From NCBI GenBank assembly GCA_003054665.1, contig QAYY01000010.1, forward strand, positions 186,001 to 250,000: a stretch of DNA of 64,000 nt, in the 5' to 3' direction. This DNA is from Opitutaceae bacterium EW11 (GTDB lineage: Bacteria; Verrucomicrobiota; Verrucomicrobiia; Opitutales; Opitutaceae). Shown in pieces: positions 1 to 64,000 of the stretch; position 1 is the first letter of the stretch; every line of letters starts with the position of its first letter. The translations under genes were made by a program, and so were the position numbers. The notes beneath the pieces were generated by a model. The model worked only from the letters and a program-made list of their open reading frames with translations, did not search any database and was not told the origin of the DNA.

Positions 1-1
1 G

Positions 2-187
2 GGCACCGACGGCGGAATGCCGCAGACAGCCGGCGTGGTGTTCGACCACGCGCGCATCGGAGCCCAAGCGGTCGAGCAGGTGGTCAGCCTCATGCGCACC
101 AATCAGCGCGGGTTGCCCGCGACGGCTTCGTGCACCTACGTCCCGGCCTCCTGGCGAGATGGCGCCTCCGCGCCGGCCAAGGCATAA
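2..187 (+). CDS. LacI-family transcriptional regulator, C-terminal fragment
   Basis: The first reading frame is open from the window edge to a TAA at 185-187 and gives 61 residues, beginning GTDGGMPQTAGVVFDHARIG. The pattern of a valine-rich strand, then a helix of the type IGAQAVEQVVSLM, a short basic loop (RGLPA) and a final strand ending in a Trp-containing tail is the usual end of LacI/GalR regulators, whose periplasmic-binding-like domain senses a sugar ligand. The DNA-binding N-terminus lies outside the window, so the operator and ligand cannot be judged. The carbohydrate genes nearby would suit a sugar-responsive repressor, but this is inference from context. Confidence 0.6.
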   Translation, partial: GTDGGMPQTAGVVFDHARIGAQAVEQVVSLMRTNQRGLPATASCTYVPASWRDGASAPAKA

Positions 188-844
188 CCGGTATCAAGCG
201 GCAGTAGGCGTCGACTGCCGCTCAGAGCGCCGACGCACCCGTGAGGAAGACCGAAACCGTGGGGAAAACCGGCGGAGCTTCGCGCACGGCTCCTTCCTCT
301 GCACAGCTTGGGCTCTAACGAATGAGATGAGACTGCGTTGTACGCGCCTCTGGCCTGCTGTCGTCTCAGCCCGACCCATCCGTCTGCGTTTCGCCGGAAC
401 GCAGCCAGCCACAACCCCTCTCCTCTTTCGCGCCCCGTTACTGGCACGGCGCGGACTACACCAAGCTACGAGCCCTTAGCCCCGCCGGGATCGCACCGAT
501 TCGTGCATGCATTGAGTCTGTTTGGGGGCATGATGTTGGTGGTGGTGATCCCGGCGGAGGCGACAGGCACCGTGGTTGGTCGGCTGAGCGAGCGCCCACG
601 CCGCGCCCGTTTCGCGCCGCCTCGTTCATGCTGGCGATCGAACTCGCCGACCCGATCCACCGGTTCGGCTTCACTCCTGCTCAAGGAGAACTTCGGTATC
701 CGCTGGGCATCGACGGACCTACTTTTGCCAGATGCCTGCAAAACCCTAGATTCATCAGGCGTTTACAGGAATGTGACTGCCTGGCCGAGCGATGGCAGTT
801 AACAACGATCCATCCACTTCAACCAGAACCCGTTTTCCGCCATC
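188..844. other. long intergenic region, no gene recognised
   Basis: About 650 bp lie between the regulator end and the NHL gene. Several short open frames overlap here but none resembles a known protein or has steady third-position GC; the best, starting at 628, runs into the next gene in another frame. One structured feature is visible: an 11-bp perfect inverted repeat (CCGCCGGGATC at 482-492 against its complement at 547-557) separated by 54 bp. It could be a hairpin in a long 5' leader of the gene at 845 or chance. Nothing else is supported. Confidence 0.4.
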
Positions 845-2788
845 ATGGCCTGTGCCGTTCTTCACCGCTTTCGAGCGCCCCACTTCCTCTTTCTCGCGCT
901 TTTCTCATGTTGTGCCGCCGTTTCGGGAAACCTCTTCGGCCAGGAAGCAGCGTCCTGGTCCGTAAGCACCATCGCCGGTAGCGCCGGCCAGACCGGGACC
1001 GCCGACGCAAACGGCGCCGGCGCACGGTTCAATGGTCTTCGCGGGATCGCGGTTGATTCCGCGGGGCAGATTTTCGTGGCGGACACGTTCAACCACACGA
1101 TCCGAAAGGTGAATACGTCCGGCGACGTCACGACGTTCGCCGGTACTCCGGGCACCAGCGGCAGCGCCGACGGAACCGGCACGGCCGCGCAATTCGATTC
1201 CCCGGCGGGCCTGGCGATCGACGCCGCGGGCAATCTTTTCGTGGCCGACATGGTCAACCACACAATCCGCAAGATCACGCCGACGGGGGTCGTGACCACG
1301 CTCGCCGGCTCCGCCGGCAATCCGGGCAGCGACGACGGCACGGGCGCCTCGGCAAGATTCCAGAACCCGGTCGGCGTGGCCGTCGACGGAAGCGGGAACA
1401 TCTATGTGGCCGACAGCGGCAATTCCGTGATTCGCAAGGTAACCTCGGCCGGAACGGTTTCCACCCTCGCAGGCACCGCGGGCGAGACGGGGCCGACGGA
1501 CGGATCCGGCTCGCAAGCCCGTTTCTACAGCCCGTACGGCGTGGCCGTCGACGGCTCCGGCATCATCTACGTCGCCGACACCTTCAATCACACCATCCGC
1601 CAAATCTCCTCCTCCGGCGCGGTGACCACCTTGGCGGGTTCAGCCGGGCAAAGCGGCTTCGCGGACGCCACCGCCGGCAGCGCGCGTTTCTCCGGTCCGT
1701 CAGCCATCGCCGTGGACCTTTCGGGCAAGTTGTACGTGACCGAATCGGCCAACCACACGGTGCGCACCATCTCGAACGGATCGGTGCTCACGATCGCGGG
1801 CGCAGCGGGCAGCGATGGGAGCATCAATGGCGACGGCACGACGGCCCGCTTCAACGGACCGCAGGGAGTCGCCGTGTCGGCTTCCGGATCCGTATTCGTC
1901 AGCGATACGCTGAATTCGACCGTGAGAAAGCTCACGCGCTCGAGCACACCCACGCCGCCGCCAACACCTACGCCTGGCGGTGACGAAAACAGCTCCCGCC
2001 TCTCGAATCTATCCGTCCGGACGCGCTCCGGCACCGGAGACCAGACCCTGATCGCCGGTTTCATCATTTCGGGAACGGGTTCCAAGCAGCTCCTCATCCG
2101 GGGAACCGGTCCCACGCTCTCCAATTTCGGCGTCTCGTCCTATCTCGCCGATCCGAAGCTCGAGCTATATACCGGCTCCTCTCCGATCGCCTCGAACGAT
2201 TCATGGACGGCTTCCGCGAGCCGGACCGCCATCACGTCGGCAGGTGGCGACAAGCTCGGCGCGTACGCCGTCGACCCCAAAGACGCCATGCTCTGGTCCT
2301 CGCTGTCCTCCGGTCTCTACACGGCGCAGATCACCGGTTCGGGCGGCGGCGTGGCTCTGGTCGAAGTCTTCGACGAAGATGCCGCCGACGCGCCGACCAA
2401 GCTCACCAACGTCTCCGCACGCACTCAGGTCGGATCGGGCGAAAACATCCTGATCGCGGGCTTCATCATCAGCGGAAACTCGCCGATGCGCGTGATGATC
2501 CGCGCCTGCGGTCCCACCCTCTCCAACTTCGGCGTCAACGGTCTCCTGCAGGATCCCAAGCTCCAGCTTTTCCAGGGCACGACTCCCATCGCGGAAAACA
2601 ACAACTGGGGCACCGCTCAGAACCTCACCGAGATTCTCGCCGCCAACGGCAACAAGCTCGGCGAATACACCCTGAGCCCCAACGACGCCGTCCTGCTTGT
2701 CACGTTGCAGCCCGGTGCCTACACGGCTCAGGTCAGCGGAGTGAACGACACCACCGGGGTCGCGCTCGTCGAGGTCAACGCACTCTAG
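845..2788 (+). CDS. secreted NHL-repeat protein with two C-terminal beta-rich domains
   Basis: A 647-residue protein with an N-terminal hydrophobic signal (FLFLALFSCCAAVSG). Residues about 35-365 carry at least five copies of an NHL/SMP-30 type repeat, recognisable by strings such as GVAVDGSGNIYVADSGN and by TLAGSAG between blades, predicting a beta-propeller. A proline-threonine linker (TPPPTPTPGG) follows near residue 370. The rest is two copies of a module starting LSNLSVRT / LTNVSART and containing LIAGFIISG, a domain I associate with extracellular proteins of Verrucomicrobia. The function is unknown; NHL propellers usually bind proteins, sugars or RNA. The start at 845 is the first ATG before the signal peptide; no clear Shine-Dalgarno is seen. 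Confidence 0.8.
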   Translation: MACAVLHRFRAPHFLFLALFSCCAAVSGNLFGQEAASWSVSTIAGSAGQTGTADANGAGARFNGLRGIAVDSAGQIFVADTFNHTIRKVNTSGDVTTFAGTPGTSGSADGTGTAAQFDSPAGLAIDAAGNLFVADMVNHTIRKITPTGVVTTLAGSAGNPGSDDGTGASARFQNPVGVAVDGSGNIYVADSGNSVIRKVTSAGTVSTLAGTAGETGPTDGSGSQARFYSPYGVAVDGSGIIYVADTFNHTIRQISSSGAVTTLAGSAGQSGFADATAGSARFSGPSAIAVDLSGKLYVTESANHTVRTISNGSVLTIAGAAGSDGSINGDGTTARFNGPQGVAVSASGSVFVSDTLNSTVRKLTRSSTPTPPPTPTPGGDENSSRLSNLSVRTRSGTGDQTLIAGFIISGTGSKQLLIRGTGPTLSNFGVSSYLADPKLELYTGSSPIASNDSWTASASRTAITSAGGDKLGAYAVDPKDAMLWSSLSSGLYTAQITGSGGGVALVEVFDEDAADAPTKLTNVSARTQVGSGENILIAGFIISGNSPMRVMIRACGPTLSNFGVNGLLQDPKLQLFQGTTPIAENNNWGTAQNLTEILAANGNKLGEYTLSPNDAVLLVTLQPGAYTAQVSGVNDTTGVALVEVNAL

Positions 2789-2798
2789 AAAACACGGC

Positions 2799-2824
2799 GC
2801 CCCGGTCAGGCGATCGGCCGGGGC
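2799..2824. terminator. hairpin terminator between convergent genes
   Basis: GCCCCGG at 2799-2805 pairs with CCGGGGC at 2818-2824 across a 12-nt loop, 11 bp after the NHL gene stop and 19 bp before the stop of the convergent PEP-CTERM gene. The downstream sequence is not strongly T-rich, so it may act as a bidirectional stem-loop. Confidence 0.55.
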
Positions 2825-2842
2825 ACCTCTCCAACGCGCGAT

Positions 2843-3733
2843 TCATTTCCGGCGCCGAAATCGCTTCCACGCCGTCGCGGCGAGGAGCGCCAAGCCGGCA
2901 ATAACGCCGTAGGTCGACGGCTCCGGAACGGGCGTGAACGGCGACCCGTTCGCGTCAAAAAACTGGATGCCGAGAATCAGGTCGCTGAAATCTCCATCCG
3001 CGCCTCGGTCCAGGCGCCAGTCTTCGAACGCCACGAGGTAAGTCGACACGTCCGCGTACGCACCCAGCGCCGGCACCCAGGTGTTCACGAGCAGGGGCGA
3101 CTGCGACCAGCGCACGTTGCCCTCGCCGACGACGGGTGAGCTGTTGCCGGGGTTGAAAGCGGTGTAGACGCCTCCGTTTTCGGTGGGCGGAGGAGGATGG
3201 GCGGGGCTGAAGCTGTCGGTCGCGTTCAGCCAGAAATCGAAACTCGCCGCCTCGCCGGGTGCGAGGCGCCCATCAACATGGTATCCGAACGAAACCATCG
3301 CCGGCGGAAGCGCCTGCACGTCCGCTAGAACGGTGTAGGATTCGCCCTCCGGCGCGAGCGGCGTGGACGAGTAGGTGTATCCGAAATCGTCGTACCATCC
3401 GGCGGTTTCTCCGGTAAAGATCGCCCGGATCGAACCTCCGCCGGCGTCGATCGAACTCCTGGCCGCCTGCACCGGAACGGGCGCCGTCGGCGCCCAATGC
3501 AGTCCCAGCACGGAGTCCGGGTTCCCGGGCGACGGTCCTGCGGTCTCGTCCGAAGCGGCGCGGTAGGCCCCGAGTGTCGCGGGATTCTCCCAATGCGACG
3601 AACCGGCATTGGGGCCAAGGGACGCGAGAGTCACTCCGTCGGCGGTAGACGGCGGGGGCAAGGTGCTGAGCTGGGCGGAAAGCGTTCCGCCCGCGAGGGT
3701 GAATGCGGCGATGAGCGACTTGAGCGTTTTCAT
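2843..3733 (-). CDS. PEP-CTERM sorting domain protein
   Basis: A 296-residue protein with a signal peptide at the N-terminus (MKTLKSLIAAFTLAGGTLSA). The C-terminus is a textbook PEP-CTERM tail: VPEPSTYG, a hydrophobic stretch (VIAGLALLAATAW) and a basic end (KRFRRRK). In this family the tail is processed by an exosortase (EpsH-like) and the protein is delivered to the surface or exopolysaccharide layer. The body between is beta-rich and has no domain I can name. No exosortase gene is in the window, so it must lie elsewhere. The gene is convergent with the NHL protein gene and shares its terminator region. Confidence 0.85.
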   Translation of the reverse strand: MKTLKSLIAAFTLAGGTLSAQLSTLPPPSTADGVTLASLGPNAGSSHWENPATLGAYRAASDETAGPSPGNPDSVLGLHWAPTAPVPVQAARSSIDAGGGSIRAIFTGETAGWYDDFGYTYSSTPLAPEGESYTVLADVQALPPAMVSFGYHVDGRLAPGEAASFDFWLNATDSFSPAHPPPPTENGGVYTAFNPGNSSPVVGEGNVRWSQSPLLVNTWVPALGAYADVSTYLVAFEDWRLDRGADGDFSDLILGIQFFDANGSPFTPVPEPSTYGVIAGLALLAATAWKRFRRRK

Positions 3734-4038
3734 TTGTAGTCTGTCGGCCTGCCCCGTCCGTGAGGCGTTCTCGTCGACGCCGCCAGCATAGCGGAAGGAA
3801 TCGACAGCCTGTATCCGCTATTTGGATTAGCTTGGGCGGGAACGCCGTCACCAATTCTGCGTGGGGCTATCCCCAACGGGGCGCCCCACCCTCGGCGGCG
3901 GATGGATGCGACCGGGAAATCCTCCACGCCGCCCGGTGCCACGAGGGTTTGATCGTGCGGAGTGCGGAGCGGAGATGTGCATTCCCATCACCAGTCCCGA
4001 CGCCGTCCCCTCCCAACTCCCGGTCAAGGAGCCGCGGT
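3734..4038. other. intergenic region with a hairpin
   Basis: No gene is supported here. It holds the upstream region of the PEP-CTERM gene and the downstream region of the minus-strand gene ending at 4039. GTGGGGC at 3861-3867 pairs with GCCCCAC at 3883-3889, a 7-bp stem that could end transcription of the 4039-4677 gene, but no T run follows on the minus strand. Confidence 0.3.
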
Positions 4039-4677
4039 TCAGTCGGCCCGCAGGTCCAAGCGCGTGCCCTTCCAACTCGCCGGCTCGAGCCGCGGCGGCC
4101 GTTTGCCGCGCAGCACCGCACCCTCCACGGGGCGGTATTCGAGTTCGCGGCGGTCCCGCACGCACCGGAGGAGCAGGCCTCCCCTGCTCATGTCGCCCCG
4201 GCCGACGAACTCCCTGGGGAAACGCAGGCGGCCGCCGAAACACTCCAAAAGCACGTTCACATATTTGCCCGTGCCAATGCTTCCGAGCAGCACAAACTCG
4301 CATTCCTCCTGCCGGGCAAGCCGGCGCCCCGTCTTGAGCAGCGGGCCCCGATAGCGTTCGTCCGCTTCGTCGATGGGCACCGCGCCGAATTGGCGGAGTT
4401 CCTCGAGCGTGGTGGGGGCATCCAGCGGCACCAAACCCCGATTGGGCGTAATGACCCAGGCTCCCGTTTCTCCGGCGGGTGGATCGGCGAAGGTCTCGGC
4501 ATACGCGCGTTTCCCCCGGAAATAGAGTCCGCTGAGAAACCCGAAAATCTCGCCGAGCGGGCGGGCGTCGCCGCGTTGCAGCGCCTGCGCCAACGCGAAC
4601 GACGCCCGGGGATTCGTCAGCAACGCCGCCCGTTTTCCGCCCGCCCTGGCCGGCGACAAGAGGAAGATTCGGTGCAT
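4039..4677 (-). CDS. conserved protein of unknown function
   Basis: A 212-residue protein beginning MHRIFLLSPARAGGKRAALL. The frame continues upstream to 4710, but this Met sits at the start of the recognisable sequence. I do not recognise a characterised domain. It looks like a soluble alpha/beta protein, with a conserved-looking basic core (LTNPRASFALAQAL) and motifs such as GRGDMSRGG near the C-terminus. Coding is supported by steady GC bias at third positions and by a sensible composition, unlike the overlapping frames. No operon partner: the neighbour upstream is divergent (cytochrome) and downstream is the PEP-CTERM gene 305 bp away. Confidence 0.6.
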   Translation of the reverse strand: MHRIFLLSPARAGGKRAALLTNPRASFALAQALQRGDARPLGEIFGFLSGLYFRGKRAYAETFADPPAGETGAWVITPNRGLVPLDAPTTLEELRQFGAVPIDEADERYRGPLLKTGRRLARQEECEFVLLGSIGTGKYVNVLLECFGGRLRFPREFVGRGDMSRGGLLLRCVRDRRELEYRPVEGAVLRGKRPPRLEPASWKGTRLDLRAD

Positions 4678-4933
4678 GGGCCAGCCTACCGGAGCCCTTC
4701 GCCTCCGCAACCAACGCCGCTCTCCGCCGGTTTCGGTTAGCCGCCGGGCGTAGTGTGCCCCCGGTTACACAAACGTTATCCGAGGGATTACGCAGGTTTA
4801 TTTCCCCCCGGCGCGACCGGCGCCCGCTTGCTGCACCTGCCGGCCCTGCTAGTCCTTTGCCATGGCTACGGCGACGACCGCCCCATCTCGCAGGCCCGAC
4901 CGGGTGACTCCGCGCACTGGGCGGCTCCGTGGA

Positions 4934-7096
4934 ATGCGGTGCCTCGCTCCGCTCGCCTCGATCCTCGTCGCTTGCTGCGCATGGGCGGCGGATCCCAAGC
5001 CGAATTCCGATGCGAGCTGCCTGGACTGCCACTCGGACAACACGCTGACGATGGAGCGGGACGGAAAGGCCGTCAGTCTCTTCGTCGAAGGTCAAGTCGT
5101 CGGGAAATCCGCGCACAAGAGCCTCGCGTGCATCGATTGCCACGAAGGTTTCGACGACCAGTCGACGCCCCACAAAAAGCCGATGACGCGGGTCGACTGC
5201 GCGTCCTGCCACGAGGACACCGCCAAAACTCACGTTTTCCACGTGCGCCTCGGCAGGGATCCAGTGCCGGCCGCGAGGGACACGAATTGCGTCGGCTGCC
5301 ATGGTGGCCACGACGCCGTGCCGGTGGATTCTCCGAAATTCAAGTTCGGCCGGGCGGTGCAGGCGTCGGGCTGCGGGAGCTGCCACCAGAAGGCGGAGAG
5401 CGCGTTCGTTGCGTCCGCGCACGGTCGGGTTTTCAAACCGAACGACAAGAACACGCCCACCTGCCTGACCTGCCACGAAAAACCGGTGGCGCACGCCCGA
5501 GGCGAGTTGCGGAATCGCGAGCAGAAACTCGCCGAGATCAAGCTCTGCGAATCGTGCCACGTGAACAACGACGGCGTCGCGGGGCAGGCGCTGCGCGGGC
5601 AGCACTTCGTCGCGTCCTTCGACCAGAGCGTCCACGGCGCGGCGCTGAAGGCCGGCAAGGCCGAGGCGGCGAACTGCGTGGACTGCCACGGCGCCCACAC
5701 GATGGACCGCGCCTTTGTCAGCGGCACGCGGATGAACAAGCAGCTGCAGCCGCAAACGTGCGGGAAATGCCACGAGGAGATCGCGGCGGAGTTCGACGGC
5801 AGCGTGCACGCCGCCGCGCTGCGCAAAGGCAATTTCGATTCCCCCGCCTGCACCGACTGCCATGGCGAGCACGAGATTCGCGGGCCCAAGGATCCGTCGT
5901 CGCCGGTGAACGCCCGCAACGTCGCCCAGCAAGTCTGCGCGACGTGCCACGCATCGCTCCGGTTGAGCCAGAAATACGGCCTCGCGAGCCACGCCTTTCA
6001 GACTTTCGCCGACAGCTATCACGGTCTCGCCGTCCGGGGCGGGGGCGTCGAGGTGGTCAACTGCGCGAGCTGCCACAGCTCCCATGGCATCAAGTCGCAC
6101 CTCGATCCGACATCGACCGTTCACAAGTCGAATCTGATCCAGACCTGCGGACAGTGTCATCCCGGAGCCAATACACGGTTCACCGTGGGTTCGGTCCACG
6201 TCAGCGCCGAGGCGCCCGACGGCAAAGCGGGCAACAACCCGATCCTGCACATCATCGCGACCGTCTATGTTCTCCTGATCGGGGTCGTGGTCGGCGGGAT
6301 GTTCGTCCACAACGCTCTGGATCTGGTGAAGAAGATCCGCCGCAAGCTCGCGATCCAGCGCGGCGACATCATCGAGCATCCCGTCGAACATCGTTTGTAC
6401 CTCCGGATGACCGTGCACGAGCGCTGCCAGCACGCGGCGCTCGTCATCAGCTTCTTCCTCCTTGTAGTCACGGGCTTCATGCTGCGGTACCCGGAGGCTT
6501 GGTGGGTGATCGGCATCCGCAACCTGAGCCATCACGCCTTCGAGTGGCGCAGCCTGATCCATCGCGTCGCCGGCGTCACCCTGATCGCCGCAGGCCTCTG
6601 GCATACGTGGTACCTCGCTTTCACCCTTCCGGGACGCGCACTCTTCCGGGACTTGCTGCCCCGCTGGCGCGATGTGACCGACCCGTGGAAGGTCCTGCGC
6701 TACAACCTCGGCTTGGCGAAGGACAAGCCGGAGTTCCCGCGCTTCTGCTATATCGAGAAGGCCGAGTACTGGGCCCTCGTGTGGGGAACGCTGCTCATGG
6801 GCGTGACCGGAGCGATCCTCTGGTTCGAAAACACCTCGATGGGGCTGATGACGAAGCTCGGCTACGATATTTCGCGCACGATCCACTTCTACGAGGCGGT
6901 CCTCGCCACCCTGGCCATCGTCGTCTGGCACTTCTACTTCGTGATCTTCAATCCCGACGTCTACCCGATGAACCTTTCCTGGCTCACTGGGCGCATGTCG
7001 GAAAAGGAGATGGAAGAAGAACACCCGCTCGAGTTGAAGCGCCTGAAGGAACTCGAAGCCAAGAACCAGAAGCCGCAGCCTCCGGCCGCTCCCTGA
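4934..7096 (+). CDS. membrane multihaem cytochrome c (13 CXXCH) fused to cytochrome b domain
   Basis: A 720-residue protein. The start at 4934 is chosen because it begins a signal peptide (MRCLAPLASILVACCAWA); the frame is open further upstream. Between about residues 25 and 405 there are 13 CXXCH haem c motifs (for example CLDCH, CIDCH, CASCH, CVGCH, CGSCH), many followed by histidines that could be second ligands. The C-terminal part has hydrophobic segments carrying histidines (HRVAGVTLIAAGLWHTWYL, VLATLAIVVWHFYF) as in cytochrome b561/NiFe-hydrogenase b-type subunits. Such fusions pass electrons between the quinone pool and periplasmic acceptors or donors; the exact partner cannot be told. 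It stands alone, followed by a regulator gene. Confidence 0.85.
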   Translation: MRCLAPLASILVACCAWAADPKPNSDASCLDCHSDNTLTMERDGKAVSLFVEGQVVGKSAHKSLACIDCHEGFDDQSTPHKKPMTRVDCASCHEDTAKTHVFHVRLGRDPVPAARDTNCVGCHGGHDAVPVDSPKFKFGRAVQASGCGSCHQKAESAFVASAHGRVFKPNDKNTPTCLTCHEKPVAHARGELRNREQKLAEIKLCESCHVNNDGVAGQALRGQHFVASFDQSVHGAALKAGKAEAANCVDCHGAHTMDRAFVSGTRMNKQLQPQTCGKCHEEIAAEFDGSVHAAALRKGNFDSPACTDCHGEHEIRGPKDPSSPVNARNVAQQVCATCHASLRLSQKYGLASHAFQTFADSYHGLAVRGGGVEVVNCASCHSSHGIKSHLDPTSTVHKSNLIQTCGQCHPGANTRFTVGSVHVSAEAPDGKAGNNPILHIIATVYVLLIGVVVGGMFVHNALDLVKKIRRKLAIQRGDIIEHPVEHRLYLRMTVHERCQHAALVISFFLLVVTGFMLRYPEAWWVIGIRNLSHHAFEWRSLIHRVAGVTLIAAGLWHTWYLAFTLPGRALFRDLLPRWRDVTDPWKVLRYNLGLAKDKPEFPRFCYIEKAEYWALVWGTLLMGVTGAILWFENTSMGLMTKLGYDISRTIHFYEAVLATLAIVVWHFYFVIFNPDVYPMNLSWLTGRMSEKEMEEEHPLELKRLKELEAKNQKPQPPAAP

Positions 7097-7238
7097 TCGC
7101 GTACGCAATGCCGCGATTGCTCCGCTTGCACGCGCCGCACGGGAGAGAACCGGGATGGACAGCCCCGCCGCGTCTGCCACAATTCCGACACGCTCTCCCG
7201 CCCAGCCCCGCGCCCTCGCGCCCGGCCCCAAAACTCGC

Positions 7239-8153
7239 ATGAGCTCTCGCATTCTACCGGCCGTCTCACGGCTCCTGATCGTCGACGACAACGCGGACAT
7301 TCACCGCGATTTCCGGAAGATCCTCATCCGCACGCCGGATGAGATCGAGACGCGCGAGATGGAGCAGGTGATCTTCGGCAAGGCGCCGAATCCCGACGAC
7401 GAGCCGCCGATTTACGAAATCGACAGCGCCTACCAGGGCGAAGAAGCGGTCGAGCTGCTCAAGGTCGCCCGCGACGCCGGCAAACCTTACGCCCTCGCGT
7501 ACGTAGACATGCGCATGCCGCCAGGTCTGGACGGCATCGCAACGATCCAGCGGCTCTGGCAGGTGGACCGCGGTCTTCAGGTCGTGATGTGCTCCGCGTT
7601 CTCCGACTACAGCTGGGCGCAGATCCTGGAAAAACTCGGGCGCACCGACCAACTCGTCATCCTGCGGAAACCTTTCGACCCGATCGAAGTGATGCAGCTC
7701 ACCCAGGCGCTTACCGACAAGTGGGCGCTCGAGCAGAAGGTCCTAAAGTACGTCGAGGATCTGGAGAACATGGTGGCCGAGCGCGCCCACGAACTCCTCG
7801 AGCGAAAGCAGATGTTCGAGTTCATCCTCGAAAGCGTCACCGATGTCATCGCGATCGTGGATGAACACGGGCATCCTCACTACACGAGCCCTTCGTACGC
7901 AGCGACGCTTGGATACAAGCCTTCCGAACTCGCCGGGCGCACGACCCTGCTGGCCGACCCCGCGGACCGCTCCAAGATCGACGCCGTGTTCCGCCAGGTC
8001 GTGCAGACGCGCAACCCCTGCTCTCTTCGCTACCGTGCTCCTCACCGCGACGGCACCCTCCATATCCTGGAGGGGACGGTGCGTTTGGTGGAACTGGGCG
8101 ACGACGGACCGACGCAGCTCAGCCTGGTGATGCGCGACGTCGGCCATCGGTGA
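7239..8153 (+). CDS. response regulator with C-terminal PAS domain
   Basis: A 304-residue protein from the ATG at 7239 ([18 protein letters not shown]); an in-frame upstream ATG at 7155 lies before a proline-rich stretch and seems less likely. The N-terminal receiver domain has the acidic pair in IVDDN, the phosphoacceptor Asp at residue 90 ([12 protein letters not shown]) and the conserved Lys in RKPFDP. It contains a longer than usual insertion after the first helix (around [12 protein letters not shown]). A helical linker is followed by a PAS domain ([20 protein letters not shown]). There is no output domain such as GGDEF or HTH, so it probably relays a signal through protein contacts, perhaps to a kinase elsewhere. 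The upstream cytochrome gene ends 142 bp earlier on the same strand. Confidence 0.8.
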
Positions 8154-8248
8154 CGCGCCCCGAATTCGATCGGGGGCCGGACGGATTTGGCCAATCGCAG
8201 GCGAACTCCCCGTTTGCGCTGCGGCAGAAAACTTTCGATGGTGCGGCC

Positions 8249-9064
8249 ATGCCCCTGACCGTTCGCTTCCTTATTGCCGCGGTGCTCGTCTGCCTCGTCG
8301 GTCGGCTCCAAGCGTCGGAACCTTCGACTCGCCTGCACATGATCGGCGACTCGACGATGGCGGACAAACCCGTCTGGCCCGCGCAGCCGGAGCGCGGATG
8401 GGGGCAGCTCCTTCCGATCTATTTCAAGGATCCGGCCGCGGTGGTGAACTACGCGATGAACGGACGAAGCACGAAAAGCTTCATCGACGAAGGCCGCTGG
8501 GAAACGGTTCGAAAGGCGCTCCGGCCGGGCGACTGGCTGATCGTCGAGTTCGGCCACAACGACGAGAAAAAGGAGAAACCCGCGGTGTATGCCGCCGCGG
8601 ATACGACCTTCCGCGAGAACCTGCGGCGGTTCATCCGCGAAGCGCGGGATGCACGGGCAAACCCCATCCTGGCGACGCCCATCGCGCGCCGGAAGTTCGA
8701 CGCGGCCGGGAAACCGGTCGACACGCACGGCGATTATCCGGCCGCCGTCCGCGCGGTCGCCGTGGAGGAAAAGGTTCCGCTGCTCGAGTTGACGACCCTG
8801 TCCGCCGAGATGCTTGCGGGATATGGTCCCGAGCGGTCGAAACAACTCTATCTTTGGATCCAGTCCGGCGAATACGCTTCGCTTCCGAAAGGCCGCGAAG
8901 ACGACACCCATCTTTCGGCCGTCGGAGCGTCCCGCATCGCGGAACTCGCGATTGGCGAGTTTCAACGCCTCGGACTGCCGCTGGCCGACTGGGTGAAATC
9001 GAAACCGTCGGCCGCCGCCACGAAAACCGAAAAGCCCGCGCCCACTCCGGCGGGCTCGCCGTAA
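8249..9064 (+). CDS. rhamnogalacturonan acetylesterase-like SGNH hydrolase (CE12 type)
   Basis: A 271-residue secreted enzyme. The ATG at 8249 starts a signal peptide ([20 protein letters not shown]). SGNH blocks are visible: GDST around the nucleophile Ser (MIGDSTMAD), the block II region [12 protein letters not shown], block [12 protein letters not shown] and the catalytic Asp-His pair in [10 protein letters not shown] near the end. This arrangement is typical of CE12 esterases (RhgT/YesT) that remove acetyl groups from pectin-derived rhamnogalacturonan. Substrate assignment is by family resemblance. It lies 17 bp upstream of a small monooxygenase gene on the same strand and may be cotranscribed with it. 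Confidence 0.8.
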
Positions 9065-9081
9065 ACGTCACCCACTCCGCC

Positions 9082-9387
9082 ATGCTGATCGTTCATGTTC
9101 ACGTGCAGGTGAAGCCCGAGTTCGTCGAGGCCTTCAAAACCGCCACCGTCGCCAATGCCTCCGCCAGCGTTCGCGAGCCGGGCATCGCCCGGTTCGATGT
9201 CTGCCAGCAGGCAGACGATCCCACCCGTTTTGTCCTGGTGGAAGTCTACCGGAACGCCGCCGCTCCGGCCGCGCACAAGGAAACCGCACATTACGCCGCC
9301 TGGCGCGATGCCGTGGCTCCGATGATGGCGACGCCGCGGACCAGCGTGAGATTTGGAAACGTCTTCCCCGCCGACACCGGTTGGTGA
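9082..9387 (+). CDS. antibiotic biosynthesis monooxygenase (ABM) family protein
   Basis: A 101-residue protein starting [19 protein letters not shown], the standard first strand and helix of the ABM dimeric alpha-beta barrel. The ends fit the family: FVLVEVYRN in the middle and HYAAWRDAV in the last helix. The family includes quinol monooxygenases (YgiN), heme-degrading proteins and LsrG, so the reaction cannot be fixed from sequence alone. It is followed after only 6 bp by the iron-containing alcohol dehydrogenase gene, so the two are probably translated from one message and act on related small carbonyl or quinone compounds. That functional link is inference. Confidence 0.75.
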
Positions 9388-9393
9388 TCCAGC

Positions 9394-10548
9394 ATGCGCT
9401 TCGATTTCTCCACTGCGGGGCAGATTCTGTTCGGCGCGGGCCGGCGGGCGGAGATCGCCCCCCTTGCCAAGTCGTGGGGCAAACGCGTCCTGCTTGTCAC
9501 GGGCGCAAACCCCCAACGCGCAACGCCCATTGAGCAGGCGCTTCGCGAAGCCGGACTCTCGGTCGACGTTTTTGCCTGCGCCGGCGAGCCGTCGGTCTCC
9601 ACCGTCGTCCACGCCGTACACGTCGCCCGCGCGGCGGGGACGGACGTCGTGATCGGTTTCGGCGGAGGCAGTGCCGTCGACGCCGCGAAGGCCGTGGCCG
9701 GATTTCTCACCAACGACGGCGAGCCGCTCGACTATCTCGAAGTCGTCGGCAAGGGGCAGCCGCTGACCCGCCAGGCCGCACCATGGATCGCCGTGCCCAC
9801 GACGGCGGGCACCGGCGCGGAGGTCACACGCAACGCCGTGCTCTCCGTCACCGAGGAGGGCGTGAAGGTGAGTCTGCGCAGCCCTCACCTGCTCGCCCGA
9901 GCCGCCGTGGTCGATCCCGAGCTTACGCTCGATCTGCCGGCCGACGTCACCGCCTACACGGCGATGGACGCATTGACGCAATTGATCGAGGCATACGTTT
10001 GCCTTCGGGCGAATCCGATGACGGACGCGCTCTGCTCCGCGGCCCTGCCGCGCGCAGCCTCGGCAATCCCCGCCGTCCGGGATACGCCCGGATCGCTGCC
10101 CGATCGCACGGATCTCGCCTTCGCAAGCCTCTCGAGCGGGCTCGCTCTGGCCAACGCCGGGCTCGGCGCGGTGCACGGCTTCGCCTCGCCGATCGGAGGC
10201 CGCTACAACGCGCCGCACGGCGCGATCTGCGCCGCGCTTCTCGCCCCGATCATGGGCGCGAACGTCCGCGCACTCCAGGCACGCTCGCCGAAATCCCCCG
10301 CGCTGGAGCGCTACCGGCACGTCGCAATCTGGCTGACGGGCAAAAAAAAGGCGTCGCCGGAAGACGGCGTCGCCTGGGTGCAGGCGTTGGTAGGGGAACT
10401 TCCAATACCCAAGTTGTCCCGCCTCGGCGTCTCTTCCGGAGCGACCGCCGAGCTGGTCGCCCGCGCACAGCGCGCCAGCAGCACCCAGGGCAATCCGATC
10501 GTCCTGACCGCCGACGAACTCAGCGCCGCTTTGACGGAGGCGCTGTAA
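9394..10548 (+). CDS. iron-containing alcohol dehydrogenase
   Basis: A 384-residue group III dehydrogenase. NAD(P)-binding elements are clear: FGGGSAVDAAKA and VPTTAGTGAEVTRNAV. Metal-ligand regions follow: MDALTQLIEAY, the HGFASPIGG histidine and the final APHGAICAALL histidine. In FucO-like enzymes the first region reads DALTH, with His as a metal ligand; here that residue is Gln, while Asp and the other two His are kept. I recall similar DALTQ forms in relatives such as maleylacetate reductase-like enzymes, so the protein may still be active with altered metal use. The alcohol or ketone substrate is unknown. Its 3' end carries an antisense terminator-like structure for the convergent gene. 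Confidence 0.8.
   Translation: MRFDFSTAGQILFGAGRRAEIAPLAKSWGKRVLLVTGANPQRATPIEQALREAGLSVDVFACAGEPSVSTVVHAVHVARAAGTDVVIGFGGGSAVDAAKAVAGFLTNDGEPLDYLEVVGKGQPLTRQAAPWIAVPTTAGTGAEVTRNAVLSVTEEGVKVSLRSPHLLARAAVVDPELTLDLPADVTAYTAMDALTQLIEAYVCLRANPMTDALCSAALPRAASAIPAVRDTPGSLPDRTDLAFASLSSGLALANAGLGAVHGFASPIGGRYNAPHGAICAALLAPIMGANVRALQARSPKSPALERYRHVAIWLTGKKKASPEDGVAWVQALVGELPIPKLSRLGVSSGATAELVARAQRASSTQGNPIVLTADELSAALTEAL
10342..10374 (-). terminator. terminator candidate for the HAD gene, lying inside the dehydrogenase gene
   Basis: On the minus strand a GC-rich hairpin (arms 10350-10359 and 10365-10374, one mismatch, 5-nt loop) is followed directly by eight T (the A run at 10342-10349). It lies about 180 nt after the stop of the convergent HAD gene, within the coding sequence of the dehydrogenase. 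It has the layout of an intrinsic terminator; use in vivo is inference. Confidence 0.5.
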
Positions 10549-10554
10549 GCAGGC

Positions 10555-11244
10555 TCAGGGCGCCGCCAGCGCCCAGCCGACCGCGTCCTCGCCTTCAGCG
10601 GGACGGGACCGCGCGACCCAGGTTTGGACCAGCCTCACGGCGTCGGCCGGCGTTCTCGCAGTCAGGCCGGGATTGGCCGCCTCCAACAACTCCGGCGGAT
10701 CGAAACCCCAGCCTGCCGAGATGATCGGGATTCCCACTTTCCGGCAGGCCTCAATGTCGCGTAGCTCGTCGCCGACATAAAGCATCTCGCCGGGAGCAAG
10801 CCCGCGGCGCTGCAGGAACCGGCGCAGCGCGACGTGCTTGCCGAAGAAATTCCGCTCGCATCGGACCGAATCGAAAACACGGATACCGTGGATTCCCAGG
10901 AAGCGGGTGATGTTCGCCTCGGAATTCGACGACAGCACGTGGAGCGAACAGCCGCCCTCCTTCAACCGCGTCAGCGCGTCCGCCACTCCTTCGAAAGGCC
11001 GCACGCTTGGAAGTCGATCGCGGTACCGGTGGCGGGCCTGCGCGGCGAGGAAGGGCACCCGCAGGAGAGAAACACCGAGCCGGCGGAGGCGTTCTGGATA
11101 AGGTTGGCGCTTGAGTTCGTTCCACTCCGCTTCGTCCACGACCGTGCAGCCGTGCTTCGCGGCGAGTTCGTTGAACAGCTCAAAGCACAACCGCTCGGAG
11201 TCGGCCACCGTGCCATCGAAATCGAAAACGACCTCGCGAAGCAT
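10555..11244 (-). CDS. HAD-superfamily hydrolase (phosphoglycolate phosphatase-like)
   Basis: A 229-residue protein. The start at 11244 is chosen because it begins MLREVVFDFDGTVADSE, which is HAD motif I with the nucleophilic Asp in DFDGT. Motif II is VLSSNSEANI, motif III the Lys in FFGKHVALR, and motif IV LYVGDELRDIEAC. The helical cap between motifs I and II is the size seen in phosphoglycolate phosphatase/beta-phosphoglucomutase relatives. It probably removes phosphate from a small sugar phosphate. It is convergent with the dehydrogenase gene, 6 bp apart, and upstream it faces away from the sulfotransferase gene, so it is probably transcribed alone. Confidence 0.8.
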   Translation of the reverse strand: MLREVVFDFDGTVADSERLCFELFNELAAKHGCTVVDEAEWNELKRQPYPERLRRLGVSLLRVPFLAAQARHRYRDRLPSVRPFEGVADALTRLKEGGCSLHVLSSNSEANITRFLGIHGIRVFDSVRCERNFFGKHVALRRFLQRRGLAPGEMLYVGDELRDIEACRKVGIPIISAGWGFDPPELLEAANPGLTARTPADAVRLVQTWVARSRPAEGEDAVGWALAAP

Positions 11245-11451
11245 GCGCGCATCGAGATCCGAAGCCTCGAAAAGTGCAAACGCGGTCGGGGAAATTTCAC
11301 TTGCCAGTAGGCTGCACAATAATTGGGGGCATTCTGCGGTTGCACTCCACCGCCAGTCCGCTTCCCTGACTCTGCGCGCCTTCACTGGCGGGAGGCTTCC
11401 GGCAACCACGCCGTGAGGAACAACCGCGTCAGCGGCGCCACGGTTCGCACC

Positions 11452-12588
11452 ATGACGCACGGCAAAAACGCAGGAACGGAGTCGCTCAAGATCGCGATCG
11501 TCAGCACGCCCAAGACGGGAAACACGTGGCTGAAGCTGCTGCTTTCCGAAATCTACGGACTGCCGATGATCTCGCTGCCTCCCGCGCTCTCCCCGAACGG
11601 GTGGGAAGACTTCGGAGCGCGGTGGGTCTCCCACCAGCACTACCTGCCCGACCCGGCACTCCTCGCCTGGGGAAAGAAACAAGGCGTCGTATTCGTCACG
11701 TCCGTACGGCATCCGGCCGACGTGTTGGTCTCGCTTCGCCATTACCTGGCCACCCGCGGCGACACTCAGCTGGGAGAGCCCGCCGATCCCGAGCATTTGG
11801 TGGGCGATCCCGGAACCAGTTTCGGCTCCCACGCCCGGGCCTACGTGGAACGGGGATTCTTTTACCTGCTCCAGAACTCCATTTCCTGGATCTGCGGCGG
11901 ATGGTCGCTCCCGGTCCGCTACGAAGACCTGTACGAGCGCCCGCTGGAGACCCTCCGCGAGCTGACCGGCCGGATTCATCCCGTCTCCGACGAGCGACTA
12001 CAGCGCGCGATCGACCGGTGCGCCATCGGGCGACTGCAGAAGCGCAGCCAGTCCGACCGCCAGTTCTTCCGGCGCGGAGGCTCGGGTGGCTGGCGGACCG
12101 AACTGCCTGCCGACCTGCAGTCGCTGTTGTTTTCCACCGAACCCTACCGTACGCAGCTCGAACTCCTCGGTTATTCGCTGGAAGGCGCCGCTGCGATCGC
12201 TCCCGGGGCGGCGGGCTTGCTCGCAAGCGCGCCGATTGCCGGAGAAATTGCGCGCGAGCTCTCGACGACCAAGTCCGCGGCGGCGGCGCTTCCTGCGGCC
12301 GACGCGGCTGTGTCCCGGCTAAACCGGCGCGCGACCGCAGACAGCGCCCCAGCGGCGTTTCCTCAGTTCACGGAACTTGCGTATGCGCTGTACCGGCGGA
12401 TGCCGGAGGTTCAACGAGAGTACCCCGACCTGTGGGGCCGCGATCGCGCGGCGTTCGCGAATTGGTTTCTCCATTTCGGCCTGCCAGGCCTGGGACTGCA
12501 TCGATCCTTTGCCACGCCGATCGTTCGCTCCTGGGAACTCGGTCCGGGCGCCGCGACGTTGCGCACGCATCGCGAGGACGCCGCCTGA
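11452..12588 (+). CDS. sulfotransferase domain protein
   Basis: A 378-residue protein. The PAPS 5'-phosphosulfate loop is visible as STPKTGNTWLKLLL (residues about 16-29) and the 3'-phosphate motif as SVRHPADVLVSLRHY, both diagnostic of the sulfotransferase_1 fold that moves sulfate from PAPS to a hydroxyl or amine. After residue about 235 comes an Ala-rich region and then a short helical segment (AYALYRRMPEVQREYPDLWG) of a kind seen in large polysaccharide glycosyltransferases. It may therefore sulfate an exopolysaccharide or glycan; this is inference. The start at 11452 precedes the first recognisable motif; the frame extends upstream to 11323 with no matching sequence. Confidence 0.8.
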   Translation: MTHGKNAGTESLKIAIVSTPKTGNTWLKLLLSEIYGLPMISLPPALSPNGWEDFGARWVSHQHYLPDPALLAWGKKQGVVFVTSVRHPADVLVSLRHYLATRGDTQLGEPADPEHLVGDPGTSFGSHARAYVERGFFYLLQNSISWICGGWSLPVRYEDLYERPLETLRELTGRIHPVSDERLQRAIDRCAIGRLQKRSQSDRQFFRRGGSGGWRTELPADLQSLLFSTEPYRTQLELLGYSLEGAAAIAPGAAGLLASAPIAGEIARELSTTKSAAAALPAADAAVSRLNRRATADSAPAAFPQFTELAYALYRRMPEVQREYPDLWGRDRAAFANWFLHFGLPGLGLHRSFATPIVRSWELGPGAATLRTHREDAA

Positions 12589-12638
12589 GAAAAACCGCTG
12601 TCCGGTCGGAAACGCGGCGAACTGTTCTGGAGCCCGGG

Positions 12639-12667
12639 TTGACAGGGCACCGCGGAGTCCATGGTGT
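12639..12667 (+). promoter_or_regulatory. promoter candidate for the leader peptide and aminotransferase
   Basis: A perfect -35 hexamer TTGACA (12639-12644) is followed after 17 bp by TGGTGT (12662-12667), a weak -10. Initiation about 7 bp later would place the start only about 5 nt before the leader peptide ATG at 12680, i.e. a nearly leaderless leader ORF. The -35 is strong, the -10 doubtful. Confidence 0.4.
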
Positions 12668-12679
12668 TTGGCCTGTCCA

Positions 12680-12778
12680 ATGAACCTCGCCTGCAACACA
12701 CGCCGCACCCTCGCCCTCGGTTCCTCCGTGGTCGTCATTGCCGTCGTTGCAGTTATGCGCGCACCGCGAGGGGCTTGA
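12680..12778 (+). CDS. valine/isoleucine-rich leader peptide (ilv-type attenuator)
   Basis: A 32-codon ORF encoding MNLACNTRRTLALGSS, then VVVIAVVAV (six Val and one Ile in nine residues, codons 17-25, nt 12728-12754), then MRAPRGA and a stop at 12776. It lies between the sulfotransferase and a strong terminator. The layout matches ilvB/ilvG leader peptides, which stall ribosomes when charged tRNA-Val or tRNA-Ile is scarce. No Shine-Dalgarno is seen, but the promoter candidate would give a near-leaderless message. Alternatively it is a chance ORF with a hydrophobic core; the RNA pairing described for the attenuator makes that less likely. Confidence 0.65.
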   Translation: MNLACNTRRTLALGSSVVVIAVVAVMRAPRGA

Positions 12779-12828
12779 ACGTCGTCACTTTCGCCCCCTC
12801 CGGTGCATCCGGCAGGGGGCTTTTTTTT
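12708..12828 (+). promoter_or_regulatory. transcription attenuator: alternative RNA pairings around the leader peptide
   Basis: Four segments are visible. Segment 1 (CCCTCG at 12708-12713 and again 12714-12719) can pair with segment 2 (CGAGGGG, 12767-12773, spanning the last leader codons). Segment 2 can also pair with segment 3 (CCCCTC, 12795-12800), which is the left arm of the terminator; segment 4 is AGGGGGC at 12814-12820. A ribosome stalled at the Val run leaves segment 2 free to pair with 3 and prevent the terminator; a ribosome reaching the stop codon covers segment 2, so 3 pairs with 4 and transcription ends. This is the classical scheme, here read from the sequence and not tested. 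Confidence 0.65.
12793..12828 (+). terminator. intrinsic terminator of the attenuator
   Basis: GCCCCCT (12793-12799) pairs with AGGGGGC (12814-12820); an inner CCGG/CCGG pair extends the stem with one bulge and a TGCAT loop. Eight T follow at 12821-12828. It begins 15 bp after the leader peptide stop and lies about 45 bp before the next ORF, so it is placed to control the aminotransferase rather than only to end the sulfotransferase message. Confidence 0.85.
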
Positions 12829-12872
12829 GCCCTCGTTCCGGAGCGCCGCCCAGGGGACGCACTCCACGTCCT

Positions 12873-13091
12873 ATGAAAACGAACCAAATCCATTCGCATG
12901 CCGGCCACGCCGCCGAAACCTGCGACCCCGAACACCGACCCGAGCCGATGCACCGGCTCGCCGGCGGCAAAACCGACGGACCGGCCGCCACGCACGGCCT
13001 GCTTGTGCCCGTGAATCACCTGGAACTGCTCGCGGCTTCTCACGCGACTCTCTTCCGGGAAACCGCCCTCTCCGCGCTGGATTTCCCATGA
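12873..13091 (+). CDS. small ORF of 72 residues coupled to the aminotransferase gene
   Basis: An ATG at 12873, 45 bp after the attenuator T run, opens a 72-codon frame starting MKTNQIHSHAGHAAETC and ending ALSALDFP. Its TGA (13089-13091) overlaps the ATG of the aminotransferase (ATGA). No domain is recognised; the sequence is rich in His, Ala and Thr and has no membrane segment. The overlap and the lack of an obvious ribosome site before the aminotransferase suggest it is translated to deliver ribosomes to the next gene. It may be a genuine small protein or only a translational feeder. Confidence 0.45.
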   Translation: MKTNQIHSHAGHAAETCDPEHRPEPMHRLAGGKTDGPAATHGLLVPVNHLELLAASHATLFRETALSALDFP

Positions 13092-14296
13092 ACGCACTCT
13101 CTGCTTCCCCGCTGCCCTTCGCTTCGCGCATGGCTTCGCTTCGACCGAGCGCCATCCGCGAAATTCTGAAAACGACCGAGTCGCCCGATGTGATCTCCTT
13201 CGCCGGAGGTCTGCCCGCGGCCGAGTTTTTTCCGTGCGAGGAGATCCGCGCCGCGGCCGACGCGGTCCTCCAATCCGACGGTCCGGGCGCGCTCCAATAT
13301 GGGATCACGGAAGGTTACGGGCCGCTCCGGGAATGGGCCGCGGGTCACCTGCGCGAGACCGTCGGCCTCGAGGTGCCGCCGAGCCAGATTCTGATCACTC
13401 ACGGTTCGCAGCAGGGCCTCGATCTTCTCGGGAAAGTGCTGATCGATCCGGGCGACACCGTCATCGTGGAATCGCCGGCCTACCTCGGCGCCCTCCAGGC
13501 GTTCCAGGCCTATCAGGCGAACGTCGTTGGTATCCCGGCCGACGAGGAAGGGCTGCGGGCGGATCTGCTCGCAGAAACGTTGGCTCAGGTCGGGCCGCGG
13601 CCGAAGTTCCTCTATCTCATCCCTAACTTCCAGAATCCGACCGGCACGAGCATGTCGGTCCGGCGGCGGCGCGAGATCGCCCGCCTCGCCCGCGAGCACG
13701 ATTTGCTCGTCGTGGAGGACGACCCGTATGGACGATTGCGCTACAGCGGCGAAGAATCGCCCGCGCTCGGCGCGCTGCCGGATGCCGGCGACTGGGCTTA
13801 CCTGGGCACGGCAAGCAAGATACTCGCGCCGGGGCTCCGCGTGGCCTGGCTGGCGACGTCGCATCGCGGTCTCTACGAAAAACTCGTCACGGGAAAACAA
13901 TCCTGCGACCTGCACACGAGCACGCTCAACCAGCGCATCGTATGGCAGGCCGTCAGCCAGACGGCGTGGCTCGATTCCCACATCCGCCGGATCCGGCAGG
14001 CCTACGGCGCGCGACGCGACGCGATGCTCCGAACCCTCGAGATGCACCTTCCGAAGGGCGCGCACTGGACGCACCCCGACGGCGGCCTGTTCCTCTGGGT
14101 CACGCTTCCCGGCGCAGTCGACACGATCGAACTCCTCCGTCAGGCCGGCTCCTGCAAGGTAGCGTTCGTGCCGGGCGCGCCGTTCTGGGTCGGCAACGTG
14201 CCCAAAAACACACTACGCCTGAACTTCAGCCACGCCGCCGAGCCGTTGATCGAGGAAGGAATCGCCCGGCTCGGCCTGCTGGTCGCACGGAGCTGA
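13088..14296 (+). CDS. PLP-dependent aminotransferase, LysN/2-aminoadipate type
   Basis: A 402-residue fold-type I enzyme of the class I/II family close to LysN and MocR-type aminotransferase domains. Landmarks: ISFAGGLPAAEFFP near the N-terminus, HGSQQGLDLLGK (PLP phosphate region), NFQNPTGTSMS (Asn and Pro of the cofactor site), EDDPYGRLRY (Asp-x-x-Tyr pair), GTASKILAPGLRVAW with the Schiff-base Lys, and RLNFSHA near the C-terminus with the carboxylate-binding Arg. Enzymes of this group accept 2-aminoadipate, leucine and other branched or aromatic amino acids. The upstream Val/Ile attenuator suggests a role in branched-chain amino acid formation. This assignment is inference from control, not from residues. 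Confidence 0.8.
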   Translation: MNALSASPLPFASRMASLRPSAIREILKTTESPDVISFAGGLPAAEFFPCEEIRAAADAVLQSDGPGALQYGITEGYGPLREWAAGHLRETVGLEVPPSQILITHGSQQGLDLLGKVLIDPGDTVIVESPAYLGALQAFQAYQANVVGIPADEEGLRADLLAETLAQVGPRPKFLYLIPNFQNPTGTSMSVRRRREIARLAREHDLLVVEDDPYGRLRYSGEESPALGALPDAGDWAYLGTASKILAPGLRVAWLATSHRGLYEKLVTGKQSCDLHTSTLNQRIVWQAVSQTAWLDSHIRRIRQAYGARRDAMLRTLEMHLPKGAHWTHPDGGLFLWVTLPGAVDTIELLRQAGSCKVAFVPGAPFWVGNVPKNTLRLNFSHAAEPLIEEGIARLGLLVARS

Positions 14297-14667
14297 CGAG
14301 CCGGAGGAACACCTTCCACGCAGGCGCCTCCCGCCGTGCCAACGACGCTGGCGGAGGACATCTCGTATTCAGAAATCGGCTGCAGGCCGCCGAACGGAGG
14401 CGCCTGCCGCCAGTTTCAACCAGGGGACTCTCCCCAGGCGTGGCGAACGATTCCATCGCCCCGACTAGGGAGTTGCCTCTAACCCAGGGCATATTGGAGC
14501 AATGCTCATATCCCTTATCACAAAAATTTGGGCATCATAGCTGGCTGCTTCCCAGGGAGTTAGGCCTGGTCCCACAAGAACTGGGTAAATTTTGCGGTTG
14601 CTGATCGGATGCAGTTCAGTTGCAACAGTTAGGCCTATCCGGTTCTCTCCCTAGTCCAGCTTCACTG
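14297..14667. other. intergenic region with a lower-GC patch
   Basis: No gene is supported. The part at about 14490-14640 is clearly poorer in GC than its surroundings, which suits the promoter region of the following kinase gene. The 10-mer AGTTAGGCCT occurs twice, near 14559 and 14628, and GAGC-AAT-GCTC forms a short dyad near 14500. Either could be a binding site, but both are short. Confidence 0.3.
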
Positions 14668-17196
14668 ATGTCATCGATCGCCGAGAAACTCACCGAAGTT
14701 GACGCGCACGCGTTGTGCGATTCGGCGTATCGTGACTGCCACGAAAGGCCGGACGACTCGCTTCGGTCGGTGGCGCGGGCTCGTGCGGCGTTGACGGCTT
14801 TCCGCTCCGTCGGTCCGGACACGCTGCGACTTCTGGCGCGGCTGGCCGAAGCGGCGGCGTGGTCGACCACGCATCTGTGCCGGCTCAACGACGCCGACCG
14901 CGAACTCCGGACGGCCCGGGAAATCAACCAACGTCTGAAAGCCGACCGCGGGCTAGCGGAGTGCGAACTGATTTCCGCCTACCTCGCCGACCGACGAGGG
15001 CTGCTCGTCGATGCCGCGGAGGCGTCGCAGCGCGCCGTGCTCGCTTTCGAGAGGATCGACGACCGCGAAGGCATCGCACGCAGCCAGAATGCCGCCGGGC
15101 TCGTCACCACCTTGCTCGGCGATTTCCGCGCCGCGCTCCAGTTTTTCGAGTCCGCACGCAAGCAGGCCGACCAAGCCGGCGACGCGGTCACGAAGAGTTT
15201 CGCCATCTCCAACATCGGATGGGTTTTCCTCTGCCTCGAGCATCTGGAAGACGCCCAGCGCGGGTTGGTCGAGGGTCTCGACGCCTGCCGCGCGGCGGCG
15301 AATCGCCGCGGTGTCGCCACGGCTCTGCGGCGCCTGGGTGAAGTCCACGATCGCCGCGGAAATCTCGACGAGTCGATCGATTGCCTGCGCGAGGCGTGCC
15401 AGATCTACAGCGACCTGAAGGATCCCGAGGGCGAGTCGTTCAGCCGGATCAATCTCGTCCGCGTACACGGGAAACTCGGAAACTGGCCTGGCTCCCGCAA
15501 GGAGTACGAGGCGGTCGAGTTGCTCGTCCGTCCGTCCGGCCTGCGGCGCTGCAGCGTCAACGCGAAGTACGAGTTCGCGCAGATCCTCCTTCTTCAGGCC
15601 ATCTGCGACGGTTCTCCGGAAGGGCCAGGGCTCTCCCTGATGAAGGAGGCTCTCCGCGACGCAGGCCTAGCCGGCTTCCGTCCCGAGCAGTGCCAGATTC
15701 ACGAGGCGCTCTGGCGGCATCACAAACAGCACGGTCATTTCGCCGAGGCCCTGGAGCATCACGAGCAGCTCAGCCGGCTCCGGAGGGAACTGCACTCGAC
15801 CGAAGCCGAGGCGCAGGCAGCGCGACTGCGCGTCCTCCACGAGGTGGAACGCAGTCGCGGCGAGGCCGAGGCCCAGCGGCAGCGCGCCGAGGAGCTCGCC
15901 GCCCTCAACGCAGAGATCGACCGCCAACGCTCCGCCACCGAAGCGCTCAGCAAACAGCTTCAGGAAAAAGTCGGCGCCCTCGAACACGAGATATCGCTGC
16001 GGCAAAAGGCGGAGGAGGACCGCCTCGCCCTCGAGCGCCAGATGATGGAGACGCAGAAGATCGAGAGTCTCGGCGTCCTCGCCAGCGCGATCGCCCATGA
16101 TTTCAACAACCTGCTCACCGTCATCGTCGGCAACGCGGACCTCGCCCGCCTGAAGAGCGGCACGGCGCAGGTCCATCAATCGCTCGACGCGATCCTCTCC
16201 GCGTCCGCCCGCGCGGCGACGCTCTGCCAGCAGATGCTGGAGTTCGCCGGCAAAGGGAACTCGCATCGCGTGCCGCTGGAGCTGGCGCCGCTTGTGCGCG
16301 AAAGTCTCGACCTCGCTGCTTCCGCCTTCGCCCCCAGCTGCAGCGCCCGCTCGGAGGTTCAGGCGAATCTTCCGCAGGTCGAAGCCGACGCCGGTCAGCT
16401 CAGACAGGTCATCGTCAATCTCCTCTTCAACGCGAGCGAAGCGATTGGCAAAAACGCCGGCGAGATCGTCGTCTCGCTCACGCGCTGCGTGCTCGACGCG
16501 AAGCGCGCCTCGAAGCTGCGCGGTGCGGCGGCGATCGGACCGGGTGAATTTCTCTGCATCGAAGTGAAGGATACAGGACCTGGCATGACGCCAGACGTCC
16601 TGCAACGCGTGTTCGAACCGTTCTTCTCCACGCGTTTCCTCGGCCGCGGCCTCGGTCTGCCGGCCGCGCTCGGAATCATCCGGGCGCACAGCGGCGGAAT
16701 TGAGATCGACTCCGCGCCCGGCCGCGGCACAGCCGTCCGCGTTTTCTTGCCGCCAATCGCCCAGCAGACAACCAAAGCGGTCACTCCGCCGCTCCGCGAC
16801 GGCAATGAGGAGTGGCAGGGCTCGGGCTTGGTGCTCGTGGCGGACGACGAAGCCTCGCTCCGCGAGATCGTCGTCGCCGCCTGCGAACGATTCGGCTTCA
16901 GCGTCATCACCGCCTCAGACGGCGCCGAGGCTCTCGCCCGCTTCCGGGAGAACGAGCACCGGATCGTCGCCGCGCTGCTGGATTTCCAAATGCCGCACTA
17001 CGACGGCGCCTTCATCTGCCGTCGCATTCTTCAGGCCCGTCCGGGTCTGCCGGTCATTCTCATGAGCGGCTTCCTCGAGCAGGCGCCGATCACGCAGCTG
17101 ACCGCCGACTATCCGGACGTCGTCTTCCTGCCGAAGCCGTTCGGCATCGCGAAGCTGCGGCAGCTGTTCCAGGCGACGCTGTCCCGGGCCTCCTGA
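14668..17196 (+). CDS. TPR hybrid histidine kinase with C-terminal receiver domain
   Basis: An 842-residue cytoplasmic kinase with no membrane segments. Residues about 30-390 are helical TPR-like repeats (for example GDFRAALQFFESARKQADQA and GNLDESIDCLREACQIYSDL). A long coiled coil of about 90 residues follows, rich in Glu, Gln and Ala. The phosphoacceptor His is at residue 477 in AIAHDFNNLLT, then the ATP-binding domain with N box VNLLFNASEAI, G1 VKDTGPGM and G2 LGRGLGLPAAL. The receiver domain has its Asp at residue 772 (LLDFQMPHYDG). The TPR part replaces a classical sensor, so the signal is probably a protein or an internal state. The start at 14668 is preferred over 14620. Confidence 0.9.
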   Translation: MSSIAEKLTEVDAHALCDSAYRDCHERPDDSLRSVARARAALTAFRSVGPDTLRLLARLAEAAAWSTTHLCRLNDADRELRTAREINQRLKADRGLAECELISAYLADRRGLLVDAAEASQRAVLAFERIDDREGIARSQNAAGLVTTLLGDFRAALQFFESARKQADQAGDAVTKSFAISNIGWVFLCLEHLEDAQRGLVEGLDACRAAANRRGVATALRRLGEVHDRRGNLDESIDCLREACQIYSDLKDPEGESFSRINLVRVHGKLGNWPGSRKEYEAVELLVRPSGLRRCSVNAKYEFAQILLLQAICDGSPEGPGLSLMKEALRDAGLAGFRPEQCQIHEALWRHHKQHGHFAEALEHHEQLSRLRRELHSTEAEAQAARLRVLHEVERSRGEAEAQRQRAEELAALNAEIDRQRSATEALSKQLQEKVGALEHEISLRQKAEEDRLALERQMMETQKIESLGVLASAIAHDFNNLLTVIVGNADLARLKSGTAQVHQSLDAILSASARAATLCQQMLEFAGKGNSHRVPLELAPLVRESLDLAASAFAPSCSARSEVQANLPQVEADAGQLRQVIVNLLFNASEAIGKNAGEIVVSLTRCVLDAKRASKLRGAAAIGPGEFLCIEVKDTGPGMTPDVLQRVFEPFFSTRFLGRGLGLPAALGIIRAHSGGIEIDSAPGRGTAVRVFLPPIAQQTTKAVTPPLRDGNEEWQGSGLVLVADDEASLREIVVAACERFGFSVITASDGAEALARFRENEHRIVAALLDFQMPHYDGAFICRRILQARPGLPVILMSGFLEQAPITQLTADYPDVVFLPKPFGIAKLRQLFQATLSRAS

Positions 17197-17316
17197 CCCG
17201 GAGCCGCGGGCACCCGCGGCCGGCCGCAGGCCGACGTGGCGCATTTCGCACCGGGAACAAAGAGCGGGGTGCGCGGTTAAGGCCGTGAGGCCCGCGATCT
17301 CGCGGCCGAGCGGCCC

Positions 17317-17838
17317 ATGAGCGTCAAAGACATCCTGCAGGGGAAATGGCTGCACCACCCCGTCCACGCCGCAGTCGTGCATCTCCCGCTGGGGCTCTGG
17401 CTGGGCGCCTGTGTCCTGGACATTCTGATACGCGCGGGACTAGACGAACCCGTCTTTGCCGATCTCTCCGCCTGCGCGGTCGGTCTCGGTCTGCTCGGCG
17501 CCGCGATCGCCGCACCCACCGGCATCGCCGACTGGAGTTCGATCAAGCGGGGGAAGCCGGCGTGGACCCTCGGGCTGTACCACATGCTGCTCAACATCGC
17601 CGCCACGCTCGTCTGGGCGGCCAATCTGTGGCTCCGGTTGCGGACGATCGACGACGCCGATCCAGTGACCCTCCCGGTGCTGGTTCTCTCGATTCTGGGA
17701 GGGCTCCTGCTTCTCGTTTCGGGCTACCTCGGGTCGCTCCTCACCTTCGACCGCGGAGTGAGCGTCGCCCGGCTTTCAAAGGCCCGCTGGCGGGCGGAGG
17801 CCGAACGCGGCGGCGCGCGCCTGCCGAAAAAGGACTGA
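17317..17838 (+). CDS. DUF2231 membrane protein
   Basis: A 173-residue protein with four hydrophobic segments. The start MSVKDILQGKWLHHPVHAAVVHLPLG contains the HPVHA and HLPLG motifs that mark DUF2231, where the histidines are proposed to hold haem or metal. Later features are ASP-TRP in IADWSSIKRG and the helix SGYLGSLLTF. Length and order fit a complete family member. It is followed after 6 bp by a second DUF2231 protein carrying a Rieske domain, so the two probably form a membrane redox unit encoded by one message. Confidence 0.85.
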   Translation: MSVKDILQGKWLHHPVHAAVVHLPLGLWLGACVLDILIRAGLDEPVFADLSACAVGLGLLGAAIAAPTGIADWSSIKRGKPAWTLGLYHMLLNIAATLVWAANLWLRLRTIDDADPVTLPVLVLSILGGLLLLVSGYLGSLLTFDRGVSVARLSKARWRAEAERGGARLPKKD

Positions 17839-17844
17839 CTCGCC

Positions 17845-18678
17845 ATGCCGGGAAGCAAAGACGCCCTCCAGGTAAAACCATTCCGCGCTCCGGTTCACGC
17901 GGCGCTGGTCCACCTCCCGCTGGCCTGTTTCAGCGTCGCAGCCGTGCTGGATCTCGCCTCCTGGCTGGTATCCGGCTCTGACATACAATTTCAGCCCGCA
18001 GCCTTCTGGTCAATCGCGGCCGGTGTCGTCACGGCCCTCGTCGCCGCGCTCTTCGGTTTCGCCGATTTCATTTCGATCCGCCAGGACCATCCCGCGAGGA
18101 AGCAGGCCCTGTGGCACATGGCGCTCAACGTCGCGGCGGTCTTGATCTTCGCGGCGAGCCTGCTGCTTCGCCGCGGGCAGCTGGATGCGGATCGGACGCC
18201 GGCGGCCGCGCTCGCGGCCACGTTGATCGGATACGGCGCGCTAATGGTCTCGGGCTACATCGGCGGGCACATGGTCTACAACGACGGGATTGGAGTCGGG
18301 CGGCATCGCCGCAGGACCCCCCTGCCGGACCGCACGATCGAGCGCACCGGAGTGGCGGGGGAATTCGTCGCGGTCTGCCGCGCGGACGAAATGCAGGAGG
18401 GTGAAATTCGCCGGGCCAGCATCGCCGGCACGGTGGTCGCTCTCGCTCGAACCGGCGACCGGTTCTTCGCCGTGCAGGAATTCTGCACGCATCGCTTCGG
18501 CCCGCTTTCGGAGGGGTGCATCCGCGACGGCACGGTGATGTGTCCGTGGCACCGATCCTGTTTCGACTTGAAAACGGGGACGGTGACCGACGGTCCCGCC
18601 AAGGAAGCCCTGCGGACCTTCGAGGTGGAGGTGAAGGACGGGAACGTCCGGATTCGCGTGCCGGTGGCGACCGGCTGA
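17845..18678 (+). CDS. DUF2231 membrane domain fused to a Rieske [2Fe-2S] domain
   Basis: A 277-residue protein. Residues 1-150 repeat the DUF2231 pattern of its neighbour (PVHAALVHLPLACFS, four hydrophobic segments). Residues about 165-277 form a Rieske ferredoxin domain: CTHRFGPLSEGC with the first Cys-x-His pair, and CPWHRSCFD with the second Cys-x-x-His pair, followed by GTVTDGPAKEALRTFEVEV. All four cluster ligands are present. The domain is of the ferredoxin-like type found in dioxygenase systems, suggesting electron transfer at the inner membrane face. The next gene encodes a flavoprotein that could supply electrons; this is inference. Confidence 0.85.
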   Translation: MPGSKDALQVKPFRAPVHAALVHLPLACFSVAAVLDLASWLVSGSDIQFQPAAFWSIAAGVVTALVAALFGFADFISIRQDHPARKQALWHMALNVAAVLIFAASLLLRRGQLDADRTPAAALAATLIGYGALMVSGYIGGHMVYNDGIGVGRHRRRTPLPDRTIERTGVAGEFVAVCRADEMQEGEIRRASIAGTVVALARTGDRFFAVQEFCTHRFGPLSEGCIRDGTVMCPWHRSCFDLKTGTVTDGPAKEALRTFEVEVKDGNVRIRVPVATG

Positions 18679-18777
18679 GCGGGCTCGGTCGCCCCGCGGT
18701 TCAATCCGGATTCTCCTGGGCTCTCCCAGCGGGAATGCCGGCTGGCTCCTCGCCGTCGCTGTTCTGTCCTTCGCGCC

Positions 18778-19728
18778 ATGGACATCCTTTACGACGTCAT
18801 CGTGCTCGGCGCCGGACCCGCCGGGCTGAGCGGGGCTCTCGTGCTCGGACGGTGCGCACGGAGAGTCCTCGTCTGCGACGACGGAAAACCGCGCAACGCC
18901 CCCTCCCGTGCCGTTCACGGATTCCTCTCCCGCGACGGGACTCCGCCGTCCGAGCTGCTGCGCGCGGCGCGGGCGGACCTGGCGCGGTATCCGTCGGTTG
19001 AATTCCGCCGGGCGCAAGCCGTCGACGTCGGCCGCGACGAACGGAGTTTCTGGGCGAAGCTTCACGACGGCGCCGAGATCCGCGGCCACAAGCTTCTCAT
19101 CGCCACGGGACTGATCGACGAACTCCCGCAGATCCCCGGCCTCGCGGAGCGATGGGGTCGAAGCGTTTTCCCCTGCCCTTTTTGCGACGCCTGGGAGTAT
19201 CGGGACAAACCCATGGCGGTGCTTGCAACCGACGTCGCGGCGTCGTGCAGCTTCGCGATCGAGATGCTGACGTGGACGCGCAAGCTGACGCTGCTGCTCG
19301 ACGGAGCCAGGACCGCAGACCCGCGCCCCCTGGAGCGCGTGGCGCGCTTGGGCATCTCGGTCGAGCACCGGCGCGTCGCTCGCCTGGAAGGCTCGGCCCA
19401 AACGCTGCAGACGGTCGTGCTGAGAGATGAGACTCGGATCCCGTGCCACGCCTTGTTTCTTCTCACCGTTCAGCGCCAGCGAAACGGGTTTGCGGAGAAA
19501 CTCGGGTGTTCGCTGGTCCGCGACGACCGCACCGTGCGAACCGACGAACTTCAGCACACCCGCACGCGGGGCGTTTACGCGGCCGGCAATGCAGCAGTCG
19601 GACTGCAGGCGGCGATCCTCGCGGCCGCCGAGGGTTTCAAGGCCGCGTATGCCATCAACGACGAGTTGATCGAGGATTTCGTCGCCCGGCAGGAAGCGGC
19701 CAGCCCCGGCGAGACACTGCAGCGCTGA
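18778..19728 (+). CDS. thioredoxin-reductase-like FAD oxidoreductase with weak NADPH site
   Basis: A 316-residue flavoprotein. The FAD Rossmann motif is clear (VIVLGAGPAGLSGAL), the redox cysteines are at residues 133 and 136 (FPCPFCDAWEY), and a second FAD contact is TRGVYAAGNAAV near the C-terminus. The second Rossmann motif after the CXXC, normally like GxGxxA, reads AVLATDVAASCSFA, without the glycines. The protein may therefore use NAD(P)H poorly or take electrons from another donor. It starts 99 bp after the Rieske gene on the same strand, so a shared electron chain is possible. Confidence 0.8.
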   Translation: MDILYDVIVLGAGPAGLSGALVLGRCARRVLVCDDGKPRNAPSRAVHGFLSRDGTPPSELLRAARADLARYPSVEFRRAQAVDVGRDERSFWAKLHDGAEIRGHKLLIATGLIDELPQIPGLAERWGRSVFPCPFCDAWEYRDKPMAVLATDVAASCSFAIEMLTWTRKLTLLLDGARTADPRPLERVARLGISVEHRRVARLEGSAQTLQTVVLRDETRIPCHALFLLTVQRQRNGFAEKLGCSLVRDDRTVRTDELQHTRTRGVYAAGNAAVGLQAAILAAAEGFKAAYAINDELIEDFVARQEAASPGETLQR

Positions 19729-19793
19729 AGCTCCGGCAAGGGCGGCTTGCGACGCGGAGCACGCCTCGAGACAGCGCCGCGCCCCGGGCGTCG

Positions 19794-20252
19794 TCAGCGC
19801 GGGACCGAAACGCCCGGCGCGGCAAACGTGCCCATCGTCTCGGCGTTCGCCACCACGTGACCCTCCATCGCCTGCTCCAACTCGCGGCGCGAGGCTCCGT
19901 TGGGGAGCGTCAGCCGGCAATCGAGTGCGTAGAGTCGGAAGAAATACCGGTGCTCCCCGTTCGGCGGACGAGGGCCTCCGTAATCGGCTTCACCCCAGTC
20001 GTTGCAGCCAAACCGGACCTCTTCGGGTGCGTCGTTTTCCCGGAAGCCGCGGGTGGCCGGATCGATGTTGAAGACGATCCAGTGGGTGAAGGTGCCGTGG
20101 GACGTATCCGGATCGTCCATCACGAGGACGAGGCTGCGCGCTTCCGGCGGCGCGCCTTCGAACTCGAGCGGCGGCGTTCGATCGTCTCCGGCGCGCGAAT
20201 ACTTCTCGGGGATGGGTTCACCGTGTTGGAAGGCAGGGCTGCTGATTCTCAT
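19794..20252 (-). CDS. YbhB/YbcL (PEBP-like) family protein
   Basis: A 152-residue protein starting MRISSPAFQHGEPIPEKYS. Family marks: DDRTPPLEFEGAP, LVLVMDDPDTSHGTFTHWIV with the conserved Asp-Pro and His of the phosphate-like pocket, GGPRPPNGEHRYFFRLYAL, and ASRRELEQAMEGHV at the end. Proteins of this family resemble eukaryotic Raf kinase inhibitor proteins and bind small anionic ligands; their bacterial role is unclear. The frame is open to 20486 but nothing upstream of this Met fits the family. It is transcribed away from the glycoside hydrolase gene, and the shared gap (20253-20454) probably holds both promoters. Confidence 0.85.
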   Translation of the reverse strand: MRISSPAFQHGEPIPEKYSRAGDDRTPPLEFEGAPPEARSLVLVMDDPDTSHGTFTHWIVFNIDPATRGFRENDAPEEVRFGCNDWGEADYGGPRPPNGEHRYFFRLYALDCRLTLPNGASRRELEQAMEGHVVANAETMGTFAAPGVSVPR

Positions 20253-20454
20253 GGGAAAGGAGGGACGAAGGTTGGGAACGCCGGGAAGGAGATCCCGGCG
20301 TGCGCATTTGTCACCCGGCCGGCGTATCGGTGGCGCCGGAGTGCCCTCAGCGCCCGAGATTGGGCTCCCGAAAGGAGCATGGGGAGTTGCCTGACTCGGA
20401 AACGCGATCCCGGTGCGGAGAGGCACTCTTGGCGGCTCGAAGGGTCTCGGGCGG

Positions 20455-21867
20455 GTGCTCGTCGGAAAGCGACACCTGGCTCGCATCGGGCTTGCCTCCG
20501 CGGTCCTGCTGACCGCCGCCTGTACGGCTCCGGACAGAACCGAGGCCGGCGCGTGGCATCGGTTCGAGCTCGGGTTGTGCGAGGACTATCCCGAAGAAAC
20601 TCGCTCGCTGACTTCGGCGCGCGCCGACCTCCAGCTGGCGCACGACACCGGCGCAGCCGCCCTCCGCATCGCTTTCGGCTGGGATGCGATGGAGCCCGAG
20701 CCCGGCCAATACGATTGGTCCTTCTGGGACGCCTACGTTCGTCTCGCGACCGAGCAGTACCACATCCGCCTGATCCCCTACGTGTGCTACACGCCGCGCT
20801 GGGCCACCGCGGACCAAGGGCCCGATTACTGGCGGTCGCCGCCGCGCAATCCGGAGGATTTCGGCCGTTTCGTGACGGTGCTCGTCCAGCGCTACCGGAA
20901 ATGGATCCACTCGTGGGAGCTCTGGAACGAACCGGACAACCAAGCATACTGGCTCGGCACGCCCGGGCAGTTCGCCGCACTCGTGCGCGCGGGGTCTCGG
21001 GCGGTCCGTCAGTCCGATCCCCGGGCCAGCATCGTCCTGGGAGGGTTGGCGGGGAAACTCGATTACCTCGAGACGCTCTTTCGCGATGAGCATCTCGCGC
21101 CAGCCGTGGATATCGTGAATTTCCACAGCTACTTCGAAACCTGGCACCCAGATCCGATCGAAAAACTGCCGCGCGAGGTGGCCCGTGCGGCGCAGATCGT
21201 CGACACCTACGGCCAGCGCGAACCGCTCTGGATGGCAGAAACCGGCTACAGCACGGTTGGCCCGCGGCCGGAAACGTCGGGCGTGTATCGCCCCTGGTAT
21301 GACGACGAGCACACGTCGGACGCGCAGGCCAACGCACTCGTCCGCACCATCGTGCTCGCGGCCGGCACGGCCCGGCTCTCCGAGCTCGCGTGGTACCGGA
21401 TCAACGATCTGCCGCCGACGAACGAAGTGATCGGAGACGACAACAACCGCCACCTCGGCCTCCTCGCCCTCGACCGGCGCCCCAAACCCGCAGTCGAGTT
21501 CTTCACCCGCCTCGCCGCCCTGTTTCGACAGCCCTATCGCCCGGTTGGCGTCCGGTTGGAGGCAGCCGACGCTTCCGCGCCCGAGGCAGAGGTGCGGGCC
21601 TTCGAGTTTGCCGATGGCCGTTACGCGCTTTTCGCGTGGCTTCCCATGCCTGGCTCGGCGCAACCCGGACAAAAGATCACCCGGGATAACCGAAGCCGGA
21701 GGATCGCCCTCCGGCTTCGGAGCGAGGGCCAACGGATCGCTCGGGTGTCGGGCCTGTTTTCCCGAATCACGCAAGACGTTGCTCTCTGGCAGAAGGGCTC
21801 GGACGTGCGCCTGTCCGTTCAGCTGACGGGCTCCCGGGTGACGGCGCTCGAGCTGCAGGCGCGCTAG
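20455..21867 (+). CDS. clan GH-A glycoside hydrolase lipoprotein (GH39/GH5-like)
   Basis: A 470-residue protein if the GTG at 20455 is the start; another GTG at 20413 is in frame. The nearer start gives a compact lipoprotein signal with lipobox LTAAC (Cys 23). The TIM-barrel has the acid/base Glu in WELWNEPDN (Glu 159) and a probable nucleophile in WMAETGYST (Glu 262), the usual strand 4 and strand 7 pair of clan GH-A. TPRWATA and HSYFETWHPD also fit GH39-like beta-xylosidase or related enzymes. The C-terminal 100 residues look like a beta-sandwich. The sugar substrate is not determined. A perfect 13-bp hairpin lies inside the gene at 21690-21720. Confidence 0.75.
   Translation: MLVGKRHLARIGLASAVLLTAACTAPDRTEAGAWHRFELGLCEDYPEETRSLTSARADLQLAHDTGAAALRIAFGWDAMEPEPGQYDWSFWDAYVRLATEQYHIRLIPYVCYTPRWATADQGPDYWRSPPRNPEDFGRFVTVLVQRYRKWIHSWELWNEPDNQAYWLGTPGQFAALVRAGSRAVRQSDPRASIVLGGLAGKLDYLETLFRDEHLAPAVDIVNFHSYFETWHPDPIEKLPREVARAAQIVDTYGQREPLWMAETGYSTVGPRPETSGVYRPWYDDEHTSDAQANALVRTIVLAAGTARLSELAWYRINDLPPTNEVIGDDNNRHLGLLALDRRPKPAVEFFTRLAALFRQPYRPVGVRLEAADASAPEAEVRAFEFADGRYALFAWLPMPGSAQPGQKITRDNRSRRIALRLRSEGQRIARVSGLFSRITQDVALWQKGSDVRLSVQLTGSRVTALELQAR
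21690..21720. repeat. perfect 13-bp palindromic hairpin inside the glycoside hydrolase gene
   Basis: CCGAAGCCGGAGG at 21690-21702 is perfectly complementary to CCTCCGGCTTCGG at 21708-21720 with a 5-nt loop (ATCGC). It is read in frame as part of the C-terminal domain. No T run follows on either strand, so it is not a normal terminator. It could be a REP-like insertion or an mRNA structure. Confidence 0.6.
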
Positions 21868-21887
21868 CGGGAGAACGCTGCTCGCGA

Positions 21888-23303
21888 CTAGTGCGTCGCG
21901 ACGAGCAAGGTCCGATCCTTCGGGTCGACCTCGTCGCGTTTCTTGAAGCCGGCGAGTTCCAGGCCGTGCCGCGCTTCTTGCGCTTTCATGAAGTAGCGCC
22001 AGACAAAGCCGCTGCGGAGGTTCTCGGCCATGATCATGGTGATACCGGCATCGATCGCGATCACGTCGGGAGAGACCCAGCCGGTTTGCGGATTAAACGC
22101 GTCGGCGAAGCCGTAGCGGCCCCAAACGGCCGATCCGCCGATGGCCTTCATCGTCCGGAGCGCTTGCATGCACTCTTGCGGAGCGAACGGAAGGGAACCT
22201 CCCGGAGCGCAGGGGACGACCGTGCCGTCGAGCTTCACGTTCGTCGCTTGCGGGCCGCCCCAGGCGACGTAGCCCTTGGCGCTATCGGAGGCGGTCACAC
22301 CCCACACGTCGAGCGACCAGCGGGCGAAGGAGGCGGCTTGGCTCGCGCACCACTCGCGTTGGGCGAGCGTGGCGTCGACGGAGTTTTGCCAGTAGTCCGC
22401 CAGCCCGTCCGTTTGCCCGCGCAGGTCGAACCACGCTTGCGGGTATTGATGGGTGAAGAGCGGCGGGCAGTTGATGAACGTGCGATGGCCGTAGGTTACG
22501 ACCGGGCCCCGATTCCAGGCCCTCCAAGTTTGGGCCGGAAGCGGATTGGTCGGGGCGCCGATGCCGAGAAGGTAGAGCCCGATGAGTTCGCTGTAGCTGT
22601 CCCAGCGGCTCTTCAGGAAGCCGCCCTCGGGCGTCCAACCGTGCCGAATCGTCGGACCGCCGTCGAGCGCCCAGAGCCAGTCGACCCTGCGGTAGATCGT
22701 ATTCACGAGTTCGGTGATCGTCGGATCGCCGAGGTACTCGCGCGCGACCAGGGCTCCCTTCAGGAAGAGCGCCGTGTCGATGGTGGAGGACTCGCAGCGC
22801 CAAACCCTTCGGCCGGTGTGCGGATCGATGAAGTGATAGAACCAGCCGCGCTCTTCCTCGACGTGGTCGCGGACAAAGCGGAGGAGGGTGAGACTGCGGC
22901 TCAGGACTTCTTCGTGGGAAATCCAGCCGCGCGATTCGCCGATGCACCACGCCGTCAGGGCGAAGCCGCTCGCGGCGATGCTGGCCGGAGCCTTGCTTTG
23001 CCCGCCGTTCGCCGGCGCCCGGTCGCGGGTAAGTCCGCTCAACGGATCGGAATGCTCGACAAAATAGAGAAGCGCCCGGGATTCGAGTTCGTCGAGGAAC
23101 GCTTCGTCCTGGCTGTAGGGTTGGATGGCCCGGGGCGACCAGTCGGTCGTCCGGCTGTAGCGTTGGACGTAGCTCGAAGAAACCACGCAGACGGTCAGCA
23201 AACCGATGATCAGGCGGGCAGCGAAGCGGCGGTGTCCGGAGGGAATGAATTTAGGGAGTTTTTCGAGTAGCCGCTCCATGTTTCCGAAGGTCACTTCAGT
23301 CAT
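21888..23303 (-). CDS. glucoamylase-family (PF10091-like) exported protein
   Basis: A 471-residue protein from the ATG at 23303; an alternative ATG at 23279 gives MERLLEKLPKFIPSGHRRFA. Either start precedes a single hydrophobic segment (FAARLIIGLLTVCVVSSSYV), so it is exported or anchored. The catalytic part begins LDELESRALLYFVEHSDPLSGLTRDR, a signature of the glucoamylase/DUF3131-related family. Family motifs follow: GWFYHFIDPHTG, STIDTALFLKG, HGWTPEGGF and YSELIGLYLLG. Members are linked to cyclic beta-glucan processing. A palindromic site and a promoter candidate lie 90-150 bp upstream, indicating repressor control. Confidence 0.8.
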   Translation of the reverse strand: MTEVTFGNMERLLEKLPKFIPSGHRRFAARLIIGLLTVCVVSSSYVQRYSRTTDWSPRAIQPYSQDEAFLDELESRALLYFVEHSDPLSGLTRDRAPANGGQSKAPASIAASGFALTAWCIGESRGWISHEEVLSRSLTLLRFVRDHVEEERGWFYHFIDPHTGRRVWRCESSTIDTALFLKGALVAREYLGDPTITELVNTIYRRVDWLWALDGGPTIRHGWTPEGGFLKSRWDSYSELIGLYLLGIGAPTNPLPAQTWRAWNRGPVVTYGHRTFINCPPLFTHQYPQAWFDLRGQTDGLADYWQNSVDATLAQREWCASQAASFARWSLDVWGVTASDSAKGYVAWGGPQATNVKLDGTVVPCAPGGSLPFAPQECMQALRTMKAIGGSAVWGRYGFADAFNPQTGWVSPDVIAIDAGITMIMAENLRSGFVWRYFMKAQEARHGLELAGFKKRDEVDPKDRTLLVATH

Positions 23304-23354
23304 CGGCACAGGCGCAACGCCAATTAGGAACCGCTCCTGAATTTCTTTCAAAAT

Positions 23355-23371
23355 GAGGGGAAAACCCCCTC
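23355..23371. repeat. short hairpin in the 5' leader of the glucoamylase-like gene
   Basis: GAGGGG (23355-23360) pairs with CCCCTC (23366-23371) across AAAAC. It lies about 50 bp upstream of the start codon and downstream of the promoter candidate on the minus strand, so it would form in the untranslated leader. Confidence 0.4.
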
Positions 23372-23391
23372 GTACCGGGCAACCGATTGGT

Positions 23392-23412
23392 TGTAGTGCA
23401 CCACGCACTACA
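23392..23412. promoter_or_regulatory. palindromic operator candidate
   Basis: TGTAGTGC (23392-23399) and its exact complement GCACTACA (23405-23412) flank ACCAC, giving a 21-bp dyad. Its near edge lies about 12 bp beyond the -10 candidate of the minus-strand promoter, where a repressor would block initiation. Size and spacing suit a helix-turn-helix dimer such as a LacI, GntR or MarR protein; which one cannot be told. Confidence 0.5.
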
Positions 23413-23423
23413 GCCGTCCGAAG

Positions 23424-23455
23424 AATATAACGCAGAACGGCCGCGGATGTTTCAA
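23424..23455 (-). promoter_or_regulatory. promoter candidate for the glucoamylase-like gene
   Basis: Read on the minus strand, TTGAAA (23450-23455) is followed by GTTATATT. Depending on the -10 chosen (GTTATA, TTATAT or TATATT) the spacer is 18-20 bp. The palindromic site lies just downstream. AT-rich -10 sequence is unusual in this GC-rich window, which supports the call. Confidence 0.4.
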
Positions 23456-23626
23456 ATTCCCGAAAAAAAACGGCAAAAAACTCGTGAGCGTTTTTCAAGC
23501 ACGCCGCGCCCGAGTCGGCCTCGCAGGCGGGCATGTCCGCAATGCGGCGAAACGGTCGCCAAATCCCTGACTTTATCCGCCTGCTTTCCCGCGCCCCTCT
23601 GTCGAAGCGGCTCCTCTGGAAACTAA
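23447..23626 (+). CDS. possible small basic protein with zinc-ribbon-like cysteines
   Basis: A 59-codon ORF (ATG at 23447) reading MFQIPEKKRQKTRERFSS, a basic region, then ACPQCGETVAK and later CFPAPLC. The two Cys pairs resemble a small zinc ribbon, but spacing is loose and no homologue comes to mind. It overlaps the promoter region of the minus-strand gene. A GC-rich stem-loop follows directly after its stop (23630-23651), which would fit a real short transcript. Codon use is mixed, so this is a weak call. Confidence 0.25.
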   Translation: MFQIPEKKRQKTRERFSSTPRPSRPRRRACPQCGETVAKSLTLSACFPAPLCRSGSSGN

Positions 23627-23629
23627 ACC

Positions 23630-23651
23630 GCCGCCCGACAGTGCGGGCGGC
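23630..23651. terminator. GC-rich palindrome, possible bidirectional terminator
   Basis: GCCGCCCG (23630-23637) pairs perfectly with CGGGCGGC (23644-23651) over ACAGTG. The flanks CTAAA and TTTTAG extend the symmetry. It lies 4 bp after the small ORF stop and about 100 bp after the end of the minus-strand PRC/DUF2382 gene, so it may serve either side. Confidence 0.5.
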
Positions 23652-23750
23652 GATGTTTTAGTGGCGGGTCGAGCCCGCTTCCCTCAACTGAGGGTTTTCT
23701 TCGTCGGTTGTCCGGCGGAGCGGACGAACGTTGGGTAACTAACACCCCAC

Positions 23751-25031
23751 TTATCGGCACGCTGTCGGAAGAATATCAGCGAAATTGAGGCGATTCCAAA
23801 AAAGCAGAAGAGCGAACTCCAACGAACGGGTTACGGCGCACTTCGCTCCACCTTCAGTTCCTCTTTGCGCACCTGCCCTCCGATTTCGCGCCGATTCGAT
23901 ATCGGTCCTTTTGCCGACCCGGACCTCCTCGCGCAGGCGAGTCTCTTTCTCAACGACCGGCTCCTCCCGCCTGAGGGGAATGAAAATATCCTCCTCCTGA
24001 AACGACGGACTCATGTCGCACGCGGAAACCTGGTCTGCGGGCACACGCTCGATGACGATCTCCTCGCGGCGCAGCTCGACGGGGGTGTTCACCGTCTCGG
24101 TTCGAACGACTTTCCGGAGGCGCACTCCGCCAGCCTCGATCCCCCGCTTTCCCACTTTCACCTGTTCCTCTTTCAGGCGAATCGTCCGTTCCTCGCCCCT
24201 TGCCTGCTGCCGCTCCATGTGTTCCTCGGCCATCGCGTTCCGCTCGCGGCGAGGCGTTTCTCGGATTCCGTAATACTCGCGGATCCGCCGTTCGTCCTCG
24301 TCGGCGATCTCGGCCTGCTCGTCGAAGGCGGGCGCATGGCGAATCTGGTCCTCGGTAAACGGCAGACGGATCGTCCTGCGGCGATCGTTCACCTCCGCCG
24401 TGTGCACGGGGACCACGTGGTTCTTGCCGAAGAGCCAGCCGGTCGTCACTCCCAGGAACTCGGGCTCGCCGGTCACGTCGGTCCAGAGGTTGTTGACCTT
24501 GCCCACCGAGGAACCCGTGGCGTCGGTCACCTCGTAGCCGAGCAGCCGCAGAAGATTCCCCGAAAGCCGGTTCCAGGCGGCGCGGGCCGCTTGGCGCGCC
24601 TCCTCCCAGGGAAGCGTCGCTCCTCCCTCGCCGCGTTCGTACGCGGCGCGAAACTCGGTTTCGTAGTCGTCGAACTCGCCGCCCTTTCGGCCGAAACGTC
24701 CGTAGCCCTCGTAGCCGACGCGGTAGGCATCGCGAAACGCCTCGTAGGTCCGGCCGGCCGCGAACCACTGCCGCTCGTGGTGCTCGCGCCAATACGCCTC
24801 CTCGGCGGTGGGATTCACCGCCTCGGCAAGTCCCTTGCCGGCAAATCCTCCCGCCAGCGCGCCCACGGCGATTCCTGCAACGGCCGCCGCCGGCCCGCCG
24901 GGGGCCCCGGCGGCCGCGCCGGCGGCTCCTCCCGCCGCCGCACCCAAGCCGGCCCCGACAGGATGGGAGCCAGGCGCGCCGCTGAGGGGATCTCGGTTGT
25001 CGGATTTCGTGTGAGGCGTGGTCTGGTCCAT
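23751..25031 (-). CDS. PRC-barrel/DUF2382 (YsnF/AvaK) stress-type protein with frameshifted C-terminus
   Basis: A 426-residue protein starting MDQTTPHTKSDNRDP at 25031, preceded by a good ribosome site (AAAGGAG). Residues about 25-65 are Gly/Ala-rich. A PRC-barrel-like domain follows (LLGYEVTDATGSSVGKVNNL), then a charged DUF2382 region (EEQVKVGKRGIEAGGVRLRK). Family members are usually tied to general stress and membrane or photosynthetic complexes. The end is odd: after VGKRTDIES the frame becomes unlike the family. The neighbouring frame instead reads REIGGQVRKEELKVERSAP with a stop at 23831-23833, the expected tail. A 1-bp gain or 2-bp loss near 23895-23910 explains this; it may be real or a sequencing error. 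Confidence 0.8.
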   Translation of the reverse strand: MDQTTPHTKSDNRDPLSGAPGSHPVGAGLGAAAGGAAGAAAGAPGGPAAAVAGIAVGALAGGFAGKGLAEAVNPTAEEAYWREHHERQWFAAGRTYEAFRDAYRVGYEGYGRFGRKGGEFDDYETEFRAAYERGEGGATLPWEEARQAARAAWNRLSGNLLRLLGYEVTDATGSSVGKVNNLWTDVTGEPEFLGVTTGWLFGKNHVVPVHTAEVNDRRRTIRLPFTEDQIRHAPAFDEQAEIADEDERRIREYYGIRETPRRERNAMAEEHMERQQARGEERTIRLKEEQVKVGKRGIEAGGVRLRKVVRTETVNTPVELRREEIVIERVPADQVSACDMSPSFQEEDIFIPLRREEPVVEKETRLREEVRVGKRTDIESARNRRAGAQRGTEGGAKCAVTRSLEFALLLFWNRLNFADILPTACR

Positions 25032-25047
25032 GGAGGTCTCCTTTGTT

Positions 25048-25321
25048 CTAGGGCGTGTTTGCAAAATGGGAAACGGAGCGCTGGGAGCGGAGCGAGCAGA
25101 GTGCAAGGCGGGAACAAGGGAGCTGGGCTTTCAGCCCTGCCCCTTGTTCACAACGCCGCACCGTGCTCGCTTCCGCCCCAGCCCTTCGGGTGGGAAAAGA
25201 ATCGAGGCGGGCGGCGTTGTGCCGAAAAGCATGGGCCGCAGGCCCACCTCTTTTCGGCCCGCCTGGCCCCCCTCGATTCTTTCCTCCACGCTCTGCTTCC
25301 CATTTTGCAAACACGCCCTAG
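25048..25321. mobile_element. MITE-like element with perfect 25-bp terminal inverted repeats
   Basis: The ends are exact inverted repeats of 25 bp: 25048-25072 (CTAGGGCGTGTTTGCAAAAT and onward) and 25297-25321. Inside are nested hairpins: AACAAGGG/CCTTGTT around 25110-25155, and the right half from about 25196 to 25285 folds on itself (AAAGAATCGAGG pairs with CCTCGATTCTTT; GGGCC-GCA-GGCCC forms its tip). No transposase is encoded in 274 bp. The ends are flanked by TA within a palindromic CTAG, which could be a TA target duplication as in IS630/mariner relatives, or the repeat may include CTAG. It sits between the DUF2382 gene and a small membrane protein gene. Confidence 0.75.
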
Positions 25322-25555
25322 CTTGCGGGAGAGCGAGCCGCTCCCCTTCGCGCACGAACGCCGACGACCCAACCGTCGCAGCGCTGTTCCGGGGCCGCCG
25401 CGATTCCGGCGCGACAGGCGCGTTTTGGGGAGCGCGCCCGATGCGTCGCGACGGAGACGCCCCGGAAGCCCGAACCGCCGTCGATCCGTCCGAGGAGGGC
25501 GTGTAGGGGCCGTGGCACTACGGGCCGGCAAGGCTGCGCGCTCCGAAGGCGCCCT
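25322..25555. other. intergenic region, nothing recognised
   Basis: After the MITE-like element, 234 bp lead to the stop of the PGPGW protein gene. Frames are open on both strands because of high GC, but none resembles a protein. No clear hairpin with a T run is seen. Confidence 0.35.
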
Positions 25556-25879
25556 TCACACCGGCCGGGGTCGGCGGTGGCGGAGCCGGGCCCAAAGAGT
25601 CCGGATTTTCGTTTCGCACCAATCCATGAAGCGGGCGACGCGAAGCGACTCGGACGCCAGCAGCCCGCCCGCCACGATGAAAAACACAAACGCCGGACCG
25701 GGGATGAAGACCAGCACCACGCCGATTCCCAAACAGACAATCGCGAGGCCGAGGCGGAGCACACGCCGCCAGCCGCTCTGCGCCCGGCTCGTTTTGCCTC
25801 GCCGGTAGCGGTCCTGAAAGCGACGGCCCGGTTCGCTTTGTTTCAACTCCGCCCAGCTGCGCTTGATGCTCCGGAACAT
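25556..25879 (-). CDS. small PGPGW-type transmembrane protein
   Basis: A 107-residue membrane protein. A basic N-terminus (about 45 residues) is followed by two hydrophobic stretches: LRLGLAIVCLGIGVVLVFIP and AFVFFIVAGGLLASESL. The turn FIPGPAFVFF between them matches the Pro-Gly-Pro motif of the PGPGW family of putative membrane proteins, whose role is unknown. The C-terminus is basic. It lies on the minus strand upstream of the MITE-like element and has no clear operon partner. Confidence 0.7.
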   Translation of the reverse strand: MFRSIKRSWAELKQSEPGRRFQDRYRRGKTSRAQSGWRRVLRLGLAIVCLGIGVVLVFIPGPAFVFFIVAGGLLASESLRVARFMDWCETKIRTLWARLRHRRPRPV

Positions 25880-25982
25880 CCGTTCTCAGAACAGCCCACG
25901 ACAACCTGGTTCGCCAGCCAGAACCCGGGGCTGAAGCGAGCCGCTACGCCCGACGTGGTTCCGGGCCGTCGCGAAGCAGCGG

Positions 25983-26026
25983 AAAAAAAAGCCGGGGCAG
26001 GCACCCGAGCGGCGCGCTGCCCCGGC
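25983..26026 (-). terminator. intrinsic terminator of the malic enzyme gene
   Basis: On the minus strand a perfect 10-bp stem (arms 25991-26000 and 26017-26026, 16-nt loop) is followed by eight T (25983-25990). It begins 16 bp after the malic enzyme stop. This is one of the clearest terminators in the window. Confidence 0.9.
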
Positions 26027-26041
26027 CTCGAAAAGAAACGC

Positions 26042-27709
26042 TCAGACGTACGAGGTGTACACCGGGTCGAACATCCTCGAACGGACATCGGCTTCGATGT
26101 CGGCGGGCTTTGCACGCGCAGTGAGGCCCTCGCTCCAGGCGAGCTGCGCGACGGCGACGGCGATCTTGGCCGAGACGTCGCGAATGCGCGTCAGGCTCGG
26201 GAAGACGCGGCCGATCTCGATATCCTGAGGAGTCACACAATCGGCCAGCGTCCGCGCCGCAGCGAGGAACATGCCGTCGGTCACGCGGTTGGCCTGGCTG
26301 ACGAGCGCTCCCAGGCCGACGCCCGGGAAAATGTACACGTTGTTGCCCTGGCCGGTCTCGTACCGGCGGCCGTTCCATTGCACCGGGGGGAACGGGCTGC
26401 CGCTGGCGAAGATGCACTTCCCATCGGTCCAGTGAAACGCCTCCTCGGCGGTGCACTCGGACTTCGACGTGGGATTCGACAGCGCGAAGACGATCGGACG
26501 CTCCTCGAGTTTTGCGAACGAGCGGAGCACCTTCTCGTCGAACGCGCGTCCCGTGCCGGCGACGCCGATGATCGCGGTGGGTTTGACGGCCTCGAGAGCG
26601 GAAGCGAAATCCCGATGGAACGGAAAATCGTGCGCGTAAGGCTGCTTGTGGGTCGGCAGCGGATCGCCGCGGCCTTTCACCAGCAGGCCTTTCGAGTCGA
26701 CGAACCAGCAGCGCTCGCGCGCCTGCTGCTCGGTCAACCCCTCCGCCCTGGCGGCGGAAACAAAGAGATCCGCGATGCCGGTGCCGGCTTCGCCCGCACC
26801 GAAGAACAGGATCTTCTGCGAGGACAGCTTACGCCCGACAACCTTCGAGGCCGAGATCAGTCCGGCCAGCGCCACGGCAGCGGTGCCCTGGATGTCGTCG
26901 TTGAAGCAGCAAAGGCGGTCGCGGTATTTCCGGAGCAGCTGGAAGGCGTTGTGATTCCCGAAGTCTTCGAACTGCAGCAGCGCTCCGGGGAAGACGTCCT
27001 CCACGGCCGAAACGAACTCCTCCATCAACTCCTCGTATTGCGGACCGCGAACGCGGCGACGGGGCATGCCGATGTAGAGAGGGTCGTCGGTGAGATTCGA
27101 ATTGTCCGACCCCACATCGATGCAGATCGGGAGGCAGTAATACGGGTGAACGCCGGCGCAGGCCGAATAGAGCGACAGCTTGCCGACAGGAATGCCCATG
27201 CCGAGGGCTCCGAGATCGCCGAGTCCCAGAATGCGCTCGCCGTCCGTCACCACGATGAGGCGGGCCTGCATCGGCCAATGGCGGAGGATTTCACGGACGC
27301 GGCCCCGGTCCTCGAGCGAAAGGAAAAGACCGCGAGGGCGCCGATAGATCGCGCCGTACTCGAGACACGCCTGACCGACCGTCGGCGTGTAGATGAGCGG
27401 CATCAATTCCTCCAGATGATCGACGAGCAGGCGGTAAAACAGCGTCTCGTTTCGGTTCTGGAGCGTCGTGAGGAAAATGTACTTCTCCAGCGGATCAGTC
27501 TTCCGACGCAGGTTACCGATCACGCGCTTGACCTGAGTCTCGAGATCGAAAACCCGCGGAGGCAACAAGCCGCGAAGCCCAAGCGCATCACGCTCCTGGT
27601 CCGTAAACGCGGTCCCCTTGTTAAGGAGAGGATTGGAGAGAAGCGCCGAACCGCGCAGAAAGTGCGCGCCGCCTGACGCCTGGATGGGGAGGGTAGCTAG
27701 GCTGCTCAT
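26042..27709 (-). CDS. NAD(P)-dependent malic enzyme
   Basis: A 555-residue malic enzyme, full length for the large eukaryote/MaeA-like type, which makes pyruvate and CO2 from malate. Landmarks: YTPTVGQACLEYG at the malate site, VVTDGERILGLGDLG, the metal-binding stretch QFEDFGNHNAFQLL with FNDDIQGTAAV, the dinucleotide motif FFGAGEAGTGIADL, and FALSNPTSKSECTAEEAF with the final GQGNNVYIFPGVGLG. The start at 27709 (MSSLATLPIQ) is preferred over the upstream in-frame ATG at 27769. Cofactor preference cannot be set from the visible motifs. The gene stands alone with its own terminator. Confidence 0.95.
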   Translation of the reverse strand: MSSLATLPIQASGGAHFLRGSALLSNPLLNKGTAFTDQERDALGLRGLLPPRVFDLETQVKRVIGNLRRKTDPLEKYIFLTTLQNRNETLFYRLLVDHLEELMPLIYTPTVGQACLEYGAIYRRPRGLFLSLEDRGRVREILRHWPMQARLIVVTDGERILGLGDLGALGMGIPVGKLSLYSACAGVHPYYCLPICIDVGSDNSNLTDDPLYIGMPRRRVRGPQYEELMEEFVSAVEDVFPGALLQFEDFGNHNAFQLLRKYRDRLCCFNDDIQGTAAVALAGLISASKVVGRKLSSQKILFFGAGEAGTGIADLFVSAARAEGLTEQQARERCWFVDSKGLLVKGRGDPLPTHKQPYAHDFPFHRDFASALEAVKPTAIIGVAGTGRAFDEKVLRSFAKLEERPIVFALSNPTSKSECTAEEAFHWTDGKCIFASGSPFPPVQWNGRRYETGQGNNVYIFPGVGLGALVSQANRVTDGMFLAAARTLADCVTPQDIEIGRVFPSLTRIRDVSAKIAVAVAQLAWSEGLTARAKPADIEADVRSRMFDPVYTSYV

Positions 27710-28086
27710 AAGTAGAACGGCCACCGGCGAGCGACAGGTCCGCAGGGCGACCGACGGGCCCAGATGCAATGCGCAACGGCGCCCGCTGTTAACACGAATA
27801 CCAGCATCGCCGGACTTATAAGGCCCGCGGCGGCATGGATTAGGCCATGCGGAGTACCGCAGTCCGCTTGTGTCAAGAGGACGAAGAAGATCCGTTAATG
27901 CTCATTCAGCAATGGACGCCGGCTTTCCTTCGGGACGCCATTAGAACGAAAGGCGTATCCGCTGCAGCACGCCGCAGCCGGGCGAATCGGGTCGGCGCTT
28001 GGCCCTGCAGCGCCCCTGAAACGAAGCGGCACGCTGTGAGCGCCTCCGGGTTGCACCGCCGGTGCGGTTCCGGCAGGATGGACCGA
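27710..28086. other. intergenic region between divergent genes
   Basis: This 377-bp gap separates the malic enzyme start from the transporter start on the other strand and should hold both promoters. It contains an AT-richer part around 27790-27830 (TTAACACGAATACC, ACTTATAAGG). No gene or strong hairpin is supported. Confidence 0.35.
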
Positions 28087-29343
28087 ATGTCGATTCGCAC
28101 TCGCGACCCGAAATCCGGAGGGATGCACCTCGCACCGTTGCTGGCCGCGCTGTCCGCCGTGGGACCTCTCTCGGTCGACACGTACCTGCCGTCGATGACC
28201 GAGATCGGACGCGCGCTGAACGCCTCGCCCGTCACCGTGCAGCAGACGCTGACCGCGTACATGCTGCCCTTCGCGGTGATGACGCTTTGGCACGGAGCGA
28301 TCAGCGATTCGCTGGGCCGGCGGCGCGTGATTCTCTGGGGAACAGGCCTGTATGTCCTCGCTTCGCTCGGCTGCGTCTTCGTCCGCAGCATCGAGATGCT
28401 GATGGTGTTTCGCGCGCTGCAGGGCATGACCGCCGGCGCCGGCATGGTCGTGGGCCGCGCCGTCGTGCGCGACCTTCACGACGGTCCCGAAGCGCAGCGG
28501 TTGATGTCGCAGGTGACGCTTGTATTCGCACTCGCGCCGGCCATTGCTCCGATCCTCGGCGGCTGGCTGCAGGTCTCGTTGGGTTGGCGGTCGGTGTTCG
28601 TTTTCCTGCTGCTCTTCGGATCGCTCGCGTGGCTGCTGTGCCGGGTTTACCTCCCGGAAACGCTCGCACCCGAGAAGCGGCAGGCCCTGCATGCCGGGTA
28701 TTTGGCGCGGTCGTACACCGAGGTGCTCACGCGTCCGGCCTTCGTCGCCGCATGTGTGGCGATGACGCTGAACTTCGCCGGGATCTTCTTCTACATCGTC
28801 TCCGCGCCGGTCTATGTGATGCAGCATCTCCATCTGCCTGCCACGCAGTTCGCGTGGCTATTCGGGCCGATCACGCTGGGCATGGCCGCCGGCGCATGGG
28901 CATCGAGCCGCTCCGCCGGCCGGGTCTCGGCCGGCACGCTGATCCGGACTGGCTACGCCGTGATGGTCGCGATGACGCTCGTGAATCTGCTGCTGAGCCG
29001 GTGGACGAAGCCCGGAATCCCGTGGAGCGTCGCCCCGCTGCTGGTCTACTCCTTCGGCATGTCGCTGATCTTTCCGACGCTGACGATTTCAGCGCTCGAT
29101 CTTTTTCCGACCCAACGCGGGCTGGCGGCGTCCTGCCAGAGTTTCGTCCAGACCGCCGGAGCGGCCTTGATCGCCATGATCGCTCCCGCGGTCTGGGACA
29201 GCGTCGGCGCGTTGTCCTACGCCCAACTTGCCTGCATCGCGACGGGAGGCTCCTGCTGCGCGCTGCATTTCGCCCTGCGCAACAAGGGCGGCTCGGAAGA
29301 CCCGGGGCGCCCCCTCGCCCAGCCCGCGGCGGCATCCGAGTAG
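28087..29343 (+). CDS. Bcr/CflA-type MFS multidrug transporter
   Basis: A 418-residue protein with about twelve hydrophobic segments. The first helix carries the DHA1 pattern SVDTYLPSMTEIGRAL, and the loop between helices 2 and 3 has the MFS signature HGAISDSLGRRRVIL. The motif GMTAGAGMVVGRAVVRDL in helix 4-5 is typical of the Bcr/CflA subfamily, which exports bicyclomycin, chloramphenicol or other compounds by proton antiport. The substrate is unknown. The ATG at 28087 has an AGGA 7-8 bp upstream; ATG 28078 is a close alternative. It is divergent from the malic enzyme gene and probably transcribed alone. Confidence 0.85.
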   Translation: MSIRTRDPKSGGMHLAPLLAALSAVGPLSVDTYLPSMTEIGRALNASPVTVQQTLTAYMLPFAVMTLWHGAISDSLGRRRVILWGTGLYVLASLGCVFVRSIEMLMVFRALQGMTAGAGMVVGRAVVRDLHDGPEAQRLMSQVTLVFALAPAIAPILGGWLQVSLGWRSVFVFLLLFGSLAWLLCRVYLPETLAPEKRQALHAGYLARSYTEVLTRPAFVAACVAMTLNFAGIFFYIVSAPVYVMQHLHLPATQFAWLFGPITLGMAAGAWASSRSAGRVSAGTLIRTGYAVMVAMTLVNLLLSRWTKPGIPWSVAPLLVYSFGMSLIFPTLTISALDLFPTQRGLAASCQSFVQTAGAALIAMIAPAVWDSVGALSYAQLACIATGGSCCALHFALRNKGGSEDPGRPLAQPAAASE

Positions 29344-29477
29344 TCTTGCCCCGAACATCGCCCGCAGCCCAGGCCGCTGCGGGACACCGCTCATCGGCGC
29401 GAGCGACGCAGCGGACGTCTGCGTTTTTCTCGGCGCAGGCAGTGTAACTTTTCGAGAGGCTCGCGGGTTTTCTTCGC

Positions 29478-31928
29478 ATGCCCTCTCTGGATTCGCTGTA
29501 TCGGGATACCTTGCAGGCGCTTCGTGCGCTGCGGCGGGAAAAGACGTTTTCGCTCACGGTCGTGGTCACGATTGGCCTCTGCCTCGGCGCCAATCTGGCG
29601 ATCTTCGCGATTGTCAACGGCGTGCTCCTGAAGCCGCTCCCATTTTCGGACCCGCAGCAGTTGGTCACCGTCTATAACCAATACCCGAAAGCGGGCGTGC
29701 CCCACGCCGGCACGTCGGTCCCGCAATATCTCGAGCGACGCGAAAAGGTGCAGGCTTTCGCCGAGGCCGCCGCTATCCGCAGTTACGGCACGACCATCGG
29801 CGAGGCCGGTTCTCCGGAGCGGATCGCGGCGTCGTTCGTGACACCATCGTTCTTTCGCGTGCTCCGCGCGGCGCCGTCGCTCGGCCGCACGTTTGCCGAC
29901 GAAGAGGGATTCTACGGCAAACATCAGGTGATCATTCTGAGCGATGGCCTCTGGCGGCAACGGTTCGGCGCCGACCCTGCCGTGGTGGGCAAGACCCTCC
30001 GTGTCGATCTCGCTCCGTACACGATCATCGGAGTCATGCCGCGCGGCTTCCAATATCTGGACGATCGGCCGCAGGCGTGGATCCCGCTGTGTTTCTCGGA
30101 CGACGACCGGAAGGCCGACAATCGGCACAACAACAACATGTCGATGATCGCGCGTCTCAAGCCCGGCGCAGGCATGGCCGAGGCGCTGAGCCAGATCCAA
30201 AACCTCAATCAGCGAGGGGAGGAGAACGATCCACTGGCCAAGATGGTCGCCGACGCGGGTTTCAGCACCACCGTTCGCGATCTGCACGAAGACTACGTTG
30301 CTCAGCTCCGCCCCACCCTGCTGCTTCTCCAAGCCGGTGTGTTTGTGCTGCTGCTCATCGGCGCGGTCAACGTCGCCAACCTCCTGCTCGTCCGGGCGAG
30401 CGCCCGGTTGAAGGACTATTCGATTCGCCAAGCTCTCGGCGCCAGCCGCCGCCAGCTCGCCCGGCATCTGCTGGTGGAGATCGTTCTGCTCTGCCTCGTG
30501 GGCGCGGCCGCCGGGCTGGGCTTCGGCTACGGAATGCTCCGCGCCGTCGCGCTTCTCGGGGCCGCCCAGCTTCCAGGCGGCATGGTGCCGGAGCTGGACT
30601 TCACCGTCTGCGCCATCGCCGTGGCCGCCGCGCTGCTCGTCGGCATCTCGTTGGGATCGCTCATCGTCTGGCACACGTTGCGCGCCAATCTCGCATCCAT
30701 GCTCTCCGTCGAAGCCCGCGGCGGCACGACGAGCCGGAGCGTGCACCGCGTGCGGCACACCCTGATCGGCGCGCAGATCGCGCTGGCCTTCGTGCTCCTG
30801 ACCGGCACCGGCCTTCTCGGGCTGAGTTTCCGGAAGCTGAGCACGATGAACCCCGGCTTCCGGCCGGACCACGTGCTCACAAGCCAGGTCGCGCTGCCGT
30901 GGGGCAACTACAAGGAGCTGTCGCAGCGAACCGCGTTCACAGCGCGATTGTTGACCGAGCTGCGCGCAGCGCCGGGCGTCAGCTACGCCGCGGTCACCGG
31001 AAGCCTGCCGTTCACCTCGAACAACAATAACAACGCCACCGTGGTGGAGGGCCACACGCCGGCTCCCGGCGACTCCGTGCGGGCTCACTTCATGATTGGG
31101 ATCGACGGCGATTATTTCCCGGCAATGGGCATTCCGCTTCGCGAGGGCCGCTTCCTTTCGGAAGACGACGGCAAGAAGGACGCCGCCAAGGTCTGCGTCG
31201 TCGACGAGGCCGTGGCGAAACGCTACTGGCCCAACGGCAGCGCGCTCGGACATCGCCTCGCCCCAGTGAATCCTGAAAACCAGATTTACTACACCATCGT
31301 CGGCGTGGTTGGCACCTGTAAGCAGAACGATCTCGCCGCGAGCGAGGACGCCGGCGCCGTCTACTTCCCCTACTCCGAGCAGCCGAGCTTCTCGATTTCG
31401 ATGGTCGTCCGCACGGTGCAGAGTCCGGAATCGGTGGCCTCACAGCTTCGTTCCATCGTGCTCCGGATCGATCCCGAGCTTCCGCTCTCCGACACGCGGG
31501 CGATGACCGAACGCCTCGACGCGAGTCTCGACGGGCGCCGCACGCCGCTCCTGCTGGCCGCGATCTTCGCCGGCGTGGCGTTGGTTCTGGCGTCGGTGGG
31601 AATCTACGGGGTGCTGGCCTACGCGGTCACGCAACGCCGCCGCGAAATCGGCATCCGGATGGCCGTGGGCGCCATTCCCCAGCAGATCCGTGCGCAATTC
31701 CTCGGACTCGGAGGACGGCTCCTGGCTGCGGGCCTCGCGGTCGGCTGCATCGGCGCGTATTTCGCCGCGCGAGCCATGCATTCGCTGCTCTTCGGAGTCA
31801 CGGCCGGCAACACGCTCGTCTACGCCTCCGCCGCGCTTCTCCTTTCCGTCGTCGCTCTCGCGGCCTGCTGGCTGCCATCGCACCGCGCCGCCTCCGTGCC
31901 TCCGCTCGAGGCGTTGCGCGACGCGTAA
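29478..31928 (+). CDS. FtsX/MacB-like ABC transporter permease (ADOP type)
   Basis: An 816-residue membrane protein of the large permease type common in Acidobacteria and Verrucomicrobia. It has an N-terminal helix (VVVTIGLCLGANLAIFAIVNG), a MacB-like periplasmic domain (DPAVVGKTLRVDLAPYTIIG), and three helices around residues 275-405 (LLLLQAGVFVLLLIGAVNVA). A second periplasmic domain follows, and then three C-terminal helices with the FtsX motif RRREIGIRMAVGA. No ATP-binding protein gene is adjacent, so it either borrows one or acts as an orphan. Such proteins are thought to move lipoproteins, peptides or drugs, or to act as mechanotransmitters. The start at 29478 fits the first helix. Confidence 0.85.
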   Translation: MPSLDSLYRDTLQALRALRREKTFSLTVVVTIGLCLGANLAIFAIVNGVLLKPLPFSDPQQLVTVYNQYPKAGVPHAGTSVPQYLERREKVQAFAEAAAIRSYGTTIGEAGSPERIAASFVTPSFFRVLRAAPSLGRTFADEEGFYGKHQVIILSDGLWRQRFGADPAVVGKTLRVDLAPYTIIGVMPRGFQYLDDRPQAWIPLCFSDDDRKADNRHNNNMSMIARLKPGAGMAEALSQIQNLNQRGEENDPLAKMVADAGFSTTVRDLHEDYVAQLRPTLLLLQAGVFVLLLIGAVNVANLLLVRASARLKDYSIRQALGASRRQLARHLLVEIVLLCLVGAAAGLGFGYGMLRAVALLGAAQLPGGMVPELDFTVCAIAVAAALLVGISLGSLIVWHTLRANLASMLSVEARGGTTSRSVHRVRHTLIGAQIALAFVLLTGTGLLGLSFRKLSTMNPGFRPDHVLTSQVALPWGNYKELSQRTAFTARLLTELRAAPGVSYAAVTGSLPFTSNNNNNATVVEGHTPAPGDSVRAHFMIGIDGDYFPAMGIPLREGRFLSEDDGKKDAAKVCVVDEAVAKRYWPNGSALGHRLAPVNPENQIYYTIVGVVGTCKQNDLAASEDAGAVYFPYSEQPSFSISMVVRTVQSPESVASQLRSIVLRIDPELPLSDTRAMTERLDASLDGRRTPLLLAAIFAGVALVLASVGIYGVLAYAVTQRRREIGIRMAVGAIPQQIRAQFLGLGGRLLAAGLAVGCIGAYFAARAMHSLLFGVTAGNTLVYASAALLLSVVALAACWLPSHRAASVPPLEALRDA

Positions 31929-31980
31929 ACCGAATCCGGCCGTGCGCGCCATCGTGCGGCGCGTTCGATCTCGAAACGAA

Positions 31981-32010
31981 ACGCCACGCCTCCGGGGGGA
32001 GGCGTGGCGT
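31981..32010. terminator. terminator hairpin between convergent genes
   Basis: A perfect 13-bp stem (31981-31993 with 31998-32010, 4-nt GGGG loop) lies 52 bp after the permease stop and 75 bp before the stop of the convergent GH130 gene. It is followed on the plus strand by CTTTG. It probably works mainly for the permease gene. Confidence 0.75.
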
Positions 32011-32084
32011 CTTTGTAGTCAGCGACCGGTTACGCACCGGCCGCGCGAAATGGTCTCCGGGCGATTGCGCCGCCCGAGACCGAA

Positions 32085-33074
32085 TCAGAACACGCTCGAA
32101 TTCTCGAGAATGAACGGAACCAGCTCGTTCACGTTGCCGAAGCACAGAGCCGAAAACGTGTCGGCGGCTCCATAGTAGATGGCCACGCGGCCCGTGGCGG
32201 AATCGCAGAGGATGCCAACGGGGAAACAGACTCCGGGAACCAGGCCCTGCAGCTCGTACGGCGCCTCGGGCGTGAGCAGCGCCTGGTTGAGGCGAGCCTT
32301 CACTTTCCACGGCTGGTCGCGATCCAGCAGCGCGGCGCCGATGGAATAGGAGAAGCCGTTGCAGGTGCTCGCCACGCCGTGATAAATGAGGAGCCAGCCG
32401 TGCTCGGTCTCGATCGGCGAAGGCCCCGCGCCAATCTTGACGCCCTGCCACCACTGCCCGCCCCGGCTCATGATGTGACGGTGTTTGCCCCAGTACTCCA
32501 TATCCGGGCTGTCGCTGTAGAAGACGTCGCCGAAGGGCGTGTGGCCTGTGTCGCTCGGGCGGCTGAGCATAGCGAACTTGCCGTTGATCTTCCGGGGGAA
32601 AAGCACGCCGTTGCGATTGTACGGGAGGAAGGCGTTTTCCAGCTGCTCGAAAGTGACAAAGTCCTTCGTGCGTGCGACGCCGATCGTGGGACCGTGGTAT
32701 CCATTGCACCACGTCACGTAATAGGTGTCCTCGATCAGGGTGACGCGCGGATCGTACCCGTACTCGTGGCGCTTCACCTCGGGATCGTCGCACTGGAAGT
32801 CGATCGGCTTGGGTTCGAACGTCCACTTCAACCCGTCCGGGCTGCGGCCGACGTGCAGGTGCGGCATGCGATCCATGCCCTCCGTACGGAACACGCCGAT
32901 GAACTGCCCCTTGAACGGGACTACCGCGCTGTTGTAGATGCCGGTGACCCTCGGCAGGGGGCGGCGGCCGATCACGGGATTGGCGCTGTAACGCCAGAGA
33001 AGGTCCGGGCAGTCCGCGGGACGATCCTGCCAGGGAATATTCGGCAATGCCGGAGAGAAGATTTTGATGCTCAT
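32085..33074 (-). CDS. GH130-family glycoside phosphorylase
   Basis: A 329-residue five-bladed propeller enzyme. GH130 features include the opening RYSANPVIGRRPLPRVTGIYNSAVV, FRTEGMDRMPHLHVGRSPDG, EYGYDPRVTLIEDTYYVTWC with the catalytic Asp, GKFAMLSRPSDTGHTPFG and WLLIYHGVAST near the end. Characterised relatives phosphorolyse beta-1,4-mannosyl-glucose or mannooligosaccharides to mannose 1-phosphate, acting in the cytoplasm. The exact sugar cannot be read from sequence. The start at 33074 is preferred because the upstream frame has no family sequence. It is followed by a convergent hairpin terminator and seems to stand alone; no transporter is adjacent. Confidence 0.9.
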   Translation of the reverse strand: MSIKIFSPALPNIPWQDRPADCPDLLWRYSANPVIGRRPLPRVTGIYNSAVVPFKGQFIGVFRTEGMDRMPHLHVGRSPDGLKWTFEPKPIDFQCDDPEVKRHEYGYDPRVTLIEDTYYVTWCNGYHGPTIGVARTKDFVTFEQLENAFLPYNRNGVLFPRKINGKFAMLSRPSDTGHTPFGDVFYSDSPDMEYWGKHRHIMSRGGQWWQGVKIGAGPSPIETEHGWLLIYHGVASTCNGFSYSIGAALLDRDQPWKVKARLNQALLTPEAPYELQGLVPGVCFPVGILCDSATGRVAIYYGAADTFSALCFGNVNELVPFILENSSVF

Positions 33075-33367
33075 CGGAAGGGAGGGGCTGGTTTGCGGGC
33101 CTGACGGGGGAACGCGCAGGGCCTGCGAGAAGCGCGCATAGTAACAAAACCTGGATGAGTCAGGGATGAGTTTGGACGGTCCGTTGGTGAGATTCTTTAC
33201 CCCGGCTTTTGCCCGCCATTCACCCGCAATCGCGAACAGCATCGTCCCCCTGGGACCAGCACGGGATCTCGCCCCGCAAGTGGAATGCCCTGCCTTCATT
33301 GATGCCCTGCACAGGGCAAGGCAACCGCGATCGGCATTTTCCGTCGCCTGCTTCTATCTGCGGGCGA

Positions 33368-34024
33368 TCACCTTGGGAGATTCACCGCGATATCGTTGCC
33401 GAGCGCCGCTGCGGCGTCGCCGAGCTTGGCGGCGAGCTGCGCGAAATCGGTGCCGTTCCATTCCGCGGCGGCCGGTTTGAAGTCACGGCGAACGACGATC
33501 TGCCCGTTCTGCCGCAGGTCGGCGATTTCGTACACAGCCTCAAATTGAGCCGTATTCCCCTTTGCCGGGTCCGACGCGCCTTCGCAGCGAAGCACACGCA
33601 CGGTGACATCGAGATCGCGACGCACGTCGGGCGAAAACGGAGGCGTTTCGGCGGTCGCGATGCCGCCGGCGGCGAGAAGCCTTTCCCGGACGGCGTGCAG
33701 GACCGCTGCCTCCAGCGGTTCGGCCCAGCGGGCATAGTCTTCGTAACGAATCTCGTTCACCCCGCTCCGGACCACCATCGTCCGATTGTTGCTCAGATAC
33801 GGGGGCAGCTGAATCGAGTGCACCCCGATGCGCAGGGCGCCCACGGCAGCCGTCGCCGGTTCGGGAGGCTTCGCCGTCCCCTGCAGCAGATAAAACCGCG
33901 TGGGATCGGCCGTCGGCGCCGGCAGGACGGAACAGCCGGCGAGCAGGAGCGCAGCCAGGAGTCCGGGGGCGCGGAACGCACAAAGCGCCTTCGACGCGGG
34001 AGAGAGGAACGTAGTCGTTTTCAT
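33368..34024 (-). CDS. ABC-type transport auxiliary lipoprotein (PqiC/MlaB-system type)
   Basis: A 218-residue lipoprotein with lipobox LLAGC (Cys 31). After it comes TRFYLLQG, a common start of the ABC_trans_aux family, then IGVHSIQLPPYLSNNRTMVVR and RYEDYARWAEPLEAAVLHAVRERLL. These are typical of outer-membrane lipoproteins that partner MCE-type lipid transporters (PqiC, or LetB/Mla-like systems). It is the last gene of a minus-strand operon after mlaE, mlaF and mlaD-like genes and starts 14 bp after the MlaD stop, which fits the same role here. Confidence 0.85.
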   Translation of the reverse strand: MKTTTFLSPASKALCAFRAPGLLAALLLAGCSVLPAPTADPTRFYLLQGTAKPPEPATAAVGALRIGVHSIQLPPYLSNNRTMVVRSGVNEIRYEDYARWAEPLEAAVLHAVRERLLAAGGIATAETPPFSPDVRRDLDVTVRVLRCEGASDPAKGNTAQFEAVYEIADLRQNGQIVVRRDFKPAAAEWNGTDFAQLAAKLGDAAAALGNDIAVNLPR

Positions 34025-34038
34025 GTTACACCCCTGGA

Positions 34039-35043
34039 TCAGCGCGGCGGCTTCTTGCCGGTCAGCAGCGCATTCGGGTTTCGCTCGAGAAAATCAGCCA
34101 GACGCTGGACGGAGGCCGCCGCCTCACCGAGTTGCGAGAGAGCGCGCGTCGCCTCCGTGCCGAGTCCGCTCTGGGCCGCGAGGAAGCTCCGCGCGGCGTC
34201 CGCGGCCTGATTGAAACTCTTCAGCGAGCGCCTCGCCTCCTCGAGGGTGGCGGCCAGCTCCTTGCCCGAAGGCTCCACCTGCGAATCGATCCGGGCCAGC
34301 GTGCGAGTCAGCTGGTCGATCGCGTTGTTCAGGTTCGCCATCGTCTGCTTGATCTCCGGCGCGGTCGCCAGGGCGGTGACCGACTGCCCGGCCTTCACCC
34401 ATTCGGCGTTGAGCTGGGCGAGATTGAGGCCGTTGACCTGCTTCCGTGTGTCCTGAAGCAGCCCCCGAACCTCCACCGCGAGGCCTGCGAAATCGATCCG
34501 CCGCACGTCGGCGAGGATCTCGGAGACGCTAGCCTGGAACTCGGAGATTGCGGACGGCACCGCCGGCACCACGACGTAGCGTGGATCGGACGTCGGCGTC
34601 CCGGTGTTTGGATACGCAGCGGGGTCGAAGAAATCGAGTTCGACGAACAACATGCCGGTCGCGAGGCCCAGCACGCCGAGCCGGGCGCGCAGCCCGCGCT
34701 CGATCAGCTTCTGGAGTTCGTCGTGATCCGCGACCTCGAGCAGGTCGCCCCGCTCGTTGAGAATGACATTGCGGCCCAGCTCGCACACCACCGCGACCAT
34801 CGACTGGTTGGTCTTGTCGTTGTACCGCACGTTCAGACTCACCACGCGGCCGACGCGCACGCCGCGCAGCTTCACCGGCGAGCCGAGATCCAGTCCGTGA
34901 ATCGACTCGTCGAAATAGACGATGAAGCGCTCCGGCTTGTGGAAGAAGTGCACCCCTCCGAACGACAGCAGCGCCACCAGCACCAGCAGGAGGGCGCCGA
35001 GCACAAACAAACCAACGAGGGTGGGACTGACCTTGGTTTTCAC
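34039..35043 (-). CDS. mlaD: MCE-domain substrate-binding protein (MlaD-like)
   Basis: A 334-residue protein with one N-terminal membrane helix (VGLFVLGALLLVLVALLSF) and one MCE domain at about residues 38-120 (FIVYFDESIHGLDLGSPVKL, then RVGRVVSLNVRY). A long helical region follows to the C-terminus, with heptad-like Leu and Ala patterns. In the Mla and Pqi systems MCE rings form a hydrophobic channel that carries phospholipids between the membranes. The long helical tail fits proteins that bridge the periplasm. It lies between the ATPase gene and the lipoprotein gene of the same operon. Confidence 0.9.
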   Translation of the reverse strand: MKTKVSPTLVGLFVLGALLLVLVALLSFGGVHFFHKPERFIVYFDESIHGLDLGSPVKLRGVRVGRVVSLNVRYNDKTNQSMVAVVCELGRNVILNERGDLLEVADHDELQKLIERGLRARLGVLGLATGMLFVELDFFDPAAYPNTGTPTSDPRYVVVPAVPSAISEFQASVSEILADVRRIDFAGLAVEVRGLLQDTRKQVNGLNLAQLNAEWVKAGQSVTALATAPEIKQTMANLNNAIDQLTRTLARIDSQVEPSGKELAATLEEARRSLKSFNQAADAARSFLAAQSGLGTEATRALSQLGEAAASVQRLADFLERNPNALLTGKKPPR

Positions 35044-35103
35044 GGCAGCGGGAGGAAAGGCATGGAAGTGACTCGCGGAACGCCTGGATTGACAACGAAA
35101 AGA

Positions 35104-35880
35104 TCAGCCGGCCGCTGCCGGCTCGCGGCGTCGGAGAAATTCCTGCACCCGCGGATCCGGACTGCGCGCCGCCAGTTCGCGGGGCGCGCCCTCGGCGATG
35201 ATGCCCTTGGCCTCGCGTTCGAGAAGGATCACGCGATCCGCTATGCCGAAGATGCTGTCGAGCTCGTGGGAAACGATGACCATCGTCGTCCCCAGCGTCT
35301 GCCGAATCTCGAGCACGAGTTCGTCGAGCTTGCGCGAGGTCACCGGATCCAGGCCGGCCGAGGGTTCGTCGAAAAACACGATCGAGGGATCCAGCGCGAG
35401 CGCACGAGCCAGGCCGGCCCGCTTTTTCATCCCGCCGCTGATCTCCGAGGGATAGAAATCCTCGTATCCGCTCAGGCCCACCTGGGCCAGTTTCAGGGCG
35501 ACGAGTTCGTTGCGCTCCTTTTTCGAGAGGCGGGTGTACTCTTCCAGCGGGAGAGCCACGTTTTCCCGGAGCGTCAGCGAACTCCAGAGCGCAGCACTCT
35601 GGTAAAGAACTCCGAAATTCTTCAGCACCTGCTTGCGGCGCACCGGATCGGCGTCGGTGAACGAGTCGCCGAAATAACACACCCGGCCCGCCATCGGACG
35701 ATAGAGGCCGATCATGTGCTTGAGCAGCGTGCTTTTTCCGCAGCCGCTTCCGCCGATGATGAAAAACAGCTCTCCCGGCTTCACCGAAAAGGTGACGGAT
35801 TCCAGGACGACACGGCCGTCGTAGCCGCACTTCAGGCCGGTCACTTCGATCGCGGGGTTGTTGGAGGGCGCGGAATTCAC
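35104..35880 (-). CDS. mlaF: ABC transporter ATP-binding protein (MlaF-like)
   Basis: A 258-residue ATPase. It starts at a GTG (35880) whose first bases overlap the stop of the permease gene (GTGA), and no in-frame ATG gives a complete domain. Walker A is GGSGCGKST, the Q loop VLYQSAALWSSLTL, the signature ISGGMKKRAGLARAL and Walker B SIVFFDEPSAGLD, followed by VSHELDSI with the switch His. The signature followed by MKKR is typical of MlaF-type ATPases, which power phospholipid movement by the MlaE permease. The overlap indicates translational coupling with mlaE. Confidence 0.92.
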   Translation of the reverse strand: MNSAPSNNPAIEVTGLKCGYDGRVVLESVTFSVKPGELFFIIGGSGCGKSTLLKHMIGLYRPMAGRVCYFGDSFTDADPVRRKQVLKNFGVLYQSAALWSSLTLRENVALPLEEYTRLSKKERNELVALKLAQVGLSGYEDFYPSEISGGMKKRAGLARALALDPSIVFFDEPSAGLDPVTSRKLDELVLEIRQTLGTTMVIVSHELDSIFGIADRVILLEREAKGIIAEGAPRELAARSPDPRVQEFLRRREPAAAG

Positions 35881-37004
35881 AGTCCGAGAATGTTGAATAC
35901 CACGGCGTAGATGGAGTCCGCGACAATGATGAGCAGGATCGCCGTCACCACGGCCGACGTCGCCGCCCGGCCCACCCCCGCCGCGCTCCGGTCCGCCTGC
36001 AGCCCGCGAAGGCAGCCGCAGAGGCCGACAATCAGTCCGAAGCTCGCGGCTTTGATCAACCCGGTGGATACGTCGGACAGGTCCACGATGGTCAGCATCT
36101 CCACCCAGTACGCCGAGGGCGGAATCTGGAGCACGGTCTGGCCGATCACCATGCCCCCCACGATGCCCAGACAGTTCGAATACATCGCCAGCAGCGGCAT
36201 CATCAGCGCCAGGGCGACGATCCGCGGCATGACGAGAAAATCCACCGGAGAAAACCCGAGCGTTTCCAACGCGTCCACCTCCTCGTTCGCCCGCATGTTG
36301 CCGATCTGCGCGGCGAACGCCGCTCCGGTGCGGCCCGCGAGCACGACGGCCGTCATCATCGCTCCCATCTCGCGCACCATCGAAAGGCCCACCAGGTCCG
36401 CCACGTAGATGTCGCCCCCGTATTGCCGCAGGATGATCGCCCCCGTGTAGGCGAGGGTCACACCAACGAGAAAGCTGATCAGGCCCACGATCGGCAGCGC
36501 CATCGCGCCGCACTGCTGCATTTCGAAAAGGCAGTCGCGCCACCGGAACCGCCGCGGAAACTTCAGCAGGTGCAGCGCGCTGATCGTGATTTCGCCGACA
36601 AAACGTGAGATCTCGCCGACCGCGCGCCAGACGGCGACAGTCGCGATCCCGACAGCCTGCACGAAACCGGTGCGCCGATCGACCGCCGTTTCCTTCACTT
36701 CGGCCGTCGCCAGTTGCTGGAGCAGCGAACGCAAGCTCTCGGGCAGTTCGCTCGTATCCAGCGGCACCGACGCCGCGCGGCACCAACGCGCGGCGTCGAA
36801 GAGGAACAGCAGGAGCGCACTGTCCCAGCGCTCCAAGTCCTTGAGCACCACCTTGACCGACTTCGGTTTCTCCGACCCCAGCAGCTCGCGCCACGAAGGA
36901 TGCGGCTCCGTCACGCGCCACCGGCCGCCGATCTGCACGACCACGCCGTCGCCCGCTTTGAGCGCTTGGGCTTGGGGAGCTATAACATCGGGCTCAGCAG
37001 GCAT
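35877..37004 (-). CDS. mlaE: MlaE-family permease with N-terminal STAS-like domain
   Basis: A 375-residue protein. The first 115 residues form a soluble domain resembling STAS (MlaB-like): VVQIGGRWRVTEPHP near the start and KSVKVVLKDLERWDSALLLF in the middle. The rest is the MlaE permease with helices such as ALPIVGLISFLVGVTLAYTG, the motif VVLAGRTGAAFAAQIGNM and the conserved EVDALETLGFSPVDFLVMPR. A fused STAS domain replaces a separate MlaB protein. The ATG at 37004 (MPAEPDVIAP) is chosen; the frame extends upstream to 37301 without family sequence. First gene of the operon. Confidence 0.9.
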   Translation of the reverse strand: MPAEPDVIAPQAQALKAGDGVVVQIGGRWRVTEPHPSWRELLGSEKPKSVKVVLKDLERWDSALLLFLFDAARWCRAASVPLDTSELPESLRSLLQQLATAEVKETAVDRRTGFVQAVGIATVAVWRAVGEISRFVGEITISALHLLKFPRRFRWRDCLFEMQQCGAMALPIVGLISFLVGVTLAYTGAIILRQYGGDIYVADLVGLSMVREMGAMMTAVVLAGRTGAAFAAQIGNMRANEEVDALETLGFSPVDFLVMPRIVALALMMPLLAMYSNCLGIVGGMVIGQTVLQIPPSAYWVEMLTIVDLSDVSTGLIKAASFGLIVGLCGCLRGLQADRSAAGVGRAATSAVVTAILLIIVADSIYAVVFNILGL

Positions 37005-37089
37005 TAGGATGCTTGTACTCGTGCCTGCGCGGGCGAAAACCGCAAATTTATCCGTGCGTTCCCCCGCGGAGACGCGGCAGGTTGGAGCT

Positions 37090-37743
37090 GTGACTCGCTT
37101 CCGCACCGCCCTCTTCGATCTCGATGGAACGCTGCTCGACCACTTCGCCGCAATCCACCGGACGCACACGCAAACCCTGGCGCATTTCGGCCTGCCTGCG
37201 CCGAGCATGGAAGCCGTGCATCGCGCCGTCGGCGGCGGCCTCGAGACCGCGGTGCGACGGCTTTTCGGTCCGGGCAAGGAGGCTCTGGCCGACCAGGCCA
37301 TCCCCGTTTACCGCTCCCTGTGGCCGAACAATTTGTTCTACGAGGTGAAGCTTCTCCCCGGCGCACGAGAGTTGCTTGAACAGCTGAAGGCGAACGGAAT
37401 CCAGCGCGCGGTCTTCACCAACAAACACGGCCCGTCCGCCCGCGCCGTGATGGGGTACCTGAAAGTCGCCGACCTCCTCGACGGCATCTTCGGAGCCTTC
37501 GACACCCCCTGGCTGAAACCCGACGTACGTTTCGCCGAATACGTGCTCAAAGCGCTCGACGCCAAGCCGGCCACGACCTGCCTCGTCGGCGACTCGACCT
37601 ACGACGTCGAAGCTGCCCGCACCGCGCGACTGACCTCCTTCTGCGTCACCACCGGCACGCACGCGGCCGAGGAACTCCAGAAAGCCGGAGCCACCGCCGT
37701 GTATCCGGATCTCCAGACATTGGGCAAAGCGGAGTTGGTTTAG
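37090..37743 (+). CDS. HAD-superfamily phosphatase
   Basis: A 217-residue HAD hydrolase. Starting at GTG 37090, the sequence is TRFRTALFDLDGTLLDHFAA, which places motif I (DLDGT) at the N-terminus. An in-frame GTG at 37054 is a possible longer start. Motif II is RAVFTNKHGPSAR, motif III the Lys in WLKPDVRFAE and motif IV CLVGDSTYDVEAA. The cap is helical, as in phosphoglycolate phosphatases. The substrate is unknown. It is divergent from the mlaE operon, and its 3' end lies 23 bp upstream of the heptamer-repeat element. Confidence 0.85.
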   Translation: MTRFRTALFDLDGTLLDHFAAIHRTHTQTLAHFGLPAPSMEAVHRAVGGGLETAVRRLFGPGKEALADQAIPVYRSLWPNNLFYEVKLLPGARELLEQLKANGIQRAVFTNKHGPSARAVMGYLKVADLLDGIFGAFDTPWLKPDVRFAEYVLKALDAKPATTCLVGDSTYDVEAARTARLTSFCVTTGTHAAEELQKAGATAVYPDLQTLGKAELV

Positions 37744-37766
37744 CCGGCGCGCGGACGCGCGCCGGA

Positions 37767-38000
37767 GAAGTTGGAAGTTGGAAATTGGGAGTTCGTTTTC
37801 GGATCCTCCGAATACGGCGCCCGGACAACCCACCCGTCCCCGCGATGCCGGGCGTTGCCTCGCCCGCAAAAAGCAGCTAGCCGCCGTCACCAACTTCCAA
37901 CTTCCAACTTCCAACTTCCAACTTCCAACTTCCAACTTCCAACTTCCAACTTCCAACTTCCAACTTCCAACTTCCAACTTCCAACTTCCAACTTCCAACT
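37767..38000. repeat. intergenic element with inverted arms of 7-bp tandem repeats
   Basis: Left arm at 37767-37794: four 7-bp units on the plus strand, GAAGTTG, GAAGTTG, GAAATTG, GGAGTTC. Right arm at 37891-38000: the complementary unit CAACTTC repeated about 15.7 times without error. The arms can pair, closing a spacer of 96 bp (37795-37890). The array touches the stop codon (38002-38004) of the DUF2721 gene, whose last codons also look repeat-derived. Because 7 is not a multiple of 3, any reading frame gives a seven-residue peptide repeat (NFQLPTS on one strand), so the ORFs across it are artefacts. Confidence 0.9.
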
Positions 38001-38001
38001 A

Positions 38002-38514
38002 CTAGCCACCAACTTCCCCGCTGCCGCGCTCCGCGGCAGCGGCCGAATCCTTCTTCGCCGCGACGTCCAGCGCTCGATCCACTTCGGAGCCGAGGGCGTG
38101 AAGGGACATGTAGATGTCTCGAACGAAGGTGCCCATCGCTGTCAGCAGAAAGCTGATACTGGCGATGAAGAGTCCGAGGATCACCGGCGCCAGTTCTAGC
38201 CGGACAAGCGCGCTGACGAAGATCACGACCACCAAGGTCCCCGAGAAAAACACGCTGAGCGTCGCCATCGTCATGGCGAAGCGCATCAGCTTCGCGCGGC
38301 GAAACATCACCTTCACCTGAGAAGCGATGTGCGCCCGTTCGGCGGAGTCCTTCTCCTGGCGGAGAGAGCCGGACAGCACCCGCGCCCGATCCACGATGCG
38401 CCCCATCCGGTGGGTCATCGAGAGCAGCACGGCGCCAATGCCCGACATCAGGATCACGGGTGTGATGGCGAGTTGGATGATCGGCAAAACGTCTTCGCGG
38501 CTGGGAAGGGTCAT
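38002..38514 (-). CDS. DUF2721 membrane protein
   Basis: A 170-residue protein with three hydrophobic segments: IIQLAITPVILMSGIGAVLL at the N-terminus, LSVFFSGTLVVVIFVSALV and a following one (PVILGLFIASISFLLTAMGTF). Between the first two is a basic helix with the motif RMGRIVDRARVLSG, typical of DUF2721. The start at 38514 (MTLPSREDVLPIIQ) matches the family; the longer frame upstream does not. The function is unknown. Its last residues (GEVGG) come from sequence like the neighbouring heptamer array, suggesting the array has grown into or trimmed the end of the gene. Confidence 0.8.
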   Translation of the reverse strand: MTLPSREDVLPIIQLAITPVILMSGIGAVLLSMTHRMGRIVDRARVLSGSLRQEKDSAERAHIASQVKVMFRRAKLMRFAMTMATLSVFFSGTLVVVIFVSALVRLELAPVILGLFIASISFLLTAMGTFVRDIYMSLHALGSEVDRALDVAAKKDSAAAAERGSGEVGG

Positions 38515-38620
38515 CGCGCCGGGAGTCGTAAACGCCGTCGCGAGCAGGCGCAATCCGGCAGGTGAAGGCGCCCCGCCCAGGAGGGTTGCCCTCTCCCGCG
38601 ATTTCTCCCTTTCTCCTCCC

Positions 38621-41011
38621 GTGGCCACACCCTCGTCTTCCTCCGCCGAATCCCTCACGGGCGTGCTCGAGCGGATCATCTTCCTGAACGAGGAAAACCA
38701 CTACACGATCGCGGAGTTCCGGCCGGAAACCGGCAAGGAGAAGATCACCATCGTCGGGCCGCTTCCGGGGGCGCAATGCGGCGAGACGCTCCACCTCCAG
38801 GGCACCTGGACCAAACACGCGCAGCACGGCGACCAGTTCAAAGTCGAGTCGTTCAAGGCCGAGCTTCCGTCCGGCGTGTATGGCATCCGCAAATACCTTG
38901 GCAGCGGCCTCGTTCCGGGCATCGGCAAGGTCTACGCCAACAAAATCGTCGACGCCTTCGGGACGGATACGTTTCGCATCCTGAGCGAGGAGTCGGCGCG
39001 GCTGCGTTCCGTGCCGGGCATCGGCAAAGTCCGCGCGGCCGCGATCAAGAAGGCGTGGGACGACCAACGGGCGCTCCGGGAAATCCACATCTTCCTCCAG
39101 ACCTACGGCGTCACGACCTCGCAGTGCGTGAAACTCGTCCAGCGCTACGGTGGGGACGCCAAGAAGATCCTCATCAACGAGCCGTACCGGGTAGCCCGGG
39201 AGATCGACGGCATCGGTTTCAAGACGGCGGACAAGATCGCGATCAATCTCGGCTACGCCAACGACGCGGCGCCCCGCCTCGACGCCGGCGTCTTGTTCGC
39301 CATGGAGTCGCTCCAGGAAGAAGGCCACACGGCGATCCCGGAAGGCGATCTGGTCGACTACGCGACGGCCATGCTGGAGACTCTTTCGGAACGCGTTTCC
39401 GCACGTATCCAGGCGCTGGTCGAGTCCCACCAGCTGGTCCGGCAGATGGCCGAACTCGCGCAGTCGAGCACCGGCGTGCCACAGACGGTCGCGGGATCGT
39501 TGATCCAACTACCGGTCAACGATCGCGCCGAACAGCGCATCGCCGATGCCTTGATCCGGCTCCAACGAGTCGCGAGCGGGCTGCCTCCCATCAAGCTCGA
39601 CGCCGCGGTCGCGTGGGCGGAGCAAAAGGCCGGCTTCACCTTCGCCGATCACCAGCGCGAAGGGGTGCAACGGGCTCTCGCGAACAAAGTTTCCATTCTC
39701 ACCGGAGGCCCGGGCACCGGAAAAACTTCCTGTCTTCGCGCATTGGTCGAGATTCTGAAAGCCAAGAAGGTGCGCGTGCACCTGGCCGCGCCGACGGGCC
39801 GAGCCGCGCAGCGTTTGGCCGAGAGCACCGGCGGCTTCGCGTCCACGATTCACCGGCTGCTGCGATACGATCCGGCCAAAGGCGGTTTCACGGCCAACGA
39901 CTCGCATCCGCTCGCGACCGATTTCCTCGTGGTGGACGAGGCGTCGATGCTCGACAGCCGTCTGGCGGCGGCCCTGTTCCAAGCCGTCCCGTCTCGGGCT
40001 CACCTGTTGCTCGTCGGCGACACCGATCAGCTGCCGTCCGTCGGCGCGGGAAATGTCCTGAAAGACCTCATCGCGACCGAACGCGTGTCCGTCACCCGGC
40101 TCAACGTCATCTTCCGCCAGCAGGGCCAAAGCCAGATCGTCACCACCGCCCACGCCATCAATGCGGGCGATCCGTCGCTCCCGCCGGCCGCGGGCGAACT
40201 GACCGGCATCCCGCCGCGCAACGATCTCACCTTCGTCGTCGCCAACTCGGCGGAGGACTGCCTCGCCAAGACGCTCGCGCTCTGCACGGAGTATGTTCCG
40301 CGGCACTACACGTGGTTCAATCCGGTGCGGGACGTGCAGGTGCTTGCACCGATGCACAAGGGCGCCGCAGGCGTCGGCAACTTGAATGCGCAGCTCCAGT
40401 CGGCGCTCAACCCGCACGCCCGCGGCCTGCGGATGGGCGCGGTGGAATTCCGGCCGGGCGACAAGGTCATCCAGCTCCGAAACAACTACGACAAGAACCT
40501 CTTCAACGGCGATATCGGCACCGTCACGTCGGTCCAGCCGGAGGACGGCACGCTGGAGGCGAACTTCGACGGCGACGTCCACCAGTTCGAACGCGGCGAC
40601 CTGGGTGACATGGCCCTCGCCTACGCCATCAGCATCCACAAATCGCAGGGAAGCGAATACCCGGTCGTGATCATTCCCCTGCTGAAGGCGCATTTCATGA
40701 TGCTGCAGCGCAATCTGCTATACACCGGCATCACCCGCGGGAAGAGAAAGGTGTTCATCGTCGGCGAGCCGGCGGCCTACGCCATGGCCGTCCGGAACAG
40801 CGAATCGAAACAGCGGACAACGCATCTCCGCGAAAAAATCGCCCTGCTTTCATCTTCCTCCTCCTCCACCCCGTGGCCTCACTCCACCACATCTATCGAG
40901 TCCTCCGCACCCGTTGGATCCTCCGCCAAGCCGGAATCGTCGGCGGCGAGAACGCGCGTTTCCTCACCCGTCTCGCGCCGCGGATCGAAAACCTCGGGCA
41001 AATCGTCGTAG
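38621..41011 (+). CDS. recD2: RecD2-like ATP-dependent DNA helicase
   Basis: A 796-residue superfamily 1B helicase. The GTG at 38621 begins VATPSSSSAESLTGVLERI, followed by the N-terminal domain typical of RecD2/TraA (FLNEENHYTIAEFRPETG), helix-hairpin-helix repeats (VPGIGKVYANKIV, VPGIGKVRAAAIKK), Walker A GGPGTGKT (residues 362-369), Walker B VVDEASMLD, and the C-terminal UvrD_C_2 motif YAISIHKSQGSEYPVVIIPL. RecD2 acts 5' to 3' in DNA repair. After KIALL the sequence turns into a Ser-rich tail that reads the following acyltransferase gene in another frame for 139 bp, longer than normal overlaps. A lost stop codon or frameshift near 40850 is possible. Confidence 0.88.
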   Translation: MATPSSSSAESLTGVLERIIFLNEENHYTIAEFRPETGKEKITIVGPLPGAQCGETLHLQGTWTKHAQHGDQFKVESFKAELPSGVYGIRKYLGSGLVPGIGKVYANKIVDAFGTDTFRILSEESARLRSVPGIGKVRAAAIKKAWDDQRALREIHIFLQTYGVTTSQCVKLVQRYGGDAKKILINEPYRVAREIDGIGFKTADKIAINLGYANDAAPRLDAGVLFAMESLQEEGHTAIPEGDLVDYATAMLETLSERVSARIQALVESHQLVRQMAELAQSSTGVPQTVAGSLIQLPVNDRAEQRIADALIRLQRVASGLPPIKLDAAVAWAEQKAGFTFADHQREGVQRALANKVSILTGGPGTGKTSCLRALVEILKAKKVRVHLAAPTGRAAQRLAESTGGFASTIHRLLRYDPAKGGFTANDSHPLATDFLVVDEASMLDSRLAAALFQAVPSRAHLLLVGDTDQLPSVGAGNVLKDLIATERVSVTRLNVIFRQQGQSQIVTTAHAINAGDPSLPPAAGELTGIPPRNDLTFVVANSAEDCLAKTLALCTEYVPRHYTWFNPVRDVQVLAPMHKGAAGVGNLNAQLQSALNPHARGLRMGAVEFRPGDKVIQLRNNYDKNLFNGDIGTVTSVQPEDGTLEANFDGDVHQFERGDLGDMALAYAISIHKSQGSEYPVVIIPLLKAHFMMLQRNLLYTGITRGKRKVFIVGEPAAYAMAVRNSESKQRTTHLREKIALLSSSSSSTPWPHSTTSIESSAPVGSSAKPESSAARTRVSSPVSRRGSKTSGKSS

Positions 41012-41427
41012 GCGACGGACTGCGGATCGACTGCTTTTCCGCGCCGGCCCGGATCCACTGCGATCCGGGAGCCGTGATCGAGTTCGGCTCGGGCGTGTAT
41101 GTGAATTCCGGAGCGCTCCTCTTTGCACGAAAATCCATCAAGGTCGGCGATCACACGCGTTTCGCGGAGGAGTGTTATGTGTGCGACACCCACTTCCACG
41201 CCCTCGCCCCGGGAGAGCCGGCCAAGACCGCACCCATCGTCATCGGCCGGAACGTCTGGATCGGCCGCAGAGCCACGCTACTTCCCGGCATAACGATTGG
41301 GAACCACTCCGTGATCGGCGTGGGTTCGATCGTCTCCCGAGATATCCCTCCACGATCCGTCGCCGCCGGTACCCCGGCCCGCGTCCTCCGCACGTTCGAA
41401 TGTCCGGACGACTGGATCCGCGAGTGA
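40873..41427 (+). CDS. hexapeptide-repeat acyltransferase (LbH)
   Basis: A 184-residue protein starting at GTG 40873 (MASLHHIYRVLRTRWILRQ), within the 3' end of the helicase frame. The left-handed beta-helix shows in repeated [IVL]-G-x-x-x-x pieces: IVVGDGLRIDCFS, IEFGSGVYVNSGALLF, IKVGDHTRFAEEC, IVIGRNVWIGRRATLLPGITIG and HSVIGVGSIVSRDIPPRSVAAGTPARVL. The motif CDTHFHALAP carries the probable catalytic His. These are the marks of CatB/WbbJ-type O-acetyltransferases that use acetyl-CoA on sugars. The acceptor is unknown; a polysaccharide or lipopolysaccharide sugar is likely. Confidence 0.85.
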   Translation: MASLHHIYRVLRTRWILRQAGIVGGENARFLTRLAPRIENLGQIVVGDGLRIDCFSAPARIHCDPGAVIEFGSGVYVNSGALLFARKSIKVGDHTRFAEECYVCDTHFHALAPGEPAKTAPIVIGRNVWIGRRATLLPGITIGNHSVIGVGSIVSRDIPPRSVAAGTPARVLRTFECPDDWIRE

Positions 41428-41563
41428 AGTCCGCTCGGGCGGTCTCCAGCACAGTCCCGCGCTTTTTCGCCGCGACGCCGCGGCGGGTGTTGCGCAGGAG
41501 AGCGTTCACCGTCACCTCGAACGTGTTCGCGCCGGGCATCCCGCCTGGCTCCAAACCATCTGC

Positions 41564-42181
41564 ATGAGCGCTCCCATCGTCATTGGCACGGTTCTGTTCG
41601 ACGGTTTCGAACTCCTCGACGTCTACGGCCCTCTCGAAATGTTCGGACTGCTCGAGGACAAGGCCCGCCTCGTCATGCTCGCCGAGAATCCCGGCCCGGT
41701 TCGCAGTTTCCAGGGGCCTCAGAGCTTCGCGGACAACGCCATGAAGGACGCCCAAGACCTCGACGTTGTGCTCGTTCCCGGCGGTTTCGGCACCCGCCGC
41801 GAGATGAAAAATCCGGCGTTTCTGCAGACCCTGGCGGCCGTGTCGGCAAGAAGCCGATACACGGCGAGCGTCTGCACGGGCTCGCTCCTGCTCGCCCACG
41901 CAGGCCTGCTCGACGGTCGAAAGGCCACTTCGAACAAGCGGGTGTTCAATTTCGTGAAGGCTTCCCGGCCCGCGGTTCACTGGATCCCTGAAGCGCGCTG
42001 GGTGGAAGACGGCCCCGTGTTCACCGCCAGCGGCGTGTCGGCGGGCATGGACATGGCCCTGGCGCTCATTGCCAAGCTGTTCGACCGCCAGGCCGCGCTC
42101 GATGTCGCCGCTCGCGCCGAGTACGAGTGGCACGAGGACAGCCACTGGGATCCGTTCGCGAAACTCAACGGCTTGATCTGA
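41564..42181 (+). CDS. DJ-1/PfpI family protein
   Basis: A 205-residue protein with the class I amidotransferase-like fold. It starts MSAPIVIGTVLFDGFELLDVYG, a pattern typical of isonitrile hydratase (InhA) and AraC-N-terminal PfpI relatives. The nucleophile elbow is ASVCTGSLLLAHAGLL with Cys 104. Other marks are VLVPGGFGTRREM and FTASGVSAGMDMALALI. Enzymes of this group hydrate isonitriles or act on small thiols and aldehydes; a specific substrate cannot be named. It is 136 bp from the acyltransferase on the same strand and may share its transcript. Confidence 0.85.
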   Translation: MSAPIVIGTVLFDGFELLDVYGPLEMFGLLEDKARLVMLAENPGPVRSFQGPQSFADNAMKDAQDLDVVLVPGGFGTRREMKNPAFLQTLAAVSARSRYTASVCTGSLLLAHAGLLDGRKATSNKRVFNFVKASRPAVHWIPEARWVEDGPVFTASGVSAGMDMALALIAKLFDRQAALDVAARAEYEWHEDSHWDPFAKLNGLI

Positions 42182-42326
42182 CCACCCGGCTCCCCGGGCT
42201 GCCGCGCTATTTTGGCACCAAGAGCCACCCGACAGCACCTGCCGCTGTACCAGCGCCTCGAGCGATTCGTGACGTCGCTTGCCCGCCGACGCGCGCTCGG
42301 CATGCTGCAGCAACCCAACTGACGCC

Positions 42327-42800
42327 ATGCCCGCGCGCGACGACTACATTCTCCGGTTCATCAATCTCCTTCGAGAGGCGCTGGCCGAGGCGCTTCGTCT
42401 TCGCACCGCAGGGAATTACGAACAGGCCCTGCTCACCCTGATGATCGCGCAGGAGAAGCTGTTTGCCCGGCCCGCACCGGAATTCCTGGGTCGCCCGCTC
42501 GACGAGCAGCTCCGGATGCTGACCATCGGCGAATCCGACGAAAATGCCCGCACCAAAGTCCTCGGCTACGCCTCGCTCCTCCGTGAAGCCGGATTGGTCT
42601 ACGAAAAACGCGACCGGCGCGACCTGGCGGAAAGCGCGTTCCAACTTGCATTGCACGTCACCCTGCTCTCCGCGGCGTCGGCCACCGGGCCGACCCGGGA
42701 CGAGACTCTCGAGCAGGCCCGCGAACTGCTCGCCCGCGTACCGGCCGATCAACTACACGAGCCGGTCAAGGAACTGCTGAAAGCCGTCGGCGCCTCCTGA
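42327..42800 (+). CDS. DUF6483-like helical protein
   Basis: A 157-residue, almost entirely helical protein. The start MPARDDYILRFINLLREALAEALRLR is typical of a conserved family (DUF6483-like) in which an aspartate-tyrosine-isoleucine start is followed by TPR-like helices. Here one can see AGNYEQALLTLMIAQEKLF and RRDLAESAFQLALHV as TPR-like segments. The function is not known. The ATG at 42327 is preferred to 42279 because the family sequence begins there. It stands between the DJ-1 gene and the convergent TonB receptor gene. Confidence 0.6.
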   Translation: MPARDDYILRFINLLREALAEALRLRTAGNYEQALLTLMIAQEKLFARPAPEFLGRPLDEQLRMLTIGESDENARTKVLGYASLLREAGLVYEKRDRRDLAESAFQLALHVTLLSAASATGPTRDETLEQARELLARVPADQLHEPVKELLKAVGAS

Positions 42801-42916
42801 GCGACGGATTCGGTCGGGCGCGCCCGGCGTGCTCGGTTCCACACCCCTGAGATCGGCCTGCCCCCGCCGCTCACGTCCGCTACCGCGGGCAAAGAGCTGC
42901 CCGGCTTGCATCGACT

Positions 42917-45001
42917 TCACCACTGCACCCGCACGCCCGCCGTCGCAAATCGCGGAGTGCCGACGATCACCACCATCGCCGCGCTGCGCCCCGTCTCGAT
43001 CCGCTCGTTGAAGAGATTCTCTGCCGTAACGAATAGCTCCGCGTGTTTCCCAATCTCTCGAGCGAGCGCGGCGTCCACCACCAGAGCAGGCGCGAGGCGG
43101 AGCGCGTTTTCGTCATCCTCGAATTGCGCCCCCATCCAGCGCGCCCGCGGAGCAAAACGCCACCCAGCGCGTTTCCAGAGAAGGCCGACGGCTGCAGACG
43201 TCCGCGGCACCTGGGCAACGCGCTTTCCGACAAGCGCGGGCGCCGCCGAGGCACGCGTCACTTCGGCGTCGTTGAGCAGCGCGTCTGCCGTCAACGCCCA
43301 GTCCGCCGTCGCCTGCCAGCGCGCCGACAGCTCGACGCCGCGCACCCGCACGCGGTCGATGTTCTCACGAAGCCGGCCGATTCCGCCGGCAGGGATGAAA
43401 CCGAAGCCCGGTACGTTGCCCGGCCCGCGAGCCACCGTAACGTTGCCGACCGCGCCGCGAAGTTCGTTCCAGAACGCCGTCCCTTCGACCGAAAACGACC
43501 GCCACTCCGCGGCTAGTCCGGTCTCGATCGTGGCGTTCCGCTCCGTGCCGAGATCCGGGTTTGTCTCGGTGATGACGTTTCCCACGCGAAATGGGCGGTA
43601 TAGCTCGTTCAACGTCGGGCGGCGAAACGCGCGTTGTCCCGAGAGTCTCCAGCGCACGGTTCGCGTCGGATTCCAGACCAAGCCGGCCCCGGGGCTCCAC
43701 TCCCAGCCGTCGCGGGAGACATACCGATCGTTGCGTAACGAAGCACCCGATACGCGCTCCCGCTCCCGGCGGAATCCGTCGCTGTCGTTCCAAAAATCGA
43801 GCCGCGATCCGACTGTGAGGCTCCAATGGCGCGCCAGCGGTCTTTCGTGTTGCGCAAAAAGGCCTGCGTTCAGCTGTTTTCCTCCCGATTCCCGGGCACG
43901 TGCGAACAGCCCGTTCGAATACGAGTACCATTCGCGCGATTCGCCGCGCACCTGGCGGATGTCCCCGCCGACCACCGTCCTGACGGAGCCCGGCCGGCCC
44001 CATTCCGCGGTTGCGGCCGCCCCCATCGCCTTGGCCGGAACGTCGTGTTGATCGCTCGCCGGAGTCTCGGCCGTGCGATCGGAATTGACCGAGCCAAAGG
44101 TGCTGGAGAACGACTCGTCTTCCGCGTACGCCGTCGCGGTCCAGCGAGTATCGGCGGCGGGCCGTCCCTCCAAGCCGACGGTGGCGAGAAGATCTCCGGT
44201 CGCGTTCCGGGTGTACGGCGTCCCGTTGCTCCGCCGCTCGTGAAACCAGCGCAGGTCCGCATGGGCCCTGGTCGTCGGCGTAATCGACTGGGTCCACTGC
44301 ACGTCCACCGTCTGGTGCCGTGAGCCCGCCGCGACGTCCACCGCTCCGGCATCCTCCGGCGCGACGACACGATAACCGTCGGTCGAAAACACGCGGCCGC
44401 TCACCTGGAGCAAACCGTCAGCGACGGGTTGATCGATCCGCCACTCGGCGCTGCGAGTCCCAAAATCGCCCAGCCTCAGGTCGACCGTTCCGCCTGACGC
44501 CGCGCTCGGCGGCTCCGTCAACAGCTGCACCACACCGCCGAGCGCGGCGTTGCCCCAAGCCGCGGCACCACCGCCGGAGACGATCTCGGCACGGGCTATC
44601 CCCTCACGCGGCACCTTCGACCACGTCACCCAGCCGCCAAACGGATCGTTGAGCGGCACACCGTCCAGCAAGACGAGCGTCCGGCTTGCGCCGCTCGGGC
44701 CGAGACCCCGGAGAGAGACGCCCTGCGTCGTCGGATGCGCCACCAGGCTGTCGCTTCGCCGGAAGAGACTGAAGGACGGCACCGCGCGCAGAGCTCCATC
44801 GATCGTCAATGCGGGTGCATCCTGGAAATCCGCGCCGGACAACACCCGCGTCGAGAACGGCGACGACTCGGTCGAGGAAGCCCCGCGCGTCGCGGTCACG
44901 ACAACGGTCTCGAGCGGCGTCGTCTGGGCGCGCGCACTCTGCGGACAGAGCAGTCCGTACGCGGCGAAGAGCAGAGACGAGAGTGGGACGACAAACCTCA
45001 C
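42917..45001 (-). CDS. TonB-dependent outer-membrane receptor
   Basis: A 694-residue receptor. Starting at GTG 45001, the signal is RFVVPLSSLLFAAYGLLCPQSARA, ending in AQTT. The plug domain has TVVVTATRGASS (TonB-box-like region), TIDGALRAVPSFSLFRR, GVSLRGLGPSGASRTLVLLDGVPL and the end ALGGVVQLLTE. The rest is a beta-barrel of strand-turn repeats ending in FATAGVRVQW with the terminal aromatic Trp. The size and plug resemble BtuB-like receptors, but no cobalamin riboswitch-like leader is present in the 144 bp upstream. The ligand (vitamin, iron chelate or sugar) is not known. It is divergent from the amidohydrolase gene. Confidence 0.9.
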   Translation of the reverse strand: MRFVVPLSSLLFAAYGLLCPQSARAQTTPLETVVVTATRGASSTESSPFSTRVLSGADFQDAPALTIDGALRAVPSFSLFRRSDSLVAHPTTQGVSLRGLGPSGASRTLVLLDGVPLNDPFGGWVTWSKVPREGIARAEIVSGGGAAAWGNAALGGVVQLLTEPPSAASGGTVDLRLGDFGTRSAEWRIDQPVADGLLQVSGRVFSTDGYRVVAPEDAGAVDVAAGSRHQTVDVQWTQSITPTTRAHADLRWFHERRSNGTPYTRNATGDLLATVGLEGRPAADTRWTATAYAEDESFSSTFGSVNSDRTAETPASDQHDVPAKAMGAAATAEWGRPGSVRTVVGGDIRQVRGESREWYSYSNGLFARARESGGKQLNAGLFAQHERPLARHWSLTVGSRLDFWNDSDGFRRERERVSGASLRNDRYVSRDGWEWSPGAGLVWNPTRTVRWRLSGQRAFRRPTLNELYRPFRVGNVITETNPDLGTERNATIETGLAAEWRSFSVEGTAFWNELRGAVGNVTVARGPGNVPGFGFIPAGGIGRLRENIDRVRVRGVELSARWQATADWALTADALLNDAEVTRASAAPALVGKRVAQVPRTSAAVGLLWKRAGWRFAPRARWMGAQFEDDENALRLAPALVVDAALAREIGKHAELFVTAENLFNERIETGRSAAMVVIVGTPRFATAGVRVQW

Positions 45002-45145
45002 AGGTCCCGCACGGAAGCCAGCCGCACCCACGCCGCAAATCCGCCGGCCATTTGGCGTTTGCCCGCCCGGGCAGCCCCGAGGCGAGTATTCCCCGCTTGC
45101 CGCGGCTTTCGCTTTTTGCGGCCATCTTCTCTCCCCATCCACCCC

Positions 45146-45970
45146 ATGATCGACGCCCACCAGCATTTCTGGAAGTACTCGCCAACCGAATACGACTGGA
45201 TCGACGACAAGATGGCCCGAATTCGCCGGGATTTTCTGCCCGACGATCTCGCGCCGATCCTGGCCGCGGCCGGCGTAGGCGGATCGCTCGCCGTGCAAGC
45301 CAGGCAAACCCTTGAAGAAACGGCATGGCTGCTGGACCTTGCCCGGCAGTTTTCACTCATCCGCGGCGTGGTCGGCTGGGTGCCGTTGGCCGAATCGGGC
45401 GTGGAGAAGCATCTCGATCGTTTTGCCGCCTCCAAGGCTTTGAAAGGCGTGCGCCACGTGGTGCAAGGTGAGCCCGAAGGTTTTCTCGACCGCGCCGAGT
45501 TCAACGCCGGAATCCGTCAGGTCACGGCGAGGAATCTCGTTTATGACATCCTGATTTTCGCCCGGCAGCTTCCGGAGGCGATCCGCTTCCTGGACCGGCA
45601 TCCGAACCAGCGATTCGTGGTCGACCATATCGCGAAACCGCGCGTCTCCGGCGCCCCCGATCCGGTCTGGGCTCGAGGCATGCGGGAGCTGGCTCGCCGG
45701 CCCAACGTCCGCTGCAAATTCTCCGGTGTCGTGACGGAGATTCCGGACTGGAAGTGGACGCCCGGGCTGCTGAAGCCCTATTTCGACGTCGTCCTCGAAG
45801 CCTTTGGACCGTCTCGCCTGATGTTCGGCTCCGACTGGCCCGTCTGCCTCGTGGCCATTTCCTACGGAGAGTGGGCGGATTGCGTGAGAAGCTTCGTGAA
45901 ACCGCTCTCACCCGACGAACAGGCCCACGTCCTCGAGCGGAGCGTGAAAACGGCGTACGGGCTCACCTGA
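45146..45970 (+). CDS. amidohydrolase family lactonase (fuconolactonase-like)
   Basis: A 274-residue TIM-barrel hydrolase starting MIDAHQHFWKYSPTEYDWID. DAHQHFW with the following TEYDWI is the mark of the COG3618 group, which includes L-fucono-1,5-lactonase, L-rhamnono-lactonase and 4-sulfomuconolactone hydrolase. Further marks are VVDHIAKPRV and LMFGSDWPVCLV with the metal or catalytic Asp. The likely reaction is lactone hydrolysis in breakdown of a deoxy sugar. The start codon lies on the ATG at 45146, upstream of which the frame has no family sequence. No other fucose or rhamnose genes are adjacent. Confidence 0.85.
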   Translation: MIDAHQHFWKYSPTEYDWIDDKMARIRRDFLPDDLAPILAAAGVGGSLAVQARQTLEETAWLLDLARQFSLIRGVVGWVPLAESGVEKHLDRFAASKALKGVRHVVQGEPEGFLDRAEFNAGIRQVTARNLVYDILIFARQLPEAIRFLDRHPNQRFVVDHIAKPRVSGAPDPVWARGMRELARRPNVRCKFSGVVTEIPDWKWTPGLLKPYFDVVLEAFGPSRLMFGSDWPVCLVAISYGEWADCVRSFVKPLSPDEQAHVLERSVKTAYGLT

Positions 45971-46124
45971 TCGCAGTCGCCGATTTCGCGCAGCCCTCCG
46001 GACCGGCGTTTCCACCGGAAAAAAAGACCTTCGGAAGACTCCGCCTAGCGGCGGCGTATTCGCACTGGACGGACGAACCCCAGCCCCCAAAGTGGCGCGA
46101 ATGCCTCGCCGAGTTTGCCGTCTG

Positions 46125-47516
46125 ATGCTCCGCCCCCTGCTCACCTGCTTCCTCCTTGCCGCGTTTCTGGCAGGCTGCAGTTCGGAGACATCGAATCCGC
46201 AGACGGCCCGGCGTCCGGTCACGCGCGCACAGCGGACTGTGGCGAAGGCCGGCGAAACCCCCTCCCGCCCGAAAGCGACGTCGCCCGGCAACGGCAGCTC
46301 TCCGATTTCGGCGGCGCCTTCCCGCCCCGAAGGCCCCGTCATGCTCGGGATCGACGTACTGGCTGCGCAGAATTTTGCGCCGATCGCGGGGAAACGGATC
46401 GGGCTCTTTACCCACCCTGCGGGCGTCAACCGCTTCGGCGTGCCGACGGTCGAGGTCCTTCGACGCGCACCAAACGTGAAGCTGGTATGCCTGTTCGCTC
46501 CCGAACACGGCATCGACGGCAGCCATCCGGCAAGCGAACGTTTTCCGGACACGATCGACAAGCGCACCGGCCTCCCTGCCTATTCGCTCTACGGAAAGAT
46601 CAAGCGTCCCTCGAAAGCCCAGCTCAAATCGATCGACGCGATGGTCATCGATCTCCAGGACATCGGCGTCCGTTCGTACACGTTCATCTCCTGGATGCGG
46701 TATGCGATCGAAGCGTGTTTCGAAGCGGGAGTTGAAGTGGTTATTCTCGACCGGCCGAATCCCCTTGGCGGCTTGAAGGTCGACGGTCCAATCATCGATC
46801 GCGACCTGATGAGCGACGTCGGCGCTTTCCAGATTCCCTATGTCCATGGCATGACCATGGGCGAACTCGCGCGAATGGCGGTGGCCACGCCCGGCGTGCT
46901 CAACATCACGGATGCCGTTCGCGCACGGGGCAAACTCACCGTTGTTCCGATGCAGGGCTGGCACCGCTCCATGCGTTGGCCGGAAACGGGTCTGACCTTC
47001 ATCGCCACCTCGCCCAACGTTCCCGACTTCGCCGCCTGTGTCGGCTATGCGATGACGGGACTCGGCTGCCAGATCGGCGGTTTCACCCATGGCATCGGGA
47101 CGCAGTACCCGTTTCGCGGACTCTTCTACAACGGCAAGCCGGTGGACCAGATCCAGCGCGAGCTCGAAGCGCTTCGCGTTCCCGGACTCGCCTTTCGAAA
47201 GGTCTCCGTGATCAAGGCCAACGGCCAGCCGGCGATCGGTGTCTACGTCGAAGTTAACGACTGGGACGATTGGCATCCGACCGAACTCAGCTTCCAGCTC
47301 ATGCGCCTGGCGTGCAGATTCAGCGGGACAAATCCGTTTGCCCGCGCGAATCGGACGGATGCCCGCAGTTTCAAAATCCACACCGGCTCGAATCAGCTCT
47401 GGAATGCACTCGTGCGCGACGGAGCGCGGACGAATATCGAGGCGTTCATCGCGGAGTGGCGCCGCCAGGATCAGCTCTTCCAGCTCTCGGCGCGCAAATT
47501 CTGGCTCTACGACTGA
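46125..47516 (+). CDS. DUF1343 (NamZ-like) exo-N-acetylmuramidase lipoprotein
   Basis: A 463-residue lipoprotein. The ATG at 46125 begins MLRPLLTCFLLAAFLAGCSS, with lipobox LAGC; ATG 46101 and GTG 46092 are in-frame alternatives. A Pro/Ser/Ala-rich linker of about 65 residues follows. The DUF1343 domain begins MLGIDVLAAQNFAPIAGKRI and shows GLFTHPAGVNRFG, CLFAPEHGI, MVIDLQDIGVRSYTFISWM and VILDRPNPLGG, all typical. Related NamZ of Bacillus and Tannerella removes terminal MurNAc from peptidoglycan fragments. Here it would act on cell-wall material in the periplasm or outside. Confidence 0.85.
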   Translation: MLRPLLTCFLLAAFLAGCSSETSNPQTARRPVTRAQRTVAKAGETPSRPKATSPGNGSSPISAAPSRPEGPVMLGIDVLAAQNFAPIAGKRIGLFTHPAGVNRFGVPTVEVLRRAPNVKLVCLFAPEHGIDGSHPASERFPDTIDKRTGLPAYSLYGKIKRPSKAQLKSIDAMVIDLQDIGVRSYTFISWMRYAIEACFEAGVEVVILDRPNPLGGLKVDGPIIDRDLMSDVGAFQIPYVHGMTMGELARMAVATPGVLNITDAVRARGKLTVVPMQGWHRSMRWPETGLTFIATSPNVPDFAACVGYAMTGLGCQIGGFTHGIGTQYPFRGLFYNGKPVDQIQRELEALRVPGLAFRKVSVIKANGQPAIGVYVEVNDWDDWHPTELSFQLMRLACRFSGTNPFARANRTDARSFKIHTGSNQLWNALVRDGARTNIEAFIAEWRRQDQLFQLSARKFWLYD

Positions 47517-47650
47517 GCCGCTCCGGCTGAAATTCCGTCAGCCCCAGCAGAGTCGCGGCCGGCGGCTCGCGCTCGCCCACGAAACGGTTGTGCGGCCTGC
47601 GGCACTTCGGCCACTTCCGGCTTTGAGTCGCAGCACCACCTCACAAGCGC

Positions 47651-47677
47651 AAAAAAACCCGCTCGTCGGTGAGCGGG
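47651..47677 (-). terminator. intrinsic terminator of the 47703-48182 gene
   Basis: On the minus strand a 7-bp stem (arms 47671-47677 and 47658-47664) is followed by seven T (47651-47657). It lies 25 bp after the stop of the secreted protein gene and is well placed to end its transcript. Confidence 0.85.
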
Positions 47678-47702
47678 CTTCCTGCAGAGCAACGCCGAAA
47701 TC

Positions 47703-48182
47703 TCAGGGCGTGTAGCGAACGACGTAACTCTCCTTCGACTCGCCCTCCTCCGGGATGAGCGTCAGGTAGATCGGGTAGTTGTACGGCGGCCGTACGAAGG
47801 TCGTCCCGCGCAACGAGGCGCCATCGTCCGCCGGATTCAACACGGTGCGATCCTCGCCCGCTTTGGTCTTCGGATTCCAGTGCGCGAAGGCCCGGGCCAC
47901 ATCGGCTTTCACCGGCTTCTTCTTCTCGTTCCAGAAGCTCAGTTTGAACTTACCGTCGATCACCTCGAGCGTGAGGTATTGGCCGTTGGGGCGGTTCAAC
48001 ACGACGCCCGGCAGTTTGATGTCGTCAGGGTTCTGTTCCTCCTCGGCAGCCGCAGGCGCGGTCTTCTCCGCCGGTTTACGGGGAGGCGTGTTTCCCTTTT
48101 TGGCCGGAGTCTCGGCGAGCAATGGCAGTGCAAGAACAGCAGCGATAGCCAACAGCAACGACTTAGCGGCGTGGGGCTTCAT
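47703..48182 (-). CDS. exported protein of unknown function
   Basis: A 159-residue protein with a signal peptide (MKPHAAKSLLLAIAAVLALPLLA). A 30-residue Lys/Pro/Ala/Glu-rich stretch (AKKGNTPPRKPAEKTAPAAA) is followed by a compact domain of about 105 residues: KLPGVVLNRPNGQYLTLEVI, FKLSFWNEKKKPVKADVARA and a C-terminal strand region YPIYLTLIPEEGESKESYVV. I do not recognise a named family; it looks like a beta-rich periplasmic protein. The start at 48182 is the first ATG before the signal. It is 133 bp from the rarA stop on the same strand and has its own terminator. Confidence 0.65.
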   Translation of the reverse strand: MKPHAAKSLLLAIAAVLALPLLAETPAKKGNTPPRKPAEKTAPAAAEEEQNPDDIKLPGVVLNRPNGQYLTLEVIDGKFKLSFWNEKKKPVKADVARAFAHWNPKTKAGEDRTVLNPADDGASLRGTTFVRPPYNYPIYLTLIPEEGESKESYVVRYTP

Positions 48183-48315
48183 GTGAGCATGAATAGTTTG
48201 CCCGAGGGGAGCCGCAAGCGGCATTCCGTAAACGCCCAGTAAAACCCGGCTTAGGACGTGTTTCACGGGGGATCCCACGATCCGGCCGCGTCGAGCTGCG
48301 CGTGCGTCACGCCGC

Positions 48316-49686
48316 TCAACGGGTCCGCTGCTGGGTGCGGAGGCTGGCCTTGAGTTCGCGCCAGCGCGCCAAGCGCTCCGCGATCTTCACCTCGGCGCCG
48401 TTCTGCTTCGGTGAATACAGCGAGAGCGGCTTCTCCAGGTAATCCTGCCCGGAGATTCCCTCGGGGAACTCGTGCGAGTACGCGTAGCCTTTGCCGTGTC
48501 CCATGCGCTTGCTGGCCTGTCCGCCTTTGTCGCGAAGCGCCATCGGCACGGACTGCACGGGTTGGTTGGCCAAGGCCGCTTTCGCGGCGCCCAGCGCCAT
48601 AGTCGCCGAGTTGCTCTTCGGGGCGAGAGCGATGTACAGCGTCGCGTGCGCCAGCGTGAGTTCGCACTCCGGGAGTCCCACGAAATCGCAGGCGTGGTGC
48701 GCCGCCACGGCCAGCGGGAGAGCCAACGGGTCGGCCAAACCGATGTCCTCCGACGCGAGGATCACCAAACGCCGTGCGATGAATCGCGGATCCTCTCCAC
48801 CGCCGAGCATCTTCGCCAACCAGTACAGGGCCGCGTCCGGATCTCCGCCCCGGCAGCTTTTGATGAAGGCCGAGATCGTGTCGTAGTGTTCATCTTCGTC
48901 GGCATCGTAACGAATGCGGCGCTCGCGCGCAAAAACCTCCAGCTCCTTCGGCGTGATCTCCGCGCCTTCCGGAAGGCTGAGCACGATGACCTCGAGTGCG
49001 TTCAGCGCCCGGCGCAGATCGCCGTCGCAGAGTACCGCCAGGTCCGCGAGCACTTCGTCCTTCGCCGTGCAATGCCGGCCGCCGAGGCCGCGAAGCTCGT
49101 CCGACAGGGCGCGCTTCAGGACCGACGCCACCGCGCCCGTCGAAAGCGGTTCGAGGCGGAAAAGGTGGCTCCGGGAAAGCAGCGGCGGGTTTACGTAGAA
49201 CCCGGGATTGTGCGTGGTCGCGCCGATCAGGCGCACATGACCCTCCTCGACGTCGGGCAGCAGCAGGTCCTGCTGCGATTTGTTGAATCGGTGAAGCTCG
49301 TCGATGAACAGGAGGGTCGGCGTCTGCTGCATGCGCCGCGCGGTCGCGAGGATTTCGCGCAGTTCGGCGACGTTGGACATGACCGCGTTGATCCGGACGA
49401 ACCGGCTTTTCGTTTCCCGTGCGATCACTTCGGCGAAACTCGTTTTTCCGCAGCCGGGCGGACCGTAGAAGATCAGGCTACCGAACCGATTCGTGGCGAC
49501 CAGCCGGGGCAAGAGCGATCCGGCCGCCGTGAGATGCTCCTGGCCGACGATCTCGCCCAGCGTCTGCGGGCGCATGCGCGCCGCAAGCGGCTGATGAGCC
49601 GGCTTGGCCGTTTTCTCGGCGGGGGCGCTCGGCTCCGAGACGATCTCAGCGTCTCCAAAAAGGTCGGGTTGCTCGGAAGAAGGCAT
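48316..49686 (-). CDS. rarA: replication-associated recombination protein A (AAA ATPase)
   Basis: A 456-residue AAA+ ATPase of the RarA/MgsA/WRNIP1 family. After a short N-terminal tail (MPSSEQPDLFG) come PLAARMRPQTLGEIVGQEHL, Walker A YGPPGCGKTSF, Walker B TLLFIDELHRFNKSQQD, sensor 1 LIGATTHNPGFYV and the Arg of sensor 2 in GDLRRALNALEV. The C-terminal MgsA part has IKSCRGGDPDAALYWLAKML and LASEDIGLADPLAL. RarA acts at stalled replication forks with SSB and RecA. The start at 49686 is the first Met before the conserved region; the frame extends to 49827 with no family match. Confidence 0.95.
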   Translation of the reverse strand: MPSSEQPDLFGDAEIVSEPSAPAEKTAKPAHQPLAARMRPQTLGEIVGQEHLTAAGSLLPRLVATNRFGSLIFYGPPGCGKTSFAEVIARETKSRFVRINAVMSNVAELREILATARRMQQTPTLLFIDELHRFNKSQQDLLLPDVEEGHVRLIGATTHNPGFYVNPPLLSRSHLFRLEPLSTGAVASVLKRALSDELRGLGGRHCTAKDEVLADLAVLCDGDLRRALNALEVIVLSLPEGAEITPKELEVFARERRIRYDADEDEHYDTISAFIKSCRGGDPDAALYWLAKMLGGGEDPRFIARRLVILASEDIGLADPLALPLAVAAHHACDFVGLPECELTLAHATLYIALAPKSNSATMALGAAKAALANQPVQSVPMALRDKGGQASKRMGHGKGYAYSHEFPEGISGQDYLEKPLSLYSPKQNGAEVKIAERLARWRELKASLRTQQRTR

Positions 49687-49889
49687 GCGGAAGGCGGAAA
49701 TGTACACATCCGAGCCCAAGCACCAAATGGATTTCGAACGGCCGAATCGCGGGATCTGACGGGAAACGCTTTCCTCTTTTCGCCACCTCGAGTCGGAAGC
49801 TCGATTACCCAGGGCTCGGAGAATCAAGGGAGTCCGAAGGCAAAAACAGAGTCATTGCCATTGGTCATCTTTTATTGACCCTTCGTGTC

Positions 49890-51536
49890 ATGCTCGCTCG
49901 CAGCCTGCGCCATCGCGCGCCGGTCCTGTGGTTGCTGCTTCCGTTCCTGGCGGGATTGGTGGCGGCGCGGATTCTGCCACGGCCCGTTCCGATACCGCCA
50001 ATCGCCGCGCTCGCGCTTGTCTGCGTCTTGGCCTCTCTATGGCCGCTGCGTCGCCCTGTTCCTTGGGCCGTTTCGCTCTGCCTTGGGCTCTTCTTCGCGG
50101 GTGCCTGCCACTATCAGGTGACTCGGGCACGCATGCCCGAATGGGACGAGTTGCCGCCGCGCCAGACGGAATTGTGCCTGCGCGTCGAACGAGTTTTTGC
50201 TCCGAAGCCGGGCAGTAAAACGATCAGCGGCCTCGCCAGCGTGACCGAAGCCTCCGAAGCCGTCGGCGAGATCCGGGGCCAGCGGGTCTATTTCTCCCTT
50301 CGACCAAGCCGGGGAACAACCCTGCCCCTTCGCTCCGAAGAGCTGGGCTGCGTCGGGATTCTCGAGAGCCTTCCGCCGAACGCCGACACGGCAACGTTCG
50401 CAGGCTTCCTCGCCAATTCCGGCGTCAACTTCAGGTTCACCCGCGGCCGAGTTCTGCGGAGGGTTCGGGAGCCGACCGCGTATCGACAATTCTGCGACCG
50501 CGCGCTGCACCGTTTTTCGTCGATCCTCAACGCCGGCCTGGAGGATCGCCCCGAACTCTCCGCGATTTCCCGAGGCATGCTGCTCGGGGAAGTCGGGGAG
50601 CTGACGGCCGAGCAAAACGCGCTCTTTCTTCAAAGCGGCACGCTGCACCTGTTTTCGGTCAGCGGACTCCATATCGCCGCTATCGCCGTGGCGCTGCATT
50701 TCGCCTTTGGGATCCTGAGGCTGCCTCGTTGGCCGAAATTCGCCGTGAGTCTGGCCGCGCTTTGGCTCTACGTCGACATCACCGGGGCCAGCCCATCCGC
50801 AGTACGGGCCTTCTGGATGGTGCTACTCGTCGAGGCGGCTTACGCGTTGCGGCGGCCGATCAATCCGGTCGCGACGCTCGGTCTGTCCGCCCTCGTCGCG
50901 CTCGTGGCGAACCCATTCCAACTTTTCGGCGCCAGCTTTCAGATGTCGTACGGGATCGTCGCGGGACTGCTCCTTCTCGGCCTGCCGCTGGCAGAGCGCT
51001 GGCAGGACAAGACCGCGCTTTTTTCGGAGGTGCCCAAAGTGACCTGGGCGTGGTGGCAGCACGCGCTGGTCTGGTGCCAACGCGCCATCGCCGGTTCGCT
51101 GGGCATCGGCGTCGCTACGGGACTCGTCGGCGACATCGCGGGCGTACTCTACTTCCAACTGTTCACGCCGGGCGCCCTCGCCGCCAACCTCGTACTGATT
51201 CCGCTGTCGTCGTTCGCCCTCTGGTCCGGATTTCTGTCTCTGATAGCGGGCCTGGCCGGCGGCATCTGGCTGAGCGCCGTGTTCAACCATGCGGCGGCTC
51301 TGATTCTTTTCGCCATCCAGGAGGCGATCCGGCTTTGCGTCGCCATGCCCGGCGCCTTCGTGCGCGGTCAGTTCACGACCGTCTCGCTCGGCTTCGGAGC
51401 CTTCGCAGGGCTCGTGGCGTTGTTCCTTTACGGATACTCGACCCGCTGGGAACTGCGGCGCGGCGGTTACTGGCCGCCGTTTGCCTGGACCGCCCTCGCA
51501 CTGACGGTGGCGGTCCGCTACGGAGCGAAGAACTGA
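49890..51536 (+). CDS. comEC: ComEC/Rec2-family DNA uptake channel, without the C-terminal nuclease-like domain
   Basis: A 548-residue membrane protein. The N-terminus has three to four helices (APVLWLLLPFLAGLVAAR). The DUF4131 region follows, and the competence domain begins near residue 230 with GMLLGEVGELTAEQNALFLQSG, then LHLFSVSGLHIAAIAVALHFA, the hallmark ComEC motif. Later helices carry GASPSAVRAFWMVLLVEAA and LFGASFQMSYGIVAGLLLLG. The protein ends after the last helices; the metallo-beta-lactamase-like domain found in many ComEC proteins is absent. It probably imports single-stranded DNA through the inner membrane. The start at 49890 (MLARSLRHRAP) is used; TTG 49875 is an alternative. 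Confidence 0.85.
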   Translation: MLARSLRHRAPVLWLLLPFLAGLVAARILPRPVPIPPIAALALVCVLASLWPLRRPVPWAVSLCLGLFFAGACHYQVTRARMPEWDELPPRQTELCLRVERVFAPKPGSKTISGLASVTEASEAVGEIRGQRVYFSLRPSRGTTLPLRSEELGCVGILESLPPNADTATFAGFLANSGVNFRFTRGRVLRRVREPTAYRQFCDRALHRFSSILNAGLEDRPELSAISRGMLLGEVGELTAEQNALFLQSGTLHLFSVSGLHIAAIAVALHFAFGILRLPRWPKFAVSLAALWLYVDITGASPSAVRAFWMVLLVEAAYALRRPINPVATLGLSALVALVANPFQLFGASFQMSYGIVAGLLLLGLPLAERWQDKTALFSEVPKVTWAWWQHALVWCQRAIAGSLGIGVATGLVGDIAGVLYFQLFTPGALAANLVLIPLSSFALWSGFLSLIAGLAGGIWLSAVFNHAAALILFAIQEAIRLCVAMPGAFVRGQFTTVSLGFGAFAGLVALFLYGYSTRWELRRGGYWPPFAWTALALTVAVRYGAKN

Positions 51537-51573
51537 GCACGCATCAGTCCGTGGATACAGCGCGAGGCGCGGA

Positions 51574-51861
51574 TCAACGCTGGGCGCGGCGCACGCGTTC
51601 TTTCTCGTCCTCGCGTTCTTCCTCGAGGCGGGCTCGCTCGTTCGCGATCTGCTTCTGCACCTGCTCGATCTCCTCGAGTTTTCCGCCTGCCATCGCCTGC
51701 TCGAGCTTCTGCTTCAGGAAGATCTCCCGCTCGGCGATCTTGCCCTTGTACACGCGATCGATCTCGGCGAGCCGGTCCTTCTGCTCTGCGGTCAGCGGCT
51801 TGGTTGATTCCGGATCGGACTTGGCGAGACGTTCCATCGCGAGTTCGTAGGCGCTTTTCAT
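51574..51861 (-). CDS. small coiled-coil protein
   Basis: A 95-residue, highly charged protein starting MKSAYELAMERLAKSDPEST. The central and C-terminal part is almost all Glu, Lys, Arg, Gln and Ala with heptad spacing (AERLEE-like, for example EIEQVQKQIANERARLEEER), so a long coiled coil is expected. It resembles small conserved proteins found near other genes in Verrucomicrobia and Planctomycetes; its role is unknown. The ATG at 51861 is preferred to the longer frame from 51897, since the family-like part starts there. It is convergent with the comEC gene, 37 bp apart. Confidence 0.65.
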   Translation of the reverse strand: MKSAYELAMERLAKSDPESTKPLTAEQKDRLAEIDRVYKGKIAEREIFLKQKLEQAMAGGKLEEIEQVQKQIANERARLEEEREDEKERVRRAQR

Positions 51862-52208
51862 GCGCCGCAATTTCGCGGGCTCCTTCCGCGGAATCAAGCA
51901 GCGTGATGCGGTCCACTTTTCGCGGGAAAAACCTCCGTTTCGGCCCCTGCGCCGTCAAAACCATGTCAAACTATGCCGCGGACACGGGTCCTTGGGCCAG
52001 AACGGCTTCCGCAGATGAACTTCGACTTCACAACGCAATTCATTCGTGGCTGTCTGATCGCGTCCTTCACGGGACGACCACACACTGCTCGATCGGCCGG
52101 GAGCGCATCACACTTTCGGTTACGCCTGCATCACCAGGCTTGGTCGGCACCCTGTCACCATGTCCATCCATGCACCCGAAACGCCGACGCCACACACGTC
52201 CGCTGCAG
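51862..52208. other. intergenic region or 5' part of the following ORF
   Basis: The frame of the next gene is open back to ATG 51963 (MSNYAADTGPWARTASADELRL), but third-position GC is weaker here than after 52209 and the residues do not form a recognisable domain. A promoter between divergent genes is more likely. The choice cannot be settled by reading alone. Confidence 0.3.
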
Positions 52209-52475
52209 ATGCTTCTCCACCTGGAGCTGCCTGCGGACCGGAGTAACATCAACATTCCGAAACTCGATTTCCTAGGCCGGAGAGCGACGCATATCTGCGG
52301 AGAGTGGGGCTGCGTGCTCCGCGCTTTCAACGCCAACCCGGAAAGGTCCGTGCTGCTGATCGAGGCGCGCTCGCGCACCAAGCGTGAGCAGCTTTCGACC
52401 TGTTTCGACGAGATCAACCTCGCCGTGTCGCGCCTCTTCGACGAGTTCGCGGTCGGCTGCGATTCGAATTTCTGA
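52209..52475 (+). CDS. hypothetical protein
   Basis: From ATG 52209 the sequence is MLLHLELPADRSNINIPKLD, continuing for 88 residues. Third codon positions are strongly GC, which supports real coding. The protein looks like a small alpha/beta domain (VLLIEARSRTKREQLSTC, then a helix FDEINLAVSRLFDEFA). No family is recognised. The start could be earlier at 51963, giving 170 residues. Its neighbours are a divergent coiled-coil protein and the dUTPase gene, 219 bp downstream on the same strand. Confidence 0.5.
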   Translation: MLLHLELPADRSNINIPKLDFLGRRATHICGEWGCVLRAFNANPERSVLLIEARSRTKREQLSTCFDEINLAVSRLFDEFAVGCDSNF

Positions 52476-52694
52476 GCCGCTTCGCCACGCGGAACCGCCC
52501 GGTTCCCGAAGGGCCTTCCAACAGACCGGCGCCGCGATCTCGCGTCTCCGTGTTTTCCAGCTTCGTGGAGCAGGCCGTCACCTGCTCCCCTTTGCCCCGC
52601 CCCCGGTCTTGCGCGACCGCGAGTGAGGTTCCTCTCCGAGTCTCCGCACTCGTTCGTGTCGACGGCGCAGGGAATTTCTTCCCTACTTTCGCGC

Positions 52695-53144
52695 ATGTCA
52701 TCGACCACTCCTCTCGCCCTTCGTGTTCAGAAGCTCCGGCCCGACGCCAAGCTGCCCGTACGGGCGACCCCCGTCGCCAGCTGCTTCGATATCCACGCGG
52801 CTGACGGAGGCACCATCGCGGCCGGAAAACACGCGTTGGTGAAAACTGGCCTCTCGATGGCCGTGCCCGAGGGTTTCGAAATCCAAGTTCGCTCGCGCAG
52901 CGGCCTCGCGGCCAAACAGGGAGTCTTCGTTCTGAATTCTCCCGGCACCGTCGACGCCGACTATCGCGGAGAGGTCGGCGTGATCCTGATGAATCTCGGT
53001 TCGGCCGATTTCGTTTTTCACGCCGGCGATCGGATCGCGCAGATCGCGGTCTGCCCGGTGATCCTCTGCCCGGCCATCCAGGTCGAGAAACTCGACGAGA
53101 CCGCCCGCGGCTCCGGAGGATTCGGAAGCACGGGAATGAAGTAG
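52695..53144 (+). CDS. dut: deoxyuridine 5'-triphosphate nucleotidohydrolase
   Basis: A 149-residue homotrimeric dUTPase. All five motifs are present: ASCFDIHAADGG with the motif I Asp (usually AGYDLxA, here Cys-Phe-Asp), VRSRSGLAAKQGV (motif II), NSPGTVDADYRGEVGVIL (motif III, catalytic Asp), GDRIAQIAVCPV (motif IV) and ARGSGGFGSTGMK (motif V, P-loop-like tail). It hydrolyses dUTP to dUMP and keeps uracil out of DNA while feeding dTMP synthesis. The ThyX-like gene 1.8 kb downstream is on the other strand. The ATG at 52695 (MSSTTPLALRV) matches the family start. Confidence 0.95.
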   Translation: MSSTTPLALRVQKLRPDAKLPVRATPVASCFDIHAADGGTIAAGKHALVKTGLSMAVPEGFEIQVRSRSGLAAKQGVFVLNSPGTVDADYRGEVGVILMNLGSADFVFHAGDRIAQIAVCPVILCPAIQVEKLDETARGSGGFGSTGMK

Positions 53145-53287
53145 TCCGGCAGCCGCCACGCGGAGGACCGCTGGCTGCCGGCTCGGACGTTCGTCCCAGC
53201 TTCGCCATCGTGGCGATGAGCCTCTGCGAGATCGAAACGGCGGCTGTATTCACTGGAGTCCTCGGGCGCCAGCGCCAGACTGCGCAG

Positions 53288-54874
53288 ATGGCCTTTCGTA
53301 CCCCGACGTGCAACGTGGCGGGTCTGCGCACCTTGGTCGCCCTCGCCCTCTTCTCTCCTTTGGGAATCGCCGCGGCCGAGCCGCAGGCCGAAGCCTCCTC
53401 CACCCCGACTACGGCCGCTGCTCCCGTGGAGACAAAGCAGGTGGAGGCATCCGTCGTGAAGATCCTCGCAACCGTGCGATTGCCCGACTTCATACGGCCC
53501 TGGTCGAAAAACTCAGGCCGCGAAGTCAGCGGCACGGGCGTGGTCATCGAGGGAAAACGGATTCTGACGAGCGCACACGTCGTGCGCTACGCCAGCCAGG
53601 TGTGGGTTCAGCCCGCCCAGTCCGGCGACAAGCTGGAGGCCACGGTGGAGGCGATCGCCTACGGTATGGACCTCGCCGTCCTGAAGGTCACCGACGCGAC
53701 TTTCTTCGACTCGCACCCTGCGTTACCGGCCGCAAAGGCCCTGCCCTCGGTCAAGGATACGGTCCTCGCCTACGGTTTTCCGACCGGCGGAACCTCGGTG
53801 TCGATCACGCGCGGCATCGTTTCCCGGGTGGAATTCAGCTCGTACCGCGAGGGCGTTCAAGGCCTCCGGGTTCAGGTGGATGCCGCGATCAATCCGGGAA
53901 ACAGCGGCGGCCCGGCCGTTGTGGACGATCGCATGGTCGGTCTCGCCTTCGCCCGCCTGGGCGGGGCCGAAAACATCGGCTACATCGTGCCGTGCGAGGA
54001 GATCGATCTCTTTCTCCAGGACATCGCCGACGGGCGCTACGACGGCAAACCCGGCATTTACGACGAATTCCAGCCTCTCGAAAACGGGGCGCTGCGCTCG
54101 TACCTCAAGCTGGACAAATCAGTCACCGGAATCCTCGTGCGCGAACCGCTGTATTCGACTCCTGAGTACCCGTTGAAGGAGATGGACGTCGTCACACGGA
54201 TCGGCGGACTGCCGATCGACAACGACGGGATGATCAAGGCCGGCAACGGACTACGCCTGCGCTTCGCCTACCTCGCCCAGAAGGTCGCAAAAGACGGCAA
54301 GGTCGTCCCGCTCACCGTGATCCGCCAAGGCAAAGAAATCTCCGTCGAGCTTCCCACCTGTCCGGAGCGCCCTCGATTGATCTCCGATCTCGACGGCACC
54401 TACCCGCCTTACTTCGTCTACGGCCCCGTCGTATTTTCGGCCGCGAACGCCGAGATCGTCACCGCCTTTTCGAGTTCGACGAAAATCGCCGCGGCCTTGT
54501 CGGCCGTGGGCAGCCCCTTGATCACCCGTCGCGGGGACAAACCCTCGTTTCCCGACGAGCAACTCGTGATCATCCCCGCGCCGCTGTTTCCCCATCGCCT
54601 CTCGAAGGGCTACGCAAACCCGATGGCCCGCGTGGTGAAGAGCGTCAACGGAGCGCCCGTGAAGAACCTGGCCCACCTCGTCGAACTGCTGCGCGACTGC
54701 CGCGACGACTACGTGGTGGTTCGCTTCGGCCAGGCCGCAGCCGAGATGCTCGTCTTGCCGAGGACAGAAGCTGTCGCCGCCACGGAAGAAATCCTCTCGG
54801 ACAACGGCATTCGCGAACAAGCCTCGGCCGAATTGCTGAAGGTCTGGCGCGCGGCGCCGAGCGCGACCAAATAG
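53288..54874 (+). CDS. Deg-type trypsin-like serine protease
   Basis: A 528-residue exported protease. The ATG at 53288 precedes a signal peptide (LRTLVALALFSPLGIAAAEP). The catalytic triad is His 97 (LTSAHVVRYAS), Asp 128 (YGMDLAVLKVTD) and Ser 206 (GNSGGPAVV). Further marks are VSGTGVVIEGKRILTSAHVV and VQVDAAINPGNSGGP. After the protease domain come PDZ-like domains (TPEYPLKEMDVVTRIGGLPI and VVKSVNGAPVKNLAHLVELL). The overall plan resembles plant Deg9-type proteases more than bacterial DegP. It probably handles protein quality control in the periplasm. ATG 53210 is in frame but lies before the signal. Confidence 0.9.
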   Translation: MAFRTPTCNVAGLRTLVALALFSPLGIAAAEPQAEASSTPTTAAAPVETKQVEASVVKILATVRLPDFIRPWSKNSGREVSGTGVVIEGKRILTSAHVVRYASQVWVQPAQSGDKLEATVEAIAYGMDLAVLKVTDATFFDSHPALPAAKALPSVKDTVLAYGFPTGGTSVSITRGIVSRVEFSSYREGVQGLRVQVDAAINPGNSGGPAVVDDRMVGLAFARLGGAENIGYIVPCEEIDLFLQDIADGRYDGKPGIYDEFQPLENGALRSYLKLDKSVTGILVREPLYSTPEYPLKEMDVVTRIGGLPIDNDGMIKAGNGLRLRFAYLAQKVAKDGKVVPLTVIRQGKEISVELPTCPERPRLISDLDGTYPPYFVYGPVVFSAANAEIVTAFSSSTKIAAALSAVGSPLITRRGDKPSFPDEQLVIIPAPLFPHRLSKGYANPMARVVKSVNGAPVKNLAHLVELLRDCRDDYVVVRFGQAAAEMLVLPRTEAVAATEEILSDNGIREQASAELLKVWRAAPSATK

Positions 54875-54898
54875 TCTTCGCACGGCACCAGCCTACCC

Positions 54899-56245
54899 TT
54901 ACTCCGGCTCGGCCGTGCCTTCGACCACCCAAGCCTGCGCCTCCGGCACCTGTTTGAAGAACTCGCGCAGCACAGCGCTCAGGTGTTCGGCATAGCGAAA
55001 ATGCGCGCCCATGCCGGTGCGCAGTTCGGCTTCATAGATGAACTTGTCCGCCTGCGTGCTGTGTTCGAACGGGGTCTGCGCGCCGAGCAGGAGCGAATAA
55101 ACGTACGCAGGCGAACCGCGCTTAAGGAGTTCGTGCGTGAGCGCCGCCTGGTCCGCAAGCAGGGTCGCGTGAGCATTCCGGTCGATCTCGGGCGGAAGAT
55201 AAAAACCGGCTTGAATCAGAGGCGTGTACCGGTGGCCGGTGCGGTGGCGGTTGAGATCGCGCAGCTCCGCGATGGCAAGGTTGTTCCAAGCGAAAGTCAC
55301 GCGCATGCGCCGCGTAGCGGTGCCTTGCTGGCCATAGCGGTTCGAGCGATGTCGCAGCGCTTCCGATACGGACTGCACGGAGGAAAGGAACGGCGGCGTA
55401 GCGCGGTCCACGTTTACCCAGGCCTGGTCGCCAACGAGCTTCGTCGAAAGACGATCAAGCCCCAGCGCGAGGCTGGCGTTCAGCTCCTGCTCCGCCTGAG
55501 CCTGATAGGAGTGCTCCGCCGAGCTGTGCCGCATGAGCCGCGGCGACACCTTCAACAGCTCGTCGCGAATCGCCTTCGCCGCCGCCTGGGCTTCGGCGTT
55601 GGGCAGAGAATCGAGCTGCTTCACCGTCTGCGCCCACATCCGCGAGCTCTGAACGACGGCCAAATTCGTGCGCGTGGCGAACGGGATGAAGTAGCGGGCG
55701 CGGTCGAGGGCGTAGTTCTTCCGCATCCGGGACACCACGGCGGGTTTGGCGTCTTTCGGAACACGCACGAGTTCCGGTTGGGCGGCGCCGAGCGCGTCGA
55801 GCCGTGAGTATTCAGAGTGGTACGACGCAAACGCCCGAGCCATGATGTCCTTCCAGCGCTCCGCCAAATCGTCGGGAATTCCGATGATCGCCGGCTCCGG
55901 GAGGTTGGCGGGATCCATCGCGATGTAACGGGTGCTCGACTCCTGACCGTCGGCCATTTGGGCGATCTCGAAGATTTTGTACGCGAGCCACATCGAGACG
56001 CCGTCGAGCGCAATCGCCAGTCCGCCGGTGAGCCCGCCGATTGAAGCGTGGCCGTAGTCGACGAACTTCAGGATGCGATCGATCGAGGCGTCGGGATTGG
56101 CCAGGTCCACCTTCGCCAGAATCGAGTCGAGACCCTCGTTGCTCCGCGAATAACGCGCCAGCACCGACGCGAGGAGCTCGGGCGTCACTTTGGGAAGATC
56201 AGCCGCTGAAGGCGGCGGGACGGTGGCGATTCCTGTGACTTTCAT
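54899..56245 (-). CDS. thyX: ThyX-like flavin-dependent thymidylate synthase, double-domain form
   Basis: A 448-residue protein, about twice the length of usual ThyX. The N-terminal half has YGHASIGGLTGGLAIALDGV and ADGQESSTRYIAMD, matching the ThyX E-x-S-x-R-Y region, but without the RHR signature. The C-terminal half has LRHRSNRYGQQGTATRR and LNRHRTGHRYTPLIQ, carrying RHR. Long two-domain relatives are known to me from Chlamydiae and Verrucomicrobia. ThyX makes dTMP from dUMP with FAD and methylene-tetrahydrofolate. Assignment rests on these motifs only. It is convergent with the protease gene. Confidence 0.65.
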   Translation of the reverse strand: MKVTGIATVPPPSAADLPKVTPELLASVLARYSRSNEGLDSILAKVDLANPDASIDRILKFVDYGHASIGGLTGGLAIALDGVSMWLAYKIFEIAQMADGQESSTRYIAMDPANLPEPAIIGIPDDLAERWKDIMARAFASYHSEYSRLDALGAAQPELVRVPKDAKPAVVSRMRKNYALDRARYFIPFATRTNLAVVQSSRMWAQTVKQLDSLPNAEAQAAAKAIRDELLKVSPRLMRHSSAEHSYQAQAEQELNASLALGLDRLSTKLVGDQAWVNVDRATPPFLSSVQSVSEALRHRSNRYGQQGTATRRMRVTFAWNNLAIAELRDLNRHRTGHRYTPLIQAGFYLPPEIDRNAHATLLADQAALTHELLKRGSPAYVYSLLLGAQTPFEHSTQADKFIYEAELRTGMGAHFRYAEHLSAVLREFFKQVPEAQAWVVEGTAEPE

Positions 56246-56372
56246 GCGTGCGTCGAAAGTAGCGACGTCCGTGATCCACGCACGAGGAGAAAACTAAACG
56301 CACGCGTGTCGGGCGGGGTCACCAGCGGCGCGATGCGAGCGCCGCGCCGTCAAGCCTACCCCCGCCTCCGCC

Positions 56373-56386
56373 CAACTTTCAACTTT
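56373..56386. repeat. two copies of a CAACTTT heptamer after nuoN
   Basis: CAACTTT is repeated twice (reading GAAAGTT twice on the minus strand), directly next to the nuoN hairpin. The unit resembles the GAA-starting heptamers of the two longer elements in this window, so it may be a remnant or seed of the same family. Two copies alone could be chance. Confidence 0.3.
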
Positions 56387-56387
56387 C

Positions 56388-56411
56388 CCGACGCGGTCAA
56401 GGCCGCGTCGG
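56388..56411 (-). terminator. hairpin at the end of the nuo operon
   Basis: CCGACGCGG (56388-56396) and CCGCGTCGG (56403-56411) form a perfect 9-bp stem with a 6-nt loop, starting 1 bp after the nuoN stop codon in the minus-strand direction. There is no T run after it, so it may need a factor or only protect the 3' end. Confidence 0.55.
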
Positions 56412-56412
56412 C

Positions 56413-57921
56413 TCAGTGCAATGCCGCCAGCCACTCCGTGATCGGAGCCTGCCAGAATCCGAGCGCCACGGAAGCGAGGGCGAGCGCGCCAAGTGTGACC
56501 GCGAGGCTCCGCGAGACCGGCTTGCGCGGAGGCCGCGGGTCGGTTTCCCCCTCGGCGAGCGGAACCTGCCAAACCGGGAAAAACGCCGCTTTGATCCAGC
56601 CGAAATAGTAATAGATCGAGATCACCACGCCGACGATCGCGATGGCCAACAGCCAGAAAAGCCCTGCCTTGTAGGCCGCGATGAAGACGAAAAGCTTCCC
56701 GATGAAACCCGCGAGCGGAGGGATGCCGGCGAGCGAACCAAGGCCCACCGCCAGCACGCCGGCGAGGAGCGGGTTCTCTTTTGCGAGATCGCCGTAGTAG
56801 TCCAATTGCTGGTCCGTGTCGTCGGTCCCGGCCAGGTGAGTCATCACGCCGAAGACCGCGAACGAAGCGAGCAGGTAGACAAAGAGGTAAAAGTACACGG
56901 CGTTCACCGCCGCGGGGATCGTCAGCGAGGCGATCACTCCGAGCATGAGATAGCCGGCGTGCGAAATACCCGAGAGGCCGATGAGGCGCTTCACGTTCTG
57001 CTGGCCAAGCGCGGCGACGTTTCCGAAGAGGATCGTGGCAGCCGTCATGACGACCAGCACGGGAAGAACGATGTGCGAGTACGGAGCGAAGACGCCGCGC
57101 ACCAGCAACAGGAGCACACTCACGCCGGCGGCCTTCGACGCCACCGCCAGAAAGGCGGTCACGGGCGTGGGCGCACCTTGATACACATCGGGAATCCAGA
57201 TCTGGAACGGGACGGCGCCGACCTTGAAAGCCACGCCGCAGAGCACGAACACCACGCCGATGCTCGCCACAAAGTCGCCCGGCGTTCCGGCGAGGTAGGC
57301 GCGAAGCTGGCCGAACTGCATCGAGTCGGCCTGCGACTTACCTGCCGCGCCGTAGAGAAGGACGATGCCGAAAAGGAGAATCGCGGAACTGAGCGCGCCC
57401 GAGATCAGGTATTTGAGGCCGGCCTCGAGCGAGAGCGGGTTGGAGCGGATGTAGCTTACGAGAATGTAGAAGCCGACGGTGATCGTCTCGAGGGAGACGA
57501 AAAACATCACGAAGTGATTGCTCTGCACCAGGAGCATCATCGCCGCCGTCACCACGAGAACGATGTGGAAGAACTCCACACGCGGGAGCGTCTGCCGCGA
57601 GAGGCCGAGAATGCCAAGTCCCGTCACCAGCATGGAGCAGACGACAAAAAACACCCGCATGAACTGGCCTTCTGCGGTGTGCTTCAGCAGATGCGAGAAG
57701 GTTTCGTCGCCGAGGAAGGGCGTGCGGTAGTTGATGATCAGCCCGGCGAGCACCGCCAGCTGGCCGATGATCGAAAACACCGGGATGATGCGGTGGTCCT
57801 TTTTCGGCAGGATCATCTCCAGCACCAGCAGCGCGAGGGCGAGACCGCCCAACATCAGTTCGGGCATGATCGCCCACCACTGATTCGATTCCGCGGCGAA
57901 CTTGTAGGTTTCGAGGTTCAT
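56413..57921 (-). CDS. nuoN: NADH-quinone oxidoreductase subunit N
   Basis: A 502-residue proton-pumping subunit of complex I with about 14 hydrophobic segments. Typical pieces are ALALLVLEMILPKKDHRIIP, LETITVGFYILVSYIR, FKVGAVPFQIWIPDVYQGAP and IPPLAGFIGKLFVFIAAYKA, matching the antiporter-like NuoN/MrpD fold; the Lys in KVGAVPF lies in a pumping helix. It is the last gene of the operon and starts 13 bp after the nuoM stop. A hairpin follows at once. Confidence 0.95.
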   Translation of the reverse strand: MNLETYKFAAESNQWWAIMPELMLGGLALALLVLEMILPKKDHRIIPVFSIIGQLAVLAGLIINYRTPFLGDETFSHLLKHTAEGQFMRVFFVVCSMLVTGLGILGLSRQTLPRVEFFHIVLVVTAAMMLLVQSNHFVMFFVSLETITVGFYILVSYIRSNPLSLEAGLKYLISGALSSAILLFGIVLLYGAAGKSQADSMQFGQLRAYLAGTPGDFVASIGVVFVLCGVAFKVGAVPFQIWIPDVYQGAPTPVTAFLAVASKAAGVSVLLLLVRGVFAPYSHIVLPVLVVMTAATILFGNVAALGQQNVKRLIGLSGISHAGYLMLGVIASLTIPAAVNAVYFYLFVYLLASFAVFGVMTHLAGTDDTDQQLDYYGDLAKENPLLAGVLAVGLGSLAGIPPLAGFIGKLFVFIAAYKAGLFWLLAIAIVGVVISIYYYFGWIKAAFFPVWQVPLAEGETDPRPPRKPVSRSLAVTLGALALASVALGFWQAPITEWLAALH

Positions 57922-57934
57922 CTCTGCGTAAGGA

Positions 57935-59473
57935 TCACTTTTGCGCCACGCTGCTCGGCGCGGCGGCGGGGCTCACGTGGAAGACCGATTTCACCGTCGC
58001 ATCCAGCGCGGTGGAAATCGACTTGGGCCAGAAACCGACGAAGAACAGCGCCGCCAGGAGCACGAGGGCCGGAAAACGTTCGCTCCAGCGCAGGTCGATC
58101 ACCGGCGTTTTCTCGGCGGTCTTGCTGAACTCCTCGGTGGCCGGTCCGAAAAACACGCGCGCCGCAGCACGCAGACCGTAGATCGCGGATATCACGATGC
58201 CGGCGACGGCTCCGAGCGCGACCCAGGGCGAGAACTTCCAAACGGCGACAAAGATGGCGAGTTCGCCCCAGAAGTTCGCGAAGCCGGGCAAACCGATGCT
58301 CGCGAATGTCGCCGCCACGAAGAGCGCCGCAAGCACGGGAGCCTTCATCGCCAAACCGCCCATCTCGGACATGTCGAACGTCTGCGTGCGATGGTACACG
58401 CTCGTGGAAAGGAGGAAGAGCAGCGCCGCGGAATAACCGTGCGCCACCATCATCAGCACGACGCCGTTCACGCCGATGGCGGAGAGCGAGGCGAGCCCGA
58501 GGAAGGCATACCCCATGTGCATCACGGAGCTGTAGCCGACCATCTGCTTGAGGTCGCGCTGGGCCATGGTGACGATCCCGACAACCACCACGTTGCCGAG
58601 GGCGAGCATCGCGAGGGCCCACGACCAGTGGCTCGCGCCTTCGGGCAGCAGCGGCAGTGCGATCTGGATCAGACCGTAGAGACCGAACTTCTTCAGCACG
58701 CCGGCGTGCAGCATCGCGGCAGAGCTCGGAGCGGCTCCGTAGCCCAGCGGCGCCCAGGTGTGCAGGGGCCAGAGAGAGACCAGGATGCCGAAGCCGAACA
58801 TGAGCAGCGCAAACAGGTGGTTCTGCGCCAGCGCGGACAGCGGGTGAGGATTCACGGCGAGAACGCGGCGGAGCTCGATCAGGTCGAAACTCTGCGCCGG
58901 ACTGTTCACGTAGAGGGCGATCAGGCCGATGAGCGAGAGCATCGCGCCGACCGTCAGGTAGATCGTCATCTTCATCGCCGCATAGCTGCGGTCGCGTCCG
59001 CCCCAGATGCCGACCATGATAAACGTCGGGATCAGGGCCAGTTCGTGGAAGAAGTAGAAGAAGAAGACGTCGATCGAGGCGAACACGCCCATCAGTCCGC
59101 CCTGCATCACGAGCAGGAGCATCAGGTAAATCTTCAACCGTTCGGCTCCGGACTGAATGGCGTAGAGACCGGCGGCGAGGCCGACGATGCCAGCCATCGC
59201 GAAAAGCGGGAGCGAAATGCCGTTGAGGCCCAGCGAGAGCTGGATCCCGAGGCTCCGGAGACCCGTGTCGTAGGTGGAGCGGAATGCGTACCCGTCGAGC
59301 TGCGGGGCCACCGAGTATTGGCTCCACAAGTACAGCGAGATCAGCGCCGGAACGCCGAAGCCCAGGTAGGCGAGCTTGATGGAAAAACGCTTCGGCAGTC
59401 CGAGCGCGATGACCAGGGCCACGGCAAGCGGCGTCGCGATGGACAGAAGCAGGAGGTCGACGGAGTTCATCAC
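57935..59473 (-). CDS. nuoM: NADH-quinone oxidoreductase subunit M
   Basis: A 512-residue antiporter-like subunit. Marks include SLGLNGISLPLFAMAGIVGL, the region FYFFHELALIPTFIMVGIWG with the conserved Glu of helix 5, TWAPLGYGAAPSSAAMLHAG and SSVMHMGYAFLGL. About 14 hydrophobic segments fit the family. It pumps protons within the membrane arm of complex I. It starts 9 bp after the nuoL stop and is closely linked to nuoN. Confidence 0.95.
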   Translation of the reverse strand: MMNSVDLLLLSIATPLAVALVIALGLPKRFSIKLAYLGFGVPALISLYLWSQYSVAPQLDGYAFRSTYDTGLRSLGIQLSLGLNGISLPLFAMAGIVGLAAGLYAIQSGAERLKIYLMLLLVMQGGLMGVFASIDVFFFYFFHELALIPTFIMVGIWGGRDRSYAAMKMTIYLTVGAMLSLIGLIALYVNSPAQSFDLIELRRVLAVNPHPLSALAQNHLFALLMFGFGILVSLWPLHTWAPLGYGAAPSSAAMLHAGVLKKFGLYGLIQIALPLLPEGASHWSWALAMLALGNVVVVGIVTMAQRDLKQMVGYSSVMHMGYAFLGLASLSAIGVNGVVLMMVAHGYSAALLFLLSTSVYHRTQTFDMSEMGGLAMKAPVLAALFVAATFASIGLPGFANFWGELAIFVAVWKFSPWVALGAVAGIVISAIYGLRAAARVFFGPATEEFSKTAEKTPVIDLRWSERFPALVLLAALFFVGFWPKSISTALDATVKSVFHVSPAAAPSSVAQK

Positions 59474-59482
59474 GAGGTCCCG

Positions 59483-61372
59483 TTAGAAGATTCCAGCGGC
59501 AAATCCCCACACCAGCACGACGCCGAGGAGGAACCAGTAAACATAGGCGTGGATGCTGCCGACATGCAGCGCGCGCGCCCCCATTCCGATCAGGCCGACA
59601 AAACCGGCAAGACCGCGGATGACCACGCCGGCGAGGAAAATTTGCTCCAGGCCGTTCAACAGCATCGCGAACCGCTGCTGAACCTTGGTCACGTAGTAGT
59701 TGTAGGTGTCATCCGGCGCCGCCTTCAGCAGCGCAAGGCCGCCGAAGAGCCCCGGCGTCTTCATTGCCAGGCTGTCCTGAGTCGCCGGCTTGTAGATCAC
59801 CCAGGCGAGCAGCGCGCCGACGATCATCACGGCGAGACTGACGGCGAAAACCGTCACGTGGGCCGAACCGTGCGCCTCGGGGACGTGCAGGAAAACGGCC
59901 TCGAAAGACTTGAGATCCAGCGCCCACTGGCCGGCCACGACCGAAAGCACCGCGAGCACGATGAGGGGCAGCACCATCGAAACGCCGCTCTCGTGGGCGT
60001 GTTCGGCCTCATGACTGCGGGGCTTGCCGAGGAAGACCAGGCGCCACATGCGCACCATGTAGAGCGCGGTCAGCACCGCGGTCGCGCCGAGGATCACGAA
60101 GACCGCGCGGTTCTTTTCAAAGGCGAGATAGAGGATGGCATCCTTGGAGAAGAAGCCCGAAAGCATCGGAAAACCGATGATGGCCGCGACGCCGATCGTG
60201 AAGGCCGCGAACGTCAGCTTCATCCGGCCGGCGAGTCCGCCCATCTTGAAGATATCCTGCTCGTGATGGCAGCCCGCGATGACGGAGCCGGAGCCGAGGA
60301 AGAGCAGCGCCTTGAAGCAGGCGTGCGTCATCAGGTGAAACATCGCGGCGCCCACGCCGGCGCTCAGCATGACCGAGATCGTCACGCCCGCGGCTTCCTG
60401 TTGCTCGCGAAGGCTGCCCAGTCCGAACGCCGCTACCATGTAGCCGAGCTGCGAGAGTGTGGAGTACGCGAGGACCTTCTTGATGTCGCTCTGCGTGATG
60501 GCGCAGAGCGCGGCGTAGACCGCCGTGATCGTTCCCACCCACATCACCGTGTTCAGCGCCACGGCGGGAGCCGCCGCGAACAGCGGCTCGATCCGGCAGA
60601 GCATGTAGATACCGGCGGCCACCATCGTCGCCGCGTGGATCAAGGCCGACACCGGAGTCGGGCCCTCCATCGCGTCGGGCAGCCAGACGTGCAACGGCAT
60701 CTGGGCGGACTTGCCGACGGCGCCGCAGAAAAGAAGGAGCGGAATCCCCGCGCGAATCGCCATGCCGCCCTGCGCAGCCTTTGCGATGCCGTCGAGGCTG
60801 ACGGTGCCGAGCGACCAGTAACACCAGAGAATTCCGAGCAGGAATCCGAGGTCGCCGACGCGGTTCACGATGAAAGCCTTCTTGGAAGCATCCGCCGGCG
60901 CCTGGCGGTGGAGGTAGTGGTTGATCAGCAAATACGAGCTGAAGCCCACCAGCTCCCAAAAGATGAACATCATGAAAAGATTGTCGGCGAGGACGATGCC
61001 GATCATCGAAAACATGAAGATGGAGAGGCCGGCAAAATAGCGGGAGCGAGCCCCATCGTCGTGCATGTAGCCGAGCGAGAAGACATGCACGCAAAGGCCG
61101 ACCACGGCCACGATCGCCAGCATGAGCGCGGCAAGGTCGTCGAACTTGAAGCCGAGCGAGATCGTCAACGCATCGAGCTTCAGCCACTCCATGCCGGCCG
61201 TGAAACGGCTTTCGCCGAACGAAAGCATGAGCGCGGCCACCGCGAGCGCAGTGCATGCGCCCACCGAAACAAAGGACGCCAGCGTACCCTGACGCCGCAG
61301 GAACAGCGCGATCAGCGCCGCCGATGCGAGCGGAAGCAGAAGGACGAGGAGAGCGAGTTGAACAGGCGACAT
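59483..61372 (-). CDS. nuoL: NADH-quinone oxidoreductase subunit L
   Basis: A 629-residue subunit, the largest antiporter-like part of complex I, with a long lateral helix expected near the C-terminus. Marks are FSLGYMHDDGARSRYFAGLS, FMIFWELVGFSSYLLINHY, FLLGILWCYWSLG, HVWLPDAMEGPTPVSALIHA and STLSQLGYMVAAFG. The pumping residues Glu in FWELVG and Lys in GAVGKSAQMP are present. It starts 62 bp after the nuoK stop in an operon on the minus strand. Confidence 0.95.
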   Translation of the reverse strand: MSPVQLALLVLLLPLASAALIALFLRRQGTLASFVSVGACTALAVAALMLSFGESRFTAGMEWLKLDALTISLGFKFDDLAALMLAIVAVVGLCVHVFSLGYMHDDGARSRYFAGLSIFMFSMIGIVLADNLFMMFIFWELVGFSSYLLINHYLHRQAPADASKKAFIVNRVGDLGFLLGILWCYWSLGTVSLDGIAKAAQGGMAIRAGIPLLLFCGAVGKSAQMPLHVWLPDAMEGPTPVSALIHAATMVAAGIYMLCRIEPLFAAAPAVALNTVMWVGTITAVYAALCAITQSDIKKVLAYSTLSQLGYMVAAFGLGSLREQQEAAGVTISVMLSAGVGAAMFHLMTHACFKALLFLGSGSVIAGCHHEQDIFKMGGLAGRMKLTFAAFTIGVAAIIGFPMLSGFFSKDAILYLAFEKNRAVFVILGATAVLTALYMVRMWRLVFLGKPRSHEAEHAHESGVSMVLPLIVLAVLSVVAGQWALDLKSFEAVFLHVPEAHGSAHVTVFAVSLAVMIVGALLAWVIYKPATQDSLAMKTPGLFGGLALLKAAPDDTYNYYVTKVQQRFAMLLNGLEQIFLAGVVIRGLAGFVGLIGMGARALHVGSIHAYVYWFLLGVVLVWGFAAGIF

Positions 61373-61434
61373 GGGCTGTGAGTGAGGCCGCTACGCGGTC
61401 GCGGCCGAAATCGGCAGATGAAGCGGTAAAAAGC

Positions 61435-61740
61435 TCAGTTCTTGAGGGAGTTCAGTTCCTCCACCTGCACCGTCAGGCGCTTGCGGAAGAGGGCGACGAT
61501 GATCGCGAGCCCGACCGCGACTTCGGCGGCGGCCACGGTGAGAATGAAAAACACGAAGACGTTGCCATCCATCCGCCCGTTGAACCGGGAGAAGGCGACC
61601 AGCGCGAGAGTCGACGCGATCAGCATCAGCTCGAGGCACATGTAGATCACGAGCGTGTTCTTCCGAAGAAGAACGCCGAAGAACCCGATGACGAAGAGCA
61701 GGACGCTCAGCAGGATGTACTCGTTGAGGCCGACATTCAT
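61435..61740 (-). CDS. nuoK: NADH-quinone oxidoreductase subunit K
   Basis: A 101-residue membrane subunit with three helices: [40 protein letters not shown] with the conserved Glu, and [20 protein letters not shown] with the second Glu. These Glu residues form the E-channel. Its ATG overlaps the nuoJ stop (ATGA), indicating translational coupling. Confidence 0.95.
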
Positions 61741-62258
61741 TGGATGTCCTCCGCACCGTCGAATCGTTTGCTCAGCACGATTACGCCGAGCATCGCAATC
61801 AGGAGAAGGAAGCCGATCACCTGCACGGGGAGAAGGTAAGTCGTGAAAAGACTCGCGCCGTAGACCTTCAGGTCGGTTGAAAACGACGAATCGGCGGGCA
61901 GGGTCGCGGCCGTCGCCGCAAACTCGCTGTGCTTCGCGAAAACACCCACGCCGACGAGGAGAAGTGCTCCCGCGATCGCGCTGGCAACCATCGAAGCCTT
62001 CGTGAACGGCTTCCGGGTGCCGCCCTGCATGTCCAGCAGCATGATGATGAACAGAAACAGCGCCACCACGGCGCCGGCGTACACCAGGATCAGCATGAAC
62101 GCCAGGAGGTAGGCATCCAGCATGACGAAGAGCACGCCTGTGCAGCATAGGCTGACGAAGAAGCTCAGCGCCGCAGCCACGGCGTTGCGGAGAAACACGA
62201 CGGCTCCCGCGGAAAGGAGCGTCAGCGCCGCAAAGAAATAGAAGAGCGAGTTGGACAT
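61737..62258 (-). CDS. nuoJ: NADH-quinone oxidoreductase subunit J
   Basis: A 173-residue membrane subunit with five hydrophobic segments. Typical are [20 protein letters not shown] and [20 protein letters not shown], the latter carrying the conserved Tyr-Ala-Gly-Ala-Val motif of NuoJ/ND6. The C-terminus [10 protein letters not shown] is short. The stop overlaps the nuoK start by 4 bp. Upstream, a heptamer-repeat element separates it from nuoI by 178 bp, an unusual gap inside a nuo operon. Confidence 0.95.
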
Positions 62259-62267
62259 GGAAAAGGC

Positions 62268-62412
62268 GAAGGACGAATTACGAATGCAGAATGCAGAAGG
62301 GAAGATCCCCCGCGCCGGCAGCGCGTCCCCAACAAGCGCCGCGTGCCACGGTCGGCCAACAGGTGTTTCCGTCGTTCTTCATTCTGCATTCTCCATTCTT
62401 CATTCTTCATTA
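62268..62412. repeat. heptamer-repeat inverted element between nuoI and nuoJ
   Basis: Left arm at 62268-62302 holds five 7-bp units on the plus strand: GAAGGAC, GAATTAC, GAATGCA, GAATGCA, GAAGGGA. The right arm at 62371-62412 holds six units that read, on the minus strand, TAATGAA, GAATGAA, GAATGGA, GAATGCA, GAATGAA, GAACGAC. The arms are imperfect inverted partners around a 68-bp GC-rich spacer. The architecture matches the element at 37.77-38.0 kb but with a different heptamer. It lies between cotranscribed genes, so the message would carry the stem-loop. Confidence 0.75.
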
Positions 62413-62436
62413 GCGAAGCGTGAAGCCGCTTCGCGC

Positions 62437-62976
62437 TCAGTGCGCGTTCCCCTCCTGTTCGGCGTGGAGCTTTTTCTCCCACTTGAAATGTTTGTCGGGC
62501 AGGGTGCCGCCGAGTTCGAGGAGCTTGTCCTTGTGATTCACCATCTCCTCGCGCGTGTAACCTGTCATCGAATACTGATTCTGGAGGAAGATCGCCTCCT
62601 CCGGGCACACTTCCTGGCAGAAGCCGCAGTAGATGCAGCGCAGCATGTCGATGTCGAAGGCCTGCGGCGCCTTCTCGATCTGCCGGTTGGGAGAACCGGG
62701 AGGGATCTCGCCCGGCGTGATTCGGATGGCCTTCGGCGGGCAGACAAACTCGCACAGCTGACACGAGACGCACTTTTCCCGGCCGTGCGGATCCTTCACC
62801 AGGGTGGGAACGCCGCGATAGCCCGGAGGGATGTTCGGCCGCTGCTCGGGATACTCGAGAGTGACCGCGGTCGACCTCAGGTGCTTCCAGGTGGTTTTCA
62901 GCCCGGAAAGTATCTGAGGGATGTAAGTGCGCTCCGCGAAGGTCAGCGGTTTGCGGTCAACTTGGATAACGGCCAT
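62437..62976 (-). CDS. nuoI: NADH-quinone oxidoreductase subunit I
   Basis: A 179-residue ferredoxin-like subunit with two [4Fe-4S] clusters. Motifs are CVSCQLCEFVCPPKAI and CIYCGFCQEVCPEEAIF, i.e. two CxxCxxCxxxCP sets holding clusters N6a and N6b between the hydrophilic and membrane arms. The start MAVIQVDRKPLTFAERTYIP fits the family. The C-terminal tail (KHFKWEKKLHAEQEGNAH) is longer and charged. It lies between nuoH and the heptamer element. Confidence 0.95.
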   Translation of the reverse strand: MAVIQVDRKPLTFAERTYIPQILSGLKTTWKHLRSTAVTLEYPEQRPNIPPGYRGVPTLVKDPHGREKCVSCQLCEFVCPPKAIRITPGEIPPGSPNRQIEKAPQAFDIDMLRCIYCGFCQEVCPEEAIFLQNQYSMTGYTREEMVNHKDKLLELGGTLPDKHFKWEKKLHAEQEGNAH

Positions 62977-63021
62977 GGGAAATCGATTTGACGAAAACGG
63001 CGGGGATCGCGGACCGGCCCC

Positions 63022-64000
63022 TCATCGGTGGCCGAAGTACTCCATCCCGCCGATGATGCAGGTGTAAACGATGAGGTTGAGAATCGAGAGCGGAAGCAGC
63101 TGCTTCCATCCGATCCGCATCACCTGATCGTAGCGGAAACGGGGGAGCGTCCAGCGCACCCACATGAAGAAGAAAATCGAGGCGAGAACCTTCCCGATGA
63201 AGATCAACACTGAGAGAATGCCGAGCACCACCGGATGCCCGGTCAGATGCAGCCAGCCTCCGAGCGTCTGGAGCGAGACCCAGGGAAGCGGATTCCAGCC
63301 CCCGAGAAACAGCAGTGCGAACACCGCTGAGCCCACGGTCATGTGCGAATACTCCGCCACGAAAAAGAGCGACCACTTGAACGAGCCGTACTCCGTGTGG
63401 AAACCGCCCACGAGATCCGCTTCGGACTCGGGCATGTCGAACGGCTGGCGGTTCGTTTCGGCAAAAAGCGCGACGAGGAAGATGAAGGCCGAAACCGGCA
63501 TCAGGAAAACAAACCACATGCCGCCGAGGAATCCGGGCTGGCTCTGATACTCGACGACACGCGCCAGGCTCAAGGAACCGCTCTGCCCCGGGGCGTTGAT
63601 CCACAAAAACACCGGCAGGACCGAGAGCGTCATCGAGAGCTCGTACGAGATCAGCTGCGCGGAGGCGCGGACCCCTCCGAGGAACGGATACTTCGAGTTG
63701 GAGGCCCAGCCGGCGAGGATCAGCGAATAGACGCCGAGCGAAGCCAGCGCGAAAACGCCGAGCAGGCCCACGTCGACGTTGGCCAGAATCAGCGGCACAA
63801 CCTGCTTCGCTTCGCTGACGTAGGCGCCGAAAGGAACGAAAGCCACCGTGCTGAGCGCCGGGATCATCGCGACAAGCGGCGCCATCACGAAGTAGAACTT
63901 GTTCACGTGGCCCGGAAGCGGGTCTTCCTTGAACAGCAGCTTGCCGCCGTCGGCCAGCAGGTGAAATGCGCCGAGACGCTGCAGAAAGGGGCCGATGATG
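63022..64000 (-). CDS. nuoH: NADH-quinone oxidoreductase subunit H, N-terminus beyond the window
   Basis: At least 325 residues are in the window; the frame is open through the edge, with the visible start of the fragment reading IIGPFLQRLGAFHLLADGGK. Typical NuoH parts follow: LLFKEDPLPGHVNKFYFVMA, GWASNSKYPFLGGVRASAQL, ETNRQPFDMPESEADLVGGF and PRFRYDQVMRIGWKQLLPLS. It forms the quinone-site heel of the membrane arm. The start codon lies outside. The stop at 63022 is 45 bp before the nuoI start, typical operon spacing. Confidence 0.93.
   Translation of the reverse strand, partial: IIGPFLQRLGAFHLLADGGKLLFKEDPLPGHVNKFYFVMAPLVAMIPALSTVAFVPFGAYVSEAKQVVPLILANVDVGLLGVFALASLGVYSLILAGWASNSKYPFLGGVRASAQLISYELSMTLSVLPVFLWINAPGQSGSLSLARVVEYQSQPGFLGGMWFVFLMPVSAFIFLVALFAETNRQPFDMPESEADLVGGFHTEYGSFKWSLFFVAEYSHMTVGSAVFALLFLGGWNPLPWVSLQTLGGWLHLTGHPVVLGILSVLIFIGKVLASIFFFMWVRWTLPRFRYDQVMRIGWKQLLPLSILNLIVYTCIIGGMEYFGHR

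Follow-up and report, generated by a model that had tools for sequence, protein, structure and literature searches.

The window, the whole stretch of 64,000 nt that was analysed, carries a valine-type leader region between a sulfotransferase-like gene, which ends at 12588 on the same strand, and the gene of a class I aminotransferase. A small ORF of 72 aa lies between the leader region and the enzyme gene. It is the first gene after the terminator and had gone unreported in the sequence-only reading of this DNA. The features are given below.

12639–12644, plus strand: −35-like promoter element TTGACA, seen in the sequence; it begins 41 nt before the leader ATG
12680–12778, plus strand: leader ORF of 32 aa, MNLACNTRRTLALGSSVVVIAVVAVMRAPRGA followed by a stop codon, seen in the sequence; Val-rich leaders occur at 138 loci
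12722–12735, plus strand: segment 1 (TCCTCCGTGGTCGT), which pairs with segment 2 as the 1:2 hairpin (consensus fold, compensatory changes)
12728–12754, plus strand: Val/Ile control codons V17 V18 V19 I20 A21 V22 V23 A24 V25, seen in the sequence; the Val run is conserved in homologues
12761–12773, plus strand: segment 2 (GCACCG-c-GAGGGG), which overlaps the end of the leader ORF (2:3 antiterminator pairing, covariation)
12793–12806, plus strand: segment 3, left arm of the terminator and 3′ arm of the antiterminator (covariation of both helices)
12809–12828, plus strand: segment 4, right arm of the terminator, with a tract of eight T (terminator helix pairing, covariation)
12852–12871, plus strand: SD-like AGGGG and then a short hairpin (GGACG/CGTCC) just before the start codon of the small ORF (sequence, stem scores)
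12873–13091, plus strand: microORF of 72 aa with the family motif HD[FL]LV..(N).RPDL (104 homologous loci, coding selection in relatives, chimera HMM)
13088–14296, plus strand: LysN-like class I aminotransferase of 402 aa (PF00155, 2.3e-30), the start of which overlaps the microORF stop (ATGA)

The leader ORF with its VVVIAVVAV run is present as the sequence-only reading described it, and the near-leaderless start proposed there is supported by the position of TTGACA. Of 145 loci, 113 have a TTGAC in the 60 nt before the leader ATG, with 41 nt as the commonest distance; among random 60-nt windows the figure is 3.7%. Segment 1 takes in the first control codons. The sequence CCCTCG, previously put forward as the partner of CGAGGGG, does occur twice in 12708–12719, but the segment conserved across the family is 12722–12735. 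CGAGGGG (12767–12773) and CCCCTC (12795–12800) are both where they had been placed, but the 2:3 helix is longer; in full it pairs GCACCG(c)GAGGGG at 12761–12773 with CCCCTCCGGTGC at 12795–12806. The translation of segment 2 is APRG, conserved in the leader peptide, and the leader stop codon is at 12776. The terminator likewise keeps its place and its eight T (12821–12828), but its stem, formed by a left arm at 12793–12803 and a right arm at 12809–12820, has 11 bp with one bulge rather than 7 bp. A simple promoter and terminator scan detected neither the promoter nor the terminator signal of the element, probably because of the bulged stem and a poor −10. The folding energy of the stretch is only modestly unusual (z = −1.9).

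The 147 matches to this element fall into several contexts. Thirty precede ilvB, 86 precede a small ORF behind which no aminotransferase was found, 18 (the window locus included) precede a small ORF and an aminotransferase, four precede an MFS transporter gene, and nine are other or truncated. The aminotransferase taken earlier as the target is present in the window, but as a minority context (18/147). Control of a LysN-type enzyme was a partly correct reading of the locus: a Val/Ile leader-peptide attenuator does lie upstream, but the first gene behind it is the 72-aa ORF and the enzyme comes second. The statement that the target is not ilvB is misleading in view of the homology to ivbL, the 30 other copies before ilvB and the ilvBN-like character of the small ORF. 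At the ilvB-type loci, the ACT small subunit comes next in most cases where the sequence reaches. The window's own genome has a second copy of the attenuator, which is of this type (L251, G000:C15:174407-174504) with the leader MSSTFESRAFAAPASLVLAVVVVTNVAP, which ends in AVVVVTNVAP. The genes behind this attenuator are an ilvB, complete and AHAS-I-like, and that of an ACT small subunit. Their best matches are NF006016 (PRK08155) and NF006036 (PRK08178), respectively, both below the equivalog cut-off but clear; we take these models to represent the large and small subunits of AHAS I. Among the 104 genomes with a small ORF, four also have an ilvB-type copy. Among 14 genomes examined, a canonical ilvB (~43% identical) is the sole ilvB wherever the small-ORF type occurs without an ilvB-type copy, and the ilvB-type genomes have an additional AHAS-I-like ilvB. 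An aminotransferase downstream of a full ilvBN was not found in the stretches read. At one further locus (L254, G004:C1:2408026-2408130), an ACT small-subunit-like ORF of 113 aa stands directly behind the attenuator with no preceding ilvB, possibly an intermediate of operon loss.

The microORF family comprises the 104 loci with products of 58–111 aa, and the window copy is a divergent member of it (THGLLVPVNHLELL). With 72 aa, and with no match to a ThDP-binding large subunit or an ACT domain in Pfam or NCBIfam, its predicted product is not an AHAS enzyme; it has no meaningful relatives of any kind in these two collections. Within the motif core, variation is lowest at second codon positions and highest at third positions. 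Within-genus dN/dS was computed for relatives of the window microORF, the window copy itself having no same-genus genome for comparison. It is below 1 in all 28 disjoint pairs, and the median over all pairs is 0.35, while in the two shifted frames the median is 1.28 and 1.77. Judged by these substitution patterns, the relatives are under purifying selection and are probably kept as a protein. The alternative which survives best is that the microORF is unimportant as a protein, being either a decaying remnant of ilvBN or a mere coupling device for translation of the aminotransferase. The ORF is short, divergent and proline-rich, its lack of Pfam or NCBIfam relatives fits such a role, and at 17 of the 18 aminotransferase loci its stop overlaps the start of the enzyme gene as RTGA (ATGA or GTGA). 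We nevertheless consider a remnant or coupling device rather unlikely. No aminotransferase was found behind the microORF at 86 of the 104 loci, and at 54 of these 86 the gene predicted next lies on the other strand; at the remainder it is varied. The dN/dS values argue against decay as well, and different genera have retained the HD[FL]L core. An intrinsic terminator behind these solo microORFs is not enriched (5/86 versus 13/258 random windows). At 102 of 134 loci the stem near the small-ORF ATG outscores the shuffled mean; the stem evidence is weak in the window copy, where the automatic scan picked another stem.

Both ends of the microORF resemble parts of ilvBN. Its core is similar to the C-terminal tail of the small (ACT) subunit encoded behind ilvB at the other loci (e.g. 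KLHDVLSVRQRPDLPPDYF). With the IlvN profile, the motif is aligned in one register in 58 of 94 hits, and shuffled or reversed sequences score below the real microORFs. In several genera the N-terminus is colinear with that of IlvB from the first residues. A chimera HMM was made of IlvB residues 1–37 and the IlvN tail; its junction was picked after the microORF pattern had been seen, the two halves having been tested separately beforehand. At a scoring level of 2 bits this model is reached by 40 of 104 microORFs and by 4 of 784 other ORFs that are about as long. Its best E value is 6.9e-9, and the alignments are gapless across the junction. Profile-profile comparison gives E = 1.6e-6. An IlvB-like N-terminus together with an IlvN-like C-terminus is thus found for the family, and weakly for the window copy alone. 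The microORF is probably a fusion of the IlvB N-terminus with the IlvN C-terminus, as these alignments suggest, and an in-frame deletion within ilvBN is its most likely source. In an ancestral attenuator-ilvB-ilvN operon of the AHAS I type, such a deletion would have left ~37 codons from the start of ilvB, fused to ~20–25 codons from the end of ilvN. A candidate junction is a similar in-frame CTGCACG-like stretch present in both genes (DALHG in IlvB, KLHDV in IlvN); deletion between short repeats at this stretch would yield such an ORF. It could be argued that the resemblance is convergence or coincidence, and that an unrelated gene was captured behind the attenuator. The single-sequence similarities are indeed weak, with best E values of 6e-4 for the IlvN tail and 0.0025 for the IlvB N-terminus. 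This explanation is improbable, because both ends match, each where it should and in the right order, in a position taken by ilvB at 30 other loci, and because shuffled, reversed and background ORFs score differently.

The attenuator itself is widespread in the family. A first covariance model, built from the loci of four close relatives, found the element in 143 of 252 same-family genomes and 37 of 49 genera (E <= 0.01). A model rebuilt from 100 family hits found it in 142 of 252 (E <= 0.001); across both models the genera number 36–37 of 49. The closest relatives of the aminotransferase in the family have the same leader, terminator and small ORF upstream of the enzyme gene, and two loci on the minus strand, L003 and L004, both carry the element. 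Nearly all matches have a Val-rich leader peptide, mostly ending in APRG plus one residue. The last 33 residues of the 138 leaders counted contain on average 6.7 Val, 1.3 Ile and 2.3 Leu. The covariation alignment consists of 100 genuine rows and 6 weak extra rows. Paired cells make up 96.5% of the terminator helix and 86.5% of the 1:2 hairpin, and in each of the two helices 12 of 13 pairs show compensatory changes; both helices were part of the fit behind the alignment, so their covariation counts are biased in their favour. The 2:3 antiterminator was absent from the model used for alignment. It has 89.2% of cells paired, as compared with 48–64% when slid, and changes on both sides in 6 of 12 pairs. 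All three mutually exclusive helices covary beyond shuffles. The refuting condition named by the sequence-only reading, homologous loci lacking the Val run or the pairings, was not borne out: the homologous loci have kept both. Since the element recurs in 142–143 of 252 family genomes with covariation in three helices, it is more than a chance arrangement.

The rebuilt model also recovers a known attenuator. On the ilvBN region of E. coli K-12 it matches the annotated ivbL over its full length (E = 5.8e-7, model positions 1–111), at the site annotated as the ilvBN operon leader peptide. Because a model of 100 family members finds E. coli ivbL, the element is, by this sequence comparison, an ivbL-type attenuator homologous to that of ivbL-ilvBN. 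The two share the Val-rich leader (MTTSMLNAKLLPTAPSAAVVVVRVVVVVGNAP in L316) and the terminator, and the 30 family copies that precede ilvB mostly have an IlvN-like ACT gene next, where the sequence reaches. There are also differences. The host here is not gammaproteobacterial, the structural genes in the window are the 72-aa microORF and the LysN-like aminotransferase, and the leader start is near-leaderless. E. coli IvbL has the C-terminal end VVVVVGNAP, whereas the leader here continues past the Ala-Pro at which IvbL stops (APRGA and then the stop codon). A ligand-binding riboswitch, a T-box or a protein-bound leader could be considered instead of a translation-sensing attenuator, since the primary sequence of the RNA is highly conserved, beyond what would be expected for many leader-peptide attenuators. 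Such a mechanism is very improbable. The conserved part encodes a Val-rich ORF that ends where expected relative to segment 2, the conserved APRG codons are accounted for by segment 2, and the covariance model finds E. coli ivbL; an Rfam scan of the whole 64,000-nt window gave no family at the gathering score, whether riboswitch, T-box or leader. Least probable of all is that the leader ORF is accidental and that the hairpin with its U tract serves as 3′ terminator for the sulfotransferase-like gene, about 200 nt upstream on the same strand. Leader, pairing segments and terminator are found together again in 143 genomes, TTGAC precedes the leader at a near-fixed spacing, and the antiterminator and 1:2 helices covary.

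The attenuator is predicted to act in the classical way. RNA polymerase would start a few bases ahead of the leader ATG. When valyl- (or isoleucyl-) tRNA runs low, the ribosome would stall on codons 17–25, leaving segment 2 free to pair with segment 3; the terminator would then not form and the operon would be transcribed. When the tRNAs are charged, the ribosome would reach the stop codon at 12776 and cover segment 2, and the 3:4 terminator would halt transcription at the U tract. Stalling and the response to Val/Ile are what the codon run and the exclusive pairings suggest. Folding of the window transcript with and without a ribosome block agrees with this scheme in part. For a transcript ending at 12808, a ribosome on V17–V23 gives ~12 expected 2:3 pairs, and a ribosome on the stop codon gives none. 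With no ribosome, however, the window copy forms 2:3 rather than 1:2, and the folding of this partial transcript fails to show the shut-off expected when the leader is untranslated. The full-length transcript at equilibrium always prefers the terminator, and antitermination must therefore be kinetic. Classical attenuators decide kinetically.

The aminotransferase has 1wst and 2egy (8.3e-91) among its closest solved relatives. It thus resembles the Thermus LysN 2-aminoadipate transaminase (2egy) and the archaeal multiple-substrate aminotransferases (1wst), with which it shares PF00155, and it differs from them in sitting under a Val-type attenuator. No NCBIfam model reached its cut-off among the matches listed, and there is no curated functional assignment. 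The overlap of microORF stop and enzyme start suggests that the two are probably translationally coupled. A normal-looking branched-chain aminotransferase of the IlvE type is encoded elsewhere in the genome, so the LysN-like enzyme is not obviously needed for Val/Ile synthesis. Under the putative Val control, it may act on branched-chain 2-oxo acids.

Together, these observations point to an ivbL-type transcription attenuator before a microORF and a probably coupled LysN-like aminotransferase, the microORF having most likely arisen from an ilvBN deletion; we give this reading a probability of about 0.85. The attenuator is real and of an already-known kind, and the new part is its target. In many of the family's genomes it has apparently survived the loss of ilvBN and now precedes a conserved microprotein gene, which in a minority of such genomes, the window's included, is followed by a probably coupled aminotransferase. 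A search of open-licence papers found no description of this arrangement. More tentatively, and at slightly less than even odds, the ilvBN deletion produced a functional microprotein that is induced by Val starvation and has no ACT or catalytic domain. It may act on the remaining acetolactate synthase, and would have been kept across many genera and coupled to an aminotransferase in a few lineages. If it is functional, deletion and not de novo birth would have given rise to this bacterial microprotein, its regulation could be read from the outset, and its role in branched-chain amino acid starvation would be directly testable. The regulatory RNA would seemingly have outlived its operon in ~100 genomes, which have a small protein resembling both ends of ilvBN joined. 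A 2017 survey found AHAS I essentially in gammaproteobacteria only, the exceptions being Desulfovibrio and one firmicute (PMC5727371). By the present data, the classical kind of ivbL attenuator, along with ilvBN of the AHAS-I-like kind, occurs across a bacterial family that is distant from E. coli.

Two other kinds of leader system bear comparison. In Actinobacteria, ilvB operons are reported to be controlled by a uORF or leader peptide (PMC1262725, PMC10272879, PMC11857589). The likeness to the present element lies in this mode of control; the actinobacterial leaders control ilvB or ilvBNC. In Sinorhizobium meliloti the leader peptide peTrpL itself acts in trans (PMC7298713). Here too a small peptide is encoded in an attenuated transcript, but the candidate is the second ORF, behind the terminator, and its trans action is only putative.

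Outside the family, scans of the order and phylum gave weak matches only, with the exception of one genome. This genome belongs to a different family in the order and has a Val leader (MKLTLVVLLVKVVVVVVTSNEFARA) ahead of an AHAS-I-like ilvB (L323, G069:C19:23902-24018). A search of named genomes with the aminotransferase gave distant relatives only. A protein family associated with Verrucomicrobia had partial matches below its cut-off in 4 of 15 relatives and in none of 14 controls, a mere hint which, with composition, suggests that the bacterial family may belong to the Verrucomicrobiota. Within the family, a similar Val leader and terminator lie upstream of an MFS transporter gene (PF07690) at L175, L206, L248 and L225, and the transporter may possibly be controlled by Val supply in these four genomes. 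A short hairpin between an SD-like GGAG or AGGGG and the start codon of the small ORF is seen in the window and at loci L034–L260, and likewise ahead of many ilvB copies. Its sequence varies and the pairing is often kept, as in GGGAAAGGT..GCCTTTCCC and GGGCTGAT..ATCAGCCC.
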